Shown piece by piece: positions 1-64,000 of a stretch of DNA of 64,000 bases. Origin of the DNA: Corallococcus coralloides DSM 2259 (lineage in GTDB: Bacteria; Myxococcota; Myxococcia; Myxococcales; Myxococcaceae); the NCBI RefSeq assembly GCF_000255295.1, contig NC_017030.1:2728001-2792000 (forward strand). The letters are read 5' to 3'. The position numbers and the translations under genes were made by a program. Under the pieces are notes generated by a model. That model was given only the letters and a program-made list of their open reading frames with translations, searched no databases and was not told where the DNA came from. Positions within the stretch are counted from its first letter, which is position 1. Each line of letters opens with the position of its first letter.

Positions 1-174
1 CCCGAAGACCGCGACGACAGGGCGAGGCCCCGGCGCATCACCGCCCGGATCCCAACAGCGGTGTTGCCCCGGCGGGCGGCTCCACCGCAGGGCCTGGAAG
101 GCTACCCTGCAACGCGAAAGCCAGTAACAAATAGAAATACATTCGTGATGACTCAGGTGGTGGGGGGCACAGCC

Positions 175-1125
175 ATGCGGATGATGCGAACGAGGGCCGT
201 GCTCGTCCCTGATCAAGGGGCGTCGGCGCTGTCGGAGGACTACTTCCGTTCCGCGCACCACCTGCGAGCCGAACGGGTGACGCATACGCTGGTCATCGAG
301 GACGGCGAGCAGCACGCGCTGCGGGTGCCCCTCATCGTGCGGCCCATTGAAGGGACGCCCTACCGCGATGCCATCTCCCCGTATGGGTTTCCCGGCGGCG
401 CGCTGTCCGGGCTCCGGGAGGTGTCGAAGGACGCGGTGGACTGGACGGGAACGGAGCTCGTCAGCATCTTCGTGCGCGACCGCGTCGCGGGCCCCCGGTG
501 CTTCGCGGGCGGGACGGAGCGCAACGAGGTGTTCTTCATCGACCCGCGCCTGCCGGTGGAGTTCCGGGAGATGCATTACCGGCACATCCGGCGCAACCTC
601 CGGCTGGGCTTCGTGAGCACCGCGCGTGAGGCTCGCGCGGTGTCGCGCGCGGACCGGGAGGGCTTCCAGGAAGCCTACCGGCAGACCATGGTCCGCGAAG
701 GGGCGAGCTCCCGGTACTTCTTCTCCGACGCCTATTTCGAGGAGCTGTTCTCATCCCCGTGCGCCTGGCTGGCGACGACGCATGCACCTGAAGGAGACGT
801 GGCCTCCGCCGCGCTGTGTGTCAGCAGCGACGGCATGCTGCACTACTACCTGGGCGGAACGGCGGATGCGCATCTGGCGCGCTCGCCGGCGAAGAATGTC
901 TTTGGAACGCTGGCGGACCTCTGCTCACAACTCGGCGTCCCGCTCCACCTGGGTGGCGGCATCCGGCCGGGAGACAGCCTGGAGCAGTTCAAACGGAGCC
1001 TGTCGAACTCGGGCTCCCGCCTCCACACCCATGAGCTGATCTGCGAGCCCTCGGTGTACGCGCGCCTTTCGGCGGGCCGCGACGACACGGGCTTCTTCCC
1101 TGCGTATCGCGCACCCCGGAGTTGA
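175..1125 (+). CDS. FemAB/GNAT-like acyltransferase, copy 1
   Basis: A 316-residue protein resembling the FemAB-like branch of the GNAT fold (BioF2/PF13480 type), which transfers acyl or aminoacyl groups in cell-envelope or exopolysaccharide synthesis; the substrate cannot be told. Visible signs are the segment LHYYLGGTADAH near residue 225, then LHLGGG and EQFKRS, which resemble the family's conserved C-terminal block. There is no signal peptide, so it is probably cytoplasmic. The ATG at 175 is preceded by a G-rich stretch; an in-frame ATG at 148 is the alternative. It is a close paralogue of the gene at 2405, but lacks one residue (AKNVFG against TKNTVF). An acyltransferase gene lies between the copies on the same strand. 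Fold fairly sure, substrate unknown. Confidence 0.8.
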   Translation: MRMMRTRAVLVPDQGASALSEDYFRSAHHLRAERVTHTLVIEDGEQHALRVPLIVRPIEGTPYRDAISPYGFPGGALSGLREVSKDAVDWTGTELVSIFVRDRVAGPRCFAGGTERNEVFFIDPRLPVEFREMHYRHIRRNLRLGFVSTAREARAVSRADREGFQEAYRQTMVREGASSRYFFSDAYFEELFSSPCAWLATTHAPEGDVASAALCVSSDGMLHYYLGGTADAHLARSPAKNVFGTLADLCSQLGVPLHLGGGIRPGDSLEQFKRSLSNSGSRLHTHELICEPSVYARLSAGRDDTGFFPAYRAPRS

Positions 1126-1286
1126 GTGACATGTCGCATACCGGCCCTCCAACGCGGGGGCCGGCGCATGCGGAAGACGTGACACATGCCCGCGACCCAA
1201 GGGGGCATGGTGAGAACACCGGGTGACACCTACCGTTGGACTCGCTCCAAACGCTGAACGGAGCGATCCAGGAAGGGTGACCCCGG

Positions 1287-2333
1287 ATGACACGCATTCC
1301 TGCCGCTCCGGAGGCAAATCCGCCGCGTCTGGTGGAGCTGGATGCGCTCCGGGGGTTCGCGGCGCTGGCGGTCGCGCTGTATCACTTCACGGCGGAATAC
1401 AGCGACCTCTACGGACACACGGTTCCCCTCTGGGAGATGCGCTTCGGGAAGTATGGGGTGCAGCTCTTCTTCGCCATCAGCGGCTTCGTCATCCTGATGT
1501 CGTTGGAGCGCGTCGAGCGGGCCCGGGACTTCGTGTGGAGCCGCGCGGCCCGGCTCTACCCGTCCTATTGGACGGCCGTCGCGCTCACCTTCACGGTGGT
1601 GACGCTGTTCGGGTTGCCGGAGCGTGAATTCAGCCTCCAGACGGCCCTGGTCAACCTGACCATGTTTCACGAGCTGCTTCGCGTCCCGCACGTGGACACC
1701 GTGTATTGGACGCTGACCATCGAGCTGTCGTTCTACCTGTTGATGTTCGTGCTCGCGTACACGCGGACGCTTCCCAGGGTCATCCCCATCTTCATCGTGC
1801 TCGTCGTGTTGCAGACCCTGGCGGAGCTGGCGGCCCAGGCCCTGGGCATGACCTTCCTGTCGAGACTCGCGAGCCGGCCGCACCTGCAATACTTCGCGCT
1901 GGGTGTGCTGGCCTTCAAGCAGAGCCGTGGCGAGGTCTCCCTGCCGTCCGCGCTGGTGCTCGTGGCCGTCAGCTTCGCTCACGAGGTGTTCGTGGGGAGT
2001 GAGGCCCCCGCCCCCGTGTTCCCGGTGGTGCTGGGCCTGGCCTATGCGTTGTCCCGGGGCTGGCTGCGCTGGCTCACCTGGCGCCCACTGCTCTTCATGG
2101 GGTTCATCTCCTATCCGTTCTACCTGGTCCACCAGAACATCGGCTACGTCATCATCCGGCGGCTCGAGGCCGCGGCCTGGCGCCCCGAGGCCGCCATCGT
2201 GGTCGCGATGACGGCCGGGTTCCTGCTGGCCATCGTCATCACCTATGGGGTCGAGCAGCCCGCGTTGCGTGCCTTCCGGCAGTGGCGGCGGAGGGCAGGA
2301 GCCCGGACAGCGGTTCCGTCACACCTCGCCTGA
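1287..2333 (+). CDS. Acyltransferase 3 family membrane protein
   Basis: A 348-residue integral membrane acyltransferase of the OafA/acyltransferase-3 family, which O-acylates surface glycans, lipids or secondary metabolites using an acyl donor on the cytoplasmic side. The N-terminus has the family signature LDALRGFAALAVALYHF (about residues 17-33, with the conserved Arg and His). About ten hydrophobic segments follow, ending with a YPFYLVHQN motif near residue 278. Length fits the bare transmembrane domain with no SGNH extension. The ATG at 1287 follows AGGAAGGGTGA. It lies between the two FemAB-like genes, 161 bases after the first and 72 before the second, so the three may be co-transcribed and act on one envelope structure (inference). 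Confidence 0.87.
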   Translation: MTRIPAAPEANPPRLVELDALRGFAALAVALYHFTAEYSDLYGHTVPLWEMRFGKYGVQLFFAISGFVILMSLERVERARDFVWSRAARLYPSYWTAVALTFTVVTLFGLPEREFSLQTALVNLTMFHELLRVPHVDTVYWTLTIELSFYLLMFVLAYTRTLPRVIPIFIVLVVLQTLAELAAQALGMTFLSRLASRPHLQYFALGVLAFKQSRGEVSLPSALVLVAVSFAHEVFVGSEAPAPVFPVVLGLAYALSRGWLRWLTWRPLLFMGFISYPFYLVHQNIGYVIIRRLEAAAWRPEAAIVVAMTAGFLLAIVITYGVEQPALRAFRQWRRRAGARTAVPSHLA

Positions 2334-2404
2334 GGGCCTTCGCGCCCCGCGCTGGAGCAGGGGGTCGGCGGGCCCTGCATCGCTCATGGAAAGGATGCGC
2401 TCGA

Positions 2405-3391
2405 ATGAATCACATCGAAGCCATGCGACGGCCGTCTCCAAGCCTGAAACCCTGCCACGCCGTCCTGATTCCTGACGCAGGAATGTCCGCCCTGTCGGAG
2501 GACTACTTCCGCTCCGCGCACCACCTGCGGGCCGAACAGGTGACGCATACGCTGGTCATCGAGGACGGCGAGGGGCGCGCGCTGAAGGTGCCCCTCCTGG
2601 TGCGCTCCGTCGAGGGAACGCCCTACCAGGATGCCATCTCCCCGTATGGCTTTCCTGGAGGGCGGCTGGATGGCTTGAGTGAGGTCTCGAAGGACGCCGT
2701 GGATTGGACCGGCATCGGGCTCGTGAGCCTGTTCGTGCGCGACCGCGTCTCGGGGCCCCGGTGCTTCGCGGGCGGGACGGAGCGCAACGAGGTGTTCTTC
2801 GTCGACTCCCGGCGCCCCCTGGACTTCCAGGCGGAGGCCCGCCGGCAGATCCGGCGCAACACGCGGCTGGGCTACGTGAGCACCTGCGCTCTGGTGCGCG
2901 AGGCCTCGCTCGAGGAGCGCGAGGGCTTCAAGGAGGTCTACCGGCAGACCATGGTCCGCGACGAAGCGCAGGCCCGGTACTTCTTCTCCGACGCGTACTT
3001 CGAGGACCTGTTCGCCTCGCCGGTGGCCTGGCTCGTGACGACGCGTGCCCCGGACGGCCGCATCGCCTCCTCGGGGGTGGCGGTCGCCAGTGACGGCGTG
3101 CTGCACTACTACCTGGGCGGGACGGCGGATGCGCACCTGTCGCGCTCTCCGACCAAGAACACCGTCTTCGAGTCCATGGTGGAGCTGAGCATCCGCCTGG
3201 GGCTGCCGTTGCACCTGGGGGGCGGCGTGCGGCCGGGGGACGGCCTGGAGCAGTTCAAGCGCAGCTTCGCGAACGCAAGCTCCCGCCTCCACACCCACGA
3301 GGTCATCTGCGAGCCCTCGGTGTACGCGCGCCTGTCCGCGGGCCGCGACGGCACGGGCTTCTTCCCGGCCTATCGCGCGCCGAGGGGCTGA
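2405..3391 (+). CDS. FemAB/GNAT-like acyltransferase, copy 2
   Basis: A 328-residue paralogue of the protein at 175-1125, with long identical runs (for example DAISPYGFPGG and LHYYLGGTADAH) and the same C-terminal LHLGGG and EQFKRS blocks. It probably belongs to the FemAB-like GNAT group; substrate unknown. The N-terminus is about a dozen residues longer than copy 1 if the ATG at 2405 is used; an ATG at 2423 is possible. Both copies end in nearly the same peptide, FFPAYRAPR plus two residues, so the homology runs full length. The acyltransferase-3 gene is 72 bases upstream. A GC-rich dyad and six Ts follow the stop, suggesting the transcription unit ends here. Retention of two diverged copies suggests different acceptors (inference). 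Confidence 0.8.
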   Translation: MNHIEAMRRPSPSLKPCHAVLIPDAGMSALSEDYFRSAHHLRAEQVTHTLVIEDGEGRALKVPLLVRSVEGTPYQDAISPYGFPGGRLDGLSEVSKDAVDWTGIGLVSLFVRDRVSGPRCFAGGTERNEVFFVDSRRPLDFQAEARRQIRRNTRLGYVSTCALVREASLEEREGFKEVYRQTMVRDEAQARYFFSDAYFEDLFASPVAWLVTTRAPDGRIASSGVAVASDGVLHYYLGGTADAHLSRSPTKNTVFESMVELSIRLGLPLHLGGGVRPGDGLEQFKRSFANASSRLHTHEVICEPSVYARLSAGRDGTGFFPAYRAPRG

Positions 3392-3393
3392 AC

Positions 3394-3418
3394 AGGGGCG
3401 GGCGGGCCCTCCTTTTTT
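3394..3418 (+). terminator. Putative intrinsic terminator
   Basis: A G/C-rich stretch able to fold as GGGC...GCCC is followed by six Ts at 3413-3418, starting three bases after the stop of the second FemAB-like gene. The stem is short, so this is a moderate call. Confidence 0.4.
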
Positions 3419-3626
3419 CGGGCACCTTGTCAGGACGGGCCCGGTGTCTTCGTCCCGCCCGGACCTGACGCACCCAGGAGCCCACCGGATGGGAGACCCC
3501 AGTTCCGCAGATGAGTGAGCCGCGGCGACACGTCCACCGTTGCCGCGGCCCTCTGCCCCAGCTCATCCCGGTCCCCGTGGAGAGGCAGATCGCCGCCAGA
3601 TGTTTCTCATTTGCGCGGATGCCTTC

Positions 3627-4814
3627 ATGTCTGACCCCAAAGCCCTGTCGTGGAATCACACCGTGCCAGCAGCGCTGTTGCTGATGGCCCCCTTCGACCT
3701 CCTGGCCTCGCTGGCCATGGACATCTACCTCCCCGTGGTCCCGGCCATGACCGGAGTCCTCGGCACCTCTCCCTCCATCATCCAGCTCACGCTGAGCCTC
3801 TACATGGCCATTCTCGGGGCCGGGCAGCTGGTGTTCGGCCCGCTCTCCGACCGCATCGGCCGGCGCAGGGTGTTGCTGGGGGGCGCGTGGGTGTTCGCGA
3901 CCACCTCCTTCCTGCTCGCGGGCACCACCGATGCCGCGATGTTCGTCGGGCTCCGGCTCCTGCAAGCCGTGGGGGCCTCCGCGGCGCTCGTCGCGACGTT
4001 CGCCACCGTCCGGGACGTCTATGCGGAGCGGCCCGAAGGCACGGTCATCTACAGCCTGTTCAGCGCCATTCTGGCCTTCGTTCCGGCACTGGGCCCCATC
4101 GCCGGGGCCCTGCTCGCGCGGCACTTCGGATGGCGGGCCCTCTTCGTCACGCTCGGCGTCCTGGCGACGGCGGCGTTGCTCCAGGCCCTGCCGCGCTGGC
4201 CTGAGACACGTCCCTCCGGCGTGGCCCGTCAGACGGTGTCCGTCCAGCACATCCTGCGCAGCGGCGCGTTCTGGACGTACACGCTGGGCTTCAGCGCGGC
4301 CATGGGCTCCTTCTTCGTGTTCTTCTCCACGGCGCCCCGGGTGCTCATGGGACGGGCCGGCTTCTCGGAGCTTGGCTTCAGCCTGGCCTTCGCCACCGCC
4401 GCGCTGGCCATGATGGTGACCACGCGCTTCGCGAAGCACCTCGTGGCCCGCTGGGGGCTGGCGGGAAGCCTTGCCCGCGGCATGCTCCTGCTGCTGCTGG
4501 GCGCGGTGTTGCTCACCGCCGGGCAGCTCCTCACGGCGCCGTCCTTCTGGACGTTCGTCGTGCCCATGTGGGTCATCGCCGCGGGGATTGTCTTCGCCGT
4601 CTCCGTCACCGCCAATGGCGCGCTCCAGGCCTTTGGCGCCGTGGCGGGAACGGCGGTCGCGCTCTACTTCTGCATCCAGAGCCTCGTCGTCGCCGTCGTG
4701 GGGACCCTGATGGTCGTCCTGCTCGACGGCGACACCGCGTGGCCCCTGGTGGGGTACGCCTCGCTCATGGCGGGGGTGACGTTGGGCTGCCTGGCATCCT
4801 TCAAGCGCCCCTAG
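3627..4814 (+). CDS. MFS drug exporter, CmlA/FloR (phenicol) type
   Basis: A 395-residue major facilitator transporter of the DHA1 Bcr/CflA group, most like the CmlA/FloR chloramphenicol-florfenicol exporters. The first helix carries PFDLLASLAMDIYLPVVP, closely matching the CmlA/FloR block, followed by GPLSDRIGRRRVLLGG (MFS motif A). MGSFFVFFS and GFSLAFA also correspond to CmlA/FloR segments. Twelve hydrophobic segments are apparent. Starting at ATG 3627 gives an N-terminus that lines up with CmlA from its first residue; in-frame starts at 3600 and 3540 would add short unmatched extensions. The stop overlaps that of the convergent AraC gene by four bases. Phenicol export is inferred from family resemblance; another amphiphilic substrate is possible. 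Confidence 0.87.
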   Translation: MSDPKALSWNHTVPAALLLMAPFDLLASLAMDIYLPVVPAMTGVLGTSPSIIQLTLSLYMAILGAGQLVFGPLSDRIGRRRVLLGGAWVFATTSFLLAGTTDAAMFVGLRLLQAVGASAALVATFATVRDVYAERPEGTVIYSLFSAILAFVPALGPIAGALLARHFGWRALFVTLGVLATAALLQALPRWPETRPSGVARQTVSVQHILRSGAFWTYTLGFSAAMGSFFVFFSTAPRVLMGRAGFSELGFSLAFATAALAMMVTTRFAKHLVARWGLAGSLARGMLLLLLGAVLLTAGQLLTAPSFWTFVVPMWVIAAGIVFAVSVTANGALQAFGAVAGTAVALYFCIQSLVVAVVGTLMVVLLDGDTAWPLVGYASLMAGVTLGCLASFKRP

Positions 4815-5770
4815 CCCTTCCGGTCCCGGCGCCACCTCGCGGGGGTGGTGCCGTGGGCCCTCCGGAAGGCCTTGCCGAAGTGCACCGCGTCGGCGAAGCC
4901 CGTCGCTTCGGCGACCTGCTCCAGCGACGCGGGCGTGGTCAGCATCATCGCCTGCGCGCGCTCGAGTCGGGCGCGCAGTTGCCATTGATAGGGCGCCACG
5001 CCGGTGGAGGCCTTGAAGGCGCGGCTGAAGTGCGCCTGCGACAGGTCCACCAGCGCCGCCAGCTCCGACAGCTCGACCCGTCCGGGCAGGCGCGACTCCA
5101 TGAAGTCGAGCACCCGCCGGAGCTGCCACGGCGCCAGCCCCTGGCGCTTCGAGGGCCGCTCCGCGCGACGCGACCCCAGCGTGGCGAAGAGGGCGGCGGT
5201 CAATCCATCGCCGTAGAGCTGGGTGGAAGGATCGTCGTCATCCACCACCTCGGCGAGCAGCCGCATCAGGGTCCAGAGGCGGTCATCGGAGAAGCGCAGC
5301 CTTGGCGTGCCCAGCTCGGTGGGGCTCAGCGGTTGGCCCAGGCGCTCGCCCAGGTCCTTCGGGTCGAACGTGAGCACGGCGTCGCGCACCAGGCGCGAAT
5401 CGGCGCTGTAGCCCCACAGCGGCATGCCGGCGGGCATGAGGTTCAGCTGCCGGGGGACGTAGCCGATGGGGCAGGGCCGGCCTTCGCGCAGGCGCGGCTC
5501 GCAGGGCGACCCGACCTCCTCCAGCAACGCGCTCAGGCGTGTATGGCTTTCCAGGCACAGGGGCGTTTCGGCGGGCCCCGAACAGCGGGTGGCATTCACA
5601 TCCACGCTGATGCCATTCCATTTCCGCCGGGTGACGGAGATGTCCACCACGTTCTCCGGCAGCGGGCTCAGCCGTTCCGCTCGCGTCTCCACGACACCGT
5701 CCTCCCATTCCCCATGCGGCGGGGAGTCACATCCAGGGAGGACGATGTCAGCAGTCCGCGGGCGAGTCAT
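4811..5770 (-). CDS. AraC family transcriptional regulator
   Basis: A 319-residue regulator whose last ~100 residues form the AraC/XylS double helix-turn-helix: LAALVDLSQAHFSRAFKAST is the first HTH and VAEATGFADAVHFGKAFRRA the second. The N-terminal ~200 residues are the presumed effector-sensing part and have no motif I can name. The HTH resembles regulators with N-terminal Cys-rich or ligand domains; the N-terminal half here contains several Cys. It sits 27 bases downstream of the YcaC-like hydrolase gene on the same strand, probably co-transcribed, and converges on the exporter gene with a four-base overlap of stops. It may regulate the hydrolase or the exporter, but no operator was found. 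Confidence 0.88.
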   Translation of the reverse strand: MTRPRTADIVLPGCDSPPHGEWEDGVVETRAERLSPLPENVVDISVTRRKWNGISVDVNATRCSGPAETPLCLESHTRLSALLEEVGSPCEPRLREGRPCPIGYVPRQLNLMPAGMPLWGYSADSRLVRDAVLTFDPKDLGERLGQPLSPTELGTPRLRFSDDRLWTLMRLLAEVVDDDDPSTQLYGDGLTAALFATLGSRRAERPSKRQGLAPWQLRRVLDFMESRLPGRVELSELAALVDLSQAHFSRAFKASTGVAPYQWQLRARLERAQAMMLTTPASLEQVAEATGFADAVHFGKAFRRAHGTTPARWRRDRKG

Positions 5771-5797
5771 CCCCTTGGATGGGGGCCCGCCGTGCCG

Positions 5798-6463
5798 TCA
5801 GACGCCCTTGCCGGCCCGGCCCGCGAGCAGTTGCAGCTCCCAGGCGAAGGCCACGGCGCTACCGCCGCCATGCTCGGACAGCACGCCGGCGAGCGCGGTG
5901 GCGCTCTCCTCGCGGGCCCAGTCGCGCTGCCACTCGGCGGCCACCGCCATCCAGGTGATGGGCGTCACGCCCGCCATCTGCATGCGGCGCACCGCCATCT
6001 CATGCGCTTCGCGGCTGACGCCTCCCGAGGCGTCGGTGACGGCGTAGACGTCGTAGCCTTCGCCCGCTGCCTGGATGGCGGGCATGGCCAGGCAGATTTC
6101 GGTCCACAGCGCGGCGATGATCAGCTTCTTGCGGTCCGTCTTCTTCACCGCGTCCACCACGCGGCGGTCCTCCCAGGTGTTGATGAAGGTCCGGTCGATG
6201 GGCTTCTGCTCGGGGAACACGTCCTGCAGGCCCTTGACCAGGTAGCCGCCGCGCTCCTCGAGGACGGTGGTGAGGAGGGTGGGCACCTTGTAGACGCGGG
6301 CCGCCTTGGCCAGGCCGATGACGTTGTTGAGCACCATCGTCGGCTCATGGCTGTGCAGGTTGGCGAACTGGTAGGGCTGATGGTCGATCAGCACCAGCAC
6401 GGAGTTCTGGGGTGTCAGCAGGGCTTCGAGCCCGCGGTGGGAGGGCGCCGGGGACGTGCTCAT
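5798..6463 (-). CDS. Isochorismatase-family cysteine hydrolase (YcaC-like)
   Basis: A 221-residue cytoplasmic hydrolase of the isochorismatase-like superfamily, close to YcaC. Asp27 (VLVLIDHQ) and the nucleophile Cys124 (ALWTEICLA) of the Asp-Lys-Cys triad are visible, and YDVYAVTDASGGVS after the Cys is typical of the YcaC subgroup. Length is slightly above the usual ~208. YcaC-like enzymes form oligomers and hydrolyse small amides or imides; the substrate here is unknown. The ATG at 6463 is preceded by AGGAGTCTCAAGACC, a good ribosome site, so an upstream in-frame ATG at 6583 is rejected. The AraC gene follows 27 bases downstream, suggesting an operon. Confidence 0.88.
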   Translation of the reverse strand: MSTSPAPSHRGLEALLTPQNSVLVLIDHQPYQFANLHSHEPTMVLNNVIGLAKAARVYKVPTLLTTVLEERGGYLVKGLQDVFPEQKPIDRTFINTWEDRRVVDAVKKTDRKKLIIAALWTEICLAMPAIQAAGEGYDVYAVTDASGGVSREAHEMAVRRMQMAGVTPITWMAVAAEWQRDWAREESATALAGVLSEHGGGSAVAFAWELQLLAGRAGKGV

Positions 6464-6613
6464 GGTCTTGAGACTCCTGGGGGTGACGGTGGGGAGGGGG
6501 ATTGGGCCCGAAACCGGGGGCGGACACACGGTCCGGACCTGCGGTGTCTGGTCCGTTCCTGCTCCGGAATCAGGGGGAACCAATACATTCCAGGTGCGTG
6601 CGTTCGCAGGTCA

Positions 6614-8155
6614 ATGCGCCACCTCATTCCTACGCTCGTGCTGACCAGCCTTTGCACCCTGCTCGCCTGCAAGCCTCGCGATCCATGGATCACACCCACC
6701 CCCATCCCTCCCGGATATGACTTTCCAGGCAACCGGGAGGAAATCCAGCAGTGGGCGGACGCGTGGATCACCGCCCGCATCACCCCCAAGGCCTGGAACC
6801 TCTGGGCGGGTCTGCATGCCGATTCCGGACAGGTCTACCCGGGAACCGGGCTCCCCATGCCCGTGTGGGACACCTGGAGCGGCGAGGAGCTCTTCCCGGC
6901 CCCGGGTGCGCCAACGCCAGACGTGTCACGGCGCAAGGCCACCCATGGTTTCCACGGGCCCCGCCAGTTCCACCACCCCGCGGGCTCGAGCCCGGTCGTC
7001 ACCCCGACCGACCAGCTCGTCTCCTTCAACAAGTTCAATCCTGAGATGGCTGCGTACCTGACGCAGGGCCATCCGGCCGTGCCAGGAGGACCGTCGTACT
7101 TCTACAACCGGTTCACCAGCCTGGCCGACCTCAACAGCCAATGGCCGGCCAACACCCCCACCGCGCAAAGGACGGTGCAGCAGGCGCCGTACACCGCGCC
7201 CTCCGCGGGGAACCGGGGCTCGGCGGCCATGGAGCTCAAGCCCGTGCTGTACCTGGTGAAGAAGCACAAGCCCACGCTGGTGCCCGTGTGGAGGGGCTTC
7301 GCGGGCAGCGCTGACGCCGGGACCACGTGCACGCCCGAGCAACAAGAGGCGGACAAGTGCCATCCCACGCCTTCACTGTGGCTGACGTGCGCCATCGTGG
7401 ACCCCTCGGCGCCAGCGGATGTTCCCATCACGGAGGCCACCCCCGAGCAGATCCAGGGCGTCGCGCCCCTCATCGACCAGGTGAACAACGCCCATCCCGG
7501 GGCCGCGATCCTCAGCTGCCAGCACTACCTGCACACGCCGCTCTCCGCCATCTACTCCTTCCAGATGAACGCGGACGAGGCCAAGGCCTTCAACGACACC
7601 AACATCGAAGGGCTCCAGGCGGAAGCGGGCGACTACGCCGTCCTCACGGCGATGCACGTCAACACGAAGGAGCTCGTCAACTGGACCTGGCAGACCTTCT
7701 GGTGGCAGCCCGGCAGCGACGCGCCGGATGACTTTCCCGGAAGCAAGAAGGGGATGACGGACAAGGTCACGGGGGCGGGGCGCAACTACGCGATGTGCAC
7801 CGCCTACAACCAGACCCAGGGCCAGGGCAGCAGCAAGATGACCGTCTGCTTCAATCCCTACCTGGAGACCTCGCCGAACATCCCCAAGGGCGTCCAGAGC
7901 AACTGCATGACGTGCCATGGCACCGCCGCCGTGGCCAGCGCCTTCGCGAACACCGCCAGCAGTCCGCCCGCGACGTGGGTGCTCCAGACGCCCTCGTATC
8001 CGTGTGACTACAAGGCGCCCATCGACTTCGCCACGTACCCCTGGTTCACGGGCTTCACGACCACGGACTTCTCCTGGGCCATTCCAGCGGATCCCCAGCC
8101 GCTTCCCCAGAACCCGAACAACCTCCCGTCTCCAGCGACGTTGAACTGTCCTTGA
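6614..8155 (+). CDS. Lipoprotein with a single cytochrome c-type CxxCH motif
   Basis: A 513-residue secreted lipoprotein. The first 20 residues are a signal peptide ending in the lipobox LLAC (Cys19), so it should be anchored to a membrane. Near the C-terminus CMTCH (residues 431-435) is a cytochrome c heme-binding motif, and a His and Met-containing region follows. The ~400 residues in between are rich in Trp, Pro and aromatic residues and resemble no family I can name. It may be a periplasmic or outer-membrane redox protein. The open frame runs further upstream, but the ATG at 6614 directly begins the signal peptide. It stands alone between a divergent hydrolase gene and the large gene at 8238. 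Confidence 0.8.
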   Translation: MRHLIPTLVLTSLCTLLACKPRDPWITPTPIPPGYDFPGNREEIQQWADAWITARITPKAWNLWAGLHADSGQVYPGTGLPMPVWDTWSGEELFPAPGAPTPDVSRRKATHGFHGPRQFHHPAGSSPVVTPTDQLVSFNKFNPEMAAYLTQGHPAVPGGPSYFYNRFTSLADLNSQWPANTPTAQRTVQQAPYTAPSAGNRGSAAMELKPVLYLVKKHKPTLVPVWRGFAGSADAGTTCTPEQQEADKCHPTPSLWLTCAIVDPSAPADVPITEATPEQIQGVAPLIDQVNNAHPGAAILSCQHYLHTPLSAIYSFQMNADEAKAFNDTNIEGLQAEAGDYAVLTAMHVNTKELVNWTWQTFWWQPGSDAPDDFPGSKKGMTDKVTGAGRNYAMCTAYNQTQGQGSSKMTVCFNPYLETSPNIPKGVQSNCMTCHGTAAVASAFANTASSPPATWVLQTPSYPCDYKAPIDFATYPWFTGFTTTDFSWAIPADPQPLPQNPNNLPSPATLNCP

Positions 8156-8237
8156 GCCGGACGGCCCGGAGCGGGGGCTGAGCAGCCACATCACGGAGGG
8201 GAACGCGTGGGGCTATGCTCCCGCTCCACGAGGCCCC

Positions 8238-11200
8238 ATGGAAAAAACTCCGAATCTTCAGGACGCCATCCAGCGGTTCAACCAGGGGTGTGCTGCTTTC
8301 GAGCGCGCATGGGCCGCCCGGGCCGTGGATCCCTCGAAGTGCGAAGCGGAGAGCCGTACATCCTTCGTGGACGTCGTGGGGGCCCTGGAGTGGGCAGTCA
8401 AGCACTGTCTGGATCAGTTCTACTCGGAGAAGATGACCGAGGAGGACCTGAGGAATGCGCCCCCTCTGACATTCGAGAAGCTGCTCAAGAAGCTCGCACG
8501 GAAGGCCCATCCGAGCCTCGATAGGGAAAGCAAGCGTGCGCTCCATGAAGCTCGCCGGCTGCGGAACTTCATTCAGCACCAGGCTGCATCCGCGCATCAT
8601 CCGGAGCTGCGAAAAGCCATCCGAGTCGTCCGCCGCATCCTGAGCGATTATCTGCCTGCCTTGGAGGAGCAACTCGCCGCTCCGCTGGAAGTCGAAAGCG
8701 AAGCCGTAGCGCCGCCTGCCCACAAGCTGGCCTCGGCGCTCCGGCCCGTCCATCGTCATCTGGGAGGCGATGCCTGGATGACCCGCACCCTTCAGGAGGG
8801 AATCCAGCAGCTCCGGCAGGGACGCTCACAGCACTACGATGCAACGATTGAATCGCTCAAACTGGAAGCCGAGACGTTCTTGACCCGGCATGCGCTGGAT
8901 TTGCTGGCGACGAACCAGCGTGCTTCAGGAACGCTCTCGCTCCTCTCTGACTACCTGGAGGCAGAGGCCAAGGAACTCCTCTTGCGCGGTGGTAGCAAGG
9001 GACTGTCGCCCGAGGATGCGGACCGGCTCCGCCATCTGCTTCCGCTCATCAACCGGTATCCCTCCCTATGTCTGGAGGCGGGCTGGCTCTCTCAAGCGGA
9101 AGGGCCCGGACTTCGATTCAAGGACGCCTGCTTCCCCACGCTCCTGGTGGGGCGCCATCTTGCCCGCTCCGGTGCCCAGGCCAGCCAGCTTCGTGGAGAG
9201 GTGGGAAAGGATCGCTCCTGGAGAGAGGCGGCCTGGATGGCGGTTTCCTCTGGAGACGATCTGTCCTCCTGGACTGGTCAGCTGTTGGCCGAGCGGGATC
9301 CCCTCTGGTTGCTCGAGCGGGTGGTGGTGACTTGCGCCGCTTTCGCCGCGGTGCGCCCTGGGACAGCGGCCTCACATGAGGTGGCAAAGGCCTTCTCGCT
9401 TTGTGTCTCCGCGTTGGTGGCCTTTGCTCCCCGCTGGGTGGAACTCAATCTGCCTGAGTCACTCCCTGCATGGATGCAGGGGGTAGCACGTCGCATCGAG
9501 CATGATCCGGACTCGCCCTGGTTCCTGCCCGTCGAGCTCTGGCGTCAGTGTGTGCTGGATCTCGCGGATGCTTCCTGGGCGTTGAGTGCGAGCCTTGCCA
9601 GCCACGGCAGCGAGCCCGGGGCTTCCACTCCGAGCCCCCTGGCGGAACTGCTGTCCTCACTGGGGCTCCCAGCGAGACTCTCCACAGAGGAGTCACGCGC
9701 TCTGTCAGCCCTGTGCGCGCCGTATCTCGCATCTCGCGGAGGACTGCTTGAGTCTTCCTTCTTCAAGCAGGTGTTCTCGGCGCGCGGACGGATGGAAGCG
9801 CTGGTCCAGGAGCCCTTCCTGGAGGAGTGGATGCGGAGTCATGGCCTCCGCGCTCTCAAGGCCGCGAACCGGCCCGAGACCTGGCGCGCGCTGGCGATTC
9901 CTGGAGACGGACACCCCGCTGGATATCTGCTCAACCGTGCCGGGCTCATGACCGAGTGGCACTCGGCATGGCTGCAGTTGACTCAATCCCATCCCAAGGA
10001 TGCTGTTCAGGGCTGGGTGAAGGCGGTCATCCACCTTTCCGGTCTGGATGACTCCTCGGATGAACTCCGACAGCTCCTGCTGGATGATTGCCTGAAGTTC
10101 TTGAGTGATCGCGGTTTGAAACCCGAGGCACTGGCCGCGCTGCGAAAGGATTGTGTCTCCCAGAACGACACGGTCGACAGGGAAGGGGAGCGGCACGAGA
10201 CGCAGGTGGCAATCCTACGGTTGCTCGACTTGACTGCCCCTGAATGGAAGCAGCTGATTGCCAAGTGGACAGAGCAGCCCGCGTTGGCATGGCGGACCCT
10301 GCTTGCGGCAGGAGCTCCCCAGGAGGACATCGCAGGGTGGTGCATCCAGAAGGGGCTGCAGCAGAGCCAGGCTCCGGAGGGCTACCGTGACGGGCCCGTG
10401 GGTGTATTGACCCACAACGCCCAGGTTCTCAGTACCGGCTCCTGGCAGCTCGCGTTCCAACAGTCGCGGGAGGCACTCAGCTGGATCCTGGATGAAGGGG
10501 ACGCGAGTGCCCTCTCCGTTCTGGCCGAGGCGTGTCTATCTCCCGGTTCCAGCCCTGGTCATTTTGATCCCCCGATGGACAAGCTTGAGATGAACATCTC
10601 CCCGCCACTCAGCATGGTGCTCTGGCCGCGGGTGATTCACCGCCCTGAGGGGCGCGAGGCCTTCTATGCCCACATCGAGCGGGATGGCTTCCCAGGAGTG
10701 ATGTTCTTCTTTGGGGCCAGCCCCCTCCCCAATGACGAGTCCGAGCTCTGGCTTGGACTCGCATTGCAATTGTTGAAGCCTCGCGCACTCTCGATGAGTC
10801 AGGGGGCTCCAGCCCTTGTGCCTGAGAATGAAGGAGCCGAGGCCCGGAGACTGCTGCGCTGCTTCGAGCAACGGTTCAAAACGCCGTGGAGCACAGAAGT
10901 CCAGTGGCCGAAGTTGGTGGTGCGAGCAGTCGTTCTCGCCTGCGCGGCGGCCCATGGTGTGGATGTCGCCGTGCCGCTTTCCACGCTCTTTCGTCAGCTC
11001 AAGGGCCTTCCCATTGCTCAGAGCGGCGATCTCGCCCTGGTGCTTGGCCAGGCACTGTCAGACCTCAACCAATACCACCAGGAGCACGCGAGCGAGGTCC
11101 TGGAGGAGGCGCTTTCGCCTGAACTCCTCCGTTCGATGTGGAGGGACAAGACGAGTGCCTTCTGGAGCGCGCTCATTCAAAAACACGGGAGTGCCAGAGT

Positions 11201-11573
11201 GTTGGCCATGCTCGATTCGTTGGAGCCCGTGGACTGCGGTCTGGGACTCGTGGATGCGCTGACGCGACTCGATATCGAGTCGCTCCGCCAGCGCGAGAAC
11301 CGCTCGGAGTTGTTGCGGCCATTGCTGATTCGGGCGAGCCAGGGGCGATATGTCCCCTCCGCGCGCTTCTGGGAGGAGGCCTGGAAGGCGGCGCGCAGCC
11401 CTGCTGAGATTCCGGAACTCCCTGAACTGCCGCCGGGCCAATGGCTGGAGGAACTGCTCACCCAAAGTCAGCACTGGGAGCCGGAACGTCGTCAGCAGTT
11501 GCTGCGCCACCTGGCAGGATACTCGAGGCACGGGGAAGTGCAGCGCCGCTGCCTGGTCACCCTCCTGGCCTGA
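8238..11573 (+). CDS. Large protein of unknown function with N-terminal HEPN-like motif
   Basis: A 1111-residue cytoplasmic protein, no signal peptide or membrane segment. The first ~150 residues are helical and contain RNFIQH (Arg109-His114), which fits the R-x4-6-H motif of HEPN RNases, set in a helix pattern (ALHEARRLRN...HPELRKAI) common in HEPN domains. The remaining ~950 residues appear all-helical, rich in Leu, Trp and Glu-Pro-Leu turns, without recognised motifs; no P-loop was seen. HEPN domains often serve as toxins or nuclease effectors in defence systems, so an abortive-infection type role is possible but unproven. It is monocistronic and overlaps the end of the convergent bioY gene by 17 bases. 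Base composition is a little lower in GC than its neighbours. Confidence 0.75.
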   Translation: MEKTPNLQDAIQRFNQGCAAFERAWAARAVDPSKCEAESRTSFVDVVGALEWAVKHCLDQFYSEKMTEEDLRNAPPLTFEKLLKKLARKAHPSLDRESKRALHEARRLRNFIQHQAASAHHPELRKAIRVVRRILSDYLPALEEQLAAPLEVESEAVAPPAHKLASALRPVHRHLGGDAWMTRTLQEGIQQLRQGRSQHYDATIESLKLEAETFLTRHALDLLATNQRASGTLSLLSDYLEAEAKELLLRGGSKGLSPEDADRLRHLLPLINRYPSLCLEAGWLSQAEGPGLRFKDACFPTLLVGRHLARSGAQASQLRGEVGKDRSWREAAWMAVSSGDDLSSWTGQLLAERDPLWLLERVVVTCAAFAAVRPGTAASHEVAKAFSLCVSALVAFAPRWVELNLPESLPAWMQGVARRIEHDPDSPWFLPVELWRQCVLDLADASWALSASLASHGSEPGASTPSPLAELLSSLGLPARLSTEESRALSALCAPYLASRGGLLESSFFKQVFSARGRMEALVQEPFLEEWMRSHGLRALKAANRPETWRALAIPGDGHPAGYLLNRAGLMTEWHSAWLQLTQSHPKDAVQGWVKAVIHLSGLDDSSDELRQLLLDDCLKFLSDRGLKPEALAALRKDCVSQNDTVDREGERHETQVAILRLLDLTAPEWKQLIAKWTEQPALAWRTLLAAGAPQEDIAGWCIQKGLQQSQAPEGYRDGPVGVLTHNAQVLSTGSWQLAFQQSREALSWILDEGDASALSVLAEACLSPGSSPGHFDPPMDKLEMNISPPLSMVLWPRVIHRPEGREAFYAHIERDGFPGVMFFFGASPLPNDESELWLGLALQLLKPRALSMSQGAPALVPENEGAEARRLLRCFEQRFKTPWSTEVQWPKLVVRAVVLACAAAHGVDVAVPLSTLFRQLKGLPIAQSGDLALVLGQALSDLNQYHQEHASEVLEEALSPELLRSMWRDKTSAFWSALIQKHGSARVLAMLDSLEPVDCGLGLVDALTRLDIESLRQRENRSELLRPLLIRASQGRYVPSARFWEEAWKAARSPAEIPELPELPPGQWLEELLTQSQHWEPERRQQLLRHLAGYSRHGEVQRRCLVTLLA

Positions 11574-12207
11574 GCCCCTGGCCGCGTCTCCATGCAAGGG
11601 GCATGAACAGGCCGGCGATGACGGCCTTGAGCAGGCCCCCGGGGACGAAGGGGAGGAAGCCCTTCTGGAAGGCCGTGGCGAAGTCGAGCCCGGCCTTCAC
11701 CTGGAGCCAGCACACGCCGATGACCAGGACCAGGACCTGGCCCGCGAAGAAGAGCGGAACCGCCGTCCACCACCGCCGGTCGTAGCCGTGGCGCGCCGCG
11801 AGGCCCACGAGGAACGCGGCGGGGAGGAAGCCCACCAGGAAGCCGCCCGTCGGACCGACCAGGGCTCCCCAGCCGCTGGCGCCCTTCGCGAAGAAGGGCA
11901 GTCCCACCGCTCCCAGCAGGAGATAGGCGGCCTGCGCGGCCAGGCCACGCCCGGGGCCGAGCGCCGCCGCCGTGAGGACGACCGCGAGCGTCTGTCCCGT
12001 GATGGGCACCGGTGAGCCCGGCACGGAGAGGGCGACCTGGGCGAGTAGCGCGGTGAACAGCGCCGCGCCCAGGACGAGCGCGGCTTCCTGCGCGCGCGTG
12101 CGCACGAAGCGGTCAGCCAGGACGGGGGCCGACGTCGAGGGGAGGGGAGACACGGGGCGATGCTCGGTGAGGACGCACCCCGGTGCAAGGCTTCCCTCGC
12201 GGTGCAT
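11557..12207 (-). CDS. bioY: Biotin transporter substrate-binding subunit BioY
   Basis: A 216-residue membrane protein of the BioY family, the S-component that binds biotin with high affinity and imports it alone or with an ECF ATPase/T-subunit module. The pattern ALSVPGSPVPITGQTLAVVL (residues ~58-77) followed by LLLGAVGLPFF and GPTGGFLVGF is characteristic. Six hydrophobic segments are visible. The first ~30 residues are extra compared with ordinary BioY, so the true start may be an internal GTG; the ATG at 12207 is kept as the only ATG. No bioM or bioN gene is nearby, so it must work alone or with a shared ECF module elsewhere. Its 3' end overlaps the gene at 8238-11573. Confidence 0.9.
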   Translation of the reverse strand: MHREGSLAPGCVLTEHRPVSPLPSTSAPVLADRFVRTRAQEAALVLGAALFTALLAQVALSVPGSPVPITGQTLAVVLTAAALGPGRGLAAQAAYLLLGAVGLPFFAKGASGWGALVGPTGGFLVGFLPAAFLVGLAARHGYDRRWWTAVPLFFAGQVLVLVIGVCWLQVKAGLDFATAFQKGFLPFVPGGLLKAVIAGLFMPLAWRRGQGLRPGG

Positions 12208-12272
12208 GAGCCGCCCACGGGCGTCGTGAAACGGCTAGCGTCCCGGCCTTCTCGTGGTTGGAGGCTCTCGCT

Positions 12273-12683
12273 TTGACGAACCCCCTGCTCGGCACGCTCT
12301 CCCTGGTCCCCGTCACCTCGCTCTACGCCGCGCTCAACGCCTTCCTCACGCTGGCGCTCTCCATCAACGTCAGCCTGGTCCGCACGAAGCTCAAGGTGTT
12401 CCGGGGCGACGGAGGCCATGCCGGCCTCGGATCCGCCATCCGCGCGCATGGCAACAACGTCGAACAGGTCCCCCTGGCGCTCATCCTGCTGCTGTTGGCG
12501 GAGCTGAGCGGTGGGAACTCGACGGCGCTCCATGTCTTCGGCGGTGCGCTGCTCGTGGCGCGACTGGCGCATGCCGTCGGAATGCTCCGCACCAACCCCA
12601 TCCAGGCGGTTGGCGCGACGCTGACCCTGGTCGTGCAGCTGGGCCTGGCGGGCTGGGTGCTCTGGCTGAGGCCCTGGGGCTAA
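12273..12683 (+). CDS. MAPEG family membrane protein
   Basis: A 136-residue membrane protein of the MAPEG family (membrane-associated proteins in eicosanoid and glutathione metabolism). Four hydrophobic segments and the conserved loop RAHGNNVEQVPL (about residues 57-68), matching the family Arg-His-x-Asn-x-x-Glu pattern, support this; bacterial members resemble YecN and are thought to be glutathione-transferase-like. The start is a TTG at 12273: the sequence GGAGG at 12260-12264 sits eight bases before it, whereas a TTG at 12258 has no such site. Its stop overlaps that of the convergent lipoprotein gene (12680-12683). Substrate unknown. Confidence 0.82.
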   Translation: MTNPLLGTLSLVPVTSLYAALNAFLTLALSINVSLVRTKLKVFRGDGGHAGLGSAIRAHGNNVEQVPLALILLLLAELSGGNSTALHVFGGALLVARLAHAVGMLRTNPIQAVGATLTLVVQLGLAGWVLWLRPWG

Positions 12684-13210
12684 CGCTTGGCGATGTTCAG
12701 CTGGACGTTGCCGCACTCACCCGCGTAACCCTCGACGACGATGAGCAACTGGCTGCCCTTGATGAGCGTGAGGGTGATGCCGGACGTCAAGAGGTCGCCC
12801 GAGTCGTCGTTGCACTTCAGGACCTCGTTCGTGGCCTTGTAGTTCCGGATCTCCATGATGGTGTCGAAGTTGGAGTTCCTCGTGGAGAACGCATAGGTCC
12901 CCGTCGCGGGGACCTTCCACACCCAGGAGACGTCTCGCGACGAGCCCGACCCGCACGTGGTCGTCCACTGATTGCTCGCCGTGCAGCTCGTGGGATAGGT
13001 CGCGACCGGACTCCCCAGGGTGCTCGCCAGGTCTCCCGCGAGCGTCTGCGCCTCCACGCGCCGGGGCTCCTCGGACTGGCTGTCGTCCAGGACCTCGGCC
13101 TCCCCGGGGACGGAGCCGTCGAACTCCTCACCCTCCGGAAGAGGACCGCAAGCACCGAGGAACAACGCACACGAGGCCACACCCACAAGGGATTTGCCGA
13201 TGTTCGCCAT
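12680..13210 (-). CDS. Lipoprotein with PPC-like beta domain
   Basis: A 176-residue lipoprotein: signal peptide ending in LGAC with lipidated Cys21, an acidic linker to about residue 60, and then a beta-rich domain. The domain pattern (VSWVWKVPATGTYAFSTRN, then DTIMEIRN, then CNDDSG, then GSQLLIVVEGY) resembles the bacterial pre-peptidase C-terminal (PPC) domain found at the ends of secreted enzymes. Here it stands alone with no protease attached. Two pairs of Cys could form disulfides. It is probably a surface or periplasmic protein of unknown role. The start ATG at 13210 begins a clear signal peptide. About 230 bases upstream are free of genes up to the LysR regulator. Confidence 0.72.
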   Translation of the reverse strand: MANIGKSLVGVASCALFLGACGPLPEGEEFDGSVPGEAEVLDDSQSEEPRRVEAQTLAGDLASTLGSPVATYPTSCTASNQWTTTCGSGSSRDVSWVWKVPATGTYAFSTRNSNFDTIMEIRNYKATNEVLKCNDDSGDLLTSGITLTLIKGSQLLIVVEGYAGECGNVQLNIAKR

Positions 13211-13436
13211 GGTTCACCTGGGCACGCCGCCATCCGGGACACGAAGGCCCGCCTCCCCCGCATGGGGAAATCCGGCCGGACGGACATGGATGGCTGTGCC
13301 CGCCTTGAACCCAAGGGTGCATCCGCCCATGAATGACAGCCATTGCCCCAGCCGGCCACGACACGGGCCATTTGTGGATAATATGGATTCCTAGCTCTCT
13401 CGGCCTTCCAGCGAATGAGATTGCAAGGGGGTGGAT

Positions 13437-14321
13437 CTAACCCACGTCTTCCTTTGCCCGCGTCCGGACCTCGGCCGCGAACAGCTCCGCCGCGGGAGTG
13501 CGCGGGGCACCCTTGCGCCAGAGGAGCGCCGCGAGCTCCGAGCGGGGCGCGGGAGACAGCCGCTTCACCACCAGCCGCTCCGCGTCCGCGAGCCGTGGCT
13601 CCGGGAGCACCGTGACGGCGAGGCCCGCGCGGACGATGGCCAGAACGGTGGCCACCGCGTTCGATTCGAGCGCGATGCGAGGCGCGAACCGCATCGCCGC
13701 GAAGTGCGCGTCCACGCGGGCGCGCACCCGCAGGCCGCGTGACAGGAGCGCGAAGGGCTCCTCCGCGAGCAGCTTCACCCCCACGGACTCCGCGCCCGCC
13801 AGCGCATGTCCCCGTGCGACGACGAGCGCGAGCCGGCTGTCGAAGACAGGCTCCGCGTCCAGGTCCGCCAGCCGCGCGGGCGCATAGCCCAGGCCCACGT
13901 CCAGCTTCCCGTCCGCCAACTGCCGCTCCAGCTTCCGGACCACGGCCTCCTGCGCGCTCAGCGCCAGCCCGGGATGTCTGCGGAGCACCGCCGTCAGCGC
14001 GGGCACCACGAGGCCGCGCATGCTCGGGGGATAACCCACGCGAAGCGCCCCCGTGGCGAGTCCTCGCAACGCACCCACCGCGGACAGGCCCGCGTTCACG
14101 TCCTCCAGCGCGCGGGAGGCATAGGTGCGGAACAGCTCCCCGGCCTGCGTGAGCCGCACGCCGGTGCGAGCCCGCTCGAAGAGCGGTGTGCCGACCTCCT
14201 CCTCCAACTGGTGGATCTGATGCGACAGCGTGGGCTGGGAGACGTGCAGCCGCCGCGCGGCGCGCCCGAAGTGCAGCGCGTCCGCGACGGCGGAGAAGTA
14301 GCGGAGGTGTCGGAGCTCCAT
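13437..14321 (-). CDS. LysR family transcriptional regulator
   Basis: A 294-residue LysR-type regulator. Residues 1-60 form the winged HTH (MELRHLRYFSAVADALHFGR, then AARRLHVSQPTLSHQIHQLE), typical of the CynR/CatM-like branch; residues ~90-290 are the two-lobed effector-binding domain. The ATG at 14321 is chosen because LysR proteins begin with M-E-L-R; the frame remains open another 37 codons without homology. It is divergent from the thiamine-diphosphate enzyme gene, and a perfect T-N11-A palindrome lies ten bases upstream of its start, so it most likely controls that operon and itself. The inducer is unknown. Confidence 0.92.
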   Translation of the reverse strand: MELRHLRYFSAVADALHFGRAARRLHVSQPTLSHQIHQLEEEVGTPLFERARTGVRLTQAGELFRTYASRALEDVNAGLSAVGALRGLATGALRVGYPPSMRGLVVPALTAVLRRHPGLALSAQEAVVRKLERQLADGKLDVGLGYAPARLADLDAEPVFDSRLALVVARGHALAGAESVGVKLLAEEPFALLSRGLRVRARVDAHFAAMRFAPRIALESNAVATVLAIVRAGLAVTVLPEPRLADAERLVVKRLSPAPRSELAALLWRKGAPRTPAAELFAAEVRTRAKEDVG

Positions 14322-14330
14322 GGCGCCATC

Positions 14331-14345
14331 ATAGATGGCATCTAT
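14331..14345. promoter_or_regulatory. LysR-type T-N11-A operator
   Basis: ATAGAT-GGC-ATCTAT is a perfect palindrome containing the T-N11-A pattern (T14332, A14344) that LysR regulators bind. It lies between the divergent lysR gene (start 14321) and the downstream operon (start 14423), where an autoregulatory and activation site is expected. Confidence 0.65.
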
Positions 14346-14422
14346 CGGGTCGATGAAAACAGACGAATGTACGAATCGAAGCCCCTGGGTACATCTTCCT
14401 CGTCGCCAAGGAGAGGCACCCC

Positions 14423-16054
14423 ATGAAGGCATCGGATCTGTTCGTGAAGGCGCTCGAAGCGGAGGGCGTGCGCAGTGTCTACGGACTGCCCGGCGAGGAG
14501 AACCTGGACCTGCTCGAGTCCATGCGCACCGCCGGCATGCGCCTGGTCGTCACCCGGCACGAGCAGGCGGCCGGGTTCATGGCCGCCACGCAGGGACGGC
14601 TCACCGGACGCGCGGGCGTGTGTCTGGCGACGCTGGGGCCGGGGGCCACCAACCTCGTCACCGCGGCCGCGTACGCGCAGCTGGGCGCAATGCCCATGGT
14701 GATGCTCACCGGCCAGAAGCCCATCAAGGTGAGCAAGCAGGGCCACTTCCAGATCGTCGACGTCGTCGGGATGATGCGGCCGCTCACCAAGTCCACGCGC
14801 ACGCTCGTCTCCGCGGAGCACGTGCCCTCGGCGGTCCGCGAGGCCTTCCGCCGCGCCGAGGAGGAGCGCCCCGGCGCCACCCACCTGGAGCTGCCCGAGG
14901 ACGTGGCGCGCGAGCCCACCGAGGCCCTGCCCCTGTCGCCGGGTGTCGCGCGCAGGCCCGTGGCGGATGAGTCATCCATCGCCCAGGCGGTGGAGGCGCT
15001 CGCGTCGGCCCGCCGTCCGCTGTTGATGATTGGCGCGGGGGCCAACCGCAAGCTGACGTCGGAGATGCTCCGTGCCTTCGTGGACCGCGTGGGCCTGCCC
15101 TTCTTCAGCACGCAGATGGGCAAGGGCGTGGTGGATGAAACGCATCCCCTGTGGATGGGCACCGCCGCGCTGTCCGACGGCGACTTCGTCCACCGCGCCA
15201 TCGAGGCCTCGGACTGCATCCTCAACGTGGGCCATGACGTCATCGAGAAACCCCCGTTCGTCATGCGCGACGGCCGCCGCACGGTCATCCACCTGAACTT
15301 CTCCTCGGCGGAGGTCGACCCCGTGTACTTCCCGCAGGTGCAGGTGACGGGAGACCTGGCGAACGCCGTGTGGCGCATCGCGGAGGGCGTGGGGCCGCGC
15401 TCGCACTGGGACTTCACGCCCTTCGAGAAGTCGCGCGCGGGGCTCGACGCGCAGTTCGTCAGTGGCGCCGCGGACGACCGCTTCCCCATCTACCCCGCGA
15501 GGCTGGTCGCGGAGGTGCGCCGCGCCATGCCGGAGGACGGCATCGTGTGCCTGGACAACGGCATGTACAAGCTGTGGTTCGCCCGCTACTACCGCTGCCG
15601 CCGGCCCAACACGCTGCTGCTCGACAACGCGCTCGCGACGATGGGCGCGGGGCTGCCGTCCGCCATCGCCGCGAAGCTCGTGCACCCCCGGCGCAAGGTG
15701 GTGGCCGTCTGCGGTGACGGCGGGTTCATGATGAACTCGCAGGAGCTGGAGACGGCGGTGCGCCTGAAGCTGGACCTGGTGGTCATCGTCGTGCGCGATG
15801 ACGGCTACGGGATGATCCGCTGGAAGCAGGAGGAGATGGGCCTGCCCGACTTCGGGATGACGTTGGGCAACCCGGACTTCGTCCGCTACGCGGAGGCCTA
15901 CGGCGCACGGGGTCACCGCCCGTCGAGCGCCACCGAGTTCGGCGCCACGCTCACGCGCTGCCTGGAGTCGGGCGGCGTGCACGTCATCGACCTGCCCATT
16001 GATTACACGGACACCGCGCGGGCGCTCGGTGCCGGTCCCCTGGTGGAGTCGTGA
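14423..16054 (+). CDS. Thiamine-diphosphate enzyme, acetolactate synthase large-subunit-like
   Basis: A 543-residue enzyme of the acetohydroxyacid synthase/pyruvate oxidase superfamily. The catalytic Glu47 lies in TRHEQAAG; the cofactor motif begins GDGGF at 431-435 and ends with Asp459-Asp460 where many members have Asn-Asn. Order of domains is PYR, central, PP, as usual. AHAS-like members condense or decarboxylate 2-oxo acids in the cytoplasm. There is no small regulatory subunit gene beside it, which argues for a catabolic or AlsS-like role rather than branched-chain amino acid synthesis. The ATG follows AAGGAGAGGCACCCC. The aldehyde dehydrogenase gene follows 33 bases later, so the pair may decarboxylate a 2-oxo acid and oxidise the aldehyde (inference). 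Confidence 0.88.
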   Translation: MKASDLFVKALEAEGVRSVYGLPGEENLDLLESMRTAGMRLVVTRHEQAAGFMAATQGRLTGRAGVCLATLGPGATNLVTAAAYAQLGAMPMVMLTGQKPIKVSKQGHFQIVDVVGMMRPLTKSTRTLVSAEHVPSAVREAFRRAEEERPGATHLELPEDVAREPTEALPLSPGVARRPVADESSIAQAVEALASARRPLLMIGAGANRKLTSEMLRAFVDRVGLPFFSTQMGKGVVDETHPLWMGTAALSDGDFVHRAIEASDCILNVGHDVIEKPPFVMRDGRRTVIHLNFSSAEVDPVYFPQVQVTGDLANAVWRIAEGVGPRSHWDFTPFEKSRAGLDAQFVSGAADDRFPIYPARLVAEVRRAMPEDGIVCLDNGMYKLWFARYYRCRRPNTLLLDNALATMGAGLPSAIAAKLVHPRRKVVAVCGDGGFMMNSQELETAVRLKLDLVVIVVRDDGYGMIRWKQEEMGLPDFGMTLGNPDFVRYAEAYGARGHRPSSATEFGATLTRCLESGGVHVIDLPIDYTDTARALGAGPLVES

Positions 16055-16087
16055 GCCATGGGCACACACGCGAAGGAGAGGAACCCC

Positions 16088-17521
16088 ATGCTGGCTGAGC
16101 GCTACCCCTACTACCTGGCCAACCGGCCGATGCAGCCCAACGCGGAGCTGCCCGTCACCGACAAGTACACAGGGGAGGTCGTCACGCGCGTGGCCGTGGC
16201 GGACGCGGCCGCAGTGGAGGAGGCCATTGCCGCGGCGGTGCGCGCGACGGGGCCCATGCGCAGGCTGGCGCCGTATGCCCGGCAGCAGGTGCTGGAGCAC
16301 TGCGTGCGTCGCTTCCAGGAGCGGGCGGAGGAGTTCGCGCTCGCGCTCTGCATCGAGGCGGGCAAGCCGCTGCGCGACGCGCGGGCGGAGGTCACCCGGC
16401 TCATCGAGACCTTCAAGGCCGCGGCGGAGGAGGCGGTGCGCGGCGGCGGCGAGGTCCTCAACCTGGAGGTGTCACAGCGCACGGCGGGCTACCGGGGCTT
16501 CACGCAGCGCGTGCCGGTGGGGCCGTGCTCGTTCATCACGCCGTTCAACTTCCCGCTCAACCTGGTGGCGCACAAGGTGGCGCCCGCCATCGCCGCGGGC
16601 TGCCCCTTCGTCCTCAAGCCGTCGGACCGCACGCCGGTGAGCGCGCTGCTCATGGCGGAGGTGCTCGCGGAGACAGCGCTGCCCGAAGGCGCCTTCTCCG
16701 TGTTGCCCACGCGCCTGGAGGATGTGGGGCCCTTCATCGAGGACGACCGGCTGAAGCTGTTGTCGTTCACCGGCTCGGAGAAGGTGGGATGGGATTTGAA
16801 GGCCCGCGCCGGCCGCAAGAAGGTGGTGCTGGAGCTGGGGGGCAACGCGGCCTGCGTGGTGGACGCGGACCAGGCCGGGCGCCTGGACTTCGTCGCGGAC
16901 CGCATCGCCCAGGGAGCCTTCTTCCAGGCGGGGCAGAGCTGCATCTCGGTGCAGCGCGTGCTCGCGCACGAGTCGCTGTACGACGCGCTGAAGGAGCGGC
17001 TCGTCGCGAGGGCGAAGGCCCTGCGCGCGGGCAACCCCCGGGACGAAACCACCACGCTGGGGCCGCTGATTGACGAGCCCGCGGCGCGGCGGCTGGAGGG
17101 ATGGATTCAACAGGCCGTGGAGCGGGGGGCCCGGGTGTTGACGGGAGGAGGGCGGCGAGGCGCGCTGCTCGAGGCCACCGTGCTGGAGGGTGTGCCGGAG
17201 GACGCGGCGCTGTGCGCGGAGGAGGCCTTCGGTCCGGTGGTGCTGCTCCAGCCGTTCCGCGACTTCGACGAGGCCCTGAGCCGGGTGAATGACAGTCGTT
17301 ACGGCCTCCAGGCGGGACTCTTCACCCAGGACCTGTCCCGGGCGATGCGCGCCTGGGATGAGCTGGAGGTGGGCGGGGTCGTCGTCGGTGACGTGCCCAG
17401 CTTCCGGGTGGACACCATGCCGTATGGCGGCGTGAAGGGCTCCGGACTGGGCCGCGAGGGCGTGAAGTACGCCATCGAGGACATGACGGAAGTGCGGCTG
17501 CTGGTGCTCCGTCAGGGGTGA
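16088..17521 (+). CDS. Aldehyde dehydrogenase family protein
   Basis: A 477-residue NAD(P)-dependent aldehyde dehydrogenase. General base Glu249 lies in VVLELGGNA and nucleophile Cys285 in FFQAGQSCISVQR; the nucleotide-binding FTGSEKVG precedes them, and the C-terminal segment PYGGVKGSGLGREG is intact. The ATG at 16088 is chosen over the one at 16058 because AAGGAGAGGAACCCC lies directly before it, almost the same leader as upstream of the preceding gene. Length is normal for the family. It is co-directional with the thiamine enzyme and probably under the same LysR control. The aldehyde is unknown; sequence features resemble the glyceraldehyde-3-phosphate/succinate-semialdehyde type branches only loosely. 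Confidence 0.9.
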   Translation: MLAERYPYYLANRPMQPNAELPVTDKYTGEVVTRVAVADAAAVEEAIAAAVRATGPMRRLAPYARQQVLEHCVRRFQERAEEFALALCIEAGKPLRDARAEVTRLIETFKAAAEEAVRGGGEVLNLEVSQRTAGYRGFTQRVPVGPCSFITPFNFPLNLVAHKVAPAIAAGCPFVLKPSDRTPVSALLMAEVLAETALPEGAFSVLPTRLEDVGPFIEDDRLKLLSFTGSEKVGWDLKARAGRKKVVLELGGNAACVVDADQAGRLDFVADRIAQGAFFQAGQSCISVQRVLAHESLYDALKERLVARAKALRAGNPRDETTTLGPLIDEPAARRLEGWIQQAVERGARVLTGGGRRGALLEATVLEGVPEDAALCAEEAFGPVVLLQPFRDFDEALSRVNDSRYGLQAGLFTQDLSRAMRAWDELEVGGVVVGDVPSFRVDTMPYGGVKGSGLGREGVKYAIEDMTEVRLLVLRQG

Positions 17522-17582
17522 GTCGCCAGGTCTGCCTTCGTACAGGGGAGGCAACACAAAAAAGTTGCTAGGCTCTTTGTCG

Positions 17583-20500
17583 ATGACCGAGCCATCGCCT
17601 TCCCTGGAATCGGAGAATGCTTCCATCGTCACACCGACGGAGGCCCCTGACTCAACTGATGGCGACCAGAGAGACCGAGGTCAGGAAGCCGCGCGCGAGC
17701 CACCAGGGCGTGGCATGCAGCACCAGTTCTCAGCGGCCATCCTTGCGACGCCCTGGCAGGAGATACTGGGAACGCTGCCCGTTCGGGTCGCGAATGCACT
17801 GCGCCGAGCAGGCCTGACGACAGTCGGTGACGTGGTGAGCTGGCAAGCTCAGGGGGCGGAAACATCCAACTTCGGCCGGGTTTCACGGCGAGCGCTTCGC
17901 GACGCACTGGAGCGGCTTCCAGTCATCGAGGTTGCCGCGGATGAAGGTGCCGTCAGCACGCCGCGCCAGGATCAGGTGATCAAGCAGGCGTTGTCGCAGC
18001 GCGGGATTGTCCTCACCCTCCCATGGGCCAAGGCAATGCCTTCGATGTCCAAGGCCACCCAGCGATTCCTGGCCTCGGCGAACGCCGTGACACTCGAAGA
18101 TGTGTTTCGGGTGTTGACGTCCCGTGACGACGTTCAGGACCAGGCCTCCAACGAGACATCGATTGGGCCCGGGGATGAGCTCCTGCGGAGCCTGGAAGCC
18201 CTGGCGTATGTCGGGCTGCCTCAGGGTGTCTCACCCGTGATGGATGGGGCGGCCTCGATTCCAGCACATGCCTTGCTGGAAAGTGCGTTGAGCGCGCTGC
18301 GAAACGAAGTGCGCCTGCCTCTTGAGGCTCGCTTCTATCAGGGGCTGACGCTGGAGGAGATTGGACTGGAGGGTGTCGGGAAGGAGGGCCAATACACGCG
18401 CGAATATGCCCGGCAGCTTGTCTTGAAGGGGTTGAAGGCGCTTCGGCACCAATGGGGGGCACGGATGCGACATGCCCTCGGCTCTCTTCTGCCTGAGATG
18501 GAAACAGCAGGTGGGCTGTTACACGTGGATGAGGTCGCGAGCGTGGCGGGTGCTTCGCCCGCTCAAGTTCGCCTGATGCTGACCATCGCGGGTCCGAACG
18601 AGGTTGAATTTCGTTTGGATGATTTCCTCGTTGATGCCCGTGTAGGGCCCTTCCAGAAAACGCGTTCACGCCTTGCGAAACGTCTCCAGGATAATGCGCT
18701 TACGGGCGTGTCGCCGGAGGACTTGTCGAGTCACTTTGAGCATGCGGAGGGATTGCGACTCACTCCGGCCGTGGCGGAGCGCCTTGCAGCGAAGCTCACT
18801 CCTTTGCAGGCTCTTTCCAACGGGAGATGGGTCGCGGCGGCAGCCAGGCTTCCTCAACGCGTGGGTGAATTCATGCGGCTGGCCACCCAGCCCATGCGGT
18901 TGATTGAAATCGCCGAAAAGCTGGGCATAGACGCGGCCGGGAATGACGAGGAGGAGTCAGGACCATCCGATCTGGATGACGCCAGTGTGCTGACTGCTCC
19001 TTCTGACCAGGAGGAGCCACAGCCATTTCGAGTCTTGCAGAGCATCCTTCTTCGCAGTCCCGAAGTCTTGCTCTGGGATAAGTCCGTATACGGTCATCAA
19101 CGCCTGCTGACGCTTACCGCTGACGATGTCCTTGCGGTCAAGGCCTGGTGTGTTCGGAAAATCGAGAATCAATCGGGGCCGTTTTCAACAGCGGCCCTGC
19201 TTGATGAGATGCGCAAGGATGGCCTCGGTACGGGGAATCTGAACCCGTTCAATCTTCGGTCGATTCTCGGGCGGACCCACGGCTTCGTTGGACTGCGCAA
19301 GAACTGGGTTGGTTGGGCCGCCACTTTCAAACGTGAAACCCTCACCCTGGCCCACCGCTTTCCCGACATTGCCCAGGACTGGCACCCCACTCGCAATGGT
19401 TCGCTTACAGCTGGAGACGTCTTTAGCACCAGCACGAAAAAGCACTGGTGGATTTGCCGTAAGGACGCCTCGCATGAGTACGAGGCATCCATTGGAAGTC
19501 GCACTCAACAGGGCAATGGATGTCCTCGATGCAACCGCGGATGGACCGTCGCCAATGTGCGCTATTTCGTAGCCTCATTGATCGAGCATCTGGACGCATT
19601 CACGCCAGCCGAGCTCTACCTCCTGTTTCAGCAGAACGGGCTGTTTGATAGCAAAGCCCGAAAGATCTTCGCGCGAGCCCTTTCGACAGGGCGGCTGCCG
19701 CGCACGGAACTCGAGAAGTTCTCGCTCGGTCAACCGTCGTCGATTGACACGCTTCTCGCTGCGGTTGGCGATTCAGAGGATGATTCTGTCGCCGCCGGGG
19801 GAGAAGGCTCAAGGAATGCGGTGAGGACGGCTGAAGGGGGGAACAGAGAGCTCGTCGAGCCAATATCCCGCGAGGATCTCGGGGAACTTCAGAGCGAGGA
19901 CCTTCCAGCGGTCGAGACGCAGGTCGTCCTGCGTGCGTTGGACACAAGGTTGATCGTGAGCGCTGATGAGGAGGCCGTTCAATTCCTCATTGCTTCGGGG
20001 CTCTCGAAGCTCTGGAAGCATGCCTTCGTGGACGAGGCGGGCGCCGTCGCCCAGGCCGAGCAGCACAAGGGTGCTGGATACTCCACGGAAGTCCGTGACC
20101 GCTTCCTGCAGGAGTATGGGGAGGCGAAGGCGCTTACGATTCCTTCGGGCTACGCATTCCGGGTTGATGGAAGACTCGCACCGCCCAACCTCATGCAGCG
20201 CTTCGTTGCCGCACGCGTGCGTGATCGACGCCGCGTGGGCAATTGGTCTGGCACTGGTGCGGGCAAGACACTGTCAGCGGTGCTTGCCAGTCGGATCGTC
20301 GAGGCACGCCTCACCGTCATCTGCTGTCCGAATGCCGTCGTGGAGGGTTGGGCAAGTGCCATCATGGCGGCGTTTCCCGACAGCGTCGTCGCAACCAAGA
20401 CGTTCGTGCCGCCGTGGGCCCGACTCGCGGGGGATGAGACCGGCATGGCGGGGGGCGCTGCGCGCCCACGTTATCTGGTGCTCAACTATGAAAAGTTGCA

Positions 20501-22166
20501 GCAGCCTGACTCGGATGGACTGATTCACGCGCTCATTGAGCGGGAGAGCATCGACTTCGTCATCATCGACGAAGTTCATTTCGCGAAGCAGCGCAACGCG
20601 GAAGAAATGTCGCTGCGCAAACAGCGGCTCGCCGCGCTTCTGTCCTGTGCGGCCCAGCAGAATCCGGGACTTCGTGTGCTGGGGATGTCGGCGACGCCTG
20701 TCATCAACAACCTGCAGGAAGGCAAGAGCCTCGTCGAGCTCATCACGGGCCTGCAGTATGATGAGCTTCGAACGCAGCCCACCGTGGCGAACTGCATGGC
20801 CCTTCATCAGCGCCTTGTGACAATCGGGACGCGATGGATGCCGGAGTATGGCCTTGAGTATCGAGAGGTCAGAGCGGAGGTAGACTGCAGCGCTCAGTTG
20901 GATGAGGTTCGAGCGCTTGGGACGAAGGGCAGCCCCCTCGCTCTCGAGCAAATCCTGACCCGAGCACGCCTGCCAGTCATTCTCGAGCACATCCGCCCGC
21001 AGACCGTCATCTACACCCACTTCATTGATGGTATTGGCCGTGAGCTTGAGGAGGCCATCACCCAAGCCGGGTGGAGCGTGGGCTTCTACACGGGAGACGA
21101 CAAGAGTGGGCTCCAGCGCTTTCTCAGGCGAGAGGTTGACGTCCTGATTGGCACGGCATCCATTGGCACGGGTGTGGATGGTCTGCAGTTCGTGTGCAAT
21201 CGTCTCATCGTCAATGTGCTTCCCTGGACGAATGCCGAGTTCGAGCAACTCAAAGGCCGCATCTATCGACAGGGGCAGGGTGAGAGGGATGTGACGCTGG
21301 TTCTCCCTCTTACCTATGCGGAGTTGCCGGGCGGAAGATGGTCTTGGTGCGGTTCGAAGATGGACCGCCTCAACTTCAAGAAGAGCGTGGCGGATGCAGC
21401 AGTGGATGGAGTCGTGCCCGAGGGGCACTTGCGCACGCCGGAGCAGGCATACCAGGATGTCATGAGCTGGATGGCGCGGCTGGATGAGGGGCGCATTGCT
21501 CAGGTTGAGCGGACACCCATTCATGCGCCTTTGTCTCCCCTCATGCCCGAGGAGACCTCGCGTCGCTCTGGCTACGGGGATTTCTCCCAGATGAATGGGC
21601 GATGGAATACAGCCGCCAGTGCCACGACGCACGAGCGTCTGGCGGCGCATCCAGAGGAATGGTCTCAATACCACGCGCTCTATCGAGCGGCACGTGCCGA
21701 CTGGCAGCTCACCCCCGTCGAGGAGGTGATTCGCTGGTGTTCCCAGCGCTCCGACTATGTCGTGGGAGATTTCGGGTGTGGCGAGGCGCTCCTCGCCCGG
21801 GCGCTCGAAGGCCGCCACACCATCCACAGCTTTGACCACGTCGCCATCGACGACCGCGTTGTCGCGACAGACATCTCTCATGTCCCACTTGCGGATGGCG
21901 TCCTTGATCTTGCGGTATTCTCACTCTCTCTCATGGGCGCCAATTTCACGGACTATCTCCGTGAGGCGCGCCGCACGTTGAAGCTGGACGGCCACTTGCA
22001 CATCTGGGAGGCGTCGTCTCGCTTTGCAAGTCTTGAAGAGTTCAATCGAGGGCTCTATCGCCTGGGGTTCGATGTCATCCGTGCGGAGCCTCGCTGGAAG
22101 TTCACGCACATTCATGCGATCAAGACCTCACGTGACGCTGTCCCAGGTACCCTCCTCCAATTCTGA
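17583..22166 (+). CDS. Alpha-CTD/sigma4-like HTH - zinc ribbon - SNF2-type helicase - Rrp8-like methyltransferase fusion
   Basis: A 1527-residue cytoplasmic protein. Residues ~63-110 (NALRRAGLTTVGDVV ... NFG) resemble the helix-hairpin-helix C-terminal domain of RNA polymerase alpha. Residues ~245-291 (GLTLEEIGLEGVG, REYARQLVLKGLKALR) resemble sigma region 4. Residues ~610-655 form a zinc ribbon (Cys625, His631, Cys647, Cys650; WICRKDASHEYEA, GCPRCNRGW) of the type fused to restriction-like nucleases. A superfamily 2 helicase follows: motif I GTGAGKT (Lys895), motif II DEVH (996-999), motif III SATP (1036), motif VI GRIYRQGQ (Gly1225-). Residues ~1385-1525 are an Rrp8-like SAM methyltransferase (DFGCG 1396-1400; SLSLMG 1447-1452). 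ATG 17583 chosen; TTG 17565 possible. GC is lower than in neighbours, suggesting transfer. Role unknown. Confidence 0.85.
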   Translation: MTEPSPSLESENASIVTPTEAPDSTDGDQRDRGQEAAREPPGRGMQHQFSAAILATPWQEILGTLPVRVANALRRAGLTTVGDVVSWQAQGAETSNFGRVSRRALRDALERLPVIEVAADEGAVSTPRQDQVIKQALSQRGIVLTLPWAKAMPSMSKATQRFLASANAVTLEDVFRVLTSRDDVQDQASNETSIGPGDELLRSLEALAYVGLPQGVSPVMDGAASIPAHALLESALSALRNEVRLPLEARFYQGLTLEEIGLEGVGKEGQYTREYARQLVLKGLKALRHQWGARMRHALGSLLPEMETAGGLLHVDEVASVAGASPAQVRLMLTIAGPNEVEFRLDDFLVDARVGPFQKTRSRLAKRLQDNALTGVSPEDLSSHFEHAEGLRLTPAVAERLAAKLTPLQALSNGRWVAAAARLPQRVGEFMRLATQPMRLIEIAEKLGIDAAGNDEEESGPSDLDDASVLTAPSDQEEPQPFRVLQSILLRSPEVLLWDKSVYGHQRLLTLTADDVLAVKAWCVRKIENQSGPFSTAALLDEMRKDGLGTGNLNPFNLRSILGRTHGFVGLRKNWVGWAATFKRETLTLAHRFPDIAQDWHPTRNGSLTAGDVFSTSTKKHWWICRKDASHEYEASIGSRTQQGNGCPRCNRGWTVANVRYFVASLIEHLDAFTPAELYLLFQQNGLFDSKARKIFARALSTGRLPRTELEKFSLGQPSSIDTLLAAVGDSEDDSVAAGGEGSRNAVRTAEGGNRELVEPISREDLGELQSEDLPAVETQVVLRALDTRLIVSADEEAVQFLIASGLSKLWKHAFVDEAGAVAQAEQHKGAGYSTEVRDRFLQEYGEAKALTIPSGYAFRVDGRLAPPNLMQRFVAARVRDRRRVGNWSGTGAGKTLSAVLASRIVEARLTVICCPNAVVEGWASAIMAAFPDSVVATKTFVPPWARLAGDETGMAGGAARPRYLVLNYEKLQQPDSDGLIHALIERESIDFVIIDEVHFAKQRNAEEMSLRKQRLAALLSCAAQQNPGLRVLGMSATPVINNLQEGKSLVELITGLQYDELRTQPTVANCMALHQRLVTIGTRWMPEYGLEYREVRAEVDCSAQLDEVRALGTKGSPLALEQILTRARLPVILEHIRPQTVIYTHFIDGIGRELEEAITQAGWSVGFYTGDDKSGLQRFLRREVDVLIGTASIGTGVDGLQFVCNRLIVNVLPWTNAEFEQLKGRIYRQGQGERDVTLVLPLTYAELPGGRWSWCGSKMDRLNFKKSVADAAVDGVVPEGHLRTPEQAYQDVMSWMARLDEGRIAQVERTPIHAPLSPLMPEETSRRSGYGDFSQMNGRWNTAASATTHERLAAHPEEWSQYHALYRAARADWQLTPVEEVIRWCSQRSDYVVGDFGCGEALLARALEGRHTIHSFDHVAIDDRVVATDISHVPLADGVLDLAVFSLSLMGANFTDYLREARRTLKLDGHLHIWEASSRFASLEEFNRGLYRLGFDVIRAEPRWKFTHIHAIKTSRDAVPGTLLQF

Positions 22167-22183
22167 GCAAGGAATAATCCGTG

Positions 22184-22828
22184 ATGCTCTTGAAGGCTGT
22201 CGTCCTCCTGTCGCTGGCTTCGGCACCTCCCGAGAAGCCGGCGTGTGCCACCACCAACATCGAGACCGCGCTCCAGCACCTGACGGCACACCTCAAGACG
22301 GCCGTGCCGGAAGCGTCGAAGGACGACTCGGTGGATAACTCCGCGATGTACTTCGCGGAAGAGGCCGTGGGGCAGACCTGGACGGTCCGCGACGTGCCCA
22401 ACGGCTATGTGTCCACGGGGAATGATGCCGGCACGCGCTACGAGGCCGCTCTCTTCAAGAACCCGGAGGGCTACCACCTGGCGATCGTGGGCACCGGGGA
22501 CTCGGTGATCAACACCGCGGTCTACCGGTGCGACAAGTCGGGCCTGACGCTGGAGAGGGAGGGCCTGGAGGTGCCCCTCGAGAAGGCCATCCAGCTCTAC
22601 GAGAAGGCGGGGCTCATTGCTCCCAAAGGCAAACCCGGGCTGACCCGGAAGGACCTCAAGGATTGGGGAGGCTCCATCCTGGCCTACCACCTGCCCCGGA
22701 AGGGCCGGGTCATCCGCATCACGTCGTATGTGGATGAGCCCAGCTCCGCCTATGGCAAGGACCTGGGCACCCTCGAGTACGTCCAATCGAAGTTCCAGGT
22801 CGTCCCGCTCAAGACGAAGGCGCGGTGA
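22184..22828 (+). CDS. Secreted protein of unknown function
   Basis: A 214-residue protein that begins with a short hydrophobic segment (MLLKAVVLLSLASA), most likely a Sec signal peptide cut near residue 15-20, then a soluble mixed alpha/beta part. No family is recognised; the middle (AVGQTWTVRDVPNGYVSTGND) and the C-terminal half (KDLKDWGGSILAYHLP, FQVVPLKTKAR) carry no catalytic motif I can name. A GTG at 22181 directly precedes the ATG at 22184; AAGGA lies seven to ten bases upstream and could serve either. It begins only 17 bases after the large fusion gene on the same strand, so it may be co-transcribed, although its higher GC suggests a separate history. Confidence 0.65.
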   Translation: MLLKAVVLLSLASAPPEKPACATTNIETALQHLTAHLKTAVPEASKDDSVDNSAMYFAEEAVGQTWTVRDVPNGYVSTGNDAGTRYEAALFKNPEGYHLAIVGTGDSVINTAVYRCDKSGLTLEREGLEVPLEKAIQLYEKAGLIAPKGKPGLTRKDLKDWGGSILAYHLPRKGRVIRITSYVDEPSSAYGKDLGTLEYVQSKFQVVPLKTKAR

Positions 22829-22846
22829 GCTGCCCTCGGAGGGGCC

Positions 22847-23917
22847 TCAATTCGACAGCTGCTGGCAGGTGGTCCCTCCGTTGGCGTTCTTCACGTAATA
22901 CATCAGGCCCACGTTCGGATCCCTGAGGACCGACCCGAAGGCAGACGTGAACGCGTTGAAGTCCGTGAAGAAGACGTGCCCGCTGAAGTTGGGGTCGCGG
23001 TAGTAGATGCAGTCCTTGTTGACGCTGACCCCGCAGAGGGCGATGGCATGCGTGGCCGCACCCGACGTCGGGACCAGCGGGCACTTGTAGGCGGGGAAGC
23101 CGACCGACTTCGTGTAGTTGTGCACCGTGGTGGCGTCGACGGTCCCCATGCTGAGCGGGGAGCCACACCAGAGCGGGCCGTGGGCCTTCATGAAGACGTC
23201 GAGCTTGCTGGTGCTGCCCAGGATGTCCATCGTCGTCAGCTTGTCCAGGCCCCTGAAGCCCAGCATCGTCAGCAGATAGCCGCGGGCGAAACCCTGCTTC
23301 TTCCAGTCCATGAATTGTTGCAGGGACGCTTGGACATCCTGTTCGCCGTATTTCCTGGCGGCGACGAAGCTGCTTTCAATCTGGCTGCGATAGAAGTGGA
23401 TCTCCTTCTCGCCGTGCTGCCCGGTCAGCAACTGGATGACCTGGTCCAGCCCATCGAACCGTCTTCCCTCAAGCTGACTGAGGGAGTTCTTGATGCCGGA
23501 CGGCAACGGCATGTCCTGCGGCCGGATGAAGGTCGGCATCGGCACCCGCTGCGTATTCGTGGGGTTGACCATGGAGTCCGGCAGGAGATCCCACTTGTAG
23601 ACGGGGTCCAGCGCCTTGAACCCCGTCCGGCTCAACGCGGAGTTGAGCTGCACCTTGTCCGTGGTCTTGTTCTTCGCCGAGCCCATGAAGCCCTGGTGCG
23701 CCTGCAGCAGCTCCTGGTCGCCCAGGTTGTTCAGGTTCTGGTTGTTGTCGGCGATGAAGGTGCTGATCTTCCTGATCAGGGAGATCCATTTCTGTCCGGC
23801 GGGAGGCCATGGCTCATGGCAGCGGGCCACCATCTTGGCTGCGTAGTACCAGCACGTCGGGCCCTTCTGGGCGTTGGTCGAATTGCCGATGGGGGGCACC
23901 GCGTAGAGGATCGACAT
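22847..23917 (-). CDS. Papain-like cysteine protease, no signal peptide
   Basis: A 356-residue protein with the layout of a papain-like cysteine peptidase (AvrRpt2/C39-like fold). The N-terminal motif KGPTCWYYAAKMV has the expected catalytic Cys22 followed by Trp; ATHAIALCGV near the C-terminus gives His290, and YYRDPNF gives Asp308 or Asn310. The ~250 residues between are a long helical insert. There is no N-terminal signal, so it is either cytoplasmic or exported by another route, for example as a type VI or contact-dependent effector, but no immunity or secretion genes adjoin. The start ATG 23917 leads directly into the catalytic segment. Its promoter lies between it and the divergent sensor kinase (38 bases). 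Substrate unknown. Confidence 0.75.
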   Translation of the reverse strand: MSILYAVPPIGNSTNAQKGPTCWYYAAKMVARCHEPWPPAGQKWISLIRKISTFIADNNQNLNNLGDQELLQAHQGFMGSAKNKTTDKVQLNSALSRTGFKALDPVYKWDLLPDSMVNPTNTQRVPMPTFIRPQDMPLPSGIKNSLSQLEGRRFDGLDQVIQLLTGQHGEKEIHFYRSQIESSFVAARKYGEQDVQASLQQFMDWKKQGFARGYLLTMLGFRGLDKLTTMDILGSTSKLDVFMKAHGPLWCGSPLSMGTVDATTVHNYTKSVGFPAYKCPLVPTSGAATHAIALCGVSVNKDCIYYRDPNFSGHVFFTDFNAFTSAFGSVLRDPNVGLMYYVKNANGGTTCQQLSN

Positions 23918-23955
23918 GGCATTCCGAGCATAAGCCAGGCGTAGAGTGCGGCGTC

Positions 23956-25008
23956 ATGGCACGTCGTGGAACCTGGCAGGGATGGGCAGTCGCATCCGCC
24001 TACTGGACGCTGGCCGGCCTGGCGGCCGCGAGCGAATCCCACTCCGTGGGTGGGATGGAATGGGGACATGCGCTGCTCACGTCGATGGCGGCCCATGTCC
24101 TCTGGGTGCCCCTCACCATGACCATCGTCGCGTTCGGGCTGCGCTTCCCGCTGGAGCGGCGGCAGGTGACGTCGCGAGTCGCGCTCCACGTGGGCGGAGC
24201 GCTCGCCGTCTCGTTCATCCGCGCGGCGATGATCTTCTCCCTGGACCCCTGGGTCGGCTGGTACGCGCAACGTCCCCCCTTCGTGGACGTGCTCGAACAC
24301 GCGCTGCTCTCCAACCCGTTCGTCTATCTGACCGTGCTCGGCGTGGCGCACGCCGTCTACTACGCGGACCTGCTCCACCTGAGGGAGACCCAGCTGGCCC
24401 GCGCGCAGCTGCACTCGCTCAAGGCGCAGCTCCACCCCCACTTCCTCTTCAACACGCTGAACTCCATCTCCGCGCTCGTGCATCGCGACCCGAACGGGAG
24501 CGAGCGGATGATCGCGCGGCTGAGCGACCTGCTTCGCGGCACGCTCGAAGCCGCGGGCACGGAAGAGGTATCGCTCCAGGAGGAGCTGCGAGCGCTGCAG
24601 CCGTACCTGGACATCCAGGGGGTGCGCTTCGCGGACCGGCTCACGGTGAAGCACGACATCGCGCAGGACGCGCTCGGGGCCCACGTCCCGCACCTCGTCC
24701 TCCAGCCGCTCGTGGAGAACGCCATCCAGCACGGAATCGCGCCGGGCTCGGAGCCGGGGACGGTGACGCTGGTCGCCCGGCGTGAAGGGCCCGAGCTCCA
24801 CCTGGAGGTCCGCGACGACGGCGTCGGTCTCAAGGAGCCCCCTGCGGACATCTCCCAGGGCGTGCGCGGCGGCCGGGGCCTGCGCATCACCCGCGAGCGC
24901 CTGGTGCAGCTGTATGGCGGTGCCCACCGGCTGGAGCTCCGGGACGCGGTGGGGGGCGGTACCACGGTGGCGCTCGCCATTCCCTTCCGCACGGAGCCCT
25001 CGCCATGA
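23956..25008 (+). CDS. LytS-type sensor histidine kinase
   Basis: A 350-residue sensor kinase of the LytS/YehU (HisKA_7TM-free, His_kinase PF06580) group. About four membrane helices occupy residues 1-135; the phosphoacceptor segment LHPHFLFNTLN has His162; the ATPase domain has LQPLVENAIQHGI (N box), VRDDGVGL (G1 box) and GGRGLRITRERL (G2). The stimulus is unknown. The ATG at 23956 has no strong ribosome site, but a start further upstream would read into the divergent gene's control region. It overlaps the response-regulator gene by four bases (ATGA), so the pair is translationally coupled. Confidence 0.93.
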   Translation: MARRGTWQGWAVASAYWTLAGLAAASESHSVGGMEWGHALLTSMAAHVLWVPLTMTIVAFGLRFPLERRQVTSRVALHVGGALAVSFIRAAMIFSLDPWVGWYAQRPPFVDVLEHALLSNPFVYLTVLGVAHAVYYADLLHLRETQLARAQLHSLKAQLHPHFLFNTLNSISALVHRDPNGSERMIARLSDLLRGTLEAAGTEEVSLQEELRALQPYLDIQGVRFADRLTVKHDIAQDALGAHVPHLVLQPLVENAIQHGIAPGSEPGTVTLVARREGPELHLEVRDDGVGLKEPPADISQGVRGGRGLRITRERLVQLYGGAHRLELRDAVGGGTTVALAIPFRTEPSP

Positions 25009-25790
25009 GCGCCGCCCTGCGCGTGCTCATCGTCGACGACGAGCCGCTCGCCCGGCAGCGCCTGAAGGACCTGCTGGCGGAGGCCCCCGACATGCAGCTG
25101 GTGGGGGAGTGCCGCAACGGCCATGAGGCCATCGCGGCCATTGGCTCCGAGCGTCCGGACCTCGTGCTGCTGGATGTGGAGATGCCCGGGCAGGACGGCT
25201 TCGGCGTTCTCCGGGCGCTCGCCCCGGGCCCCGCGCCCGCGGTCATCTTCGTGACGGCCCACCGGGACTTCGCGGTGCAGGCGTTCGAGGCCAACGCGCT
25301 CGACTACCTGCTCAAGCCCTTCGACCGTGAGCGCTTCCGCTCCAGCCTGGAGCGTGCGCGCGACCGGCGGCGGACCGTGCCGTCGTCCCTGGACGCGGCG
25401 CTGCTCGAACGGCTCGAGTCGCTCGCCGCCCGTCCCGCCGCCGCGCCCGCGCGCTATGTGTCGCGGCTCGTGGCGCGGGTGGGGTGGCGCATGCGCTTCC
25501 TCCCGGTGGAGGACATCGACTACCTGACGGCGGAGGGCAACTACGTCGCCGTGCACGTGGGCAAGCAGTCGCACCTCACGCGCGAGACGATGGCGGCGCT
25601 GGAGGAGAAGCTCGACCCCAGGCAGTTCCTGCGCGCGCATCGCTCGTTCATCGTGCGGCTGGACCGCATCGAGGAGGTGGAGCCGCTGGCCCCCGGCGAG
25701 TTCGTGTTCGTCCTGCGGGATGGCACGCGGCTGACGTCGGGCCGCAGCTACCGCGCGCAGGTGCAACGCGCGTTGGAGCTGTCGACGTGA
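25005..25790 (+). CDS. LytTR-family response regulator
   Basis: A 261-residue DNA-binding response regulator. Residues 1-120 are a receiver domain with Asp11-Asp12, phosphoacceptor Asp57 (LVLLDVEMPG) and the conserved Lys in YLLKPF; residues ~150-258 are a LytTR domain (RFLPVEDIDYLTAEGNYVA, then RAHRSFIVRLDRIEEVEPL). LytTR domains bind paired 9-base direct repeats. Such a repeat is present 12 bases downstream of this gene, before the gene at 25894, so that gene is the likely target. Partner is the LytS-like kinase encoded upstream with a four-base overlap. Length and domain order are typical of LytR/AlgR proteins. Confidence 0.94.
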   Translation: MSAALRVLIVDDEPLARQRLKDLLAEAPDMQLVGECRNGHEAIAAIGSERPDLVLLDVEMPGQDGFGVLRALAPGPAPAVIFVTAHRDFAVQAFEANALDYLLKPFDRERFRSSLERARDRRRTVPSSLDAALLERLESLAARPAAAPARYVSRLVARVGWRMRFLPVEDIDYLTAEGNYVAVHVGKQSHLTRETMAALEEKLDPRQFLRAHRSFIVRLDRIEEVEPLAPGEFVFVLRDGTRLTSGRSYRAQVQRALELST

Positions 25791-25801
25791 GGCGGACTTC
25801 C

Positions 25802-25831
25802 ACCGTTCGTCCCTGACCCTCCACGGTTCGT
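25802..25831 (+). promoter_or_regulatory. Putative LytTR binding site (two direct repeats)
   Basis: ACCGTTCGT (25802-25810) and ACGGTTCGT (25823-25831) are separated by 12 bases, repeating every 21 bases. The first fits the LytTR consensus [TA][AC][CA]GTTN[AG][TC] fully, the second with one mismatch. The pair lies between the LytTR regulator gene and the gene at 25894. Confidence 0.6.
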
Positions 25832-25893
25832 CACATCTCCTTGGACCCCTTCGCCGCCGCCGGGCGACGGTGCGTTCAACAAAGGAGATGCAC

Positions 25894-26826
25894 ATGCATC
25901 GTTTCGCCAGGCAGTGGTCGATGAACGTCCTCCTCGCCGTCTCCTCGATGGTGGTGTCCGGTGCCGCCGGGGCCCAGGAACTGGAGCCGGAGTTCGCGTC
26001 ATGGGAGCGGCCCCGGTGCGAGCCGGGAGGCAGCCTCTTCGCGCCCGGGGAGATCTCCCTGGAGGAGCGCTCGGAGTACCGGCTCGCGCTGTCCGCGGAC
26101 GGGAAGACGGCGTACTACCACGTCGACTCGGACACGCCGCCGTACCAGGCCATCTACGTGACCCAGCTGAAGAACGGCCACTGGGGGCCCGGAGAGGTGG
26201 TGTCGTTCTCGGGCACGTACAAGGACTCGGATCCGTTCCTCTCTCCGGATGGGCAGTCCCTCTTCTACTCCTCCACCCGCCCCGTGAACGGGGGCGCCGA
26301 GCGCCCGGACACCGACCTCTGGGTCGTGCACCGCGTCCGCAACGGCTGGGGAACGCCCGAACACCTGGGGCCGCTCGTGAACTCGCCGAGAGAGGAGCTG
26401 TACCCCAGCGTGACGCGCGACGGGACGGTCTACTTCGCGAGCGGCACGTTCGAGACGGACTTCGAGATGTACCGCGTCCGGCGTCAGGGCAATCACTACA
26501 CCGCGCCGGAGAACCTGGGCCCCGCGGTGAACACCCCGGACTCGTGGGAGTACAACCCCTGGGTGTCCCCGGATGGACGGGTGCTCGTCTTCGCCTCGCT
26601 CAACCGCCCCGGAGGCTACGGGCTGGGGGACCTGTACGTGAGCTTCAACGTCGCGGGCCACTGGACGCCCGCCGCCAACCTGGGGCCCGCGGTGAACACG
26701 GAGAAGGACGAGTTCCACCCCACGCTGAGCCGTGACCTGGGCCAGCTCTACTTCGTGCGGCAGACGTGGGATCCGTTCGTGCCCTCGGACCTCTACCACC
26801 TGGACACGCGCTGCCTCTGGCAGTGA
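25894..26826 (+). CDS. Secreted PD40/TolB-like beta-propeller protein
   Basis: A 310-residue secreted protein with a signal peptide (residues 1-26, ending AGAAGAQ). The rest is built from repeats with the PD40/TolB pattern, for example DSDPFLSPDGQSLFYSSTR, then LYPSVTRDGTVYFAS and YNPWVSPDGRVLVFAS, forming a beta-propeller. Such proteins bind peptides or polysaccharides in the periplasm; the ligand is unknown. The ATG at 25894 is chosen over the ones at 25870 and 25888 because AAAGGAG (25881-25887) sits six bases before it. It follows a LytTR-type direct repeat and is the probable regulon member of the adjacent two-component system. A dyad terminator follows the stop. Confidence 0.83.
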   Translation: MHRFARQWSMNVLLAVSSMVVSGAAGAQELEPEFASWERPRCEPGGSLFAPGEISLEERSEYRLALSADGKTAYYHVDSDTPPYQAIYVTQLKNGHWGPGEVVSFSGTYKDSDPFLSPDGQSLFYSSTRPVNGGAERPDTDLWVVHRVRNGWGTPEHLGPLVNSPREELYPSVTRDGTVYFASGTFETDFEMYRVRRQGNHYTAPENLGPAVNTPDSWEYNPWVSPDGRVLVFASLNRPGGYGLGDLYVSFNVAGHWTPAANLGPAVNTEKDEFHPTLSRDLGQLYFVRQTWDPFVPSDLYHLDTRCLWQ

Positions 26827-26845
26827 CAGGAATTGTCACGCATGA

Positions 26846-26870
26846 AGCCGGATTCGTAGCGAATCCGGCT
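26846..26870. terminator. Dyad terminator between convergent genes
   Basis: AGCCGGATTCG - TAG - CGAATCCGGCT is a perfect 11-base stem with a three-base loop, between the stop at 26826 (+) and the stop at 26908 (-). It could end transcription from both sides; no long T run is present. Confidence 0.6.
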
Positions 26871-26907
26871 ACACGCGAAGGTCCTGACGCCTATCGCAGC
26901 CCAGACA

Positions 26908-27714
26908 TCAGGGCGTGCGTGCCACCTTCTGGAGGGTGAAGCTTTGCAGCCCCACTCCCTGGAGGGACACTTCCCGGAGCGCGTGTGAATGGGATTGGAC
27001 GCCTTCGGGCCGGAAGGTGACCAGGTCCACCGCGACCGACAGCGTGTGGTCGGGGAAGCGGACGGGCTTGGGGAACGGAAAGTCCAGGCCGGGCGTGCAG
27101 CCCTCACCGTTGGGGCCGGCGATGACGCCGTGGCCGCTGCCCCACTTCCCGGGGAAGGCCACCAGCCGGGAGAACTTCGCGTCATCCCCCGGGCCTGCCG
27201 GCCCACCGAAGCTCTCCGGGACGGGGGCCACGCCGAAGCGCTCGAAGGCCAGCTTCCCGCCGACGTAGCCGCGCACGGTGTAGGTGGAGGCCCCGTGCAC
27301 GGACGGGTCCACGTAGATGGCGCCCTGGCCCTCCGCCTTCGAGCGGGCCACCACCACCCGCTCCAGCAACTCCGACGTGCCGTCCGGCTGCGCCCCGATG
27401 TAGGTCAGCAGCATCCGGCTGCTCCCATCCGGCTCCAGCGGGCTCAGCCAGGCATCCCAGCCGGTGGCGCCCTCCAGGTGGAGGCTCACTCCCGACTGCT
27501 TGCCGTCCGTGCTCTCCACGAGCAGCCCCTCGTTCGTGGCGGACAGCTTCGAGGCGTCCACCGGGCAGCTCTCCACGCCGTCGAACCACGTGCAGCCTTC
27601 GCCCGCCGCATCCCTGGCGATGCCCGGCGTCGCGGCGAACAGCAGCCCGACGCCCAATCCGAGTCCGAGTGCGTTACGAATGAGTGAGCCGCGATTCTTC
27701 CAGCGCATGTCCAT
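26908..27714 (-). CDS. Secreted protein of unknown function
   Basis: A 268-residue protein with an N-terminal signal peptide (LGLGLGVGLLFAATPGIAR, cut near residue 33) followed by CTWFDGVESCPVD, where two Cys may form a disulfide. The rest is predicted beta-rich with segments such as FPGKWGSGHGVIAGPNGE and FPFPKPVRFPDHTLSV; no family was recognised. The ATG at 27714 has GGAGCAAGGCC just upstream; an in-frame ATG at 27789 would add 25 Pro/Arg-rich residues ahead of the signal peptide and is rejected. It is divergent from the SnoaL-like gene at 27858 and converges on the propeller gene across a terminator. Confidence 0.7.
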   Translation of the reverse strand: MDMRWKNRGSLIRNALGLGLGVGLLFAATPGIARDAAGEGCTWFDGVESCPVDASKLSATNEGLLVESTDGKQSGVSLHLEGATGWDAWLSPLEPDGSSRMLLTYIGAQPDGTSELLERVVVARSKAEGQGAIYVDPSVHGASTYTVRGYVGGKLAFERFGVAPVPESFGGPAGPGDDAKFSRLVAFPGKWGSGHGVIAGPNGEGCTPGLDFPFPKPVRFPDHTLSVAVDLVTFRPEGVQSHSHALREVSLQGVGLQSFTLQKVARTP

Positions 27715-27857
27715 GGCCTTGCTCCGTGGAGAGGGGTTGGGGGTCCTGCGCCGGAAAGTGATTGCAGGGGCCGTGCCCGGCGACTTCATGACTTCCCGTG
27801 TCGTGGCGCGGCGGGCATTCTCCCCGCGCAGCAGTTCCCCCCACGAAAGAGACAGGC

Positions 27858-28403
27858 ATGCTCACGGATCAGGTCCGCAAGGCACGGCAGAAGCTGGTGT
27901 TGGCCCACTTCCATGACGAGGTGAGGCAGGACTGGGACTCTGTCCTGTCGACCTTCCCGCACCCGCATTACGAGCTCATCCCCACCCTGACGGTGCACGA
28001 CGGGAACAGCGCGGTGCGCGACTACTACCGCGACACCCGCGTGGCCTTCCCGGACCAGCACCACGAAATCATCTCGCTGCGGCACAGCGATGACGCCGTC
28101 ATCGTGGAGTTCTGGCTCATGGGCACGCACCTGGGGCCGCTGGGCCAGATTCCCGCCACGGGCAACACGTTCCGGGTGCGCATGTCGGCGTACTTCATCT
28201 TCGACGCGTCGGAGACGCTGGTGTGCGAGCGCGTCTACTTCGACACGCTCAGCATCCTCAAACAGCTCGTCGGTGGGCTGGACATGAAGAACCCGAAGAA
28301 CTGGCTGCTCGCCGCGCGGTGCCTCAAGGGCCTGCTGGCGATGTCCGGCGACAAGCCCGTGCCCATCCTCACCCAGACGACTCCGCCGGTCTTCAACGAC
28401 TGA
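27858..28403 (+). CDS. SnoaL-like/NTF2-fold protein
   Basis: A 181-residue cytoplasmic protein of the SnoaL/NTF2-like fold. The pattern of an N-terminal helix with Trp (FHDEVRQDWDSVLSTF), then PHYELIP, YYRDTRVAFPDQHHEIISLRHSDDAVIVEFWLMGTHLG, and a closing strand pair (MSAYFIFDASETLVCERVYFD) is that of polyketide-cyclase-like or ester-hydrolase-like members, where His and Asp residues line a small pocket. Substrate unknown. The ATG at 27858 follows GAAAGAGACAGGC. The C-terminal 40 residues (NPKNWLLAARCLKGLL) form an extra helix beyond the usual ~130-residue domain. Confidence 0.75.
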   Translation: MLTDQVRKARQKLVLAHFHDEVRQDWDSVLSTFPHPHYELIPTLTVHDGNSAVRDYYRDTRVAFPDQHHEIISLRHSDDAVIVEFWLMGTHLGPLGQIPATGNTFRVRMSAYFIFDASETLVCERVYFDTLSILKQLVGGLDMKNPKNWLLAARCLKGLLAMSGDKPVPILTQTTPPVFND

Positions 28404-28449
28404 CGCTTGCGCATGCCGCAGGCCAGGAGAACCCAGGAGGTCCTTGCAG

Positions 28450-28466
28450 GAACATTCTGTTCAGAA
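28450..28466. promoter_or_regulatory. Overlapping palindromes in the leader of the small lipoprotein gene
   Basis: GAACA-TTC-TGTTC (28450-28462) and TTCTG-TT-CAGAA (28455-28466) overlap. A direct repeat TTTGTTC (28502 and 28511) follows in an AT-richer stretch upstream of the gene at 28605. This suggests a regulated promoter; the regulator is not known. Confidence 0.4.
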
Positions 28467-28604
28467 TCCGCAACCCTCCCAACTGTTGGCGGTAAATCCA
28501 GTTTGTTCGGTTTGTTCTTGGATGTAATGTTCGAGTCTGTGGATGAGGTCATCCACGCGGTGCGTCCCTTTGGGCGTCCCCGACTGACGAGAGAAAGACC
28601 AACC

Positions 28605-28940
28605 ATGAAGAAGCTGCTCCTGGGGCTCATGCTGGCCGCCGTTCCGATGGTGGGATGTGGTACGGGCGCGGAGGACTACCCCTCCGACAACGCCGAGATG
28701 ATCTCCACCGAGTCCGGTCAGAGCATCATCCTCGACCACAACCCGATGACGTCGTCGGACGAGCCGCTGGCGTCGATGGAGTCGCCGTCCGAGGTCTCGG
28801 CGATGGGCCCCAACTGCTGGGTCACGCTCCTGTACTGTAAGTGGCCCGGCACGGACATCGGCGTCTGTAAGGACAACGGCAAGTGCACCGCTGCGCAGCT
28901 GCGCAATAACTGCATCGCCCTCTACAACAAGACCTGCTAG
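28605..28940 (+). CDS. Small Cys-rich lipoprotein
   Basis: A 111-residue lipoprotein: signal peptide with lipobox MVGC (Cys18), an acidic Ser/Glu/Asp-rich middle (residues ~20-65), then a compact C-terminal part with six cysteines (NCWVTLLYCKW, GVCKDNGKCTAAQLRNNC, and a final Cys). The even number and spacing suggest three disulfides in a small secreted domain. No family recognised. The 200-base leader upstream is AT-richer than surroundings and contains palindromes; GAGAAAGA lies ahead of the ATG at 28605. A strong dyad terminator follows. An exported peptide or toxin-like role is possible but unsupported. Confidence 0.72.
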   Translation: MKKLLLGLMLAAVPMVGCGTGAEDYPSDNAEMISTESGQSIILDHNPMTSSDEPLASMESPSEVSAMGPNCWVTLLYCKWPGTDIGVCKDNGKCTAAQLRNNCIALYNKTC

Positions 28941-28965
28941 GCCTTTCAACGCCGCGCAGCTGTCC

Positions 28966-29002
28966 AAGAAGCCCGGCACCCACGAGGGACGCCGGGCTTC
29001 TT
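28966..29002. terminator. Bidirectional terminator hairpin
   Basis: AAGAAGCCCGGC (28966-28977) and GCCGGGCTTCTT (28991-29002) form a 12-base stem with a 13-base loop between the stops at 28940 (+) and 29013 (-). The outer A/T pairs give AA and TT flanks for both directions. Confidence 0.75.
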
Positions 29003-29012
29003 GTCTGGGGGC

Positions 29013-30416
29013 CTACAGCCCCGTGCTCTCGAGCAGCACGTACGCGTTCTCGCTGGGGAAGTACCCGGGCGAGAAGACGTTCGCGTCCGTGACGAAGGCA
29101 CGGTCGCCCAGGATGGCCAGCTTCGGCCCGGTGGTGGAGCGGATGAACAGCGGCACCGCCAGCTGCGTCTCCGGCCAGCGCACCATGCCGTCCGTGCCGA
29201 AGGACGTGTCCAGGTCGCCGTTGGGCAGCAGGCGGAAGAGCACGGGCTTCGCGTACACGTCCGCGAAGACGAGGATCTTCCCATCCGCCTGGATACGAAG
29301 GCCGCTGACGTCCACCACGTCGAGCACGCCCGCGGGTGCGGTGAGCTCCCGCACGCCCGCGGGGCCGAAGGTGACGTCCGGCTTGCCGTCCGCCGTGTAC
29401 GCCACGAGCTTGAGCACGCCGTGCGCTTCACCGCCGACCTTCACGTCCTGCCGTTCGCCCGCGAGCAGCAGGCCACCGTTGGGCCGCGCCACCAGGGCGT
29501 GGGCCTGGCCGTCCTCGCTCTTCGCGATGCCAGCGGTCCCGAACGTCATGTCCTGGCTGCCGCTGGAGGTGATGCGCACGGCCGCGAAGTGGTCACCCCC
29601 GGCCAGGACGACGCTGGAGCCCTGGAGCACCATGCCCTGCACGGATTCGGCATCCGTGTACGCGCCGCCAATCCAGCTGCCGGACGGGCTGCCCGCGGAC
29701 TTGAACGTCGTGTCGAGCGAGCCGTCCGCGTTGTAGCGGATCAGCGCGAAGTCCTCGTCCAGCCCGTCGGACTTGGTCAGGAAGCCGCCGACGTAGAAGC
29801 GGCCGTCCGCCAGGGGCAGGATGCCGCGGACGGTGCCCACGAAGTTGACCGAGTTCTCCTCGCCGAAGTGCAGGCGCGAGCGGCCATTCTTGTTGAAGCC
29901 CGTGTCCAGCTGCCCGTCGGGCTTGAGCTTCACCACCGCGAAGTCGCGCGAGTTCGTCTTGTTGCCGCCCCGGGCGAAGCCCGCGACCAGGAGGCTGCCG
30001 TCCGCGAGCACCGCCACCGTGTCCGCGCGGTCGTCCTGCTCCCGCTGGCCGGAGATGGGGCCCTTGGCGGGGCCTTCGAAGTCGAGCACCACGGAGCCCT
30101 GCGTGCCGAACGACGTGTCCACCTCACCCGACGCGGTGTAGCGCCGCACGAGCAGGTCCACGCCCGTGGTGGCCAGGTTCGCCTCGGTGGAGCCCACCAC
30201 GATGAGGCCTCCGTTGGACACCGCCAGCGCCCGGCCCTCCTCCGCGGGGAGCTTCGTGCCGGCATCCGGTGGCGTCCCCGCGTCCGGCTGCGTCCCTCCG
30301 TCCGGGGAGGGGTTGTCGTCAGGGGCGCCGTCGTCGCCTCCGCAGGCCCCGCCGCCCACGAGCAGGGCGCTCGCGACCAGTGCCGCCCACGCAGCCCTCC
30401 GCACGCTGTGATTCAT
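29013..30416 (-). CDS. Lipoprotein with delta-60 repeat beta-propeller
   Basis: A 467-residue surface lipoprotein. Signal peptide ends GGGAC (Cys25), followed by a linker with PDAGTPPDAGT, then about seven ~60-residue repeats with the pattern D-x-x-F-G-T/A-x-G and L-x-D-G-x-x-x-V-x-G (for example DTSFGTQGSVVLDF, LADGSLLVAGF, DTSFGTDGMV), the delta-60 repeat that builds a beta-propeller common in Myxococcota. Ligand and function unknown. The ATG at 30416 starts the signal peptide directly. It converges on the small Cys-rich lipoprotein across a strong terminator. Confidence 0.87.
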   Translation of the reverse strand: MNHSVRRAAWAALVASALLVGGGACGGDDGAPDDNPSPDGGTQPDAGTPPDAGTKLPAEEGRALAVSNGGLIVVGSTEANLATTGVDLLVRRYTASGEVDTSFGTQGSVVLDFEGPAKGPISGQREQDDRADTVAVLADGSLLVAGFARGGNKTNSRDFAVVKLKPDGQLDTGFNKNGRSRLHFGEENSVNFVGTVRGILPLADGRFYVGGFLTKSDGLDEDFALIRYNADGSLDTTFKSAGSPSGSWIGGAYTDAESVQGMVLQGSSVVLAGGDHFAAVRITSSGSQDMTFGTAGIAKSEDGQAHALVARPNGGLLLAGERQDVKVGGEAHGVLKLVAYTADGKPDVTFGPAGVRELTAPAGVLDVVDVSGLRIQADGKILVFADVYAKPVLFRLLPNGDLDTSFGTDGMVRWPETQLAVPLFIRSTTGPKLAILGDRAFVTDANVFSPGYFPSENAYVLLESTGL

Positions 30417-30526
30417 TCGAGATGTCCCTTCCGGTCGTTCCAGTGCCGCCGTTGCACCGGGGTTACGCCGTCAGGGGCATTTATTCTCCGGGCCGGGGTG
30501 AGCGCCGACTCGACCCCGGACGTTTC

Positions 30527-32110
30527 TCACGCGTAATCCGACCTCAGCTGTTGTTTCAGCGTGTCATCCAGATTGAGCTGCGCGGACAGGAGCTCCCAGT
30601 AGTCCGGCCCGCCCACGGTGGGCGCGTCGAGCGTGATGCGCCCGGCCACCCGGTCCAGGTCGGTGATGAACGCGGAGGCTTCAGGACCGGTGGCGAAGAC
30701 GTCCTGCGGCTCATTGTCGAGCACGAGCTCGAAGGGCCTGGGGGCGCCGGGGCGCAGCTGTGCGCGCTCCTCGCGGTCCATCCGGTGGCGGAAGTCCGGC
30801 AGGTCCGCCATGGCCTCTTCGAGGAGCGCGCGCGCCGCTTCGAAGCCCACGTCGTTGAGGGGGGAGTCGTCCGCCCACAGGGAGAAGGCCTTCTCGACGC
30901 CGTCGACGGTCCAGGGCTCGGTGGGATGGCCCGGGTCGAAGGCGAGCGACTCCATCAGCGCTCGGTCTCCGTAGCGGGCCACGCCATCCACGATGACGAG
31001 GCGCACCTGCTTCTCCGTGGCGGAGATCAACGCGTCATAGGGGTCGCCGTCGGTGCCCGCGATGACCAGCAGGTCCGCGAGGGCGTTGGCTCGGAGCGTG
31101 CCCAGCTGGGTCTGCCAGCCCGTGACGCGGGCGGCGTCCGCCGTCACCGAGCGCACCAGGGTCTTGGAGGACAGGGACACGCCCTGGCGCGCTGCTTCGT
31201 GGCGGGCGACCTTCAGCTCCTGGAGGAGGTTCTTGCTGCCGGTGGGGGACCAATCACAGCCCAGCGAGAACGTCACGCCCGCGCCGAGCAGGTCCGCGAT
31301 GCTCAAGGTCTGCCCATACAGCAGCAGGTTGCTGAAGGGGGACCACACGACCTTGGCGCCCATGGCGGCCATCCTGTCCAGGTCCGGGCGCTGCAATCCC
31401 AGACTGTGGATGCCAATCAGTGAAGGCTGGACGAGGTCATGTTCGGCCAGGTCGGCGTAGCGGCGGTGGGCGTAGTCATCCACGCCTTCGCCCAGGTGGT
31501 AGAAGTACGCGGCGCGGGACTTCAGGGCTTCGCGGAAGGATTCGATGTCCTCGGCGTCGTCATGCAGATCCATCACGCGGGTGCTGCCCGCGGGCAGGTG
31601 GTCGTCGCGAGGCTCCTCGACGTTGCGCATGGCGCCCCGGAAGAGGGCCTCTCCGCCGGACACGCGGGTCCGGATGCCCTGGCCGGTGGTCGTGCCCGCG
31701 AGCAGCGCCTTGGCTTCGATGTAGCGGACGACGGCGCGGGCCGAAGGGGAGTGGCCGGCGAGCACGCGGATGGGCAGGGAGATGCGCGCGGCGTATTCCG
31801 CGTGGCGCGGCCACTGGGTGCGATTGAGGTAGCGCTTCGGCACCCGCCACAGCGTCAGCACGTCGTAGACGAAGTGGTTGTGCAGGTCGATGAGCCCTGG
31901 ATAGAGCGTCCCGCCGGTGTCGATCCTGGGGGCGTTCCGGAAGGCCTCGGGGAGGGGGCCGCCCGACGGCTCGACCGCGACGATGCGGCTGCCACGGATG
32001 AGGACGCGCCCCCGTTCAATCACTTCGTCCCGGGAGTTGAGCGTCACCACCCGGCCTTCCAGGATGTAGCAGGGGACGGTGTCAGTGGGCTCGGGTGCTC
32101 CAGTGTTCAT
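30527..32110 (-). CDS. Amidohydrolase family protein
   Basis: A 527-residue metal-dependent amidohydrolase. The N-terminal metal motif is GLIDLHNHF (HxH), a second His occurs in IGIHSLG, and the fourth ligand Asp is in LGCDWSPTGSKNLLQELK, matching the cytosine-deaminase/SsnA-like group that deaminates or hydrolyses cyclic amides. The C-terminal part after residue ~390 is an extra ~130 residues with no match I can name. The ATG at 32110 follows GGGAGGCGAGCC; the frame is open to 32266 but that part is GC-rich and lacks homology. It is divergent from the secreted protein at 32265 with 154 bases between. Substrate unknown. Confidence 0.85.
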   Translation of the reverse strand: MNTGAPEPTDTVPCYILEGRVVTLNSRDEVIERGRVLIRGSRIVAVEPSGGPLPEAFRNAPRIDTGGTLYPGLIDLHNHFVYDVLTLWRVPKRYLNRTQWPRHAEYAARISLPIRVLAGHSPSARAVVRYIEAKALLAGTTTGQGIRTRVSGGEALFRGAMRNVEEPRDDHLPAGSTRVMDLHDDAEDIESFREALKSRAAYFYHLGEGVDDYAHRRYADLAEHDLVQPSLIGIHSLGLQRPDLDRMAAMGAKVVWSPFSNLLLYGQTLSIADLLGAGVTFSLGCDWSPTGSKNLLQELKVARHEAARQGVSLSSKTLVRSVTADAARVTGWQTQLGTLRANALADLLVIAGTDGDPYDALISATEKQVRLVIVDGVARYGDRALMESLAFDPGHPTEPWTVDGVEKAFSLWADDSPLNDVGFEAARALLEEAMADLPDFRHRMDREERAQLRPGAPRPFELVLDNEPQDVFATGPEASAFITDLDRVAGRITLDAPTVGGPDYWELLSAQLNLDDTLKQQLRSDYA

Positions 32111-32264
32111 GGCTCGCCTCCCGTGGCGACAGGCTTGCCTTGAAGATAGGGACGGGACGGGGCAGGTGGGGGAGGGAGGGGCCAGGGGTGTCGCCCCGTG
32201 CCCGCTCCGGTGTGGCTTTTCCGCCGCGAAGGTCCAGGCATGCGTGCTGCAATAGGGCGGACCC

Positions 32265-33812
32265 ATGAGTGAAGCCTTGCGACGTGGATGGACGTGGGGG
32301 GCGCTCGCCCTGCTGTCGGCGCTCTGCGCCGGTGCTCCTGCGCTGGCGCAAGAGGAGTCCGCGCCACGCCGCCTCGTCGAAGTCGAAAGCCCGGACCCGC
32401 TGATGGGGGAGTCCGTACACCGGAAGGATTGCCGGGGAGCGTTCTGCGCGTGGCATGTCCACCAGGCGCTAGGGCCCTGCTCGACGGACTATTGCGCCAA
32501 CGATGCCCTGGTCATCACCGACCGCGAAGGCCGGGTGCTCTGGGAGCCTGACCCCAGGCAGGACTCCATCATCAACCGGACCACGAAGGACGTGCGGTTC
32601 ATCGCGGAGCGCACGCTCCAGGTCCTCGACTTCATGCCTCCCTTCCACGGAAGGGGCTACGACTCGATCGCGCCGGCCCAGGACGTCGGGGTCGATCAGT
32701 CGTACGTCAGCCGCGGCGTCTTCCGCCTGTCCCAGGATGGCCGGAAGGTGACGCGAGACCTCAAGGCGGCGCGGCTTCCCGCGTGGATGGTTTCGCCGCG
32801 GGCTCCGAGACCTCCGCCCGCCCCGGCCCTGCCCGCGGGGCCCCGGCTCCTGTCCCCGGTGCCGGAGGCCTCGCTCGCCAAGGCCCGCGAGATCTGCGGC
32901 GACGACCACACCGTCCCCCTGCACCATGAGTGTCATGGAGACACGTGCACGCTGCTGGTCACCCGAGCGGGAACGGACGAAGGGAATTGCGACGGCTTCG
33001 TGTGTCCGGTCGTGCTGAAGAACGGCCAGGTGCGTTCTCTTGCGGTAGACCAGGACCTGTCGGTCTTCGAGGAGGTGACCTCGACCGAGTATGTCTTCAC
33101 CTCTTGCGATGGCCCCTATGGCTCGCGGGGAAGCCGCGTGAGCTTCTCCCGTCTGCGGCCAGACGTCATGGCGTTCACCCCGACGCAAGGGCTGCACGTG
33201 AATGGAGCAGAGCCGTATCCGGTGCGGCAGGCGGCCACCATCAAGGCCGCACGGGCACTTGCCCCCACGGCGCATGCGGACACGCGAATCCACATCCCGT
33301 GGGGATCGGACGCCTGGCGCGATGAGCGGGACCTGGCGCTCGCCTGGCAGGTGATGCGCGTCGGAGAGGCGCTGTGGCTGCACGCCAAGGTGGATGATGA
33401 CGTCGTCGTTCCCTTCACCCAGAACGCCGCCGGGCGGGACTCGGACCACCTGGAGCTCTCCGTGTCGCCCGGTTCCGCAACCTTCAAGCTGGGCGTGCTC
33501 CTGGAGCCCGGTGGCAAGCTCCAGGTGCGCCGCTGGCAGAAGTGGGTGGAGACGGCGATGAAGGAGGAGGACGAAGCCTTCGACGGCGCGGAAGGCAGCT
33601 GGCGTCGGAACCGGGGGGGCTACGAGGTGGACCTGCGTCTGCCACTGACCGCCGTGCGCGCCCCCCAATCACCGCTCCGCACGGGCCTGTCTGTCTTCGT
33701 CTCCGACGCGGACCAGGCCGGCAAGCAGGAGACGCTGATGGGACACCAGGGCACCCTGTACTTCTGGTCGGAGTACCCGCCGAGCGTCGAGGAGTACCGC
33801 CGGGCCCACTGA
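32265..33812 (+). CDS. Secreted protein with C-terminal CBM9-like domain
   Basis: A 515-residue exported protein. Residues 1-28 are a signal peptide (ALALLSALCAGAPALAQ). The N-terminal half has two Cys-rich modules (KDCRGAFCAW ... PCSTDYC; EICGDDHTVPLHHECHGDTC) that look duplicated and may be disulfide-bonded. Residues ~345-515 have a beta-sandwich pattern (WGSDAWRDERDLALAWQVMRV, LWLHAKVDDDVVV, DHLELSVSPGS, GYEVDLRLPL) resembling carbohydrate-binding family 9-like domains of sugar-acting enzymes. No catalytic motif seen. Start ATG 32265 directly leads into the signal peptide. Probably a surface glycan-binding protein (inference). Confidence 0.72.
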   Translation: MSEALRRGWTWGALALLSALCAGAPALAQEESAPRRLVEVESPDPLMGESVHRKDCRGAFCAWHVHQALGPCSTDYCANDALVITDREGRVLWEPDPRQDSIINRTTKDVRFIAERTLQVLDFMPPFHGRGYDSIAPAQDVGVDQSYVSRGVFRLSQDGRKVTRDLKAARLPAWMVSPRAPRPPPAPALPAGPRLLSPVPEASLAKAREICGDDHTVPLHHECHGDTCTLLVTRAGTDEGNCDGFVCPVVLKNGQVRSLAVDQDLSVFEEVTSTEYVFTSCDGPYGSRGSRVSFSRLRPDVMAFTPTQGLHVNGAEPYPVRQAATIKAARALAPTAHADTRIHIPWGSDAWRDERDLALAWQVMRVGEALWLHAKVDDDVVVPFTQNAAGRDSDHLELSVSPGSATFKLGVLLEPGGKLQVRRWQKWVETAMKEEDEAFDGAEGSWRRNRGGYEVDLRLPLTAVRAPQSPLRTGLSVFVSDADQAGKQETLMGHQGTLYFWSEYPPSVEEYRRAH

Positions 33813-33824
33813 GCCCGCTGCGTC

Positions 33825-34244
33825 TCAGGCCCCTTCGTGGCCGCCGAGCGACGTGTCCCAGAAGTGCGCTTCGACCTTGTGGCCGTCCGGATCCCTCACG
33901 AAGCAGCCGTAGTAGGGCGGGCCATACAGGGGGCGCGGGCCGGGGGCGCCGTCATCGGTGGCTCCCGCCTTGAGGGCCGCCTGATGGAAGGCGTCCACCG
34001 CCTGCTTCGACGTGGCGATGAAGCAGAAGTGCGTGCCATTGCCCACGGTCGCGGGCTTCCCGTCGATGGGAGTCTGGACCCAGAACTCCGGGAACTGGCG
34101 GCCGTAGGCCACCGCGTTCGGGAAGTCCAACACCCGCCGGCAGCCCAGCGGAGTGAGGACCGCGTCGTAGAATGCCACGGCGCGCGCGAAGTCGTTCGTG
34201 CCAATGGAGACGTGGGACAGGATGCTCGGGTTCTCGTCGCTCAT
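33825..34244 (-). CDS. VOC (glyoxalase/dioxygenase-like) family protein
   Basis: A 139-residue cytoplasmic protein of the vicinal oxygen chelate superfamily. The start ILSHVSIGTNDFARAVAFYDAVLTPLG gives the first metal ligand His, and the C-terminal FVRDPDGHKVEAHF supplies the final metal ligand Glu region, both typical of VOC domains. It is a single domain and should act as a dimer. Members range from glyoxalase I to fosfomycin-resistance and extradiol dioxygenase enzymes, and most short single-domain members remain uncharacterised. The ATG at 34244 is followed directly by the domain. It ends 13 bases after the convergent secreted protein gene. Confidence 0.87.
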   Translation of the reverse strand: MSDENPSILSHVSIGTNDFARAVAFYDAVLTPLGCRRVLDFPNAVAYGRQFPEFWVQTPIDGKPATVGNGTHFCFIATSKQAVDAFHQAALKAGATDDGAPGPRPLYGPPYYGCFVRDPDGHKVEAHFWDTSLGGHEGA

Positions 34245-34296
34245 GGCGGCATGGATAGCATGCGCCGCCTCTTGCTCCTCAAGGGCTGACCGAGGC

Positions 34297-34330
34297 TCCC
34301 CCGGCCTTCCCGAATCGGAGGGCCGGGGGA
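34297..34330 (-). terminator. Terminator hairpin after the repeat lipoprotein gene
   Basis: TCCCCCGGCC (34297-34306) and GGCCGGGGGA (34321-34330) form a ten-base stem with a 14-base loop, 20 bases beyond the stop of the minus-strand gene ending at 34350. No T run follows on that strand. Confidence 0.5.
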
Positions 34331-34349
34331 ACGCGTGTACGGACCGCGC

Positions 34350-36050
34350 TCAGTTGTTCTGGAGGCTGTCCATCGAGGGGCAGTAGGTCGCGTACCCGTG
34401 GCCGGAGACGGCGGCGCCGTTCTCGTAGGCGGCGTTCACGTCGAAGGCCACGAAGTGCTTCGCGGGAGGAGGCGTCCCGGCCTTGATGCAGCTGGGGCAG
34501 AGCGAGGCCGCCACGGGCGTGAAGGTGAGGCCCGTGTCGCTAGCGGCATACTCCGGCATGAGCGCGCCATCGAAGTCGAACAAGTACGATATCGGTCCAC
34601 CCGCCGTGGAGCCTGTCTGCGGGGTTGTGTCCACCGGTACCTTCACCAGTTCGAGGGTGGCGATCTGCGGGGGGAGTGGCGCTGTCAGAGACGGGCACTC
34701 ATCCGTCTCGCCGTTGCTGAGCTCGAACACCAGCCTCCACGGGTCCGCGGCGTTCGTCGGCTCCACGTAGCCGAAGTAGGCGTGGTTCAGGGCCACCTGG
34801 TTCTCGTCCCACTGGGCCGTGACGGTGGTGTCCTGGCACGTGCCCTCGCAAGTGCCGAAGGGTTCGGTGCCTGCATCCGTGCTGGTGCCCGCATCGGGAG
34901 TGGTGCCCGCGTCCGGCTCAGTGCCTGCGTCCGGTTCGGTGCCTGCGTCCGGTTCGGTGTTCTGGAGGCGGTCGAACGAGGGGCAGTAGGTGGCGTACCC
35001 GTGGCCGGAGATGGCGCCGTTCGCGTAGGTGCCGTCCACATTGAAGGCCACGAAGTGCTTCGCGGGAGGCGTCCCGGCCTTGATGCAGCTCGGGCAGAGC
35101 GAGGCCGCTACGGGCGTGAAGGTGAGGTTCGTGCTTTGAGCGGAAGGAGGCCATGAGGAGAGGAGCTCGCCATCGAAGTCGATCAGCGTCGCGGTCGGTC
35201 CCCCCGCCCCCGAGGAGCCCACCTCCGGCGTCGTGTCCACCGGCACCCTCACCGAGAAGACGTTGACGAGCTGCGGAGGGGGCGGCGAAGTCTCGGACGG
35301 GCACTCACCCGTCGAGCCGTTGTTGATCTCGAGCCACAGTGTCCACGGGTCCCCGGCGTTCGCCGGCTCCTCGTAGCCGAAGAAGGCGTGGGGCAGGACG
35401 CGCTGGTTCCCGTCGATCTGAACCGTGACGGCGGTGTCCTGGCACGTGCCCTCGCAGGTGGTGAAGGGGTCGGTGCCTGCATCCGTGCTGGTGCCCGCGT
35501 CGGGAGTGGTGCCTGCGTCCGGCTCAGTGCCCGCGTCGGGCTCGGTGCCTGCGTCGGGCTCAGTGCCTGCGTCCGGCTCGGTGCCTGCGTCGGGCTCAGT
35601 GCCTGCGTCCGGCTCGGTGCCCGCGTCCACTTCGGTGCCCGCGTCCACTTCGGTGCCCGCGTCCACTTCGGTGCCCGCGTCGGGCTCGGTGCCTGCGTCG
35701 GGCTCGGTGCCTGCGTCGGGCTCCGTGCCAGCGTCAGACTCGGTGCCCGCGTCCACTTCGGTGCCCGCATCGGACTCGGTGCCCGCGTCCACATCAGTGC
35801 CAGCGTCAGACTCGGTGCCCGCGTCCACTTCGGTGCCCGCGTCCACTTCGGTGCCCGCGTCAGACTCGGTGCCCGCGTCCACTTCGGTGCCCGCGTCGAA
35901 CTCGGTACCTGAGTCGGGCGGGGGGCCTGCGTCGGGTCTGGTGCCCGCATCCGACGGGGTATCGCCGTCATCGGAGCCACACGCAGAAAGGGTAGGTACG
36001 ACCGCGAGGGAGAATATCAACAGGGAGAGAATCGGATGTCGCAGGGTCAT
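34350..36050 (-). CDS. Lipoprotein with DAGTE tandem repeats and duplicated C-terminal module
   Basis: A 566-residue lipoprotein: signal peptide with lipobox LSAC (Cys24), then a low-complexity linker of about 27 hexapeptides of the form x-D-A-G-T-E, then a ~165-residue Cys-containing module (CEGTCQDT ... CPSCIKAG ... GHGYATYCPS), a short second DAGTE linker, and a second copy of the same module ending the protein. The two modules share most conserved positions, so the gene arose by internal duplication. No known domain recognised; the linker probably spaces the modules from the cell surface. ATG 36050 leads straight into the signal peptide; the longer open frame upstream is rejected. A 7+3+7 palindrome lies 11 bases upstream. 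Confidence 0.8.
   Translation of the reverse strand: MTLRHPILSLLIFSLAVVPTLSACGSDDGDTPSDAGTRPDAGPPPDSGTEFDAGTEVDAGTESDAGTEVDAGTEVDAGTESDAGTDVDAGTESDAGTEVDAGTESDAGTEPDAGTEPDAGTEPDAGTEVDAGTEVDAGTEVDAGTEPDAGTEPDAGTEPDAGTEPDAGTEPDAGTEPDAGTTPDAGTSTDAGTDPFTTCEGTCQDTAVTVQIDGNQRVLPHAFFGYEEPANAGDPWTLWLEINNGSTGECPSETSPPPPQLVNVFSVRVPVDTTPEVGSSGAGGPTATLIDFDGELLSSWPPSAQSTNLTFTPVAASLCPSCIKAGTPPAKHFVAFNVDGTYANGAISGHGYATYCPSFDRLQNTEPDAGTEPDAGTEPDAGTTPDAGTSTDAGTEPFGTCEGTCQDTTVTAQWDENQVALNHAYFGYVEPTNAADPWRLVFELSNGETDECPSLTAPLPPQIATLELVKVPVDTTPQTGSTAGGPISYLFDFDGALMPEYAASDTGLTFTPVAASLCPSCIKAGTPPPAKHFVAFDVNAAYENGAAVSGHGYATYCPSMDSLQNN
35460..35950. repeat. Tandem 18-bp repeat coding for DAGTE linker
   Basis: About 27 tandem units of roughly 18 bp (such as GTGCCCGCGTCCACTTCG on the + strand), each coding for one hexapeptide on the minus strand, with three main variants (Val, Ser or Pro at the variable position). 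Slippage here could change linker length without breaking the frame. A shorter copy lies at about 34865-34960. Confidence 0.8.
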
Positions 36051-36060
36051 GCCGCGGATT

Positions 36061-36077
36061 GTCACGGGTTCCGTGAC
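36061..36077. promoter_or_regulatory. Perfect palindrome upstream of the repeat lipoprotein
   Basis: GTCACGG-GTT-CCGTGAC, a 7+3+7 perfect dyad, lies 11 bases upstream of the start codon at 36050 (minus strand). It is placed like an operator or a structured 5' leader covering the ribosome site; no regulator is adjacent. The remaining ~275 bases up to the gene at 36352 hold nothing I recognise. Confidence 0.4.
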
Positions 36078-36351
36078 GAGAAGCGAGCCGGCTTGTCCCT
36101 CCGCGTCATCGCCCCTTGGCGACAAGCCTGGATTGACCCCAACCCGCGATCTTCGGTCCGGTGTGGAGACGGCAATGGGAAGAGCGGGAGGCACTGCCGT
36201 GCGAGGCCCCGAGCGCGCGCGGCCGCAGGCATCCGGCTGAAACCGTTTTCGCTCCTCATGGGCCCCCACTATCCTGTGTGGCCGAGAAGCCCGGCATCGT
36301 GGCTGTCCGTGAGTTCCCGGCCAGCCGCGCGCTGTCTACCCAGGAGACGAC

Positions 36352-36780
36352 ATGACGCGCGAGTACCCCCAGGAGCAGTTGCTGGCGTTCGTCCAGGCCA
36401 TGGCCAACGTGGCGGCGAGCGACGGCCGCATCACCGAAGAGGAGCGCCAGCAGCTCGATGAGGTGGTGCTGAACATCGGCCTGTCGCCCCGCGACCCGCA
36501 GGTCGCCGCGCTCATCGAGGCGGAGTTCCAGAAGCCCGGCCGGCTCGCCGACATCGTCGGCAAGATTGAAATCCGCGAGCTGCGCGCCTCCCTGCTGCGC
36601 ATGCTCGTCGAAGTGGCGTGCGCCGACGGAGAGCTCGCGACCGAGGAGCGCGCGTCGGTGAAGGAGGCCGCCACCGCCTTCGGTTACGACGCCGCGGTCG
36701 CCGACGAGCTCATCAACTGGACGCTCGACTCCATCAAGCTCGACCAGCGCGAGCGCGACATCATGTCGAAGCTGCTCTGA
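36352..36780 (+). CDS. TerB-like (tellurite resistance) domain protein
   Basis: A 142-residue cytoplasmic protein that is almost entirely a TerB domain: a repeated pattern of D-G-x-I-T-x-E-E (DGRITEEERQQLDEV near residue 24, DGELATEERASVKEA near 90) with conserved acidic residues that bind divalent metal, in an all-helical bundle. TerB-like domains occur in tellurite-resistance and stress or defence-associated operons, but here there is no TerD, TerC or TerE gene nearby. ATG 36352 follows CCAGGAGACGAC, a good ribosome site. It is followed by a gene fragment on the other strand and is divergent from the repeat lipoprotein. Confidence 0.83.
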   Translation: MTREYPQEQLLAFVQAMANVAASDGRITEEERQQLDEVVLNIGLSPRDPQVAALIEAEFQKPGRLADIVGKIEIRELRASLLRMLVEVACADGELATEERASVKEAATAFGYDAAVADELINWTLDSIKLDQRERDIMSKLL

Positions 36781-36804
36781 GAGAGCGCCTGAGCGGCGGC
36801 GAGC

Positions 36805-36990
36805 TCAGTGGCGGCTGTACCCTCCGACGTCCACCATCTCGCCGTTGGCCGCCACCACGCGCAGCCGGCTGAAGCCCCAGACATCGTCGGTGCGGACGGC
36901 CTTCACCTCCAGCCGGCCGTCCTGCCTGCTACCCCGATATGCGATGTCCGTGGAACGCCTCCTGAGCGTGTCCAAGGCACGGCGAAACCT
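36805..36990 (-). pseudogene. Fragment of an unknown gene (3' end only)
   Basis: On the minus strand a frame ends at 36805 with a coding-like sequence (RGSRQDGRLEVKAVRTDDVWG, FSRLRVVAANGEMVDVGGYSRH), with good third-position GC and no stop upstream for over 180 bases, but no convincing start codon and no room before the next gene. It reads like the C-terminal piece of a small protein whose 5' end is lost. Identity unknown; low confidence. Confidence 0.35.
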
Positions 36991-37016
36991 TCGCCAGACA
37001 GACGGCGACCCGCTCC

Positions 37017-39887
37017 TTACGGTCCGCGCGCGTAGCGCAGGTCCTGGCCGTAATAGGCGATGTGGGCCCGGCCGGAGGCATCCAGCGTCAGCGCGGAGTT
37101 CGCGCCACCGACTCCACTTGCGTCCACGGTGGTGAGCTCCCAGGCGGTGCCGCTCCAGCGCGCGTACTTCAGGTTGTGGCGCGTGAGGTCCTCGTAGCTG
37201 ATGTGCGGGCGGCCCTGCGCATCGAGTGCCAGCGCGGGGGTGCCTCCCACGTCATCGGCGGTGTCCACCTGTTGGAGGCTCCACGCGCTGCCCGTCCAGC
37301 GCGCGTACTTGAGGTCCTTGTTCGTCGCATCGCGGTAGGCGATGTGCGGGTGGCCCTGCGCGTCGAGCGCCAACGAAGCGTCGCGCCCCACGTCCGCGCT
37401 CGCGTCCACCGTCTCGAGCGTCCAGCCCGTGTCGCCCTTCACCGCGTGGATGAGGGCCTTCTTGTTCATGTCGTAGTAGGCGAGGTGCGGAATGCCGTCG
37501 CGGCCCACCGCCACCGAAGGCGCACCGCCGTAGGAACCCGGCGCGTCCACGCGGTCCCGCCTCCACTCCCCGGAGTCGTCGCGCGCGTAGCAGAGCAGCT
37601 CAGCGGTGTGGAAGTAGTTGACCAGGTCGATGGTGCACACCAGCGGCTCGTTCGTGGGGCCCAGGCCCATCGCCAGCTGGCTCGCATTCACCACCGGGTA
37701 GGTGGGCGCGGCCACCTCGTCCCGCCAGCGCCCCGCGTCCCAGGACAGGAGGGTGGGAACCTCGTTGCTGGAGGAATAGATGTACACACGCATCGTGGCG
37801 GCGGCGCGCAGCTGCCCCGTGCTCGTGCGCGCCAGGGCCACGTTGCTGGAGAGGACGCCGCCCTGGATGGGCGCGGCGCTCCAGCCCTGGGAGTGCCGTC
37901 GCGCGAGGAAGACTTCGTAGGTGAAGCCCCCGCCCCCGCCCACGTCGTACCAGAGATAGGCCACCGCCGGCTCGCCGTTCGCCTCGATGACGATGCCCGG
38001 CCGCCTCCCGCCCGCCGTGCCCAGCGTCTCCACCTGCCAGCCCGCGCCGCCCGGTGCGCCGCAGCGGTACGGGATGCCCGCTCCGCCGCAGGAGGAGGCC
38101 AGGGAGCACTGGCCGCATGACACCTGCCGTGTCGTGCCACAGGCATCCTGCACGCTGAGGGTGCCGCAGCCGGCCTCCTGCCTCGCGCAGAGGGCATCGT
38201 CGGACTCGGGCACGCAGCCGTGGGCCGGGCAGAAGCCGGCGGGCTGCACGACTTCGGTGGAGGCGAGGGCGGCGCCGGTGGGGCTCGTGCCGCTCGTCAC
38301 GAGGACGCGCCCGTCCTCCAACTGGGTGGCCACGTGGGAGGTGCGCGCGGTGGACAGCGGCGCGGTGAGCGTCCACCTCTCCGTCTCCACGTCATACAGC
38401 TCCACCCAGGGGATGACCTTGCCGTCCGCGCCCACGCCGCCCGCCACCAGTACGCGGCCATCCGCGAGCACGGTCGCGGTGTGTCCGCTGCGCGCGACAT
38501 TGAGGAAGCCCGTGTCGCGCCAGAGGCCCGTGGCCGGGTCGTACAGCTCCACGCTGGTGGAGCGCACCGCCGTGCCCGTGAAGAAGCCGCGCACGGAGGT
38601 GCCGCCAATGAGGAGGACGCGGCCGTCCTGCAGCCGCGCGAGTGCCGCCGCCGCGTGGGGACGGCGCGGCGCTCCGGTGTAGCTCCAGGTGTTGGTGACC
38701 GGGTCGTACAGCTCCGCGCTGCGAGCGGCCTGTCCATAGACGTCATCGGCGATGCCCGAGGTCACCATCACCCGCCCGTCCGCGAGCTGGACTCCCGCGG
38801 CCCGGTAGCGGCCCTCGCGCGAGGTGCTGTAGTTCCACTTCGCGGCGACGTCGTCGTACGTGTAGCTCAGCAGGACGCGGTCGCCGCCCTCGGTGATGCC
38901 ACTGGCCACCAGGGCCTGCCCGTTGGCCAGCGGGAGGACGAGCGGCTGCAGGCGCGTCGTGATGCCACTGCCGGGCGTCCAGGTGGCCGTGGCAGGGTCG
39001 AAGCGTGCGTAGGCATTGTCCGCGTAGCCGGTGACGAGCACCTTCCCCGTGCCGAGCTGCGCGGCGCCCGGGAAGGAGTAGAAGCTGTTGCTCGCGCCCC
39101 CGGGCGTCGTCCCGCCGTCGGGGATGGAGCCCTGGGACGTCCAGGTGTTCGTGCCCGGATTGAAGGCTTCCGCCGTGCGCGTGGCTCCGCTGCCCGTCAG
39201 CCCGCCCGCGAGAAAGAGGCGCCCATCCGAGAGCATGGCCGCCGCCGGATGCGCGCGGGCGACCTGGAGCGAAGCGCCCACGCTCCAGCTGCCGCAGCCC
39301 AGCTCGGGGCCGCAGATGCCCGCCAGTCCACCGCCGCCGCAGCTCTGGGGGTCGTCGCACGTCCCGCACGAGCCGCCGCAACCATCGTCACCGCACTCCC
39401 GGCCGTCGCACTGGGGAGGGCAGGGCTGGCAGGCGTCGTTGGAGCAGCCGTACTGGCACGACTCGTAGAGGGAGGAGTACTGGCAGCCGCCGTCGCTACC
39501 GCAATAGCCAGGCAGGAACCACGTCACGATTGTCTTCGCGTCGTAGCAGCTCGGAGGCGGCGGGGACTCGCAGCGGACGCACCCCGCGTCACTCCCCCCA
39601 TCCCTGCCTCCGTCGGTGCCCGCGTCCTGCGCGCCGCCATCGCTGCCCGCATCCCCCTGGCCGCCATCGCTGCCCGCATCCTGTGCGCCGGCGTCAAAGC
39701 CCGCGTCCGGGATGCCTCCATCGGCGCCGGCATCCGGCAGGCCGCCGTCGGTGCCTGCATCTCCGCCGGCATCCGGCGAGGGAATGGACGTCCCTGAGTC
39801 CGAGCCGGGAGGAACGTCCTCGGGGAGGTCGCTTCCGGAGCACGCGGCAAGGACAAGACAGACAGACAACCACCACCAGCGGAACAT
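37017..39887 (-). CDS. Kelch-repeat lipoprotein with C-terminal propeller
   Basis: A 956-residue surface lipoprotein: lipobox LAAC (Cys16), a DAG-rich linker, a Cys-rich stretch (about residues 110-195; CDGRECGDDGCGGSCGTC), then Kelch-type repeats with the pattern R-x-x-H-x-A-x-x-L-x-D-G-R-V-L-V-x-G-G (SGHTATVLADGRVLVAGG, HVATQLEDGRVLVTSG), a second Cys-rich piece, and a C-terminal part with repeats such as ASLALDAQGHPHIAYRD and PALALDAQGRPHISYED. The whole should form two beta-propellers displayed on the cell. Function unknown; similar multi-domain proteins are frequent in myxobacteria. ATG 39887 begins the signal peptide. Confidence 0.85.
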   Translation of the reverse strand: MFRWWWLSVCLVLAACSGSDLPEDVPPGSDSGTSIPSPDAGGDAGTDGGLPDAGADGGIPDAGFDAGAQDAGSDGGQGDAGSDGGAQDAGTDGGRDGGSDAGCVRCESPPPPSCYDAKTIVTWFLPGYCGSDGGCQYSSLYESCQYGCSNDACQPCPPQCDGRECGDDGCGGSCGTCDDPQSCGGGGLAGICGPELGCGSWSVGASLQVARAHPAAAMLSDGRLFLAGGLTGSGATRTAEAFNPGTNTWTSQGSIPDGGTTPGGASNSFYSFPGAAQLGTGKVLVTGYADNAYARFDPATATWTPGSGITTRLQPLVLPLANGQALVASGITEGGDRVLLSYTYDDVAAKWNYSTSREGRYRAAGVQLADGRVMVTSGIADDVYGQAARSAELYDPVTNTWSYTGAPRRPHAAAALARLQDGRVLLIGGTSVRGFFTGTAVRSTSVELYDPATGLWRDTGFLNVARSGHTATVLADGRVLVAGGVGADGKVIPWVELYDVETERWTLTAPLSTARTSHVATQLEDGRVLVTSGTSPTGAALASTEVVQPAGFCPAHGCVPESDDALCARQEAGCGTLSVQDACGTTRQVSCGQCSLASSCGGAGIPYRCGAPGGAGWQVETLGTAGGRRPGIVIEANGEPAVAYLWYDVGGGGGFTYEVFLARRHSQGWSAAPIQGGVLSSNVALARTSTGQLRAAATMRVYIYSSSNEVPTLLSWDAGRWRDEVAAPTYPVVNASQLAMGLGPTNEPLVCTIDLVNYFHTAELLCYARDDSGEWRRDRVDAPGSYGGAPSVAVGRDGIPHLAYYDMNKKALIHAVKGDTGWTLETVDASADVGRDASLALDAQGHPHIAYRDATNKDLKYARWTGSAWSLQQVDTADDVGGTPALALDAQGRPHISYEDLTRHNLKYARWSGTAWELTTVDASGVGGANSALTLDASGRAHIAYYGQDLRYARGP

Positions 39888-39961
39888 GAGCCGGAAACCT
39901 TTCGACGGGGCCTCGTTTGTATCCGAGACCCCGTCCTCTCACCAAACTCCTGGGGCCGCGC

Positions 39962-41176
39962 TCAAGCGCCCCGCGACGCGATGAGCGCGAGGTTGCGCGG
40001 GGACAGTCGCGGATCGAAGAGCTGGAGCAACTCGACCTGGAAGCCCAGCTCCGCCAGGAGGATGGCGCGATCGAGCAGGAGCACGACCTCCAACGCCCGC
40101 GCGAAGCGGTCCCTCAGCAGATGGCAGAGCAGGAGCTCCCGCGTCTCGGCGCGAACGGAGACCTCGAAGGCATCCAGCTCGGCGTCCGTCATGCCGGGCT
40201 CCAGGCCCAGGCGCTCCAGGCGGTCGCGCGCGTAGACGGCGAAGGGGCCGTCATAGAGCGTCCGGGGTGCGTCCCCTGCCCGCACGAAGCCGCGCTCGGG
40301 AAAGCGCTGTTTCGACAGGAGATCGAACGCGAAGCGCCACGCGTACACCTGCTTCATCCGCGCGAACTCCTCCTCGGTCTTGTGATGCCGTCCCCGCGTC
40401 GTCAGCGCCAGGGCATGCGGGGTGAAGGGCAGGGGATGCGCGGCGCCGAAGCGGGAGACAGGGTAATCCCGCGGGGCCTCCAGCTTGTCGTAGCAGCAGC
40501 CGACGTTCAGGACGAAGCCCGCCCCCTGGCTCTTGCGGAGCTGTGTGAGGGCGAGCGGCCCGCAGGTGTGCAGACCGATGGAGGCCCGGTCCCGGCCGGA
40601 GAAGAGCGGATCGATTCGCGGTTGGTCCCCGTCCTCGACGGAGGCCTGGATGAAATGCAGGGTGTCACCACCCAGGGGGCGGGTTTTCGTCAGCCATCGC
40701 CGGCCCTTGTCCTGCAACGCGGCGTCCCGGTCGATGCTGTGGAAGGTCCACCCGAACGTCCGCGCACAGAGGCGCGCGAGGTGTCCCATGCCGCCGCCGA
40801 TATCGACCGCCTGGTGGATGAAGCGCGTTCTGGATGCGAGCAGGGCGAGCACCCGCTCGAGCTCATGGGTCTTCTTGGCGCTGAGTCCCTGCGTCTGGGC
40901 GACCGTCAGCGGGTGGATGCCCTCGTGCCAGGGCAGCGCCGTCAGTTCCTGGAGCGAGCCCAGGAGCGCGGACAGGGACGAGGGTGGGGCGCCCACGAGC
41001 ACCCCCTGGTCCAGCTGGCGCTCGCCTGTTTCATCGAGCGACCGGGCATAGGCCCGCCAGTCCTCGGGAAAGGCGGCGGCGGACCCAGGCCAGCCCTGGA
41101 GGATGGATCGGGACCAGAGCGGGGACCAGGGGCGGAGCTGGTGCGTGAGCGCCTCGAGTCGCGCCTGGAAGTCCAT
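39962..41176 (-). CDS. Methyltransferase-domain protein, RRNAD1/METTL25-like
   Basis: A 404-residue cytoplasmic protein. The SAM-binding motif is AVDIGGGMGHLARLCAR (residues ~133-149), the acidic motif SIDRDAA follows, and further on GLHTCGPLALTQLR and NVGCCYDKLE strongly recall the RRNAD1/METTL25 group (Methyltransf_32), otherwise best known from eukaryotes. METTL25 members methylate ribosomal protein or RNA targets; the target here is unknown. The N-terminal ~120 residues are helical and match the pre-methyltransferase part of that family (AKKTHELERV). ATG 41176 starts MDFQARLEA; a further 9 residues upstream are possible. Flanked by the Kelch gene and gene fragments, so no operon partner. 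Confidence 0.78.
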   Translation of the reverse strand: MDFQARLEALTHQLRPWSPLWSRSILQGWPGSAAAFPEDWRAYARSLDETGERQLDQGVLVGAPPSSLSALLGSLQELTALPWHEGIHPLTVAQTQGLSAKKTHELERVLALLASRTRFIHQAVDIGGGMGHLARLCARTFGWTFHSIDRDAALQDKGRRWLTKTRPLGGDTLHFIQASVEDGDQPRIDPLFSGRDRASIGLHTCGPLALTQLRKSQGAGFVLNVGCCYDKLEAPRDYPVSRFGAAHPLPFTPHALALTTRGRHHKTEEEFARMKQVYAWRFAFDLLSKQRFPERGFVRAGDAPRTLYDGPFAVYARDRLERLGLEPGMTDAELDAFEVSVRAETRELLLCHLLRDRFARALEVVLLLDRAILLAELGFQVELLQLFDPRLSPRNLALIASRGA

Positions 41177-41222
41177 GCCGGCGCATCCTACCCGGGCTTC
41201 CACGTGACACAGCGTCTGCGCG

Positions 41223-41800
41223 CTACAGGTCGCTCTCCTCGGTGAGCTGGTTGAACCGCAGCAGATAGGGAGGCACGGTGAGCACGGCTATACAAGGCAT
41301 TGAGCATCCCCGCGCCCGTCACCGCCCGATTGACGCCGTTGATCAGCATGTTCACGCCGGGTGTGCTCATCCTCGTGTTCGTGGCCTACCAGTGGATGAA
41401 GCTGGAGTTCTTCCAGAGCGGAGCCATCCGGCTTCCGGAGGTGGTGGTATGGCGTGAGGGTGAGGCCCTCCGCGCCGGAGCGGACCGTGTACGTGGAGTG
41501 GCCGCCGCTCCACGCCCCGTTCTCCGGGCGCCAGGCGAAGTGCACCTGACGGATGATGGCGCCCACGTCGAAGGGCGCGCCCTCCGACCGCGGGGCGCGA
41601 ACCTCCGGGACCGCCTCCGGTGGAGGCTCCGCCGCGGCGGGAGCCGGTGCGTCGCGAGTGCACGCCAGGGCCAGGGACAGCGCCAGCAGGCATCCGATAC
41701 GGAAGGACACGGAGAGCAGGGGCGAGGCGGGAGCGCGCACGAGGCTTCTCGGAGAGCGAAGGCGAGGTGGACCGCGGGTTTCCGGGGGTGACGGAGCCAC
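41223..41800 (-). pseudogene. Broken lipoprotein gene remnants
   Basis: On the minus strand the stretch 41710 down to about 41430 reads as a lipoprotein N-terminus (LALSLALACTRDAPAP, then DVGAIIRQVHFAWRPENGAWSG, then LTLTPYHHLR) that then loses its coding character. In another minus frame, 41223 to about 41288 reads as a protein end (AVLTVPPYLLRFNQLTEESDL). Between them a plus-strand frame contains LISMFTPGVLILVFVAYQWMKL, a membrane-helix-like piece. No frame is intact across the region, so I read it as a decayed or rearranged locus; alternatively one short lipoprotein of ~110-140 residues could still be expressed. Confidence 0.4.
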
Positions 41801-42136
41801 GCCGTCCAGACAGACAACGGTTGCGCCTCACTCAAGGGCCGTGAGGACGACCCACTGCACATCGCATGGCCGTGGGGGACGGGGGAAGAGGGCCTCCCGT
41901 GGCAAGGCAGCCCAGGAACGCGCCTTCCCTGGATGCCAGGAAAGACATACGGCCAGGGCGGGTCAGGTCCACCCCAATCCCAGACATCCACGCCGCGCCT
42001 GCGGTGGGCCTTCCGCATCGCGACGCTCTTCGTCCGCGAGGCCTTGCGCGTCCAAACCTGACACAGGGTTGTCCAAAGCCGGGGAGATGCTCACCTCCAT
42101 TCTCGACGCGACACCGTCGAGCACCTGGAGGCGAAC

Positions 42137-42487
42137 GTGAAACGTCCCGTGGAGGTGGTGCAGGCGTACTTCGATGCGTGGAGCGCGAAGGATGAGTCGA
42201 TGCTGCGGGACACGCTCGCGCCCGACGTGGGCTTCGTCGGCGCGCTCGGCAAGGCGGAGGGCGCGGAGGCCTGCGTGAAGGGGCTCGTCAACGGGATGTG
42301 GAAGGTGTCGCCCCGGGTGACCGTGCTTCACCGCTTCGTGGACGGCGACGACGTGATGACCTGGTTCGAGATCCATCCCTCCGGGCACGAGCCCGTGCCA
42401 GTGGCGAACTGGAGCCATGTCGAGAACGGGCGCATCACCCGCATTCGCGTCACCTTCGACCCGCGCCCCTTGCTCGTCGGCCTGTAG
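42137..42487 (+). CDS. SnoaL/NTF2-like domain protein
   Basis: A 116-residue protein of the NTF2/SnoaL-like fold: helix with VEVVQAYFDAWSAKDESMLRDTLAPDVGFVGALGK, and closing strands VTVLHRFVDGDDVMTWFEIHPSG and VANWSHVENGRITRIRVTFDPRPLL. These pocket proteins include steroid isomerases, cyclases and dehydratases; many in bacteria are uncharacterised stress- or antibiotic-related accessory proteins. No signal peptide. The GTG at 42137 is preceded by GGAGG ten bases upstream. The ~330 bases between the broken lipoprotein locus and this gene hold nothing I can name. Substrate unknown. Confidence 0.78.
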   Translation: MKRPVEVVQAYFDAWSAKDESMLRDTLAPDVGFVGALGKAEGAEACVKGLVNGMWKVSPRVTVLHRFVDGDDVMTWFEIHPSGHEPVPVANWSHVENGRITRIRVTFDPRPLLVGL

Positions 42488-42588
42488 GGCCCGCTGGCGA
42501 TGGTTTCGCGGGACGAAATGCAAAAGAAATCGCGGTCCGGATTCCTCCAGGTGTGGGGGGCGCTCACAAGCCCTGGGAGGAAACTCGA

Positions 42589-43665
42589 ATGGCGCCAGTC
42601 AGCGGAGCGGGGACGCGTCCCCGGACAGCGGTAGGTCAGGCGAACAACACCGGGGGGCCGAACCAGGTCAGTGACCCGGTGCAGAAGCCGCCGTCGGACG
42701 TCGAGGCGGCGCTGAAGGAGCTCGAGCAGAAGCTGGGCAAGATCTTCAAGCCCGACGCCGAAGCCCTAGCGGGCGGGAAGCTGCCGCCCCGGCCGGGACG
42801 TGAGCTGCCCGCGGCCGACAAGGCCCAGGCCGAGCGGGCCGTCTCCGACTTCCTCCTCAAGGTGGGACTGGACCAGGGAGAGAAGTACCTCCTGGGCCCC
42901 AAGGCCAACTCGCCCCAGGCCGCGGCCGTCCTCGGAACCCTCAAGAAGCTCGTCGGGTCGGAAGGGCTGAAGCTCAAGCTCGGGGACAAGGGTGACTTCA
43001 CGCTCAAGGCGGAGCTCGGCAACTGGTTGCAGAAGGCCGACCCCAAAGGCAGCGCGTCCGTCAAACTCCAGCTCACGAAGAACACCGAGCTGACGGGCTC
43101 CGCCAACTTCAACCGGGACGGGTTCGACAAGGCGTCGGGCGGCGTCTCCTGGTCGAAGGACGGGACGAAGCTCACCGCCACGGGTGCCTTCAACAAGGAT
43201 GGCTTCGAGCGGGTGTCCGGAGGCTTTGAACGGACGCAGGGACGCTTCACCACCACGGCGACCGGGACGCTCAACGCCCAGGGAGGCTTCAAGGCGGAAG
43301 GAGGCGTGACCTTCAAGAACCCTCAGGGCGTCTTCGGCCTCAAGGCCCTGCAGGACTTCCAGAACGGCTCCACGCGCGTCGAGGGCAGCCTGAAGCGCGG
43401 GACCACGAACCCCTTCGAGGTGACTTCGGGGGCCAGCCTGAAGAACGGAGTCCTCTCGAGCGTGGATGGGAAGTTCAAGTGGTCGCTCGACAAGGGCCGC
43501 CTCACCCTTCAGGGCAACGCGCTTCAAGACTTCATGAAGGGGACGAAGAAGCTCGAAGGGCAGGTCAGCTACAAGCCCGGGGCTGACACGAGCTTCTTCG
43601 CGGCGGCCTCGGCCGATTCGAAGAATGGCTTCGGCGTGCGCTTCGGCGCCGCGATCCGCTTCTAG
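42589..43665 (+). CDS. Repetitive beta-strand protein of unknown function
   Basis: A 358-residue protein. The first ~125 residues are helical and charged (LKELEQKLGKIF, AQAERAVSDFLLKVGLDQG), without a signal peptide. From ~130 onward it consists of alternating 10-12 residue strands rich in Gly, Lys, Thr and aromatic residues (KLTATGAFNKDGFERVSGGFER, TFKNPQGVFGLKALQDFQNG), ending in GFGVRFGAAIRF with a C-terminal Phe, a feature of outer-membrane beta-barrels. A soluble beta-solenoid or a barrel exported by an unusual route are both possible. ATG 42589 follows GGGAGGAAACTCGA. A strong terminator follows. No family recognised. Confidence 0.7.
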   Translation: MAPVSGAGTRPRTAVGQANNTGGPNQVSDPVQKPPSDVEAALKELEQKLGKIFKPDAEALAGGKLPPRPGRELPAADKAQAERAVSDFLLKVGLDQGEKYLLGPKANSPQAAAVLGTLKKLVGSEGLKLKLGDKGDFTLKAELGNWLQKADPKGSASVKLQLTKNTELTGSANFNRDGFDKASGGVSWSKDGTKLTATGAFNKDGFERVSGGFERTQGRFTTTATGTLNAQGGFKAEGGVTFKNPQGVFGLKALQDFQNGSTRVEGSLKRGTTNPFEVTSGASLKNGVLSSVDGKFKWSLDKGRLTLQGNALQDFMKGTKKLEGQVSYKPGADTSFFAAASADSKNGFGVRFGAAIRF

Positions 43666-43668
43666 CGT

Positions 43669-43702
43669 GCGAGGCCTGCCCCGTTTCGCAGGCAGGCCTC
43701 GC
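43669..43702. terminator. Terminator hairpin
   Basis: GCGAGGCCTGCC (43669-43680) and GGCAGGCCTCGC (43691-43702) form a perfect 12-base stem with a ten-base loop, directly after the stop at 43665 and before the minus-strand stop at 43720. Confidence 0.7.
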
Positions 43703-43719
43703 GCACCATGCGCGTTCCA

Positions 43720-44112
43720 TCAATACCAGGTGGTGGCGGCCAGGAACGTCGCGCCGTCAGATCGGCGAACCCGGCCCCACAGGTACACCACGGGAGGGCA
43801 GCTCAGAGGGCAGCCACCGCTCACGGTGTAATACCGGTAGACGATGTCGGACTTGCCATCCCCCGTCACATCCGCGACCCAGACGCCGTAGCTCGTGGTG
43901 AAGGCCGTGGAGCTCCACCTCGAGGACGACGAGAAGGTGGACCCGTTGGAAAGTGCTACCCGGAGGGTTCCGGCCGACTCATACCAGATGAAGTCGTCGC
44001 GCCCGTCCGCGTTCACGTCCGCCAAGGGGGAGTGATTGGGATTCCGCGACGGACTTCGAATAGACAGAGCACGGGCCGACGTGTGTCTGACTGCTCTTGC
44101 GTTCGCAATCAC
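43720..44112 (-). pseudogene. Truncated FG-GAP/VCBS repeat protein (C-terminal part)
   Basis: The frame carries two FG-GAP/VCBS-type repeats (LADVNADGRDDFIWYES and VADVTGDGKSDIVYRYY), the Ca-binding Asp-x-Asn/Thr-x-Asp pattern of integrin-like propellers, and a natural C-terminus. Such proteins normally have seven repeats and a signal peptide; here the first ~25 residues (ARAVRHTSARALSIRSPSR) lack any homology and no signal peptide is present, so the gene appears cut at about 44040. It lies close to the 3' end of a tRNA gene, a frequent integration site, with AT-richer DNA between (44040-44231), including a small hairpin at 44138-44163. Confidence 0.55.
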
Positions 44113-44231
44113 TCAAGACTGGCATTCGCGAGTCTCGCAACAACTTCAAATCCTGAAGTGTTGATTCTGCTTTTGGTCTTGACTTGACTGGGGTTGGAGC
44201 CGGAGGAGCGGCAGCCGGAAGGTGAGGGGAG

Positions 44232-44304
44232 TGGGCCCTCCTGGATTCGAACCAGGGACCAATCGGTTATGAGCCGACAGCTCTAACCGCTGAGCTAAGG
44301 GCCC
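44232..44304 (-). tRNA. tRNA-Ile (CAU, lysidine type)
   Basis: A 73-base cloverleaf on the minus strand: seven-base acceptor stem GGGCCCT/AGGGCCC, D-arm TAGCTCAGCGGTTAGAGC, anticodon loop CTCATAA with CAU anticodon closed by a TCGG/CCGA stem, T-arm CCTGG-TTCGAAT-CCAGG, discriminator A at 44232. The D-arm and TTGGTC variable region match E. coli tRNA-Ile2 rather than elongator tRNA-Met, so it should read AUA after lysidine modification by TilS. CCA is not encoded. It lies 18 bases beyond the stop of the alkyltransferase-like gene on the same strand. Confidence 0.85.
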
Positions 44305-44322
44305 TCGCGCTGACTATACGGC

Positions 44323-44649
44323 CTAGCCGTCCTTCTTCACCACCACGCGGAACACCTGACCGCGTTCGTCCACGGTGACGCCCTCCGCGCGCAAGCGGCG
44401 CGCCTGCTCGTGCGCCACCGGGGGCGCCAGCGTCCCGTCCGAACGGATGACCCGCCACCAGGGCACCTGCGTGGCCTGCCCCGGCAGGTGCTTCAGCTCC
44501 CGCCCCACGCCCCGCGCCGCGCCCGGCCTGCCCGCGTAGATGGCCACCTGCGCGTAGGAGCGCACCTCGCCCCGGGGAATGGAGCGCACCTGCTTCATCA
44601 CGCTGTCGGAGAAGGGCAGGGGCTTTGCGGCGGGCTTCTTCGCGGCCAC
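44323..44649 (-). CDS. Alkyltransferase-like protein (ATL, MGMT family)
   Basis: A 108-residue protein of the MGMT DNA-binding fold (PRGEVRSYAQVAIYAGRPGAARGVGREL is the HTH and Arg-finger region). The active-site PCHR of true alkyltransferases is replaced by PWWR (Trp64 in place of Cys), which identifies it as an alkyltransferase-like protein: it binds O6-alkylguanine and flips it without repairing, recruiting nucleotide excision repair. The GTG at 44649 has AGG six bases upstream; an in-frame GTG at 44661 is the alternative. It follows rpoD on the same strand (about 100 bases) and precedes the tRNA-Ile gene. Confidence 0.88.
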   Translation of the reverse strand: MAAKKPAAKPLPFSDSVMKQVRSIPRGEVRSYAQVAIYAGRPGAARGVGRELKHLPGQATQVPWWRVIRSDGTLAPPVAHEQARRLRAEGVTVDERGQVFRVVVKKDG

Positions 44650-44744
44650 GGTGCACCTCACACAGGGGTGGAAACGACGAAGGCCCCCGGTCCACTCAAG
44701 GAACGGAGGCCTTCAAGTTCAGCGGTCAGTCTACTCCAGCGGCT

Positions 44745-46865
<2,121 letters not shown>

Positions 46866-46955
46866 TCGGATACTTCTCCTTAAGAAAATCAGGTGCTTTG
46901 GCCTGGGCGAGCCGGCCGATCTACCGCAAAGTCGAGCTTTCTTACAAACGCGAAC

Positions 46956-48797
46956 TCAAACCGGTTGCATTGGTCCCTTTGTTCCCGTTGCCGAGGAAGC
47001 AGGGGTCAGCTCATCCAGGACGCGCTTGCGGAGGGCCAGCAGCTCCTTGCGCTCTGACAGGAGCAACCGCGTCTCCTCTGTCAAATCAAAAGCCCCCTGC
47101 GTCTGTTCCGTCGCTCGCTTTATATAAACGAGCCGCTCGTCAATGCGCTTCTTCATGATGTCGCGGCACGCGAGGATGAACTCCGCTTCCAGCTCCATTC
47201 CCGCAGGGGAGAGCCGGCGGCCGGCCTCCAGGAGCGTCCGCTTGACGACCTCGGACGCCTCGAAGAGCGCCTCCTCCAGCCCCTGTCCGGACGTCGTCTG
47301 GGCCAGCACCATCCGCAGCCCCATGTGGGACAGCTCATCACACACGCGGAAGGTGTCCCGGGCGAGCAGCCGAGAATCCCGAAGGATTGCGGCCACATAG
47401 AGCGCTTCCGACTCCGGCGGAGGGCGCTCCGCCTGGGGCTTGGGCACCGGGCGCGGCACAGCCTGGGCGGGGACGGCGTTGGGGTACGGCGAGGAGACAG
47501 CGGGCTTGGGCGTGGGGGGCGGCTTGTACTGGAGCGACGACTCAATCTGCGCCGGCATCCAGCCGAAGTGCCCCGCCAGCGCGCTGATGAGCGCCGAGCG
47601 CGTCAGGCCCGGAGGCACCTGGGAGGTGACGGGCTTGAGCCGCTCCAGGGCGGACATCTTCTCCTCGAAGCTCGCCTGCTTGCCCGCGGGGAGCAGGGTG
47701 GCGAAGAGGTAGGCGGTGAGGGGCTGGGCGCCCTCCAGCAGACGCTCCACGCCGTCGGTTCCCTCGCGGCGGGCGAACACGTCCGGGTCGTCTCCCTGCG
47801 GCAGGAGCGCCACCCGGGTGGGGGCGCCGGCGGCGAGCAGGGGACCGGCCAGCCGCTCCACGGCGGCGAGGCCCGCGGAGTCTCCGTCCAGGAGCAGCAC
47901 CAGGTCGCGGGCCTCCGCGCGCTTGAGCACCTGGAGGTGCCCGGCGGTGAGGTTGGTGGAGCACAGGGCCACCGCGTTGCGCACGCCCACCTGGTGCAGG
48001 CCGATGCAGTCGAAGTACCCCTCCACGAGCACGGCCGTCTTGCGCTTGTGGATGTCGTCGCGCGCCTGGTCCATGCCGAAGAGCGTCTCGCTCTTGTTGT
48101 AGAGCCGGGACTCGCGCGAGTTGAGGTACTTGGGCCCGTCCTCCGCCGCGACCAGCCGGCCGCCGAAGGCGATGGGCCGCCCCTCCGGCGCGCGGATGGG
48201 CACCATCAGGCGGCTGCGGAAGAAGTCGATGCAGCCATCCCCGCTGTTCCGCTTGGTGATGAGCCCTGCCTTCAGGCCCCACTCCAGCATGCCGTTCTTC
48301 TGGAAGCGGTCCGCCAGGAGGCTCCACTGCGCGGGCGCCCACCCCAGGCCGAAGCCCTGGGCCACCTCCTCGGACACGCCACGGCTGGCCAGGTAGGCGC
48401 GCGCGGCGCGGCCTTCGTCCTCGTGCCAGAGCAGGCCGCGGAAGTGCTCCGCGGCGAAGTCCGTGGCCTCCTTGACCTGCTGACGCTCCTTGAGGCCGGG
48501 GTCCTGCGCGGCCTCCAGGTCGATGCCCACTTCCTGGGCCAGGTCGCGCACGGCGTCCTGGAACGTCTTGCCCAGGTAGCGCTGGATGAAGGACACCGCG
48601 TCGCCGCTCGCACGGCAGCCGTGGCAGAAATAGAAGCGCTTCTCCGGGACGACATAGAACGACGGCGTCTTCTCCTGGTGGAAGGGGCAGCGGCCCTTGA
48701 ACTCACGGCCGGCCTTCTTGAGCTCCACGTGACGGGACACCAGCGACACGATGTCCACGCGGTCGAGGACCTCCTGGATCTTGTGCTCCGGAATCAC
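46956..48797 (-). CDS. dnaG: DNA primase DnaG
   Basis: A 613-residue primase that makes RNA primers at replication forks. The N-terminal zinc ribbon is GRCPFHQEKTPSF ... YFCHGCRASGD (residues ~35-65); the TOPRIM domain has VLVEGYFDCIGLHQVG (Glu) and LLLDGDSAGLAA (Asp-x-Asp), and a Pro-rich linker (~430-460) leads to the C-terminal DnaB-interacting helical domain. Length is normal. The start is a GTG at 48797 with GGAGGGG upstream. It sits between yqeY and rpoD in the cluster. Confidence 0.97.
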   Translation of the reverse strand: MIPEHKIQEVLDRVDIVSLVSRHVELKKAGREFKGRCPFHQEKTPSFYVVPEKRFYFCHGCRASGDAVSFIQRYLGKTFQDAVRDLAQEVGIDLEAAQDPGLKERQQVKEATDFAAEHFRGLLWHEDEGRAARAYLASRGVSEEVAQGFGLGWAPAQWSLLADRFQKNGMLEWGLKAGLITKRNSGDGCIDFFRSRLMVPIRAPEGRPIAFGGRLVAAEDGPKYLNSRESRLYNKSETLFGMDQARDDIHKRKTAVLVEGYFDCIGLHQVGVRNAVALCSTNLTAGHLQVLKRAEARDLVLLLDGDSAGLAAVERLAGPLLAAGAPTRVALLPQGDDPDVFARREGTDGVERLLEGAQPLTAYLFATLLPAGKQASFEEKMSALERLKPVTSQVPPGLTRSALISALAGHFGWMPAQIESSLQYKPPPTPKPAVSSPYPNAVPAQAVPRPVPKPQAERPPPESEALYVAAILRDSRLLARDTFRVCDELSHMGLRMVLAQTTSGQGLEEALFEASEVVKRTLLEAGRRLSPAGMELEAEFILACRDIMKKRIDERLVYIKRATEQTQGAFDLTEETRLLLSERKELLALRKRVLDELTPASSATGTKGPMQPV

Positions 48798-49065
48798 GAC
48801 GCCCCTCCATCCATCCGCATGAGCGCGGCCTTCCGCCCGCCATCCTGACGGCCCCCTCTGACGGAAACGGACGGAATCTGGGACACGGCGCGCACTCCTG
48901 ATGGCTGCCCGCTCGCCTCCCGGGGTGGGGGACGGGCGGAAGGGCCTTGAGGATCAGCGCTTAATGGGCAGCGGGCGAGGGATCAAAAAATCCGCTTCGA
49001 GCCCGGGGTGGGGAGGGCACCTGGGACACACTCCCGGCGCCCCTTCCCCTGGAATCACGGGTGCT

Positions 49066-49524
49066 TCAGGACAGCTTCGCCAGCTGGGCCTTCACTTCTT
49101 CGGAGATGGCCTTGCCCTCGGCCTTGCCCTGGACCTTGGGGTTCACGTTCTTCATGACCGCGCCCATGTCCTTGGGGCCCTTGGCGCCGACCTCGGCGAT
49201 GGCGGCCTGGACGGCGGCGGTGAGCTCTGCCGGGGTGAGCTGCTGGGGCAGGTAGCGCTGCAGGACGGAGATCTCCTGCTCTTCCTTCTCCGCCAGCTCC
49301 GGGCGGCCACCGGCCTTGAACTGCTCGACGGAGTCGCGGCGCTGCTTGATGAGGGTGGCGATGACCTGCTGGATGCCCGCGTCGTCCAGCTCGCTGGCTC
49401 CCGGCTCGACCTCCTTGTACTTCACGGCGCTCTTGAGCATGCGCACCACGCTCAGGGTCAGCTCGTCCTTGGCCTTCATCGCGTCCTTCAGGTCCGCGGT
49501 CAGGCGCTCTTTCAGGGTGGTCAT
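49066..49524 (-). CDS. GatB/YqeY domain-containing protein
   Basis: A 152-residue all-helical protein of the YqeY family, equivalent to the C-terminal domain of GatB that contacts tRNA (TLKERLTADLKDAMKAKDELTLSVVRMLKSAVK; VLQRYLPQQLTPAEL; GKAISEEVKAQL). It probably binds tRNA in an unknown way. In many bacteria it lies beside rpsU and dnaG, as here. ATG 49524 is preceded by an ordinary spacer; the frame extends upstream but without family homology. The ~269 bases between it and the dnaG start hold nothing recognisable. Confidence 0.95.
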   Translation of the reverse strand: MTTLKERLTADLKDAMKAKDELTLSVVRMLKSAVKYKEVEPGASELDDAGIQQVIATLIKQRRDSVEQFKAGGRPELAEKEEQEISVLQRYLPQQLTPAELTAAVQAAIAEVGAKGPKDMGAVMKNVNPKVQGKAEGKAISEEVKAQLAKLS

Positions 49525-49631
49525 GTCGGGATTCCTCACGGGCGGGGAAAAGGGTCGCCGCGCCAGCGGATGGGACGGCGGGAGCCAGGGCACCTGACTG
49601 CTGGAGCCCCGGCTCCTCACTGCGGGCCTGC

Positions 49632-49826
49632 TTAGTACGACTTGCGGGCCTTCTTCACAGCGCGCTTCTTGGCGGCGAGGGCCTTCTTCTTCCGCTTCAC
49701 GGAAGGCTTCTCGTAGTGCTCGCGCTTGCGGATCTCGGAAAGGATTCCGGCCTTCTCGGTGGCCTTCTTGAAGCGCTTGAGAGCGCTTTCGATGGACTCA
49801 CCTTCCTTCACTCGAATACCGGGCAT
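49632..49826 (-). CDS. rpsU: 30S ribosomal protein S21
   Basis: A 64-residue ribosomal protein S21: starts [20 protein letters not shown], then [21 protein letters not shown], and ends in a Lys/Arg-rich tail. S21 takes part in initiation on the 30S subunit by promoting base-pairing to the anti-Shine-Dalgarno. The leader has AAGGAGGTGACTGC directly before the ATG at 49826, a full match to the anti-SD. It is the first gene of the macromolecular-synthesis cluster, with its promoter expected in the 135 bases shared with the divergent gene at 49962. Confidence 0.97.
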
Positions 49827-49961
49827 GCAGTCACCTCCTTCCGCCTAGCTGGATGCAATCTGGAAATCTTCAGAGGGTCGGGGGGTATGGCGCAGCGGGC
49901 CGGAAAAGGCAAGGAGACCCGCACGGAAAGGATGGGCCGGGTGCGCTAGAGTGTCCGGAGC

Positions 49962-51554
49962 GTGTCCCGCCTCCTCCTCCTGGTCCTCCTGCTGGCGGCC
50001 AGCCCCTCCCGGGCTGGCACGGTCGCTTCCGAGTGCTGGGCCTCCTGCCGCCGCCACATCGCGGACCCCTCCCTGCGAGCGCGGACCTGTGGCGCCTGCG
50101 TCACCGGGGGCCGGGTGGACAGCTGGGTGGCGTCCCTGGGGACAGGGGCGGTGGAGGCGCAGCAGGCGCTGGCCTCGGCGCTCCAGGACTCCCACTGGCG
50201 GGTGCGCTGGGCCGCGGTGCGGGCGGAGGCCCGGAGCCGGGGCCTGACGGAGCGGCGGGCCCTGGCGGATTGGATCATGGACACCCCGCCGGACGCGGAC
50301 CTGGGGGCCTGCCTCACCGCCGTCCGCGCCGCCGCCGATTCCGGCCGGTCCACGGCGGACTTCCTGCGGGAGGCGGGCGCCCGGGGGCCTTCCGCCGCGG
50401 CTCGGGTCTGGGCGAAGCGGGACGCCGTCCGGCAGTCGCTGTCGCTGGAGATGTTCTCGCAGGAGCCGTCCGTGCGGCTGCCGGCGCTCTTGCACCTGGC
50501 CACCTTCCAGGGACGGTCGGCGACGCGCGTGGTGCTGGACGCGGTGGCGTCGCGGCCCGTCGCCGGTGATGCGGTGATGGCGGAGCTGCTCCTGGCTGTC
50601 GCCGAGCGGCAGCATGCGTCCGTGGGCCGGCTGCTCCTCACGGAGGCGAAGCCCCCGGACGAGGCGGCCATCAACCGGCTCTTCGCCGTGTACTCGCGCG
50701 AGCTGGACTCGCTGCGGCCGGAGCTCACCTCCGGTCAGGTGCAGCGCCGGCGCACGGCGGTGGCCACCCTTCGCCGCTACGGTCCGCTGGCGAAGCGGGA
50801 GCTGGAGTCGGCGCTGGGGGACGACGACGGCCGGGTCCGGGAGCTGGCGGCGCGGGGCCTGGCGGAGTCCGCCGGGAAGCCCCTGCGGGACGTGGCGCTC
50901 CAGGGCGTGAAGGACGCGGAGTCCGCGGAGTCCGCGCGGCCGTGGCTGGGCGCGATGGCGCATGAGAAGGGGTGCTTCGCCTTCCTGCGGGACGTGGCGG
51001 AGGGACGCAACGCGCGGACGCCAGAGGTGCAGGGGGAGGCGGTGGCGTTCATGGGGGACTGCACGGAGGGCCCGGCCCCCACGCGGCGGCTGGCGCCCTT
51101 CCTTTCGTCGAACGTGACTCCGGTCCGGGCGGGCGCGGTGCGCGCGCTGGGGTCGCTGCCCCGGAATGGCGACGCGATGGCGCTGGCGGCGAAGGCGCTG
51201 GAGGACGGCGCGCCGGAGGTGGTGGTGGCCGCGCTGGACGTGCTGTCCGCCTACCGGCAGCCGTCGCGCGGGGACGAGGCGGCGGGCCTGCTGGAGTCCG
51301 AGCACCCGGTGGTGCGCGCGGCGGCGGCGAGGGCGCTGGAGTTCGTGGGCCGCACCTCGCACGTGCGCGTCCTGGCGGACCGCCTGCGTGGGGATCCGGT
51401 GGCGGACGTGCGCATCGCGGCGGCCAGGACGCTGAGCACGCTGGGCGGGCCCCATGCGGTGTCGGCGCTGAGCGAGGCGGCGGCGCACGACGCGGACACG
51501 CACGTGAAGCACGTGTCGGCGGAAGGGCTGCGGCGGCTGGGCTTCGGACGCTGA
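49962..51554 (+). CDS. Exported HEAT-repeat protein
   Basis: A 530-residue protein with a short signal peptide (MSRLLLLVLLLAASPSRAG) followed by four Cys in the next 40 residues, and then mostly ~30-residue helical pairs of HEAT type (for example DDDGRVRELAARGLAESAG, SEHPVVRAAAARALEFVG, DPVADVRIAAARTLSTLGG, ADTHVKHVSAEGLRRLG). Such solenoids bind proteins or lipids; the partner is unknown. The start is a GTG at 49962, whose signal peptide is convincing. It diverges from rpsU and ends before a dyad terminator. A second HEAT-type protein is encoded at 59222. Confidence 0.83.
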   Translation: MSRLLLLVLLLAASPSRAGTVASECWASCRRHIADPSLRARTCGACVTGGRVDSWVASLGTGAVEAQQALASALQDSHWRVRWAAVRAEARSRGLTERRALADWIMDTPPDADLGACLTAVRAAADSGRSTADFLREAGARGPSAAARVWAKRDAVRQSLSLEMFSQEPSVRLPALLHLATFQGRSATRVVLDAVASRPVAGDAVMAELLLAVAERQHASVGRLLLTEAKPPDEAAINRLFAVYSRELDSLRPELTSGQVQRRRTAVATLRRYGPLAKRELESALGDDDGRVRELAARGLAESAGKPLRDVALQGVKDAESAESARPWLGAMAHEKGCFAFLRDVAEGRNARTPEVQGEAVAFMGDCTEGPAPTRRLAPFLSSNVTPVRAGAVRALGSLPRNGDAMALAAKALEDGAPEVVVAALDVLSAYRQPSRGDEAAGLLESEHPVVRAAAARALEFVGRTSHVRVLADRLRGDPVADVRIAAARTLSTLGGPHAVSALSEAAAHDADTHVKHVSAEGLRRLGFGR

Positions 51555-51567
51555 GCGCTGACGTTGC

Positions 51568-51586
51568 GAGCGGCCCTTGGCCGCTC
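51568..51586. terminator. Short terminator hairpin
   Basis: GAGCGGCC (51568-51575) and GGCCGCTC (51579-51586) form an eight-base stem with a three-base loop, just after the HEAT-repeat gene stop. Confidence 0.5.
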
Positions 51587-51616
51587 AGGCTTCGAGCACC
51601 GACGACTTGGGAAGGA

Positions 51617-51642
51617 GGAAGGGCCGTGGATCACGGCCTTCC
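51617..51642. terminator. Terminator hairpin after the FHA-GGDEF gene
   Basis: GGAAGGGCCGTG and CACGGCCTTCC pair around GAT with one bulged G, ten bases beyond the minus-strand stop at 51652. Confidence 0.45.
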
Positions 51643-51651
51643 CCCTGACGC

Positions 51652-52563
51652 TCACGGGCCGCTGATGGCCTTGGCGTCCACGCGGTTCCGGCCCGCGTGC
51701 TTGGCCCGGTAGAGGTACTTGTCCGCGGCGGAGATGAGGTCCTCCGGCTGGGAGAAGTCCGAGTCCAAGAGCGTCGCCACGCCCAGGCTGATGGTCACCT
51801 TGATGGGCGTGCCGCTGAAGATGAAGTCCGCGCGGTCCACCGCCACACGGCAGCGCTCCGCGCACGCCAGGGCCGCGTCCTCCGCGGACTCGCGCAGCAT
51901 CAGCGCGAACTCCTCGCCGCCGTAGCGCGCGAGCAGGTCCTCGGTGCGCACCGTGTCCGCCACCCGCTGCGCGATGCGCGTCAGCACGAAGTCTCCGGCC
52001 GGGTGGCCGTACACGTCGTTGATGCGCTTGAAGTGGTCCACGTCGAAGAGCACCAGCGACAGCGGCACGCGGTGGCGCAGGCAGTACGCGAACTCCTTGC
52101 GCACCGTCTCCATGAAGTACTTCTTGTTGTAGACGCGGGTGAGGCCGTCGCGCGTGGCGGACTCGTAGATGCTGCGCTGGTACTGCTCCTCCAGCGCGTC
52201 CTGGATGCTGAACTTCAGCACCGTGTTGGAGCCGATCTGGATCTTGTCGCCGTCGTACAGCGGCGCCGCGCTCACCTTCAGGCCGTTCAGGTACGTGCCG
52301 TTGGTGCTGCCCAGGTCCACGAGCTGGAAGCGGCCGTCGCCAATGGCGACCACCTTCGCGTGCTTGCGCGAGATGCCGTCGTCCTCGACCTGGAACTGGG
52401 CCTCCGAGCTGCGGCCCAGCACCACCTCTGAACGGTCCAGCTTGAACATCCGCCCGATGCCGGCGGCGGACTTGGCGCTGATCACGATCAGATAGGCGCT
52501 CTGCTGCTGGGCGCTGCCCAGCAGGTCCGAAATCGAATGGACGGAAGTTTTCTCCTCGGACAT
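51652..52563 (-). CDS. FHA-GGDEF diguanylate cyclase
   Basis: A 303-residue cytoplasmic signalling enzyme making cyclic-di-GMP from GTP. Residues ~25-110 are an FHA domain (VVLGRSSEAQFQVEDDGISRKHAKV, LGSTNGTYLNG) that binds phosphothreonine, and residues ~130-295 a GGDEF domain with an intact GGEEF active site (215-219). An RxxD motif (Arg206-Asp209), five residues before GGEEF, is the standard inhibitory site, so product feedback is expected. The ATG at 52563 is overlapped by GGGAGG; a start at 52575 is possible. FHA-GGDEF fusions link Ser/Thr kinase signalling, abundant in myxobacteria, to c-di-GMP (inference). Confidence 0.94.
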   Translation of the reverse strand: MSEEKTSVHSISDLLGSAQQQSAYLIVISAKSAAGIGRMFKLDRSEVVLGRSSEAQFQVEDDGISRKHAKVVAIGDGRFQLVDLGSTNGTYLNGLKVSAAPLYDGDKIQIGSNTVLKFSIQDALEEQYQRSIYESATRDGLTRVYNKKYFMETVRKEFAYCLRHRVPLSLVLFDVDHFKRINDVYGHPAGDFVLTRIAQRVADTVRTEDLLARYGGEEFALMLRESAEDAALACAERCRVAVDRADFIFSGTPIKVTISLGVATLLDSDFSQPEDLISAADKYLYRAKHAGRNRVDAKAISGP

Positions 52564-52634
52564 CGCGCCTCCCATCTTACGGGCCGCCTTTTCACGGCGG
52601 CAAGCACACCCACGCTCCTTTCACGCACCCGGTG

Positions 52635-53696
52635 TCAGCCGACCCGCCCCACCCGCACCGGCCGGCGCCTGGGTTTCTCCGGTGGCGGAACTGTCGGCCG
52701 CCCGACGGACAGCTCGCCGGCCACGGGCGTCCGGAGGAAGCGGGAGAGGGCCTCGCCCCCCCGGGGATGCTCCGCCAGCCCCTGCATCAGCTTCACCAGC
52801 GCCGCGGACGGGGTCATGTCCGCGCCCCCCACCGCCCCTTCCGCCAGTGCCTTGGCCCCGGACTCATAGAGCGTGAGGTCCACCCCGTTGCGGTACGACT
52901 GGCTCACCACCAGCACCGGGACGCCCCGCTCCCGCGCCTGGACGAAGAGCGGCAAGAGCGAGCGGCCCAGCTCCGGCGCGATGGGCACGTTGCCCGCCCC
53001 GTACGCCTCCACCACCAGCCCCTTCACGTGCGGCAACAGCTGCAGGGGCAGGGCCGGGTCCAGCCCCGGGTACACCTTCAGGAGGAAGACGCGCGGATCC
53101 AGCTTGTCGTGGAGCCGGAAGGGGCCCCGGGACGCAAGGCCCTTCTCGAAGGTGGCGTCCACGCCCAGCGTGCCCAGCACCGGGAAGTTGGGGCTTTCGA
53201 AGGCGTCGTACTCCGCCACCTTCACCTTGCGCGTGCGGTTGCCCCGGTACAGGTGCGAGTCGAAGCAGATGGTCACCTCGCGCGGACCCTGGAGCGCGGA
53301 GAGCACCGCGTCGATGAGGTTCAGCCGCGCGTCCGAGCGGATCTCCCCCAGGGGCCGCTGCGAGCCCGTCAGCACCACCGGGCAGGGTGGGTTTCGCAAC
53401 ATGAACGACAGTGCACTGGCCGTGAAGGCGAGCGTGTCCGTTCCATGGGTCACCACCGCCCCGTCGAAGTCCGGCAGTCGACGGTGGAGGTGGGCGGCCA
53501 TCCGGCTCCAGAGCTCCGGCTGCATCTCCGAACTGTCCAGGTTGGAGAACAGCTCCAGTTCGATGTCGGCCAGCTGGAACAGCTCCGGGGCTCGCTTGCG
53601 GAGCGTCTGGAAGAAGGCCGCGGGACGCAGGGCGGAAGGCCGGCCACCGGCCATTCCGAGCGTGCCTCCCGTGTGCAACATCAGGACTCTGGGCAT
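52635..53696 (-). CDS. Type I/II L-asparaginase family protein
   Basis: A 353-residue asparaginase hydrolysing L-Asn to Asp and ammonia. The first active-site Thr is in LMLHTGGTLGM, the second Thr-Asp pair in DGAVVTHGTDTLAFTAS, and the SDARLNL and C-terminal domain LVVEAYGAGNVP are typical. No signal peptide, so cytoplasmic (type I-like). The last ~30 residues (PPPEKPRRRPVRVG) are a basic tail not usual in the family. ATG 53696 starts MPRVLMLHTGG; the longer frame upstream is out of homology and covers the DsbA-like gene region. It is divergent from that gene with 70 bases between. Confidence 0.92.
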   Translation of the reverse strand: MPRVLMLHTGGTLGMAGGRPSALRPAAFFQTLRKRAPELFQLADIELELFSNLDSSEMQPELWSRMAAHLHRRLPDFDGAVVTHGTDTLAFTASALSFMLRNPPCPVVLTGSQRPLGEIRSDARLNLIDAVLSALQGPREVTICFDSHLYRGNRTRKVKVAEYDAFESPNFPVLGTLGVDATFEKGLASRGPFRLHDKLDPRVFLLKVYPGLDPALPLQLLPHVKGLVVEAYGAGNVPIAPELGRSLLPLFVQARERGVPVLVVSQSYRNGVDLTLYESGAKALAEGAVGGADMTPSAALVKLMQGLAEHPRGGEALSRFLRTPVAGELSVGRPTVPPPEKPRRRPVRVGRVG

Positions 53697-53766
53697 GGGC
53701 GAAGGGCCGTCTGCCAAAGGCCGCCTTGCTTTACAAGCCCGGCGCGCGTGGCTAAACCCCGGAGCC

Positions 53767-54756
53767 GTGCTCCTCCCTCGATGGATGCGTGTTGCTCCCG
53801 TGCTGGCCGCGGCGACCCTGATGGGCGCCGGCTGCGCCAAGAGCGCGGAGGTTCCGGCCACCCCCAAGGCCCCGGCGGCCGCCGCTCCGGCTCCTGCGCC
53901 CGCCGCTCCGGCCCCAAGCCCCGCCGCGGAGGCGCCGTCGGCGGATCCGGCCCAGGTGCTGACGGGCATCCCCGGCATGGACTTCTCCGCGCTGCCGCCC
54001 GCGGCCAAGCGCGAGCTGGCCACGGTGTTCAGCGACGAGTTCTGTTACTGCGGCTGTCCCCACTCGCTGGGCGCGTGCCTCAAGCAGCACACGCCCTGCA
54101 AGCACGCGAAGCGGATGGCGCGGCTGTCCGCCCGGATGGTGGCGGAGGGAGGGCCCGCGAGCGAGGTCATCGTCACGCTGTCCAAGTACTACGCGTCCTT
54201 CCGCGAGCCGCGCGTGCAGCTCAAGGTGGATCCGCGCATGTGCCAGGGCGACGCCAACGCGCCCGTGACGGTGGCGGAGTTCTCCGACTTCGAGTGCCCC
54301 TTCTGCGGCAAGGCCCGGCCCATCCTGGAGGGCTTCGCGAAGAAGCACCCCAGCGAGGTGCGCTTCTGCTACCTGCCGTTCCCGCTCTCCATGCACGCCA
54401 ACGCCGTCCCCGCCGCGCAGGCGGTGCTGTGGGCGCGCGACCAGGGCAAGTTCTGGCAGATGCACGACGCGCTCTTCGGCCAGCAGAACAACCTCAAGCC
54501 GGAGGCGCTGCCCGCGCTGGCGAAGTCGGTGGGGCTGGACGGGGACAAGCTGGCGGCCGTGCTGAAGACGGATCAGTACAAGGACGAGATTGAAGGCTTC
54601 CAGGCGCAGGGGCGCAGGGCGGCCATCAACAGCACCCCGTCCGTGTTCTTCAATGGACGTGCCTACGAGCTGGGCTTCCAGGAGGGGCAGCTGGAGCACA
54701 GCATGGAGGACGAGGTGGAGTGGCGCGCGAACAACAACGCGTGGGCCGCTGACTGA
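53767..54756 (+). CDS. DsbA-like thioredoxin-fold lipoprotein
   Basis: A 329-residue exported protein. A signal peptide ends in MGAGC (lipobox), followed by an Ala/Pro linker, a Cys-rich helical piece (CYCGCPHSLGACLKQHTPCKH) and a DsbA/DsbG-type thioredoxin domain with CPFC (Cys177-Cys180) and a cis-Pro in STPSVFFNG. It is expected to catalyse disulfide exchange at the cell envelope. The Cys-rich piece ahead of the domain may hold a metal or pass electrons. The GTG at 53767, with GGAG upstream, is kept; ATG 53785 is possible. The DUF4388 gene begins seven bases after the stop, suggesting an operon with that gene and truD. Confidence 0.87.
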   Translation: MLLPRWMRVAPVLAAATLMGAGCAKSAEVPATPKAPAAAAPAPAPAAPAPSPAAEAPSADPAQVLTGIPGMDFSALPPAAKRELATVFSDEFCYCGCPHSLGACLKQHTPCKHAKRMARLSARMVAEGGPASEVIVTLSKYYASFREPRVQLKVDPRMCQGDANAPVTVAEFSDFECPFCGKARPILEGFAKKHPSEVRFCYLPFPLSMHANAVPAAQAVLWARDQGKFWQMHDALFGQQNNLKPEALPALAKSVGLDGDKLAAVLKTDQYKDEIEGFQAQGRRAAINSTPSVFFNGRAYELGFQEGQLEHSMEDEVEWRANNNAWAAD

Positions 54757-54763
54757 CCCTTCG

Positions 54764-56083
54764 ATGACCCAACGCTTCCGCATCGATGGCGCCGCGCAGC
54801 TGGTCCCCGAGGACCGCACCGGCATCCCCGCGCTCGCGGGACGCTCGGGGACGTACGCGCTGATGCCCACCGCGCCCGACCTGCTGGTGTTCTCCCGCAC
54901 GCCGCCGGAAGGCGGCTCCATCCCCACGCCGCGCGTGGTGCTTTCAGGGGACGCGGGCGGCTTTCCGCTGTCGGACCTCATCGCGTTCCTCAGCCAGTCG
55001 CGCTGGAGCGGCGTCATCCGCGTGCACACGCCGGGCGGCGAGCGCTCGCTCACGCTGCGCGAGGGCGAGGTGCGCGGCGCCACCTCCGAGGAGCCCGCGG
55101 ACCGGCTGGGCGAGGTGCTGGTGCGCCTGGGCTACGCCGATCGCGCGCAGGTGGAGGCGGTGCTGCGCGAGCAGTCCGCGTCCAAGCTGGGCCGGGCGCT
55201 GGTGGAGAAGGGCGTGCTCCAGGCGCACGACCTCTTCAAGTGCGTCACGCACCAGGTGAGTGAGATCTTCCATGCCATCGTGCTGTGCCGCGAGGGGTCG
55301 TTCTTCCTCATCGACCAGCCGCTGGACGAGAAGACGGGCCACTCCCTCCAGCTGTCCACGCAGAGCCTGCTGATGGACAGCATCCGGAAGATCGACGAGA
55401 TGGCGCACTTCCGGAAGCGCATCCCCCACGGCCGCATGTACGTGGCGCGCAAGCGTCCGTCCGACGGCAAGCTGGAGGAGGACGAGGACCGCGTGCTGGC
55501 CATGCTGGACGGGCGGCGCACGGTGCTGGAACTGGGGCATGCGGCGCGGCTGTCCGAGTTCGACGTCACCAAGGTCGTCTTCCGCCTGCTCGAGGGCGGC
55601 TTCGCGGGGCTGACGGACAAGCCAGCGGGGGCTCCCGCCTCGGCCGTGGCGCCGGAGAAGACGGCCGCTCCGCGCGTGCGTCCGCCGGTTCGGTCGGCGG
55701 CTCCGGTGGATGCGCGGCCGGTGGCGCGCGTCTTCAACTTCATCTTCCGGGAGATCCGCGACGAGGTGGCCCGCTCCGGCATGGACCGCGAGTTCATCGC
55801 GGCGGCCAACGCGGCGCTGTCCAACCAGGCGCTGTCGTCGTCGCCGGTGCTGGAGGGGCTGGTGTTCGCGGCGGATGGGAGCCTGCCGGAGGGCCGGTTG
55901 ATGGAGGCCTTCGACAAGCACCGCGCCCACCTGGGCAGCGAGCCGCTGGCCTCGTTCCGCCAGGCGCTGAGCGACGTGATGTTCTTCCTGCTGTTCCAGG
56001 TGGGGGAGCTGTTGGAGTCGCGCGCGGACGAGGACCTGGCCCGCCGGGTGAAGGAACTCCTGGCCACGCTCGAGGCGCCGTGA
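54764..56083 (+). CDS. DUF4388 (PATAN-like) domain protein
   Basis: A 439-residue cytoplasmic protein. Residues ~70-190 carry a DUF4388/PATAN pattern (DLIAFLSQSRWSGVIRVHTPGGERSLTLREGEVRGATSE ... RLGEVLVRLGY), common in myxobacterial gliding, polarity and signalling proteins; the middle has a second helical part (EDEDRVLAMLDGRRTVLELGHAARLSEFDVTKVVFRLLEGGF) of winged-helix type, then an Ala/Pro linker and a C-terminal helical domain. Likely a regulatory or scaffold protein. ATG 54764 leads into the domain. Its stop overlaps the truD start by four bases (GTGA). Confidence 0.85.
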   Translation: MTQRFRIDGAAQLVPEDRTGIPALAGRSGTYALMPTAPDLLVFSRTPPEGGSIPTPRVVLSGDAGGFPLSDLIAFLSQSRWSGVIRVHTPGGERSLTLREGEVRGATSEEPADRLGEVLVRLGYADRAQVEAVLREQSASKLGRALVEKGVLQAHDLFKCVTHQVSEIFHAIVLCREGSFFLIDQPLDEKTGHSLQLSTQSLLMDSIRKIDEMAHFRKRIPHGRMYVARKRPSDGKLEEDEDRVLAMLDGRRTVLELGHAARLSEFDVTKVVFRLLEGGFAGLTDKPAGAPASAVAPEKTAAPRVRPPVRSAAPVDARPVARVFNFIFREIRDEVARSGMDREFIAAANAALSNQALSSSPVLEGLVFAADGSLPEGRLMEAFDKHRAHLGSEPLASFRQALSDVMFFLLFQVGELLESRADEDLARRVKELLATLEAP

Positions 56084-57102
56084 CGGACACTGGCTTTCCG
56101 AGGCTGACCGCGGGCGTGCCCGGGTGCGGCGGTGCATTCAAGCTCACCCCCGAGGACTTCGAGGTGGAGGAGTTGCCCGCGTACCTGCCGTCCGGCGAGG
56201 GCACGCACCTGTACCTCTGGGTGGAGAAGCGCGGCCGGGACACGCGCGAGGTGGTGCGCGCGCTGGCGACCGCGCTGGGCGTGCGCGAGGACGACATCGG
56301 CTCCGCCGGCATGAAGGACCGGCAGGCGGTGACGCGGCAGTGGCTGTCCGTGCCCGCGAACGCGGAAGCGCGCCTGCCGGAGTTCGCGCTGGACGGGGTG
56401 CGCGTGCTGGAGGCGAAGCGGCACGGCAACAAGCTGCGCACCGGGCACCTGAAGGGAAACCGCTTCCGGCTGCGGCTGCGCGGCGTGAAGGACCTGGAGG
56501 CGGCGCGGGAGTCCTTCTCCCGGCTGGCCGCGCAGGGCGTACCCAACTACTTCGGGGAGCAGCGCTTCGGGCGGGCCGGGGACAACGCGGACCTGGGCCG
56601 GATGCTGCTCTTGGGGCAGCGGCTGCCGAAGCGGCCGGACCGCTTCCAGCGCAAGCTGTACCTGTCCGCCTTCCAGTCGCGCCTCTTCAACCAGGCGCTG
56701 GCCGCGCGGCTCACCGCGGGCACCTTCGCCACGGCGCTCCTGGGCGACGTGCTGCGCAAGGAGGAGACGGGCGGCCTCTTCGTGTGCGAGGCGCCGGACG
56801 TGGACGGTCCGCGCGTCGCCTCCTTCGAGGTGAGCCCGGCGGGCCCGATGTTCGGCCCGAAGATGACCGCCTCGAAGGGCGAGGTGGCGGAGTTCGAGGC
56901 GCGGCTGCTCGCGGAGGCGGGTGTCACGCTGAGCGACTTCCAGCGCGGCGGCGACGAGACGGAAGGCACGCGCCGTCCGTACCGCGTGCGGCTGGGCGCG
57001 GCGGAGCTCACGGTGGAGGGCGAGGACGCGCTGCTCACGTTCGAGCTGCCGCGCGGCGCCTACGCCACCGAAGTGCTGCACGAACTGCTCAAGGACGGCT
57101 GA
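56080..57102 (+). CDS. truD: tRNA pseudouridine synthase TruD
   Basis: A 340-residue enzyme making pseudouridine-13 in tRNA-Glu. The catalytic Asp80 is in SAGMKDRQAVTRQ, the signature of TruD; further motifs are NYFGEQRFGR and a TRUD insertion domain (residues ~150-220). Start is a GTG at 56080 overlapping the preceding stop by four bases (GTGA), so translation is coupled to the DUF4388 gene. N-terminal FKLTPEDFEVEE is the family's usual start region. A strong bidirectional terminator lies 165 bases downstream, and the intervening ~165 bases show no gene. Confidence 0.96.
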   Translation: MTDTGFPRLTAGVPGCGGAFKLTPEDFEVEELPAYLPSGEGTHLYLWVEKRGRDTREVVRALATALGVREDDIGSAGMKDRQAVTRQWLSVPANAEARLPEFALDGVRVLEAKRHGNKLRTGHLKGNRFRLRLRGVKDLEAARESFSRLAAQGVPNYFGEQRFGRAGDNADLGRMLLLGQRLPKRPDRFQRKLYLSAFQSRLFNQALAARLTAGTFATALLGDVLRKEETGGLFVCEAPDVDGPRVASFEVSPAGPMFGPKMTASKGEVAEFEARLLAEAGVTLSDFQRGGDETEGTRRPYRVRLGAAELTVEGEDALLTFELPRGAYATEVLHELLKDG

Positions 57103-57266
57103 GGCCGCCGGCCCGTGCGGGCGCGGCGCTGGGGCGGATGCCCCGCGCTCGCGATGCGTCCACTCTGATGGGCGCGACGGCCGCTGCATCCTGGCTCGGC
57201 TTCTGCCCTGAAACGACCGCGCCTCCCTGGGCGTGAGGCCCGGGGAGGCGCGTAGGAACCGCTCGT

Positions 57267-57291
57267 CCCGCTCCGTCCTGGACGGAGCGGG
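57267..57291. terminator. Bidirectional terminator between truD and ompA-like gene
   Basis: CCCGCTCCGTCC and GGACGGAGCGGG form a 12+1+12 dyad lying between the convergent stops at 57102 (+) and 57307 (-). Confidence 0.75.
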
Positions 57292-57306
57292 GTGGGGCGC
57301 GTCATG

Positions 57307-58727
<1,421 letters not shown>

Positions 58728-58744
58728 CGGAGAACGCTCGGGCG

Positions 58745-59062
58745 TCACGGGTTCTGGGGGCGGCCCTGGGAATCGCCGCTGTTGGCCGCGGACATGGCCT
58801 TCTCACGCGCCTCGTTGGCGAAGCGCGAGGCCTTCACGGCGAAGTCCACACCGGCCTGGTAGTCCGAATAGCCGACCTCCTCCCGCGCCTTCTGCAGGTA
58901 GAGGTTGGCGGCCGTCCACTCGTAGGGGGCTTCCTTCTCCGCCCCGGCGGTGCGCGCGGCCTGGATCTGCACCTCGGCGTCGAGGATGTTGGACGTGGAC
59001 TTCACGGGGCCACATGCGGTCAGCACGCCCGCGAACGCCAACAGGAGCGACTGCTTCGTCAT
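58745..59062 (-). CDS. DUF4398-type small lipoprotein
   Basis: A 105-residue lipoprotein: lipobox LTAC (Cys17), then a helical segment with the DUF4398 pattern of Ala/Glu-rich helices ([48 protein letters not shown]). DUF4398 proteins usually sit beside OmpA-domain proteins, as here (17 bases before the gene at 58727), and are thought to act in the outer membrane or on trans-envelope structures. ATG 59062 leads straight into the signal peptide. It diverges from the HEAT-repeat gene at 59222 with 160 bases between. Confidence 0.85.
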
Positions 59063-59221
59063 CACGGGGGCCTCGGTCGACAGAGCGGAGACAGACTGGT
59101 CGCCGGTCGTATCAATCGCCTCCGGGGGGGTCAAGAATCGGGCGGTTGGTGTGAAGCAGGGGGCCGGGCGGGAGGGGTGGACTTTGACGGCGGGGGCCCT
59201 GCTTGCCATCGTTCCGCCCCT

Positions 59222-60205
59222 GTGCGTCCACCGTCCGTCCGTGCCCTGCTCGTCGTGCTGCTCCTGCCCCTGACCGGCCTCGCGGGCCCTGGGGCCGCGT
59301 CCAAGAAGGCCCAGAGCCGCGCGGAGGCGGACACGGTGCTCGCCCAGGTGGCCAACGGCGCCGCCGTGCCCCCCGCCACCTCGCGCCTGCGCTTCCTGCG
59401 CGAGGAGGCCTACGCGGCCGAGGAGATTGGCCCGATGCTGCGCACCACCTACGAGGAGCGCACCCGCCGCAACCTCGTGGCGCTGCTGGCGTCGCTGGGC
59501 GCGCGCAACGGTGAGGCCACGCTGGTGAAGCTGGCGTCGGACGGCGACAGCACCGTGCGCATGTACGCGGCGCAGGGGCTGGCCCGGCTGGGCAGCCGCA
59601 ACACCGCCGCCGTGCTGCCGCTGCTCCAGGACAAGAGCAGCGGCGTGCGCCGCGAGGCCGCGCGGGCCCTGGGGGCGTCCAGGAACCCGAAGATGGGCAA
59701 GCCGCTGATGGCCGCCGCGAAGGACGAACAGGAGCTGGAGGTCCGCGCGGCGCTGCTGGAGGCCGCGGGCGCGACCGGTGACGCGAAGCAGAAGGCCGCG
59801 CTCAAGACGTACCTGGACAGCGACTCGGAGAGCACGCGCTTCGCCGCGGCCCGGGGGCTGTGCCGGCTGGGCGCCCCGGAGGGCTTCGCCTTCGCGCAGA
59901 AGCTCCTGGGCAACACGGACAAGTTCGTGCGCCGCCAGGGGCTGGTGCTCTTCGAGGGCGTGCCGGCGAAGAAGGCCAGCCCCGTGCTGTCGCCGCTCCT
60001 GAAGGACGCGGACCGCACCCTGGCCGCCACCGCCGCGCGCGTGCTGTACCAGGGCGGCGATGCCGCGTCGCTGGACTGGCTGGTGCTCGCTTCGTGGAAC
60101 GCGAAGGGTGAAGAGAAGCTCGTCTACGAGAAGGAGCTGGAGACGCTCCAGCTCGCGGATGACCGCCGCAAGGCCATCCTGCGCAAGGCCGGGGTGGCGC
60201 CGTGA
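59222..60205 (+). CDS. Exported HEAT-repeat protein
   Basis: A ~327-residue protein with a hydrophobic signal-like N-terminus (RALLVVLLLPLTGLAGPGA) followed by HEAT repeats (SDGDSTVRMYAAQGLARLGS, DKSSGVRREAARALGASR, SDSESTRFAAARGLCRLGA, DADRTLAATAARVLYQGG). The start is not certain: GTG at 59177, 59222 or 59240 are in frame; GTG 59222 gives a reasonable signal peptide. The following gene begins with a GTG overlapping its stop (60202-60205), so the two are coupled. It may scaffold the peptidoglycan-acting DUF1460 protein encoded next (inference). Confidence 0.78.
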   Translation: MRPPSVRALLVVLLLPLTGLAGPGAASKKAQSRAEADTVLAQVANGAAVPPATSRLRFLREEAYAAEEIGPMLRTTYEERTRRNLVALLASLGARNGEATLVKLASDGDSTVRMYAAQGLARLGSRNTAAVLPLLQDKSSGVRREAARALGASRNPKMGKPLMAAAKDEQELEVRAALLEAAGATGDAKQKAALKTYLDSDSESTRFAAARGLCRLGAPEGFAFAQKLLGNTDKFVRRQGLVLFEGVPAKKASPVLSPLLKDADRTLAATAARVLYQGGDAASLDWLVLASWNAKGEEKLVYEKELETLQLADDRRKAILRKAGVAP

Positions 60206-61188
60206 GCGTGTGGGGTGTCTGCGCGCTCGCGCTCCTGTCCCAGGCTCCCGCGAAGGACCCGGCCCCGCCGGCCGTGCCTTCGGCGCGCGCGGTGCCCGCG
60301 TCACTCACCGCGCCCGCGCAGCCCCCGGCGGCCCCGGTGGCTCCGCCCGTGCGGGAGAACGGCTGGAGCGCGCTCACGCCCGAGCAGCGCGCGGCCCTCA
60401 TCGCCGACAAGGCCGAGTCCCCGCTGGCGGAGCGCCTCCTGGGCATGAGCGAGAAGTTCCTCAACACGCCCTATGTCCTGTCGCCGCTGGGGGAAGGGCA
60501 GGGCGTGGATCCCGACCCCACCTTCCGCCTGGACGCGGTGGACTGCCTCACGTTCGTGGAGGAGTCGCTGGCCCTGGGCCTGGCGAAGGGCGAGCCGGAG
60601 GTGCCGGCGTTGCTGGAGCGGATCCGCTACGCGAGCACGCCCACCTATGAGGACCGCAACCACCTGATGGAAGCCCAGTGGCTGCCCAACAACATCAAGA
60701 AGGGCCTGCTGGTGGACGTGACGCGCAAGTACGCGAAGGCGGACACCGTCTCCGTCACCAAGACGCTCACCGCGCACACCTGGCGGTCGAAGTCGTCCAT
60801 GGCGCTGCAGCTGCCCCGCGAGCGCCAGCCCGTGGGCACCTTCACCCTGGACATGATTCCGTTGGACAAGGTGCTCGAGCACGCGCGCGGCGTGGCCTCT
60901 GGCACCATCCTCGTCGTGATGCGCGAGGACCTGCCGCTGAAGGCCACGCGCATCACCCACCTGGGCTTCGTGGTGCAGAAGAAGAAGCGCACGTACCTGC
61001 GCCACGCGTCCAGGGGCGGCTACAACCGCGTGGTGGACGAGGACCTGGAGACGTTCCTCGCCCGCAACGCGCGCTACGACAAGTGGAAGGTGACGGGCGT
61101 GAGCCTCTTCGAGGCCCGGCGTCCGCCCGACACGCTCGCGTCCCAGCCCGCGCCCGCTCAAGGCAGCGCGGACGTGGGCACGCCCTGA
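60202..61188 (+). CDS. DUF1460 (NlpC/P60-like) amidase-type protein
   Basis: A 328-residue exported protein. An N-terminal hydrophobic stretch (VWGVCALALLSQAPA) is a probable signal peptide, followed by a Pro/Ala linker to about residue 50 and then a DUF1460 domain: DAVDCLTFVEESLAL carries the nucleophile Cys, THLGFVV the catalytic His, and YLRHAS the third site. DUF1460 members belong to the NlpC/P60 clan and cleave amide bonds in cell-wall peptides. The GTG at 60202 overlaps the preceding stop. The product ends in a Pro/Ala tail. Probably periplasmic. Confidence 0.87.
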   Translation: MSVWGVCALALLSQAPAKDPAPPAVPSARAVPASLTAPAQPPAAPVAPPVRENGWSALTPEQRAALIADKAESPLAERLLGMSEKFLNTPYVLSPLGEGQGVDPDPTFRLDAVDCLTFVEESLALGLAKGEPEVPALLERIRYASTPTYEDRNHLMEAQWLPNNIKKGLLVDVTRKYAKADTVSVTKTLTAHTWRSKSSMALQLPRERQPVGTFTLDMIPLDKVLEHARGVASGTILVVMREDLPLKATRITHLGFVVQKKKRTYLRHASRGGYNRVVDEDLETFLARNARYDKWKVTGVSLFEARRPPDTLASQPAPAQGSADVGTP

Positions 61189-61201
61189 CGGCAACGGGCC
61201 G

Positions 61202-61666
61202 CTAGTACGCTGGGGGCGCGCTGTTGTCGGCCGGCGCCTGGCGTGCCCGCTCGTCCTCGAGCTCCTCTTCCTCCGCCGCGCGGGCGGCCTCGTCCGCGTA
61301 GACGCGCGTCTGGATCTTCTCCTCCTCCAGGAGCAGGGCGGCGCGGGCCTGCTCGGTGTCCGGCACCAGCAGCTCCCACCAGGGCAGCAGGTTGCCCGTG
61401 GTCAGCTCGTCCACCACGCCCGAGCGGCCGGGGCGCACGATGAGCGGGATGCGGTGCTCGTCCAGCACGTCCACGAAGACCTGGGCCGTCACGGGATCGT
61501 CCGCGACGCCCGCCCTCACGAAGCGGCGTTGATCCAGCTCATGGGGAAGGGGCAGCCCCCGCTCGTGCATCTCCTCGGCGGAGACGAGAGGTGGGTGGTT
61601 GGGGCAATCCGTGCAGTCCACGACACTGTCCTGATACTCCGAGCCACACCGTGCGCAGTACCTCAT
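61202..61666 (-). CDS. Zinc-ribbon plus DUF2007-like protein
   Basis: A 154-residue cytoplasmic protein. Residues 1-20 form a zinc ribbon (YCARCGSEYQDSVVDCTDC), then a DUF2007-type signal-transducing-domain pattern (DDPVTAQVFVDVLDEHRIPLIVR, then LLPWWELLVPDTEQARAALLLEEE), then an acidic, Glu/Ala-rich coiled-coil tail. DUF2007 is thought to be a small regulatory domain. The tail and ribbon suggest it binds another macromolecule; role unknown. ATG 61666 starts MRYCARCG. Confidence 0.78.
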   Translation of the reverse strand: MRYCARCGSEYQDSVVDCTDCPNHPPLVSAEEMHERGLPLPHELDQRRFVRAGVADDPVTAQVFVDVLDEHRIPLIVRPGRSGVVDELTTGNLLPWWELLVPDTEQARAALLLEEEKIQTRVYADEAARAAEEEELEDERARQAPADNSAPPAY

Positions 61667-61744
61667 GGGGCCCTCCTGGGCGATGGCTGGAATGTTAGGA
61701 ACGGCTCGCGCGGATGGCAGGCTGTGCCCGGCGCGAATTTCCCG

Positions 61745-62107
61745 TCAGTGCCGCGCCGCGTCTCCCAGCTCGCCCACCATGCGGCTCAGGCGCTCCACGT
61801 CGATGGGTTTGCGCAACACGGCATCGCAGTAGTCCGCGCCCTCCACCTGGGCGTAGCCGGAGACCAGGACGACGCGGGCCCTGGGCTCGCGCTCCTTCAC
61901 CTGCTGCGCCAGCTCCGTGCCGTTCATTCCGGGCAGGGATTCATCCGTCACGACGACGTCGGGGTGCGTGGCCTCGAACGCCTTCAGTCCCGCCACGCCA
62001 TCCGACGCGGTGGTGACCTCGAAGTCGTCCTCCAGGAGCTCCGCCAGGAGCTCGCGGCTGTCCCCGTCGTCCTCCACCAGCAGGACCTTGATTCGCTCGC
62101 CATCCAT
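61745..62107 (-). CDS. Single-domain response regulator (CheY-like receiver)
   Basis: A 120-residue receiver domain without an output domain. Acidic pocket Glu-Asp-Asp at 12-14 (LLVEDDGDSRELL), phosphoacceptor Asp55 (VVVTDESLPGMNG), Ser/Thr and Lys (LVSGYAQVEGADYCDAVLRKPI) are present, so it should be phosphorylatable. Its partner kinase is not adjacent, as is usual for orphan myxobacterial receivers; it may act as a phosphate sink or by protein contact. ATG 62107 is chosen because the family domain starts right after; a 13-residue extension upstream lacks homology. Confidence 0.9.
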   Translation of the reverse strand: MDGERIKVLLVEDDGDSRELLAELLEDDFEVTTASDGVAGLKAFEATHPDVVVTDESLPGMNGTELAQQVKEREPRARVVLVSGYAQVEGADYCDAVLRKPIDVERLSRMVGELGDAARH

Positions 62108-62266
62108 GCGACTAGAGCAACCCGGTGCCACGCGGGATTCGTCCAACGCGTCCCGGGCGCGGTGACGTCCGGCCGGCTGCTTCGGGGGAGGGCAGGCGGG
62201 AAGGCTTGCGACAGCCCCTCACGGGCGGGCGGGGGACTGCCCATGTTTGTGCCCGGAGGTGAATCC

Positions 62267-62629
62267 ATGAAGGTGCAGCTGCGGGGAGTGCATCTGGGGC
62301 TGACGGACAACCTGAAGCAGTACGTGGACACGCATCTGGTGGCGCATATCGAACGGTTCGCCGAGGACGAGGCGTCGGAGATCGAAATCGCGCTCGTGGA
62401 CATCAACGGGCCCAAGGGAGGCGTGGACAAGGAGTGCCGGGTGACGGTGCGCATGCCGGGCCTGGAAGCCGTGCACGTGACGGAGACGTCGGAGACGCTG
62501 TTCCAGGCCATCGACGCAACGCGTGACCGCCTGGAGCGGGCCATCAAGCGCGCGGTGGAGCGCCGTCGCCAGGGCACGGGGAACAGCGGCATGCCGTTCG
62601 ACCTCAACGCCGACGCGACGAACTACTAG
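62267..62629 (+). CDS. hpf: Ribosome hibernation promoting factor (short form)
   Basis: A 120-residue HPF/YfiA-like protein that binds the 30S decoding region in stationary phase and blocks translation: MKVQLRGVHLGLTDNLKQYVDTHL, ECRVTVRMPGLEAVHVTE, and TLFQAIDATRDRLERAIKRAVERRRQ are the conserved blocks. It lacks the C-terminal dimerisation domain, so it is the short form (HPF or RaiA-like). The ATG at 62267 has GGAGGTGA ten bases before it, a near-perfect ribosome site. A long imperfect hairpin follows. In this lineage short HPFs also act in starvation and development (family knowledge, not shown here). Confidence 0.93.
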   Translation: MKVQLRGVHLGLTDNLKQYVDTHLVAHIERFAEDEASEIEIALVDINGPKGGVDKECRVTVRMPGLEAVHVTETSETLFQAIDATRDRLERAIKRAVERRRQGTGNSGMPFDLNADATNY

Positions 62630-62662
62630 CAGCAGCCGACCGGTCGTATCGGGCGTGACAGA

Positions 62663-62720
62663 CCGAAGGGCCCGGGAATTCCGGATGCCAGCCAGGCATC
62701 CGGCCCCCGGGTTCCTTCGG
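62663..62720. terminator. Long imperfect hairpin downstream of hpf
   Basis: CCGAAGG, CCGGG and CGGATGCC pair in order with GGCATCCG, CCCGG and CCTTCGG (62663-62720), giving a 58-base hairpin with small internal loops about AGCCA. It starts about 34 bases after the hpf stop. No T tract, so it may be a terminator or an RNA-stabilising structure. Confidence 0.5.
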
Positions 62721-62791
62721 GCCAGTTCCTTGCTGGGGTCGAACGGTGGACGCTATAAGCGGACCCCTCACCCCTGGGCTAAAGGACGGCG

Positions 62792-64000
62792 ATGGTCCGC
62801 CTCAAGTTCCTGCTGTTCGCACTCCTGGTCCTCGGACTGGGCCTGGCTCACCTTCCGACGCTGTCGGCGCCTCTGGGTGCGCGCGCGGTGGAAGGTGCGG
62901 CACTCCAGGCCGCGTCGGGCACCGGCGAGGTCGCGCGTCGCGTGGATGCACGCCGCGCGGAAGTGCAATCCCTGGCGCTGAAGCTCGCCGGCAGCCCCCA
63001 GGTGGCCGCCGCCGTGCGCGCGCTGACGCCCGCGCCCGCGCCGAAGTCTCCGCGCGACCGCTACGGCTCGTCGTCGAAGGACGCGGAGGAGCCGGCCGGC
63101 ATGCTGCCGCTCACCGCGGAGCGCTTCGGTGGCTTGCGCACCGCCGCGGAAGCCGGTCTGCCCCAGGAGCTCCAGGGCGCGGTGGTGGCGGTGGTGGCAG
63201 GCGACGCGGTCTTCCATGCCCGCGCGGGCGCCGAGCCTTCCTCGGACACCGCGGCGCTGGACGTCGCGGCGCTCGCCAAGGCGGGCACGTCCGTGGTGGA
63301 CGCCTTCGGGGCGCCGCACGTGTTCGCGTCCGTGCCGCTCGCGTGGAGCGGTGAGGGGACTCCTGCTCCGGCGGTGACGCTGGTGGTGGGCGCGCCCCTG
63401 GCCGCGGAGGCCGCGCTGCAGGGCGCGCTGGATGCGTCCGGCGCGGCCGCGGTGGGGCTGGTGCAGGGCGACAAGGTGGTGGGCGGCGTCGGCGAGAAGA
63501 AGGAGAAGCTGGAGGGCTCGCTGCCCCGGCTGACGGCGGGCTCGAAGGACACGGTGCTGGACCTGGGTTCGCTCCAGGCGCTGGGTCCGGTGCAGCTGCC
63601 CGCCTTCACGCGCGGCGACGCGATGGGCGGCCAGGCGCCGCTGCTCGTGGGCTCGCGCCAGGCGCTGGCGGGCACGCCGTATGAAGTCGTGGTCCTCGCG
63701 GGCACGGCGGCGACGCTGGCTCCGCTGGCCGCGTACCAGCACACCGCGCTGCTCGCGCTCGCGGGCCTGCTCGTGCTGAGCCTGGTGTGGACGGCGCTGA
63801 TGGGCGGGGGCAAGAAGGCCTCCGAAGAGGAGACCGTGTCGGGCGGTTCGGACACGCTGGGCTGGGGCGCGGCGATGGCCGCTCAGCAGTCCGCTCCCGC
63901 CGCGCAGCCCGTGGCCAACACGTCGCCGCCGGCTCCGGCCGCAGTGGCGCCCGTGGCCGCGGATCCGTTCGGGTCGGCTGCTCCCGCGGAGCCCTTGTCC
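62792..64000 (+). CDS. Membrane protein with periplasmic sensor-like domain (3' end beyond window)
   Basis: An open frame from the ATG at 62792 to the right edge (403 codons seen), incomplete at its 3' end. It has an N-terminal membrane segment (KFLLFALLVLGLGLAHL), a ~290-residue periplasmic part (SPQVAAAVRALTP, VVAVVAGDAVFHARAG, LVVGAPLAAEAALQGALD) with a Cache-like alternation of helices and strands, a second membrane segment at about residues 320-340 (ALLALAGLLVLSLVWTALMG), and a Pro/Ala-rich cytoplasmic tail cut off by the window. AAAGGA precedes the ATG. Such a layout suits a sensor or scaffold protein; identity unknown. Confidence 0.75.
   Translation, partial: MVRLKFLLFALLVLGLGLAHLPTLSAPLGARAVEGAALQAASGTGEVARRVDARRAEVQSLALKLAGSPQVAAAVRALTPAPAPKSPRDRYGSSSKDAEEPAGMLPLTAERFGGLRTAAEAGLPQELQGAVVAVVAGDAVFHARAGAEPSSDTAALDVAALAKAGTSVVDAFGAPHVFASVPLAWSGEGTPAPAVTLVVGAPLAAEAALQGALDASGAAAVGLVQGDKVVGGVGEKKEKLEGSLPRLTAGSKDTVLDLGSLQALGPVQLPAFTRGDAMGGQAPLLVGSRQALAGTPYEVVVLAGTAATLAPLAAYQHTALLALAGLLVLSLVWTALMGGGKKASEEETVSGGSDTLGWGAAMAAQQSAPAAQPVANTSPPAPAAVAPVAADPFGSAAPAEPLS

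Follow-up and report, generated by a model that had tools for sequence, protein, structure and literature searches.

The gene at 17583 to 22166 on the forward strand of the window (the whole 64,000-nucleotide stretch of Corallococcus coralloides DSM 2259 DNA analysed here) encodes a genuine single-chain fusion of a sigma region 4-type helix-turn-helix, a likely alpha-CTD-like domain, a DUF4379 zinc ribbon, a Swi2/Snf2 motor and an Rrp8/nucleomethylin (NML)-type methyltransferase. Its product, P0001, is read without interruption from an ATG at 17583 to a stop codon ending at 22166, and an in-frame TTG lies upstream of the start, at 17565. A chance fusion or a frame error joining two genes, the latter raised in the preliminary description, is ruled out because the same fusion recurs at many loci of several phyla. 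We propose that the P0001 family represents a one-chain, target-directed, ATP-driven nucleic-acid methyltransferase of the genome conflict between host, plasmid and phage, a reading to which we give about an even chance. The features are located as follows (residue numbers refer to P0001).

17531..22178, no strand: newly acquired segment, absent from the slot in a sister species; borders good to roughly +/-20 bp
17583..22166, forward strand: whole gene of the fused protein P0001, 1527 aa; open reading frame and homologous fusions
17775..17912, forward strand: likely alpha-CTD-like domain, residues 65-110; Pfam PF03118 below cut-off and conservation in the homologue G119
18285..18449, forward strand: sigma region 4-type helix-turn-helix, residues 235-289; Pfam and profile against PDB
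19368..19538, forward strand: DUF4379 zinc ribbon, residues 596-652; Pfam, E 5e-18
19539..20129, forward strand: family-specific helical linker from zinc ribbon to motor; conserved in A1/A3, helical in the model
20130..21416, forward strand: Swi2/Snf2-type ATPase motor, residues ~850-1278; Pfam, AlphaFold model and structure comparison
20250..20270, forward strand: motif I, GTGAGKT (K895); G, G, K and T invariant in 23 members
20568..20579, forward strand: motif II, DEVH (996-999); D and E invariant in 23 members
20688..20699, forward strand: motif III, SATP (1036-1039); S, T and P invariant in 23 members
21255..21278, forward strand: motif VI, GRIYRQGQ (1225-1232); both arginines invariant in 23 members
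21558..22163, forward strand: Rrp8/NML-type methyltransferase, residues 1326-1527; Pfam, PDB and fold
21768..21782, forward strand: SAM-binding motif DFGCG (1396-1400; D1396); sequence, member alignment and NML alignment
21921..21938, forward strand: Rrp8 signature SLSLMG (1447-1452); aligns with the same motif of NML

All the domains named in the preliminary description were recovered by Pfam, profile or structure, the alpha-CTD weakly, and the six motifs lie where it had placed them. The C-terminal domain is matched over its full length by Methyltransf_8 (Rrp8, PF05148; residues 1327-1502, E 9e-43) and carries both the SAM motif and the SLSLMG-type signature. It matches PDB 2zfu with an E-value of 2e-31, or 6e-49 by profile, and its model superimposes on human NML/Rrp8 with a Z score of 26.8 (2.3 Å, 199 residues, 36% identity). 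Motif I of the methylase is nearly invariant across 23 members from bacteria and phages. The motor is matched by ResIII (residues 872-1039, E 5e-7) and by Helicase_C (residues 1134-1231, E 8e-5, just short of the cut-off). The AlphaFold model of residues 575-1527 (mean pLDDT 79) contains two RecA lobes with motifs I-VI in a Snf2 fold, and its motor superimposes on that of INO80, a Swi2/Snf2 protein, with a Z score of 30.8 (2.7 Å, 372 residues). Judged by structure, the SNF2 assignment is right despite the higher Pfam score of ResIII. At the N-terminus, the Pfam matches to RNA_pol_A_CTD (PF03118) and Sigma70_r4 both have an E-value of 2e-4, under the curated cut-offs. A three-sequence profile brings the sigma region 4 match against PDB sigma factors to 5e-9, which makes the call firm. 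The alpha-CTD assignment combines the sub-threshold match with conservation of the region in G119 and is likely, not proven; residues ~141-207 may hold a second, degenerate copy. AlphaFold modelling of the N-terminal 686 residues from two sequences gave an unusable pLDDT of 33, and the structural evidence therefore does not decide on the alpha-CTD or on residues 290-590. Structure prediction, the check suggested earlier, bore out the Snf2 and Rrp8 portions. Pfam recognised no nuclease family in the chain, in which residues 290-590 have no assigned domain.

In the proposed mechanism, an exchangeable front would bind a particular nucleic-acid target and thereby set specificity. The front of P0001 would be an alphaCTD/sigma4-type DNA-binding module followed by one zinc ribbon, its place in relatives being taken by an array of zinc ribbons or INT_rpt units. 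The motor would hydrolyse ATP and then move along or remodel the bound duplex, presumably double-stranded DNA since it is of Snf2 type. The Rrp8-type domain would then methylate a base on the bound nucleic acid, most likely adenine, because adenine is the base methylated by Rrp8. A further DNA mark probably comes, in one clade, from a separate MmeI/DrmMI-like enzyme that is nuclease-dead.

The family comprises 14 cellular or plasmid members and members on 18 IMG/VR contigs. The first scan returned nine chromosomal loci in records titled Verrucomicrobia/Limisphaerales, Planctomycetales, Alphaproteobacteria, Deltaproteobacteria/Polyangiaceae and Acidobacteria, and tblastn found three plasmid members, one in Crinalium and two in Rhodococcus. 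G119 is a second genome from the taxonomic family of the window genome that has a member, with a core 65% identical to that of P0001 and the same alphaCTD/sigma4 front. The IMG/VR contigs (12, then six more; 16-379 kb, with identical copies on some) have among the neighbours phage-type genes encoding homing endonucleases, NAMPT, QueC, DNA ligase and endolysin. Terminase-like matches, some of them weak, occur on 4 of the 11 contigs tested, so that the phage label mainly reflects the collection's classification and the neighbours. One IMG/VR member, L038, clusters among bacterial members in the core tree and could be DNA of a host or a prophage. Among 50,697 records of cultured phages there was no family member, the matches being to generic helicases and zinc ribbons. 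PF05148 was surveyed phylum by phylum, in that of the window genome (189 genomes), that of L001 (388) and that of L006 (392). A full Rrp8 domain was never seen outside the fusion in these ~970 genomes, and there was none in 14 control genomes. The remaining matches were weak and partial (E above 1e-12, ORFs of 243-438 aa), in keeping with generic class-I methylases. The surveys thus place the family at well under 1% of sampled genomes. Its rarity and its presence on plasmids and in large phages suggest a weapon or marking device of genome conflicts that has so far gone unrecognised. An IS1595-type transposase gene lies directly upstream of two distant phage members (L042:7089-8018 and L046:6648-7604; 91% identical). 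The methylase of L008 has a frame break at L008:12778-12780, where an error of the metagenome-assembled genome and real decay look alike.

Comparison of the members reveals that the motor and methylase are constant and the N-terminal front varies. Arrays of about four to seven DUF4379 units occur in L001-L003, L011-L013 and L038. The front of L042 is an array of a DUF723/DUF4379-like unit, with similar ones by eye in L041, L043 and L048; L040 and L046 have INT_rpt (PF14882) arrays, and in L082 and L085 the arrays look mixed by eye, with one unit type first and then the other. The alphaCTD/sigma4 module is found in the window gene, G119 and L006. The four front types require five changes on the maximum-likelihood core tree, where three is the minimum possible; on that tree, the alphaCTD/sigma4 front could still have arisen just once. 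Since most members have repeat arrays at this position, the front appears to be an exchangeable recognition module rather than a polymerase tether, and the polymerase-type domains do not characterise the family as a whole. These observations bear on the possibility of a transcription-coupled RNA methyltransferase, in which the sigma4/alphaCTD module would keep the protein close to promoters or to RNA polymerase, the motor would act on the complex like RapA or Mot1, and the Rrp8 domain would write m1A on nascent or ribosomal RNA. Rrp8/NML is an rRNA m1A enzyme that modifies N1 of an adenine in helix 25.1 of 25S/28S rRNA (PMC6085284). The DUF4379 relatives with solved structures in PDB are mitoribosome proteins, the sigma4 module is well supported, and Mot1 and the CSB motor bound to Pol II are among the Foldseek matches. 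However, the polymerase-type module is missing from most members, the patchy and mobile distribution and the phage carriers are unlike a housekeeping RNA enzyme, and one clade has a DNA methyltransferase as its linked partner. We therefore consider this explanation unlikely, at perhaps one chance in five.

Close relatives point to exchange of the array as a unit. In close Verrucomicrobia pairs, the array is 51-67% identical with saturated synonymous changes, whereas the remainder is 86-95% identical. Between L001 and L003, the array has 53% amino-acid identity and a pS of 0.76 (saturated), against 94-95% and 0.29 for the linker, motor and methylase. In 30-codon steps, their third-position differences amount to 53-77% in most of the array and 3-27% past residue ~490. 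The changeover falls at residues ~430-490, and conservation is again better over the first ~60 codons. The L001-L002 and L002-L003 pairs show the same contrast, L004-L009 a milder one (pS 0.44 in the array and 0.24 in the remainder), and in L012-L013 no array swapping was seen (0.65 versus 0.67). Because synonymous divergence is raised in the array alone, replacement by recombination, and not merely fast protein evolution, is indicated. The pattern fits a specificity cassette exchanged by recombination, with the array presumably serving in recognition. L040 (8375-12604) has eight head-to-tail, near-identical INT_rpt-like repeats of 66 aa that vary at a few positions (34, 35, 38, 46 and 59) and look like a code-bearing array. 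A bolder form of the conflict reading would make methylation itself the weapon: the array, carrying a readable recognition code in its repeats, would find foreign nucleic acid, the motor would open or track it, and the Rrp8 domain would write N1-methyladenine, blocking pairing and hence copying or transcription without a nuclease. We regard this version as a long shot.

At least one phage member has no methylase domain (L047, 8282-12532). It is followed by a gene that by eye is UV-damage-endonuclease-like, with genes for ATP-dependent DNA ligase and radical SAM proteins nearby. Its lack of a methylase implies that the motor may have a separate job. Together with the frequent work of Snf2 proteins in repair, this setting near ligase and UV-endonuclease-like genes would fit an accessory helicase of the ordinary kind, serving recombination or repair and carrying a fused methylase of minor importance. 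Such a role is hard to reconcile with the methylase SAM motif kept in nearly all other members, with arrays swapped between close relatives and with the rarity of the family, and it is the least probable of the explanations considered.

The neighbour genes of relatives provide further clues. In four loci of one clade (L004, L005, L008 and L009), the gene immediately upstream encodes an MmeI/DrmMI-like DNA methyltransferase of ~1070-1100 aa; that of L005 is cut off by the contig end. The partner matches MmeI (PDB 5hr4) with an E-value of 4e-38, and the PADLOC profiles for type IIG and DrmMI with 7e-222 and 5e-69, respectively. We read the position of the D-X9-EXK nuclease site of MmeI off the alignment. 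It is replaced by A, E-V-A in L004, by A, H-V-A in L009 and by A, D-V-V in L008, and the alignment thus places loss of the nuclease site in all three copies that contain this part, which is missing from L005. DPACGSG and NPPM are retained in the L004 partner. In L009 the partner gene has a frame break (L009:7971-8104), where assembly error and decay again look alike. A search at E 1e-10 revealed no MmeI-like gene in the window genome or G119. An AAA_16/nSTAND ATPase gene lies directly downstream in L009 and L038. No neighbour is conserved across the whole family, the MmeI-like gene being restricted to its clade, and PADLOC kinase-type matches among 94 neighbour ORFs were taken as generic. The loss of the nuclease site in the partner, the lack of a recognised nuclease domain in P0001 and the carriage of members by phages and plasmids would also suit a protective or epigenetic mark, with mobile elements methylating their own DNA at chosen sites to shield it from restriction or set expression, without attack. 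Simple protective methylases, however, need no Snf2 motor, the gene in the window sits by itself on a chromosome, and L047 is methylase-less; we hold this alternative to be improbable to the same degree as the RNA enzyme. The proposed conflict methyltransferase may act on DNA or on RNA: DNA is suggested by the motor and by the MmeI-like partner, RNA by the Rrp8 domain and by the DUF4379 relatives of known structure.

The gene has been horizontally acquired in the window genome, as the preliminary description had supposed from its low GC. The GC content is 0.58-0.63 inside the gene and ~0.67-0.71 over most of the flanks, and the gene is absent from 15 congeners. Conservation of the left flank stops at 17515-17530, and the next resident gene is alignable again from 22179 in L028. 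At the empty site of a sister species (G010), window position 17515 is joined to 22846 with 43 bp between. The adjacent P0002 (22181-22828) is not a partner of P0001: in G004 it is present (84% identical) between symporter and subtilase genes, without a P0001-type gene. The newcomer therefore amounts to a single gene (~4.65 kb, lower GC), and neither a tRNA nor attachment repeats nor a recombinase was found at the segment edges. In other congeners the slot contains a symporter, subtilase or hydrolase gene; it is a strain-variable spot rather than a defence island, and the P0001 gene stands alone in it. P0003 (22847-23917, reverse strand, 356 aa) has a sub-threshold match to papain-like peptidase families; it belongs to the same variable slot and is missing at the site in G013. 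Elsewhere in the window, P0004 (8238-11573, forward strand, 1111 aa) matches nothing significantly in Pfam, NCBIfam or PADLOC; its GC3 is below that of its neighbours, and its first ~150 residues resemble a HEPN-type helical domain by eye only. Patchiness, carriers, cassette exchange and, for part of the family, conflict-type neighbours favour a purpose in conflict; the gene's solitary and ordinary setting in the window detracts from it. With regard to the one-gene anti-phage system suggested earlier, relatives are themselves phage-borne.

We found no description of the fusion in the open-access literature searched. If the proposed function is true, it adds a helicase-methylase conflict protein with specificity in interchangeable repeat arrays and chemistry in an Rrp8 domain. 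This domain has so far been studied as a eukaryotic ribosome enzyme, and bacterial Rrp8 would gain a concrete, testable setting. Natural array swapping between near-identical enzymes makes the target of each array directly testable.

In DISARM, BREX and ARMADA, helicases act beside adenine methylases of MmeI-like fold (PMC9142583, PMC11842806, PMC12458937). DISARM, to which the helicase-methyltransferase pair had been likened, combines the Snf2 helicase DrmD with the MmeI-like adenine methylase DrmMI. The likeness extends to the Snf2-type motor, for which DrmD is the best-scoring PADLOC helicase profile (5e-7, weak and over part of the motor only), and, in the one clade though not in the window genome or G119 at E 1e-10, to the adjacent DrmMI-like gene. 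It ends at the DrmD NCBIfam equivalog (26.5 bits against a cut-off of 610) and at DrmA, DrmB and DrmC, none of which was recognised by Pfam, PADLOC or NCBIfam among the window neighbours; around relatives, the PADLOC search of the neighbour ORFs was read from the best 25 families. Here, moreover, the motor shares its chain with an Rrp8-type methylase and a repeat array. ARMADA places a BrxHII/RapA-like Snf2 protein (ArmA) beside a PglX-like methylase (ArmB; PMC12458937), that is, a Snf2-type motor beside a nuclease-less MmeI-fold methylase as here, and the BrxX/PglX of BREX (PMC11842806) is likewise an MmeI-fold methylase without nuclease, as is the linked partner. Their other subunits were not recognised here, where a single chain carries an RNA-type methylase. 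The family is thus DISARM/ARMADA-like in parts and not a member of DISARM. The match to MzaA of the MZA system reaches 15 bits against an NCBIfam cut-off of 800 and is confined to the sigma4 part. With Rrp8/NML, P0001 shares the methylase fold and signature motifs; the eukaryotic enzyme is not known to have a Snf2 motor or a repeat array. Neither P0001 nor the partner in L004, L008 and L009 has the recognisable nuclease of nuclease-bearing restriction-modification enzymes. Single-chain restriction enzymes of the MmeI type (type IIL/IIG) and of type ISP combine recogniser, motor and methylase as is proposed for P0001, with a homologue of MmeI linked in one clade and the methylase of P0001 drawn from another family.
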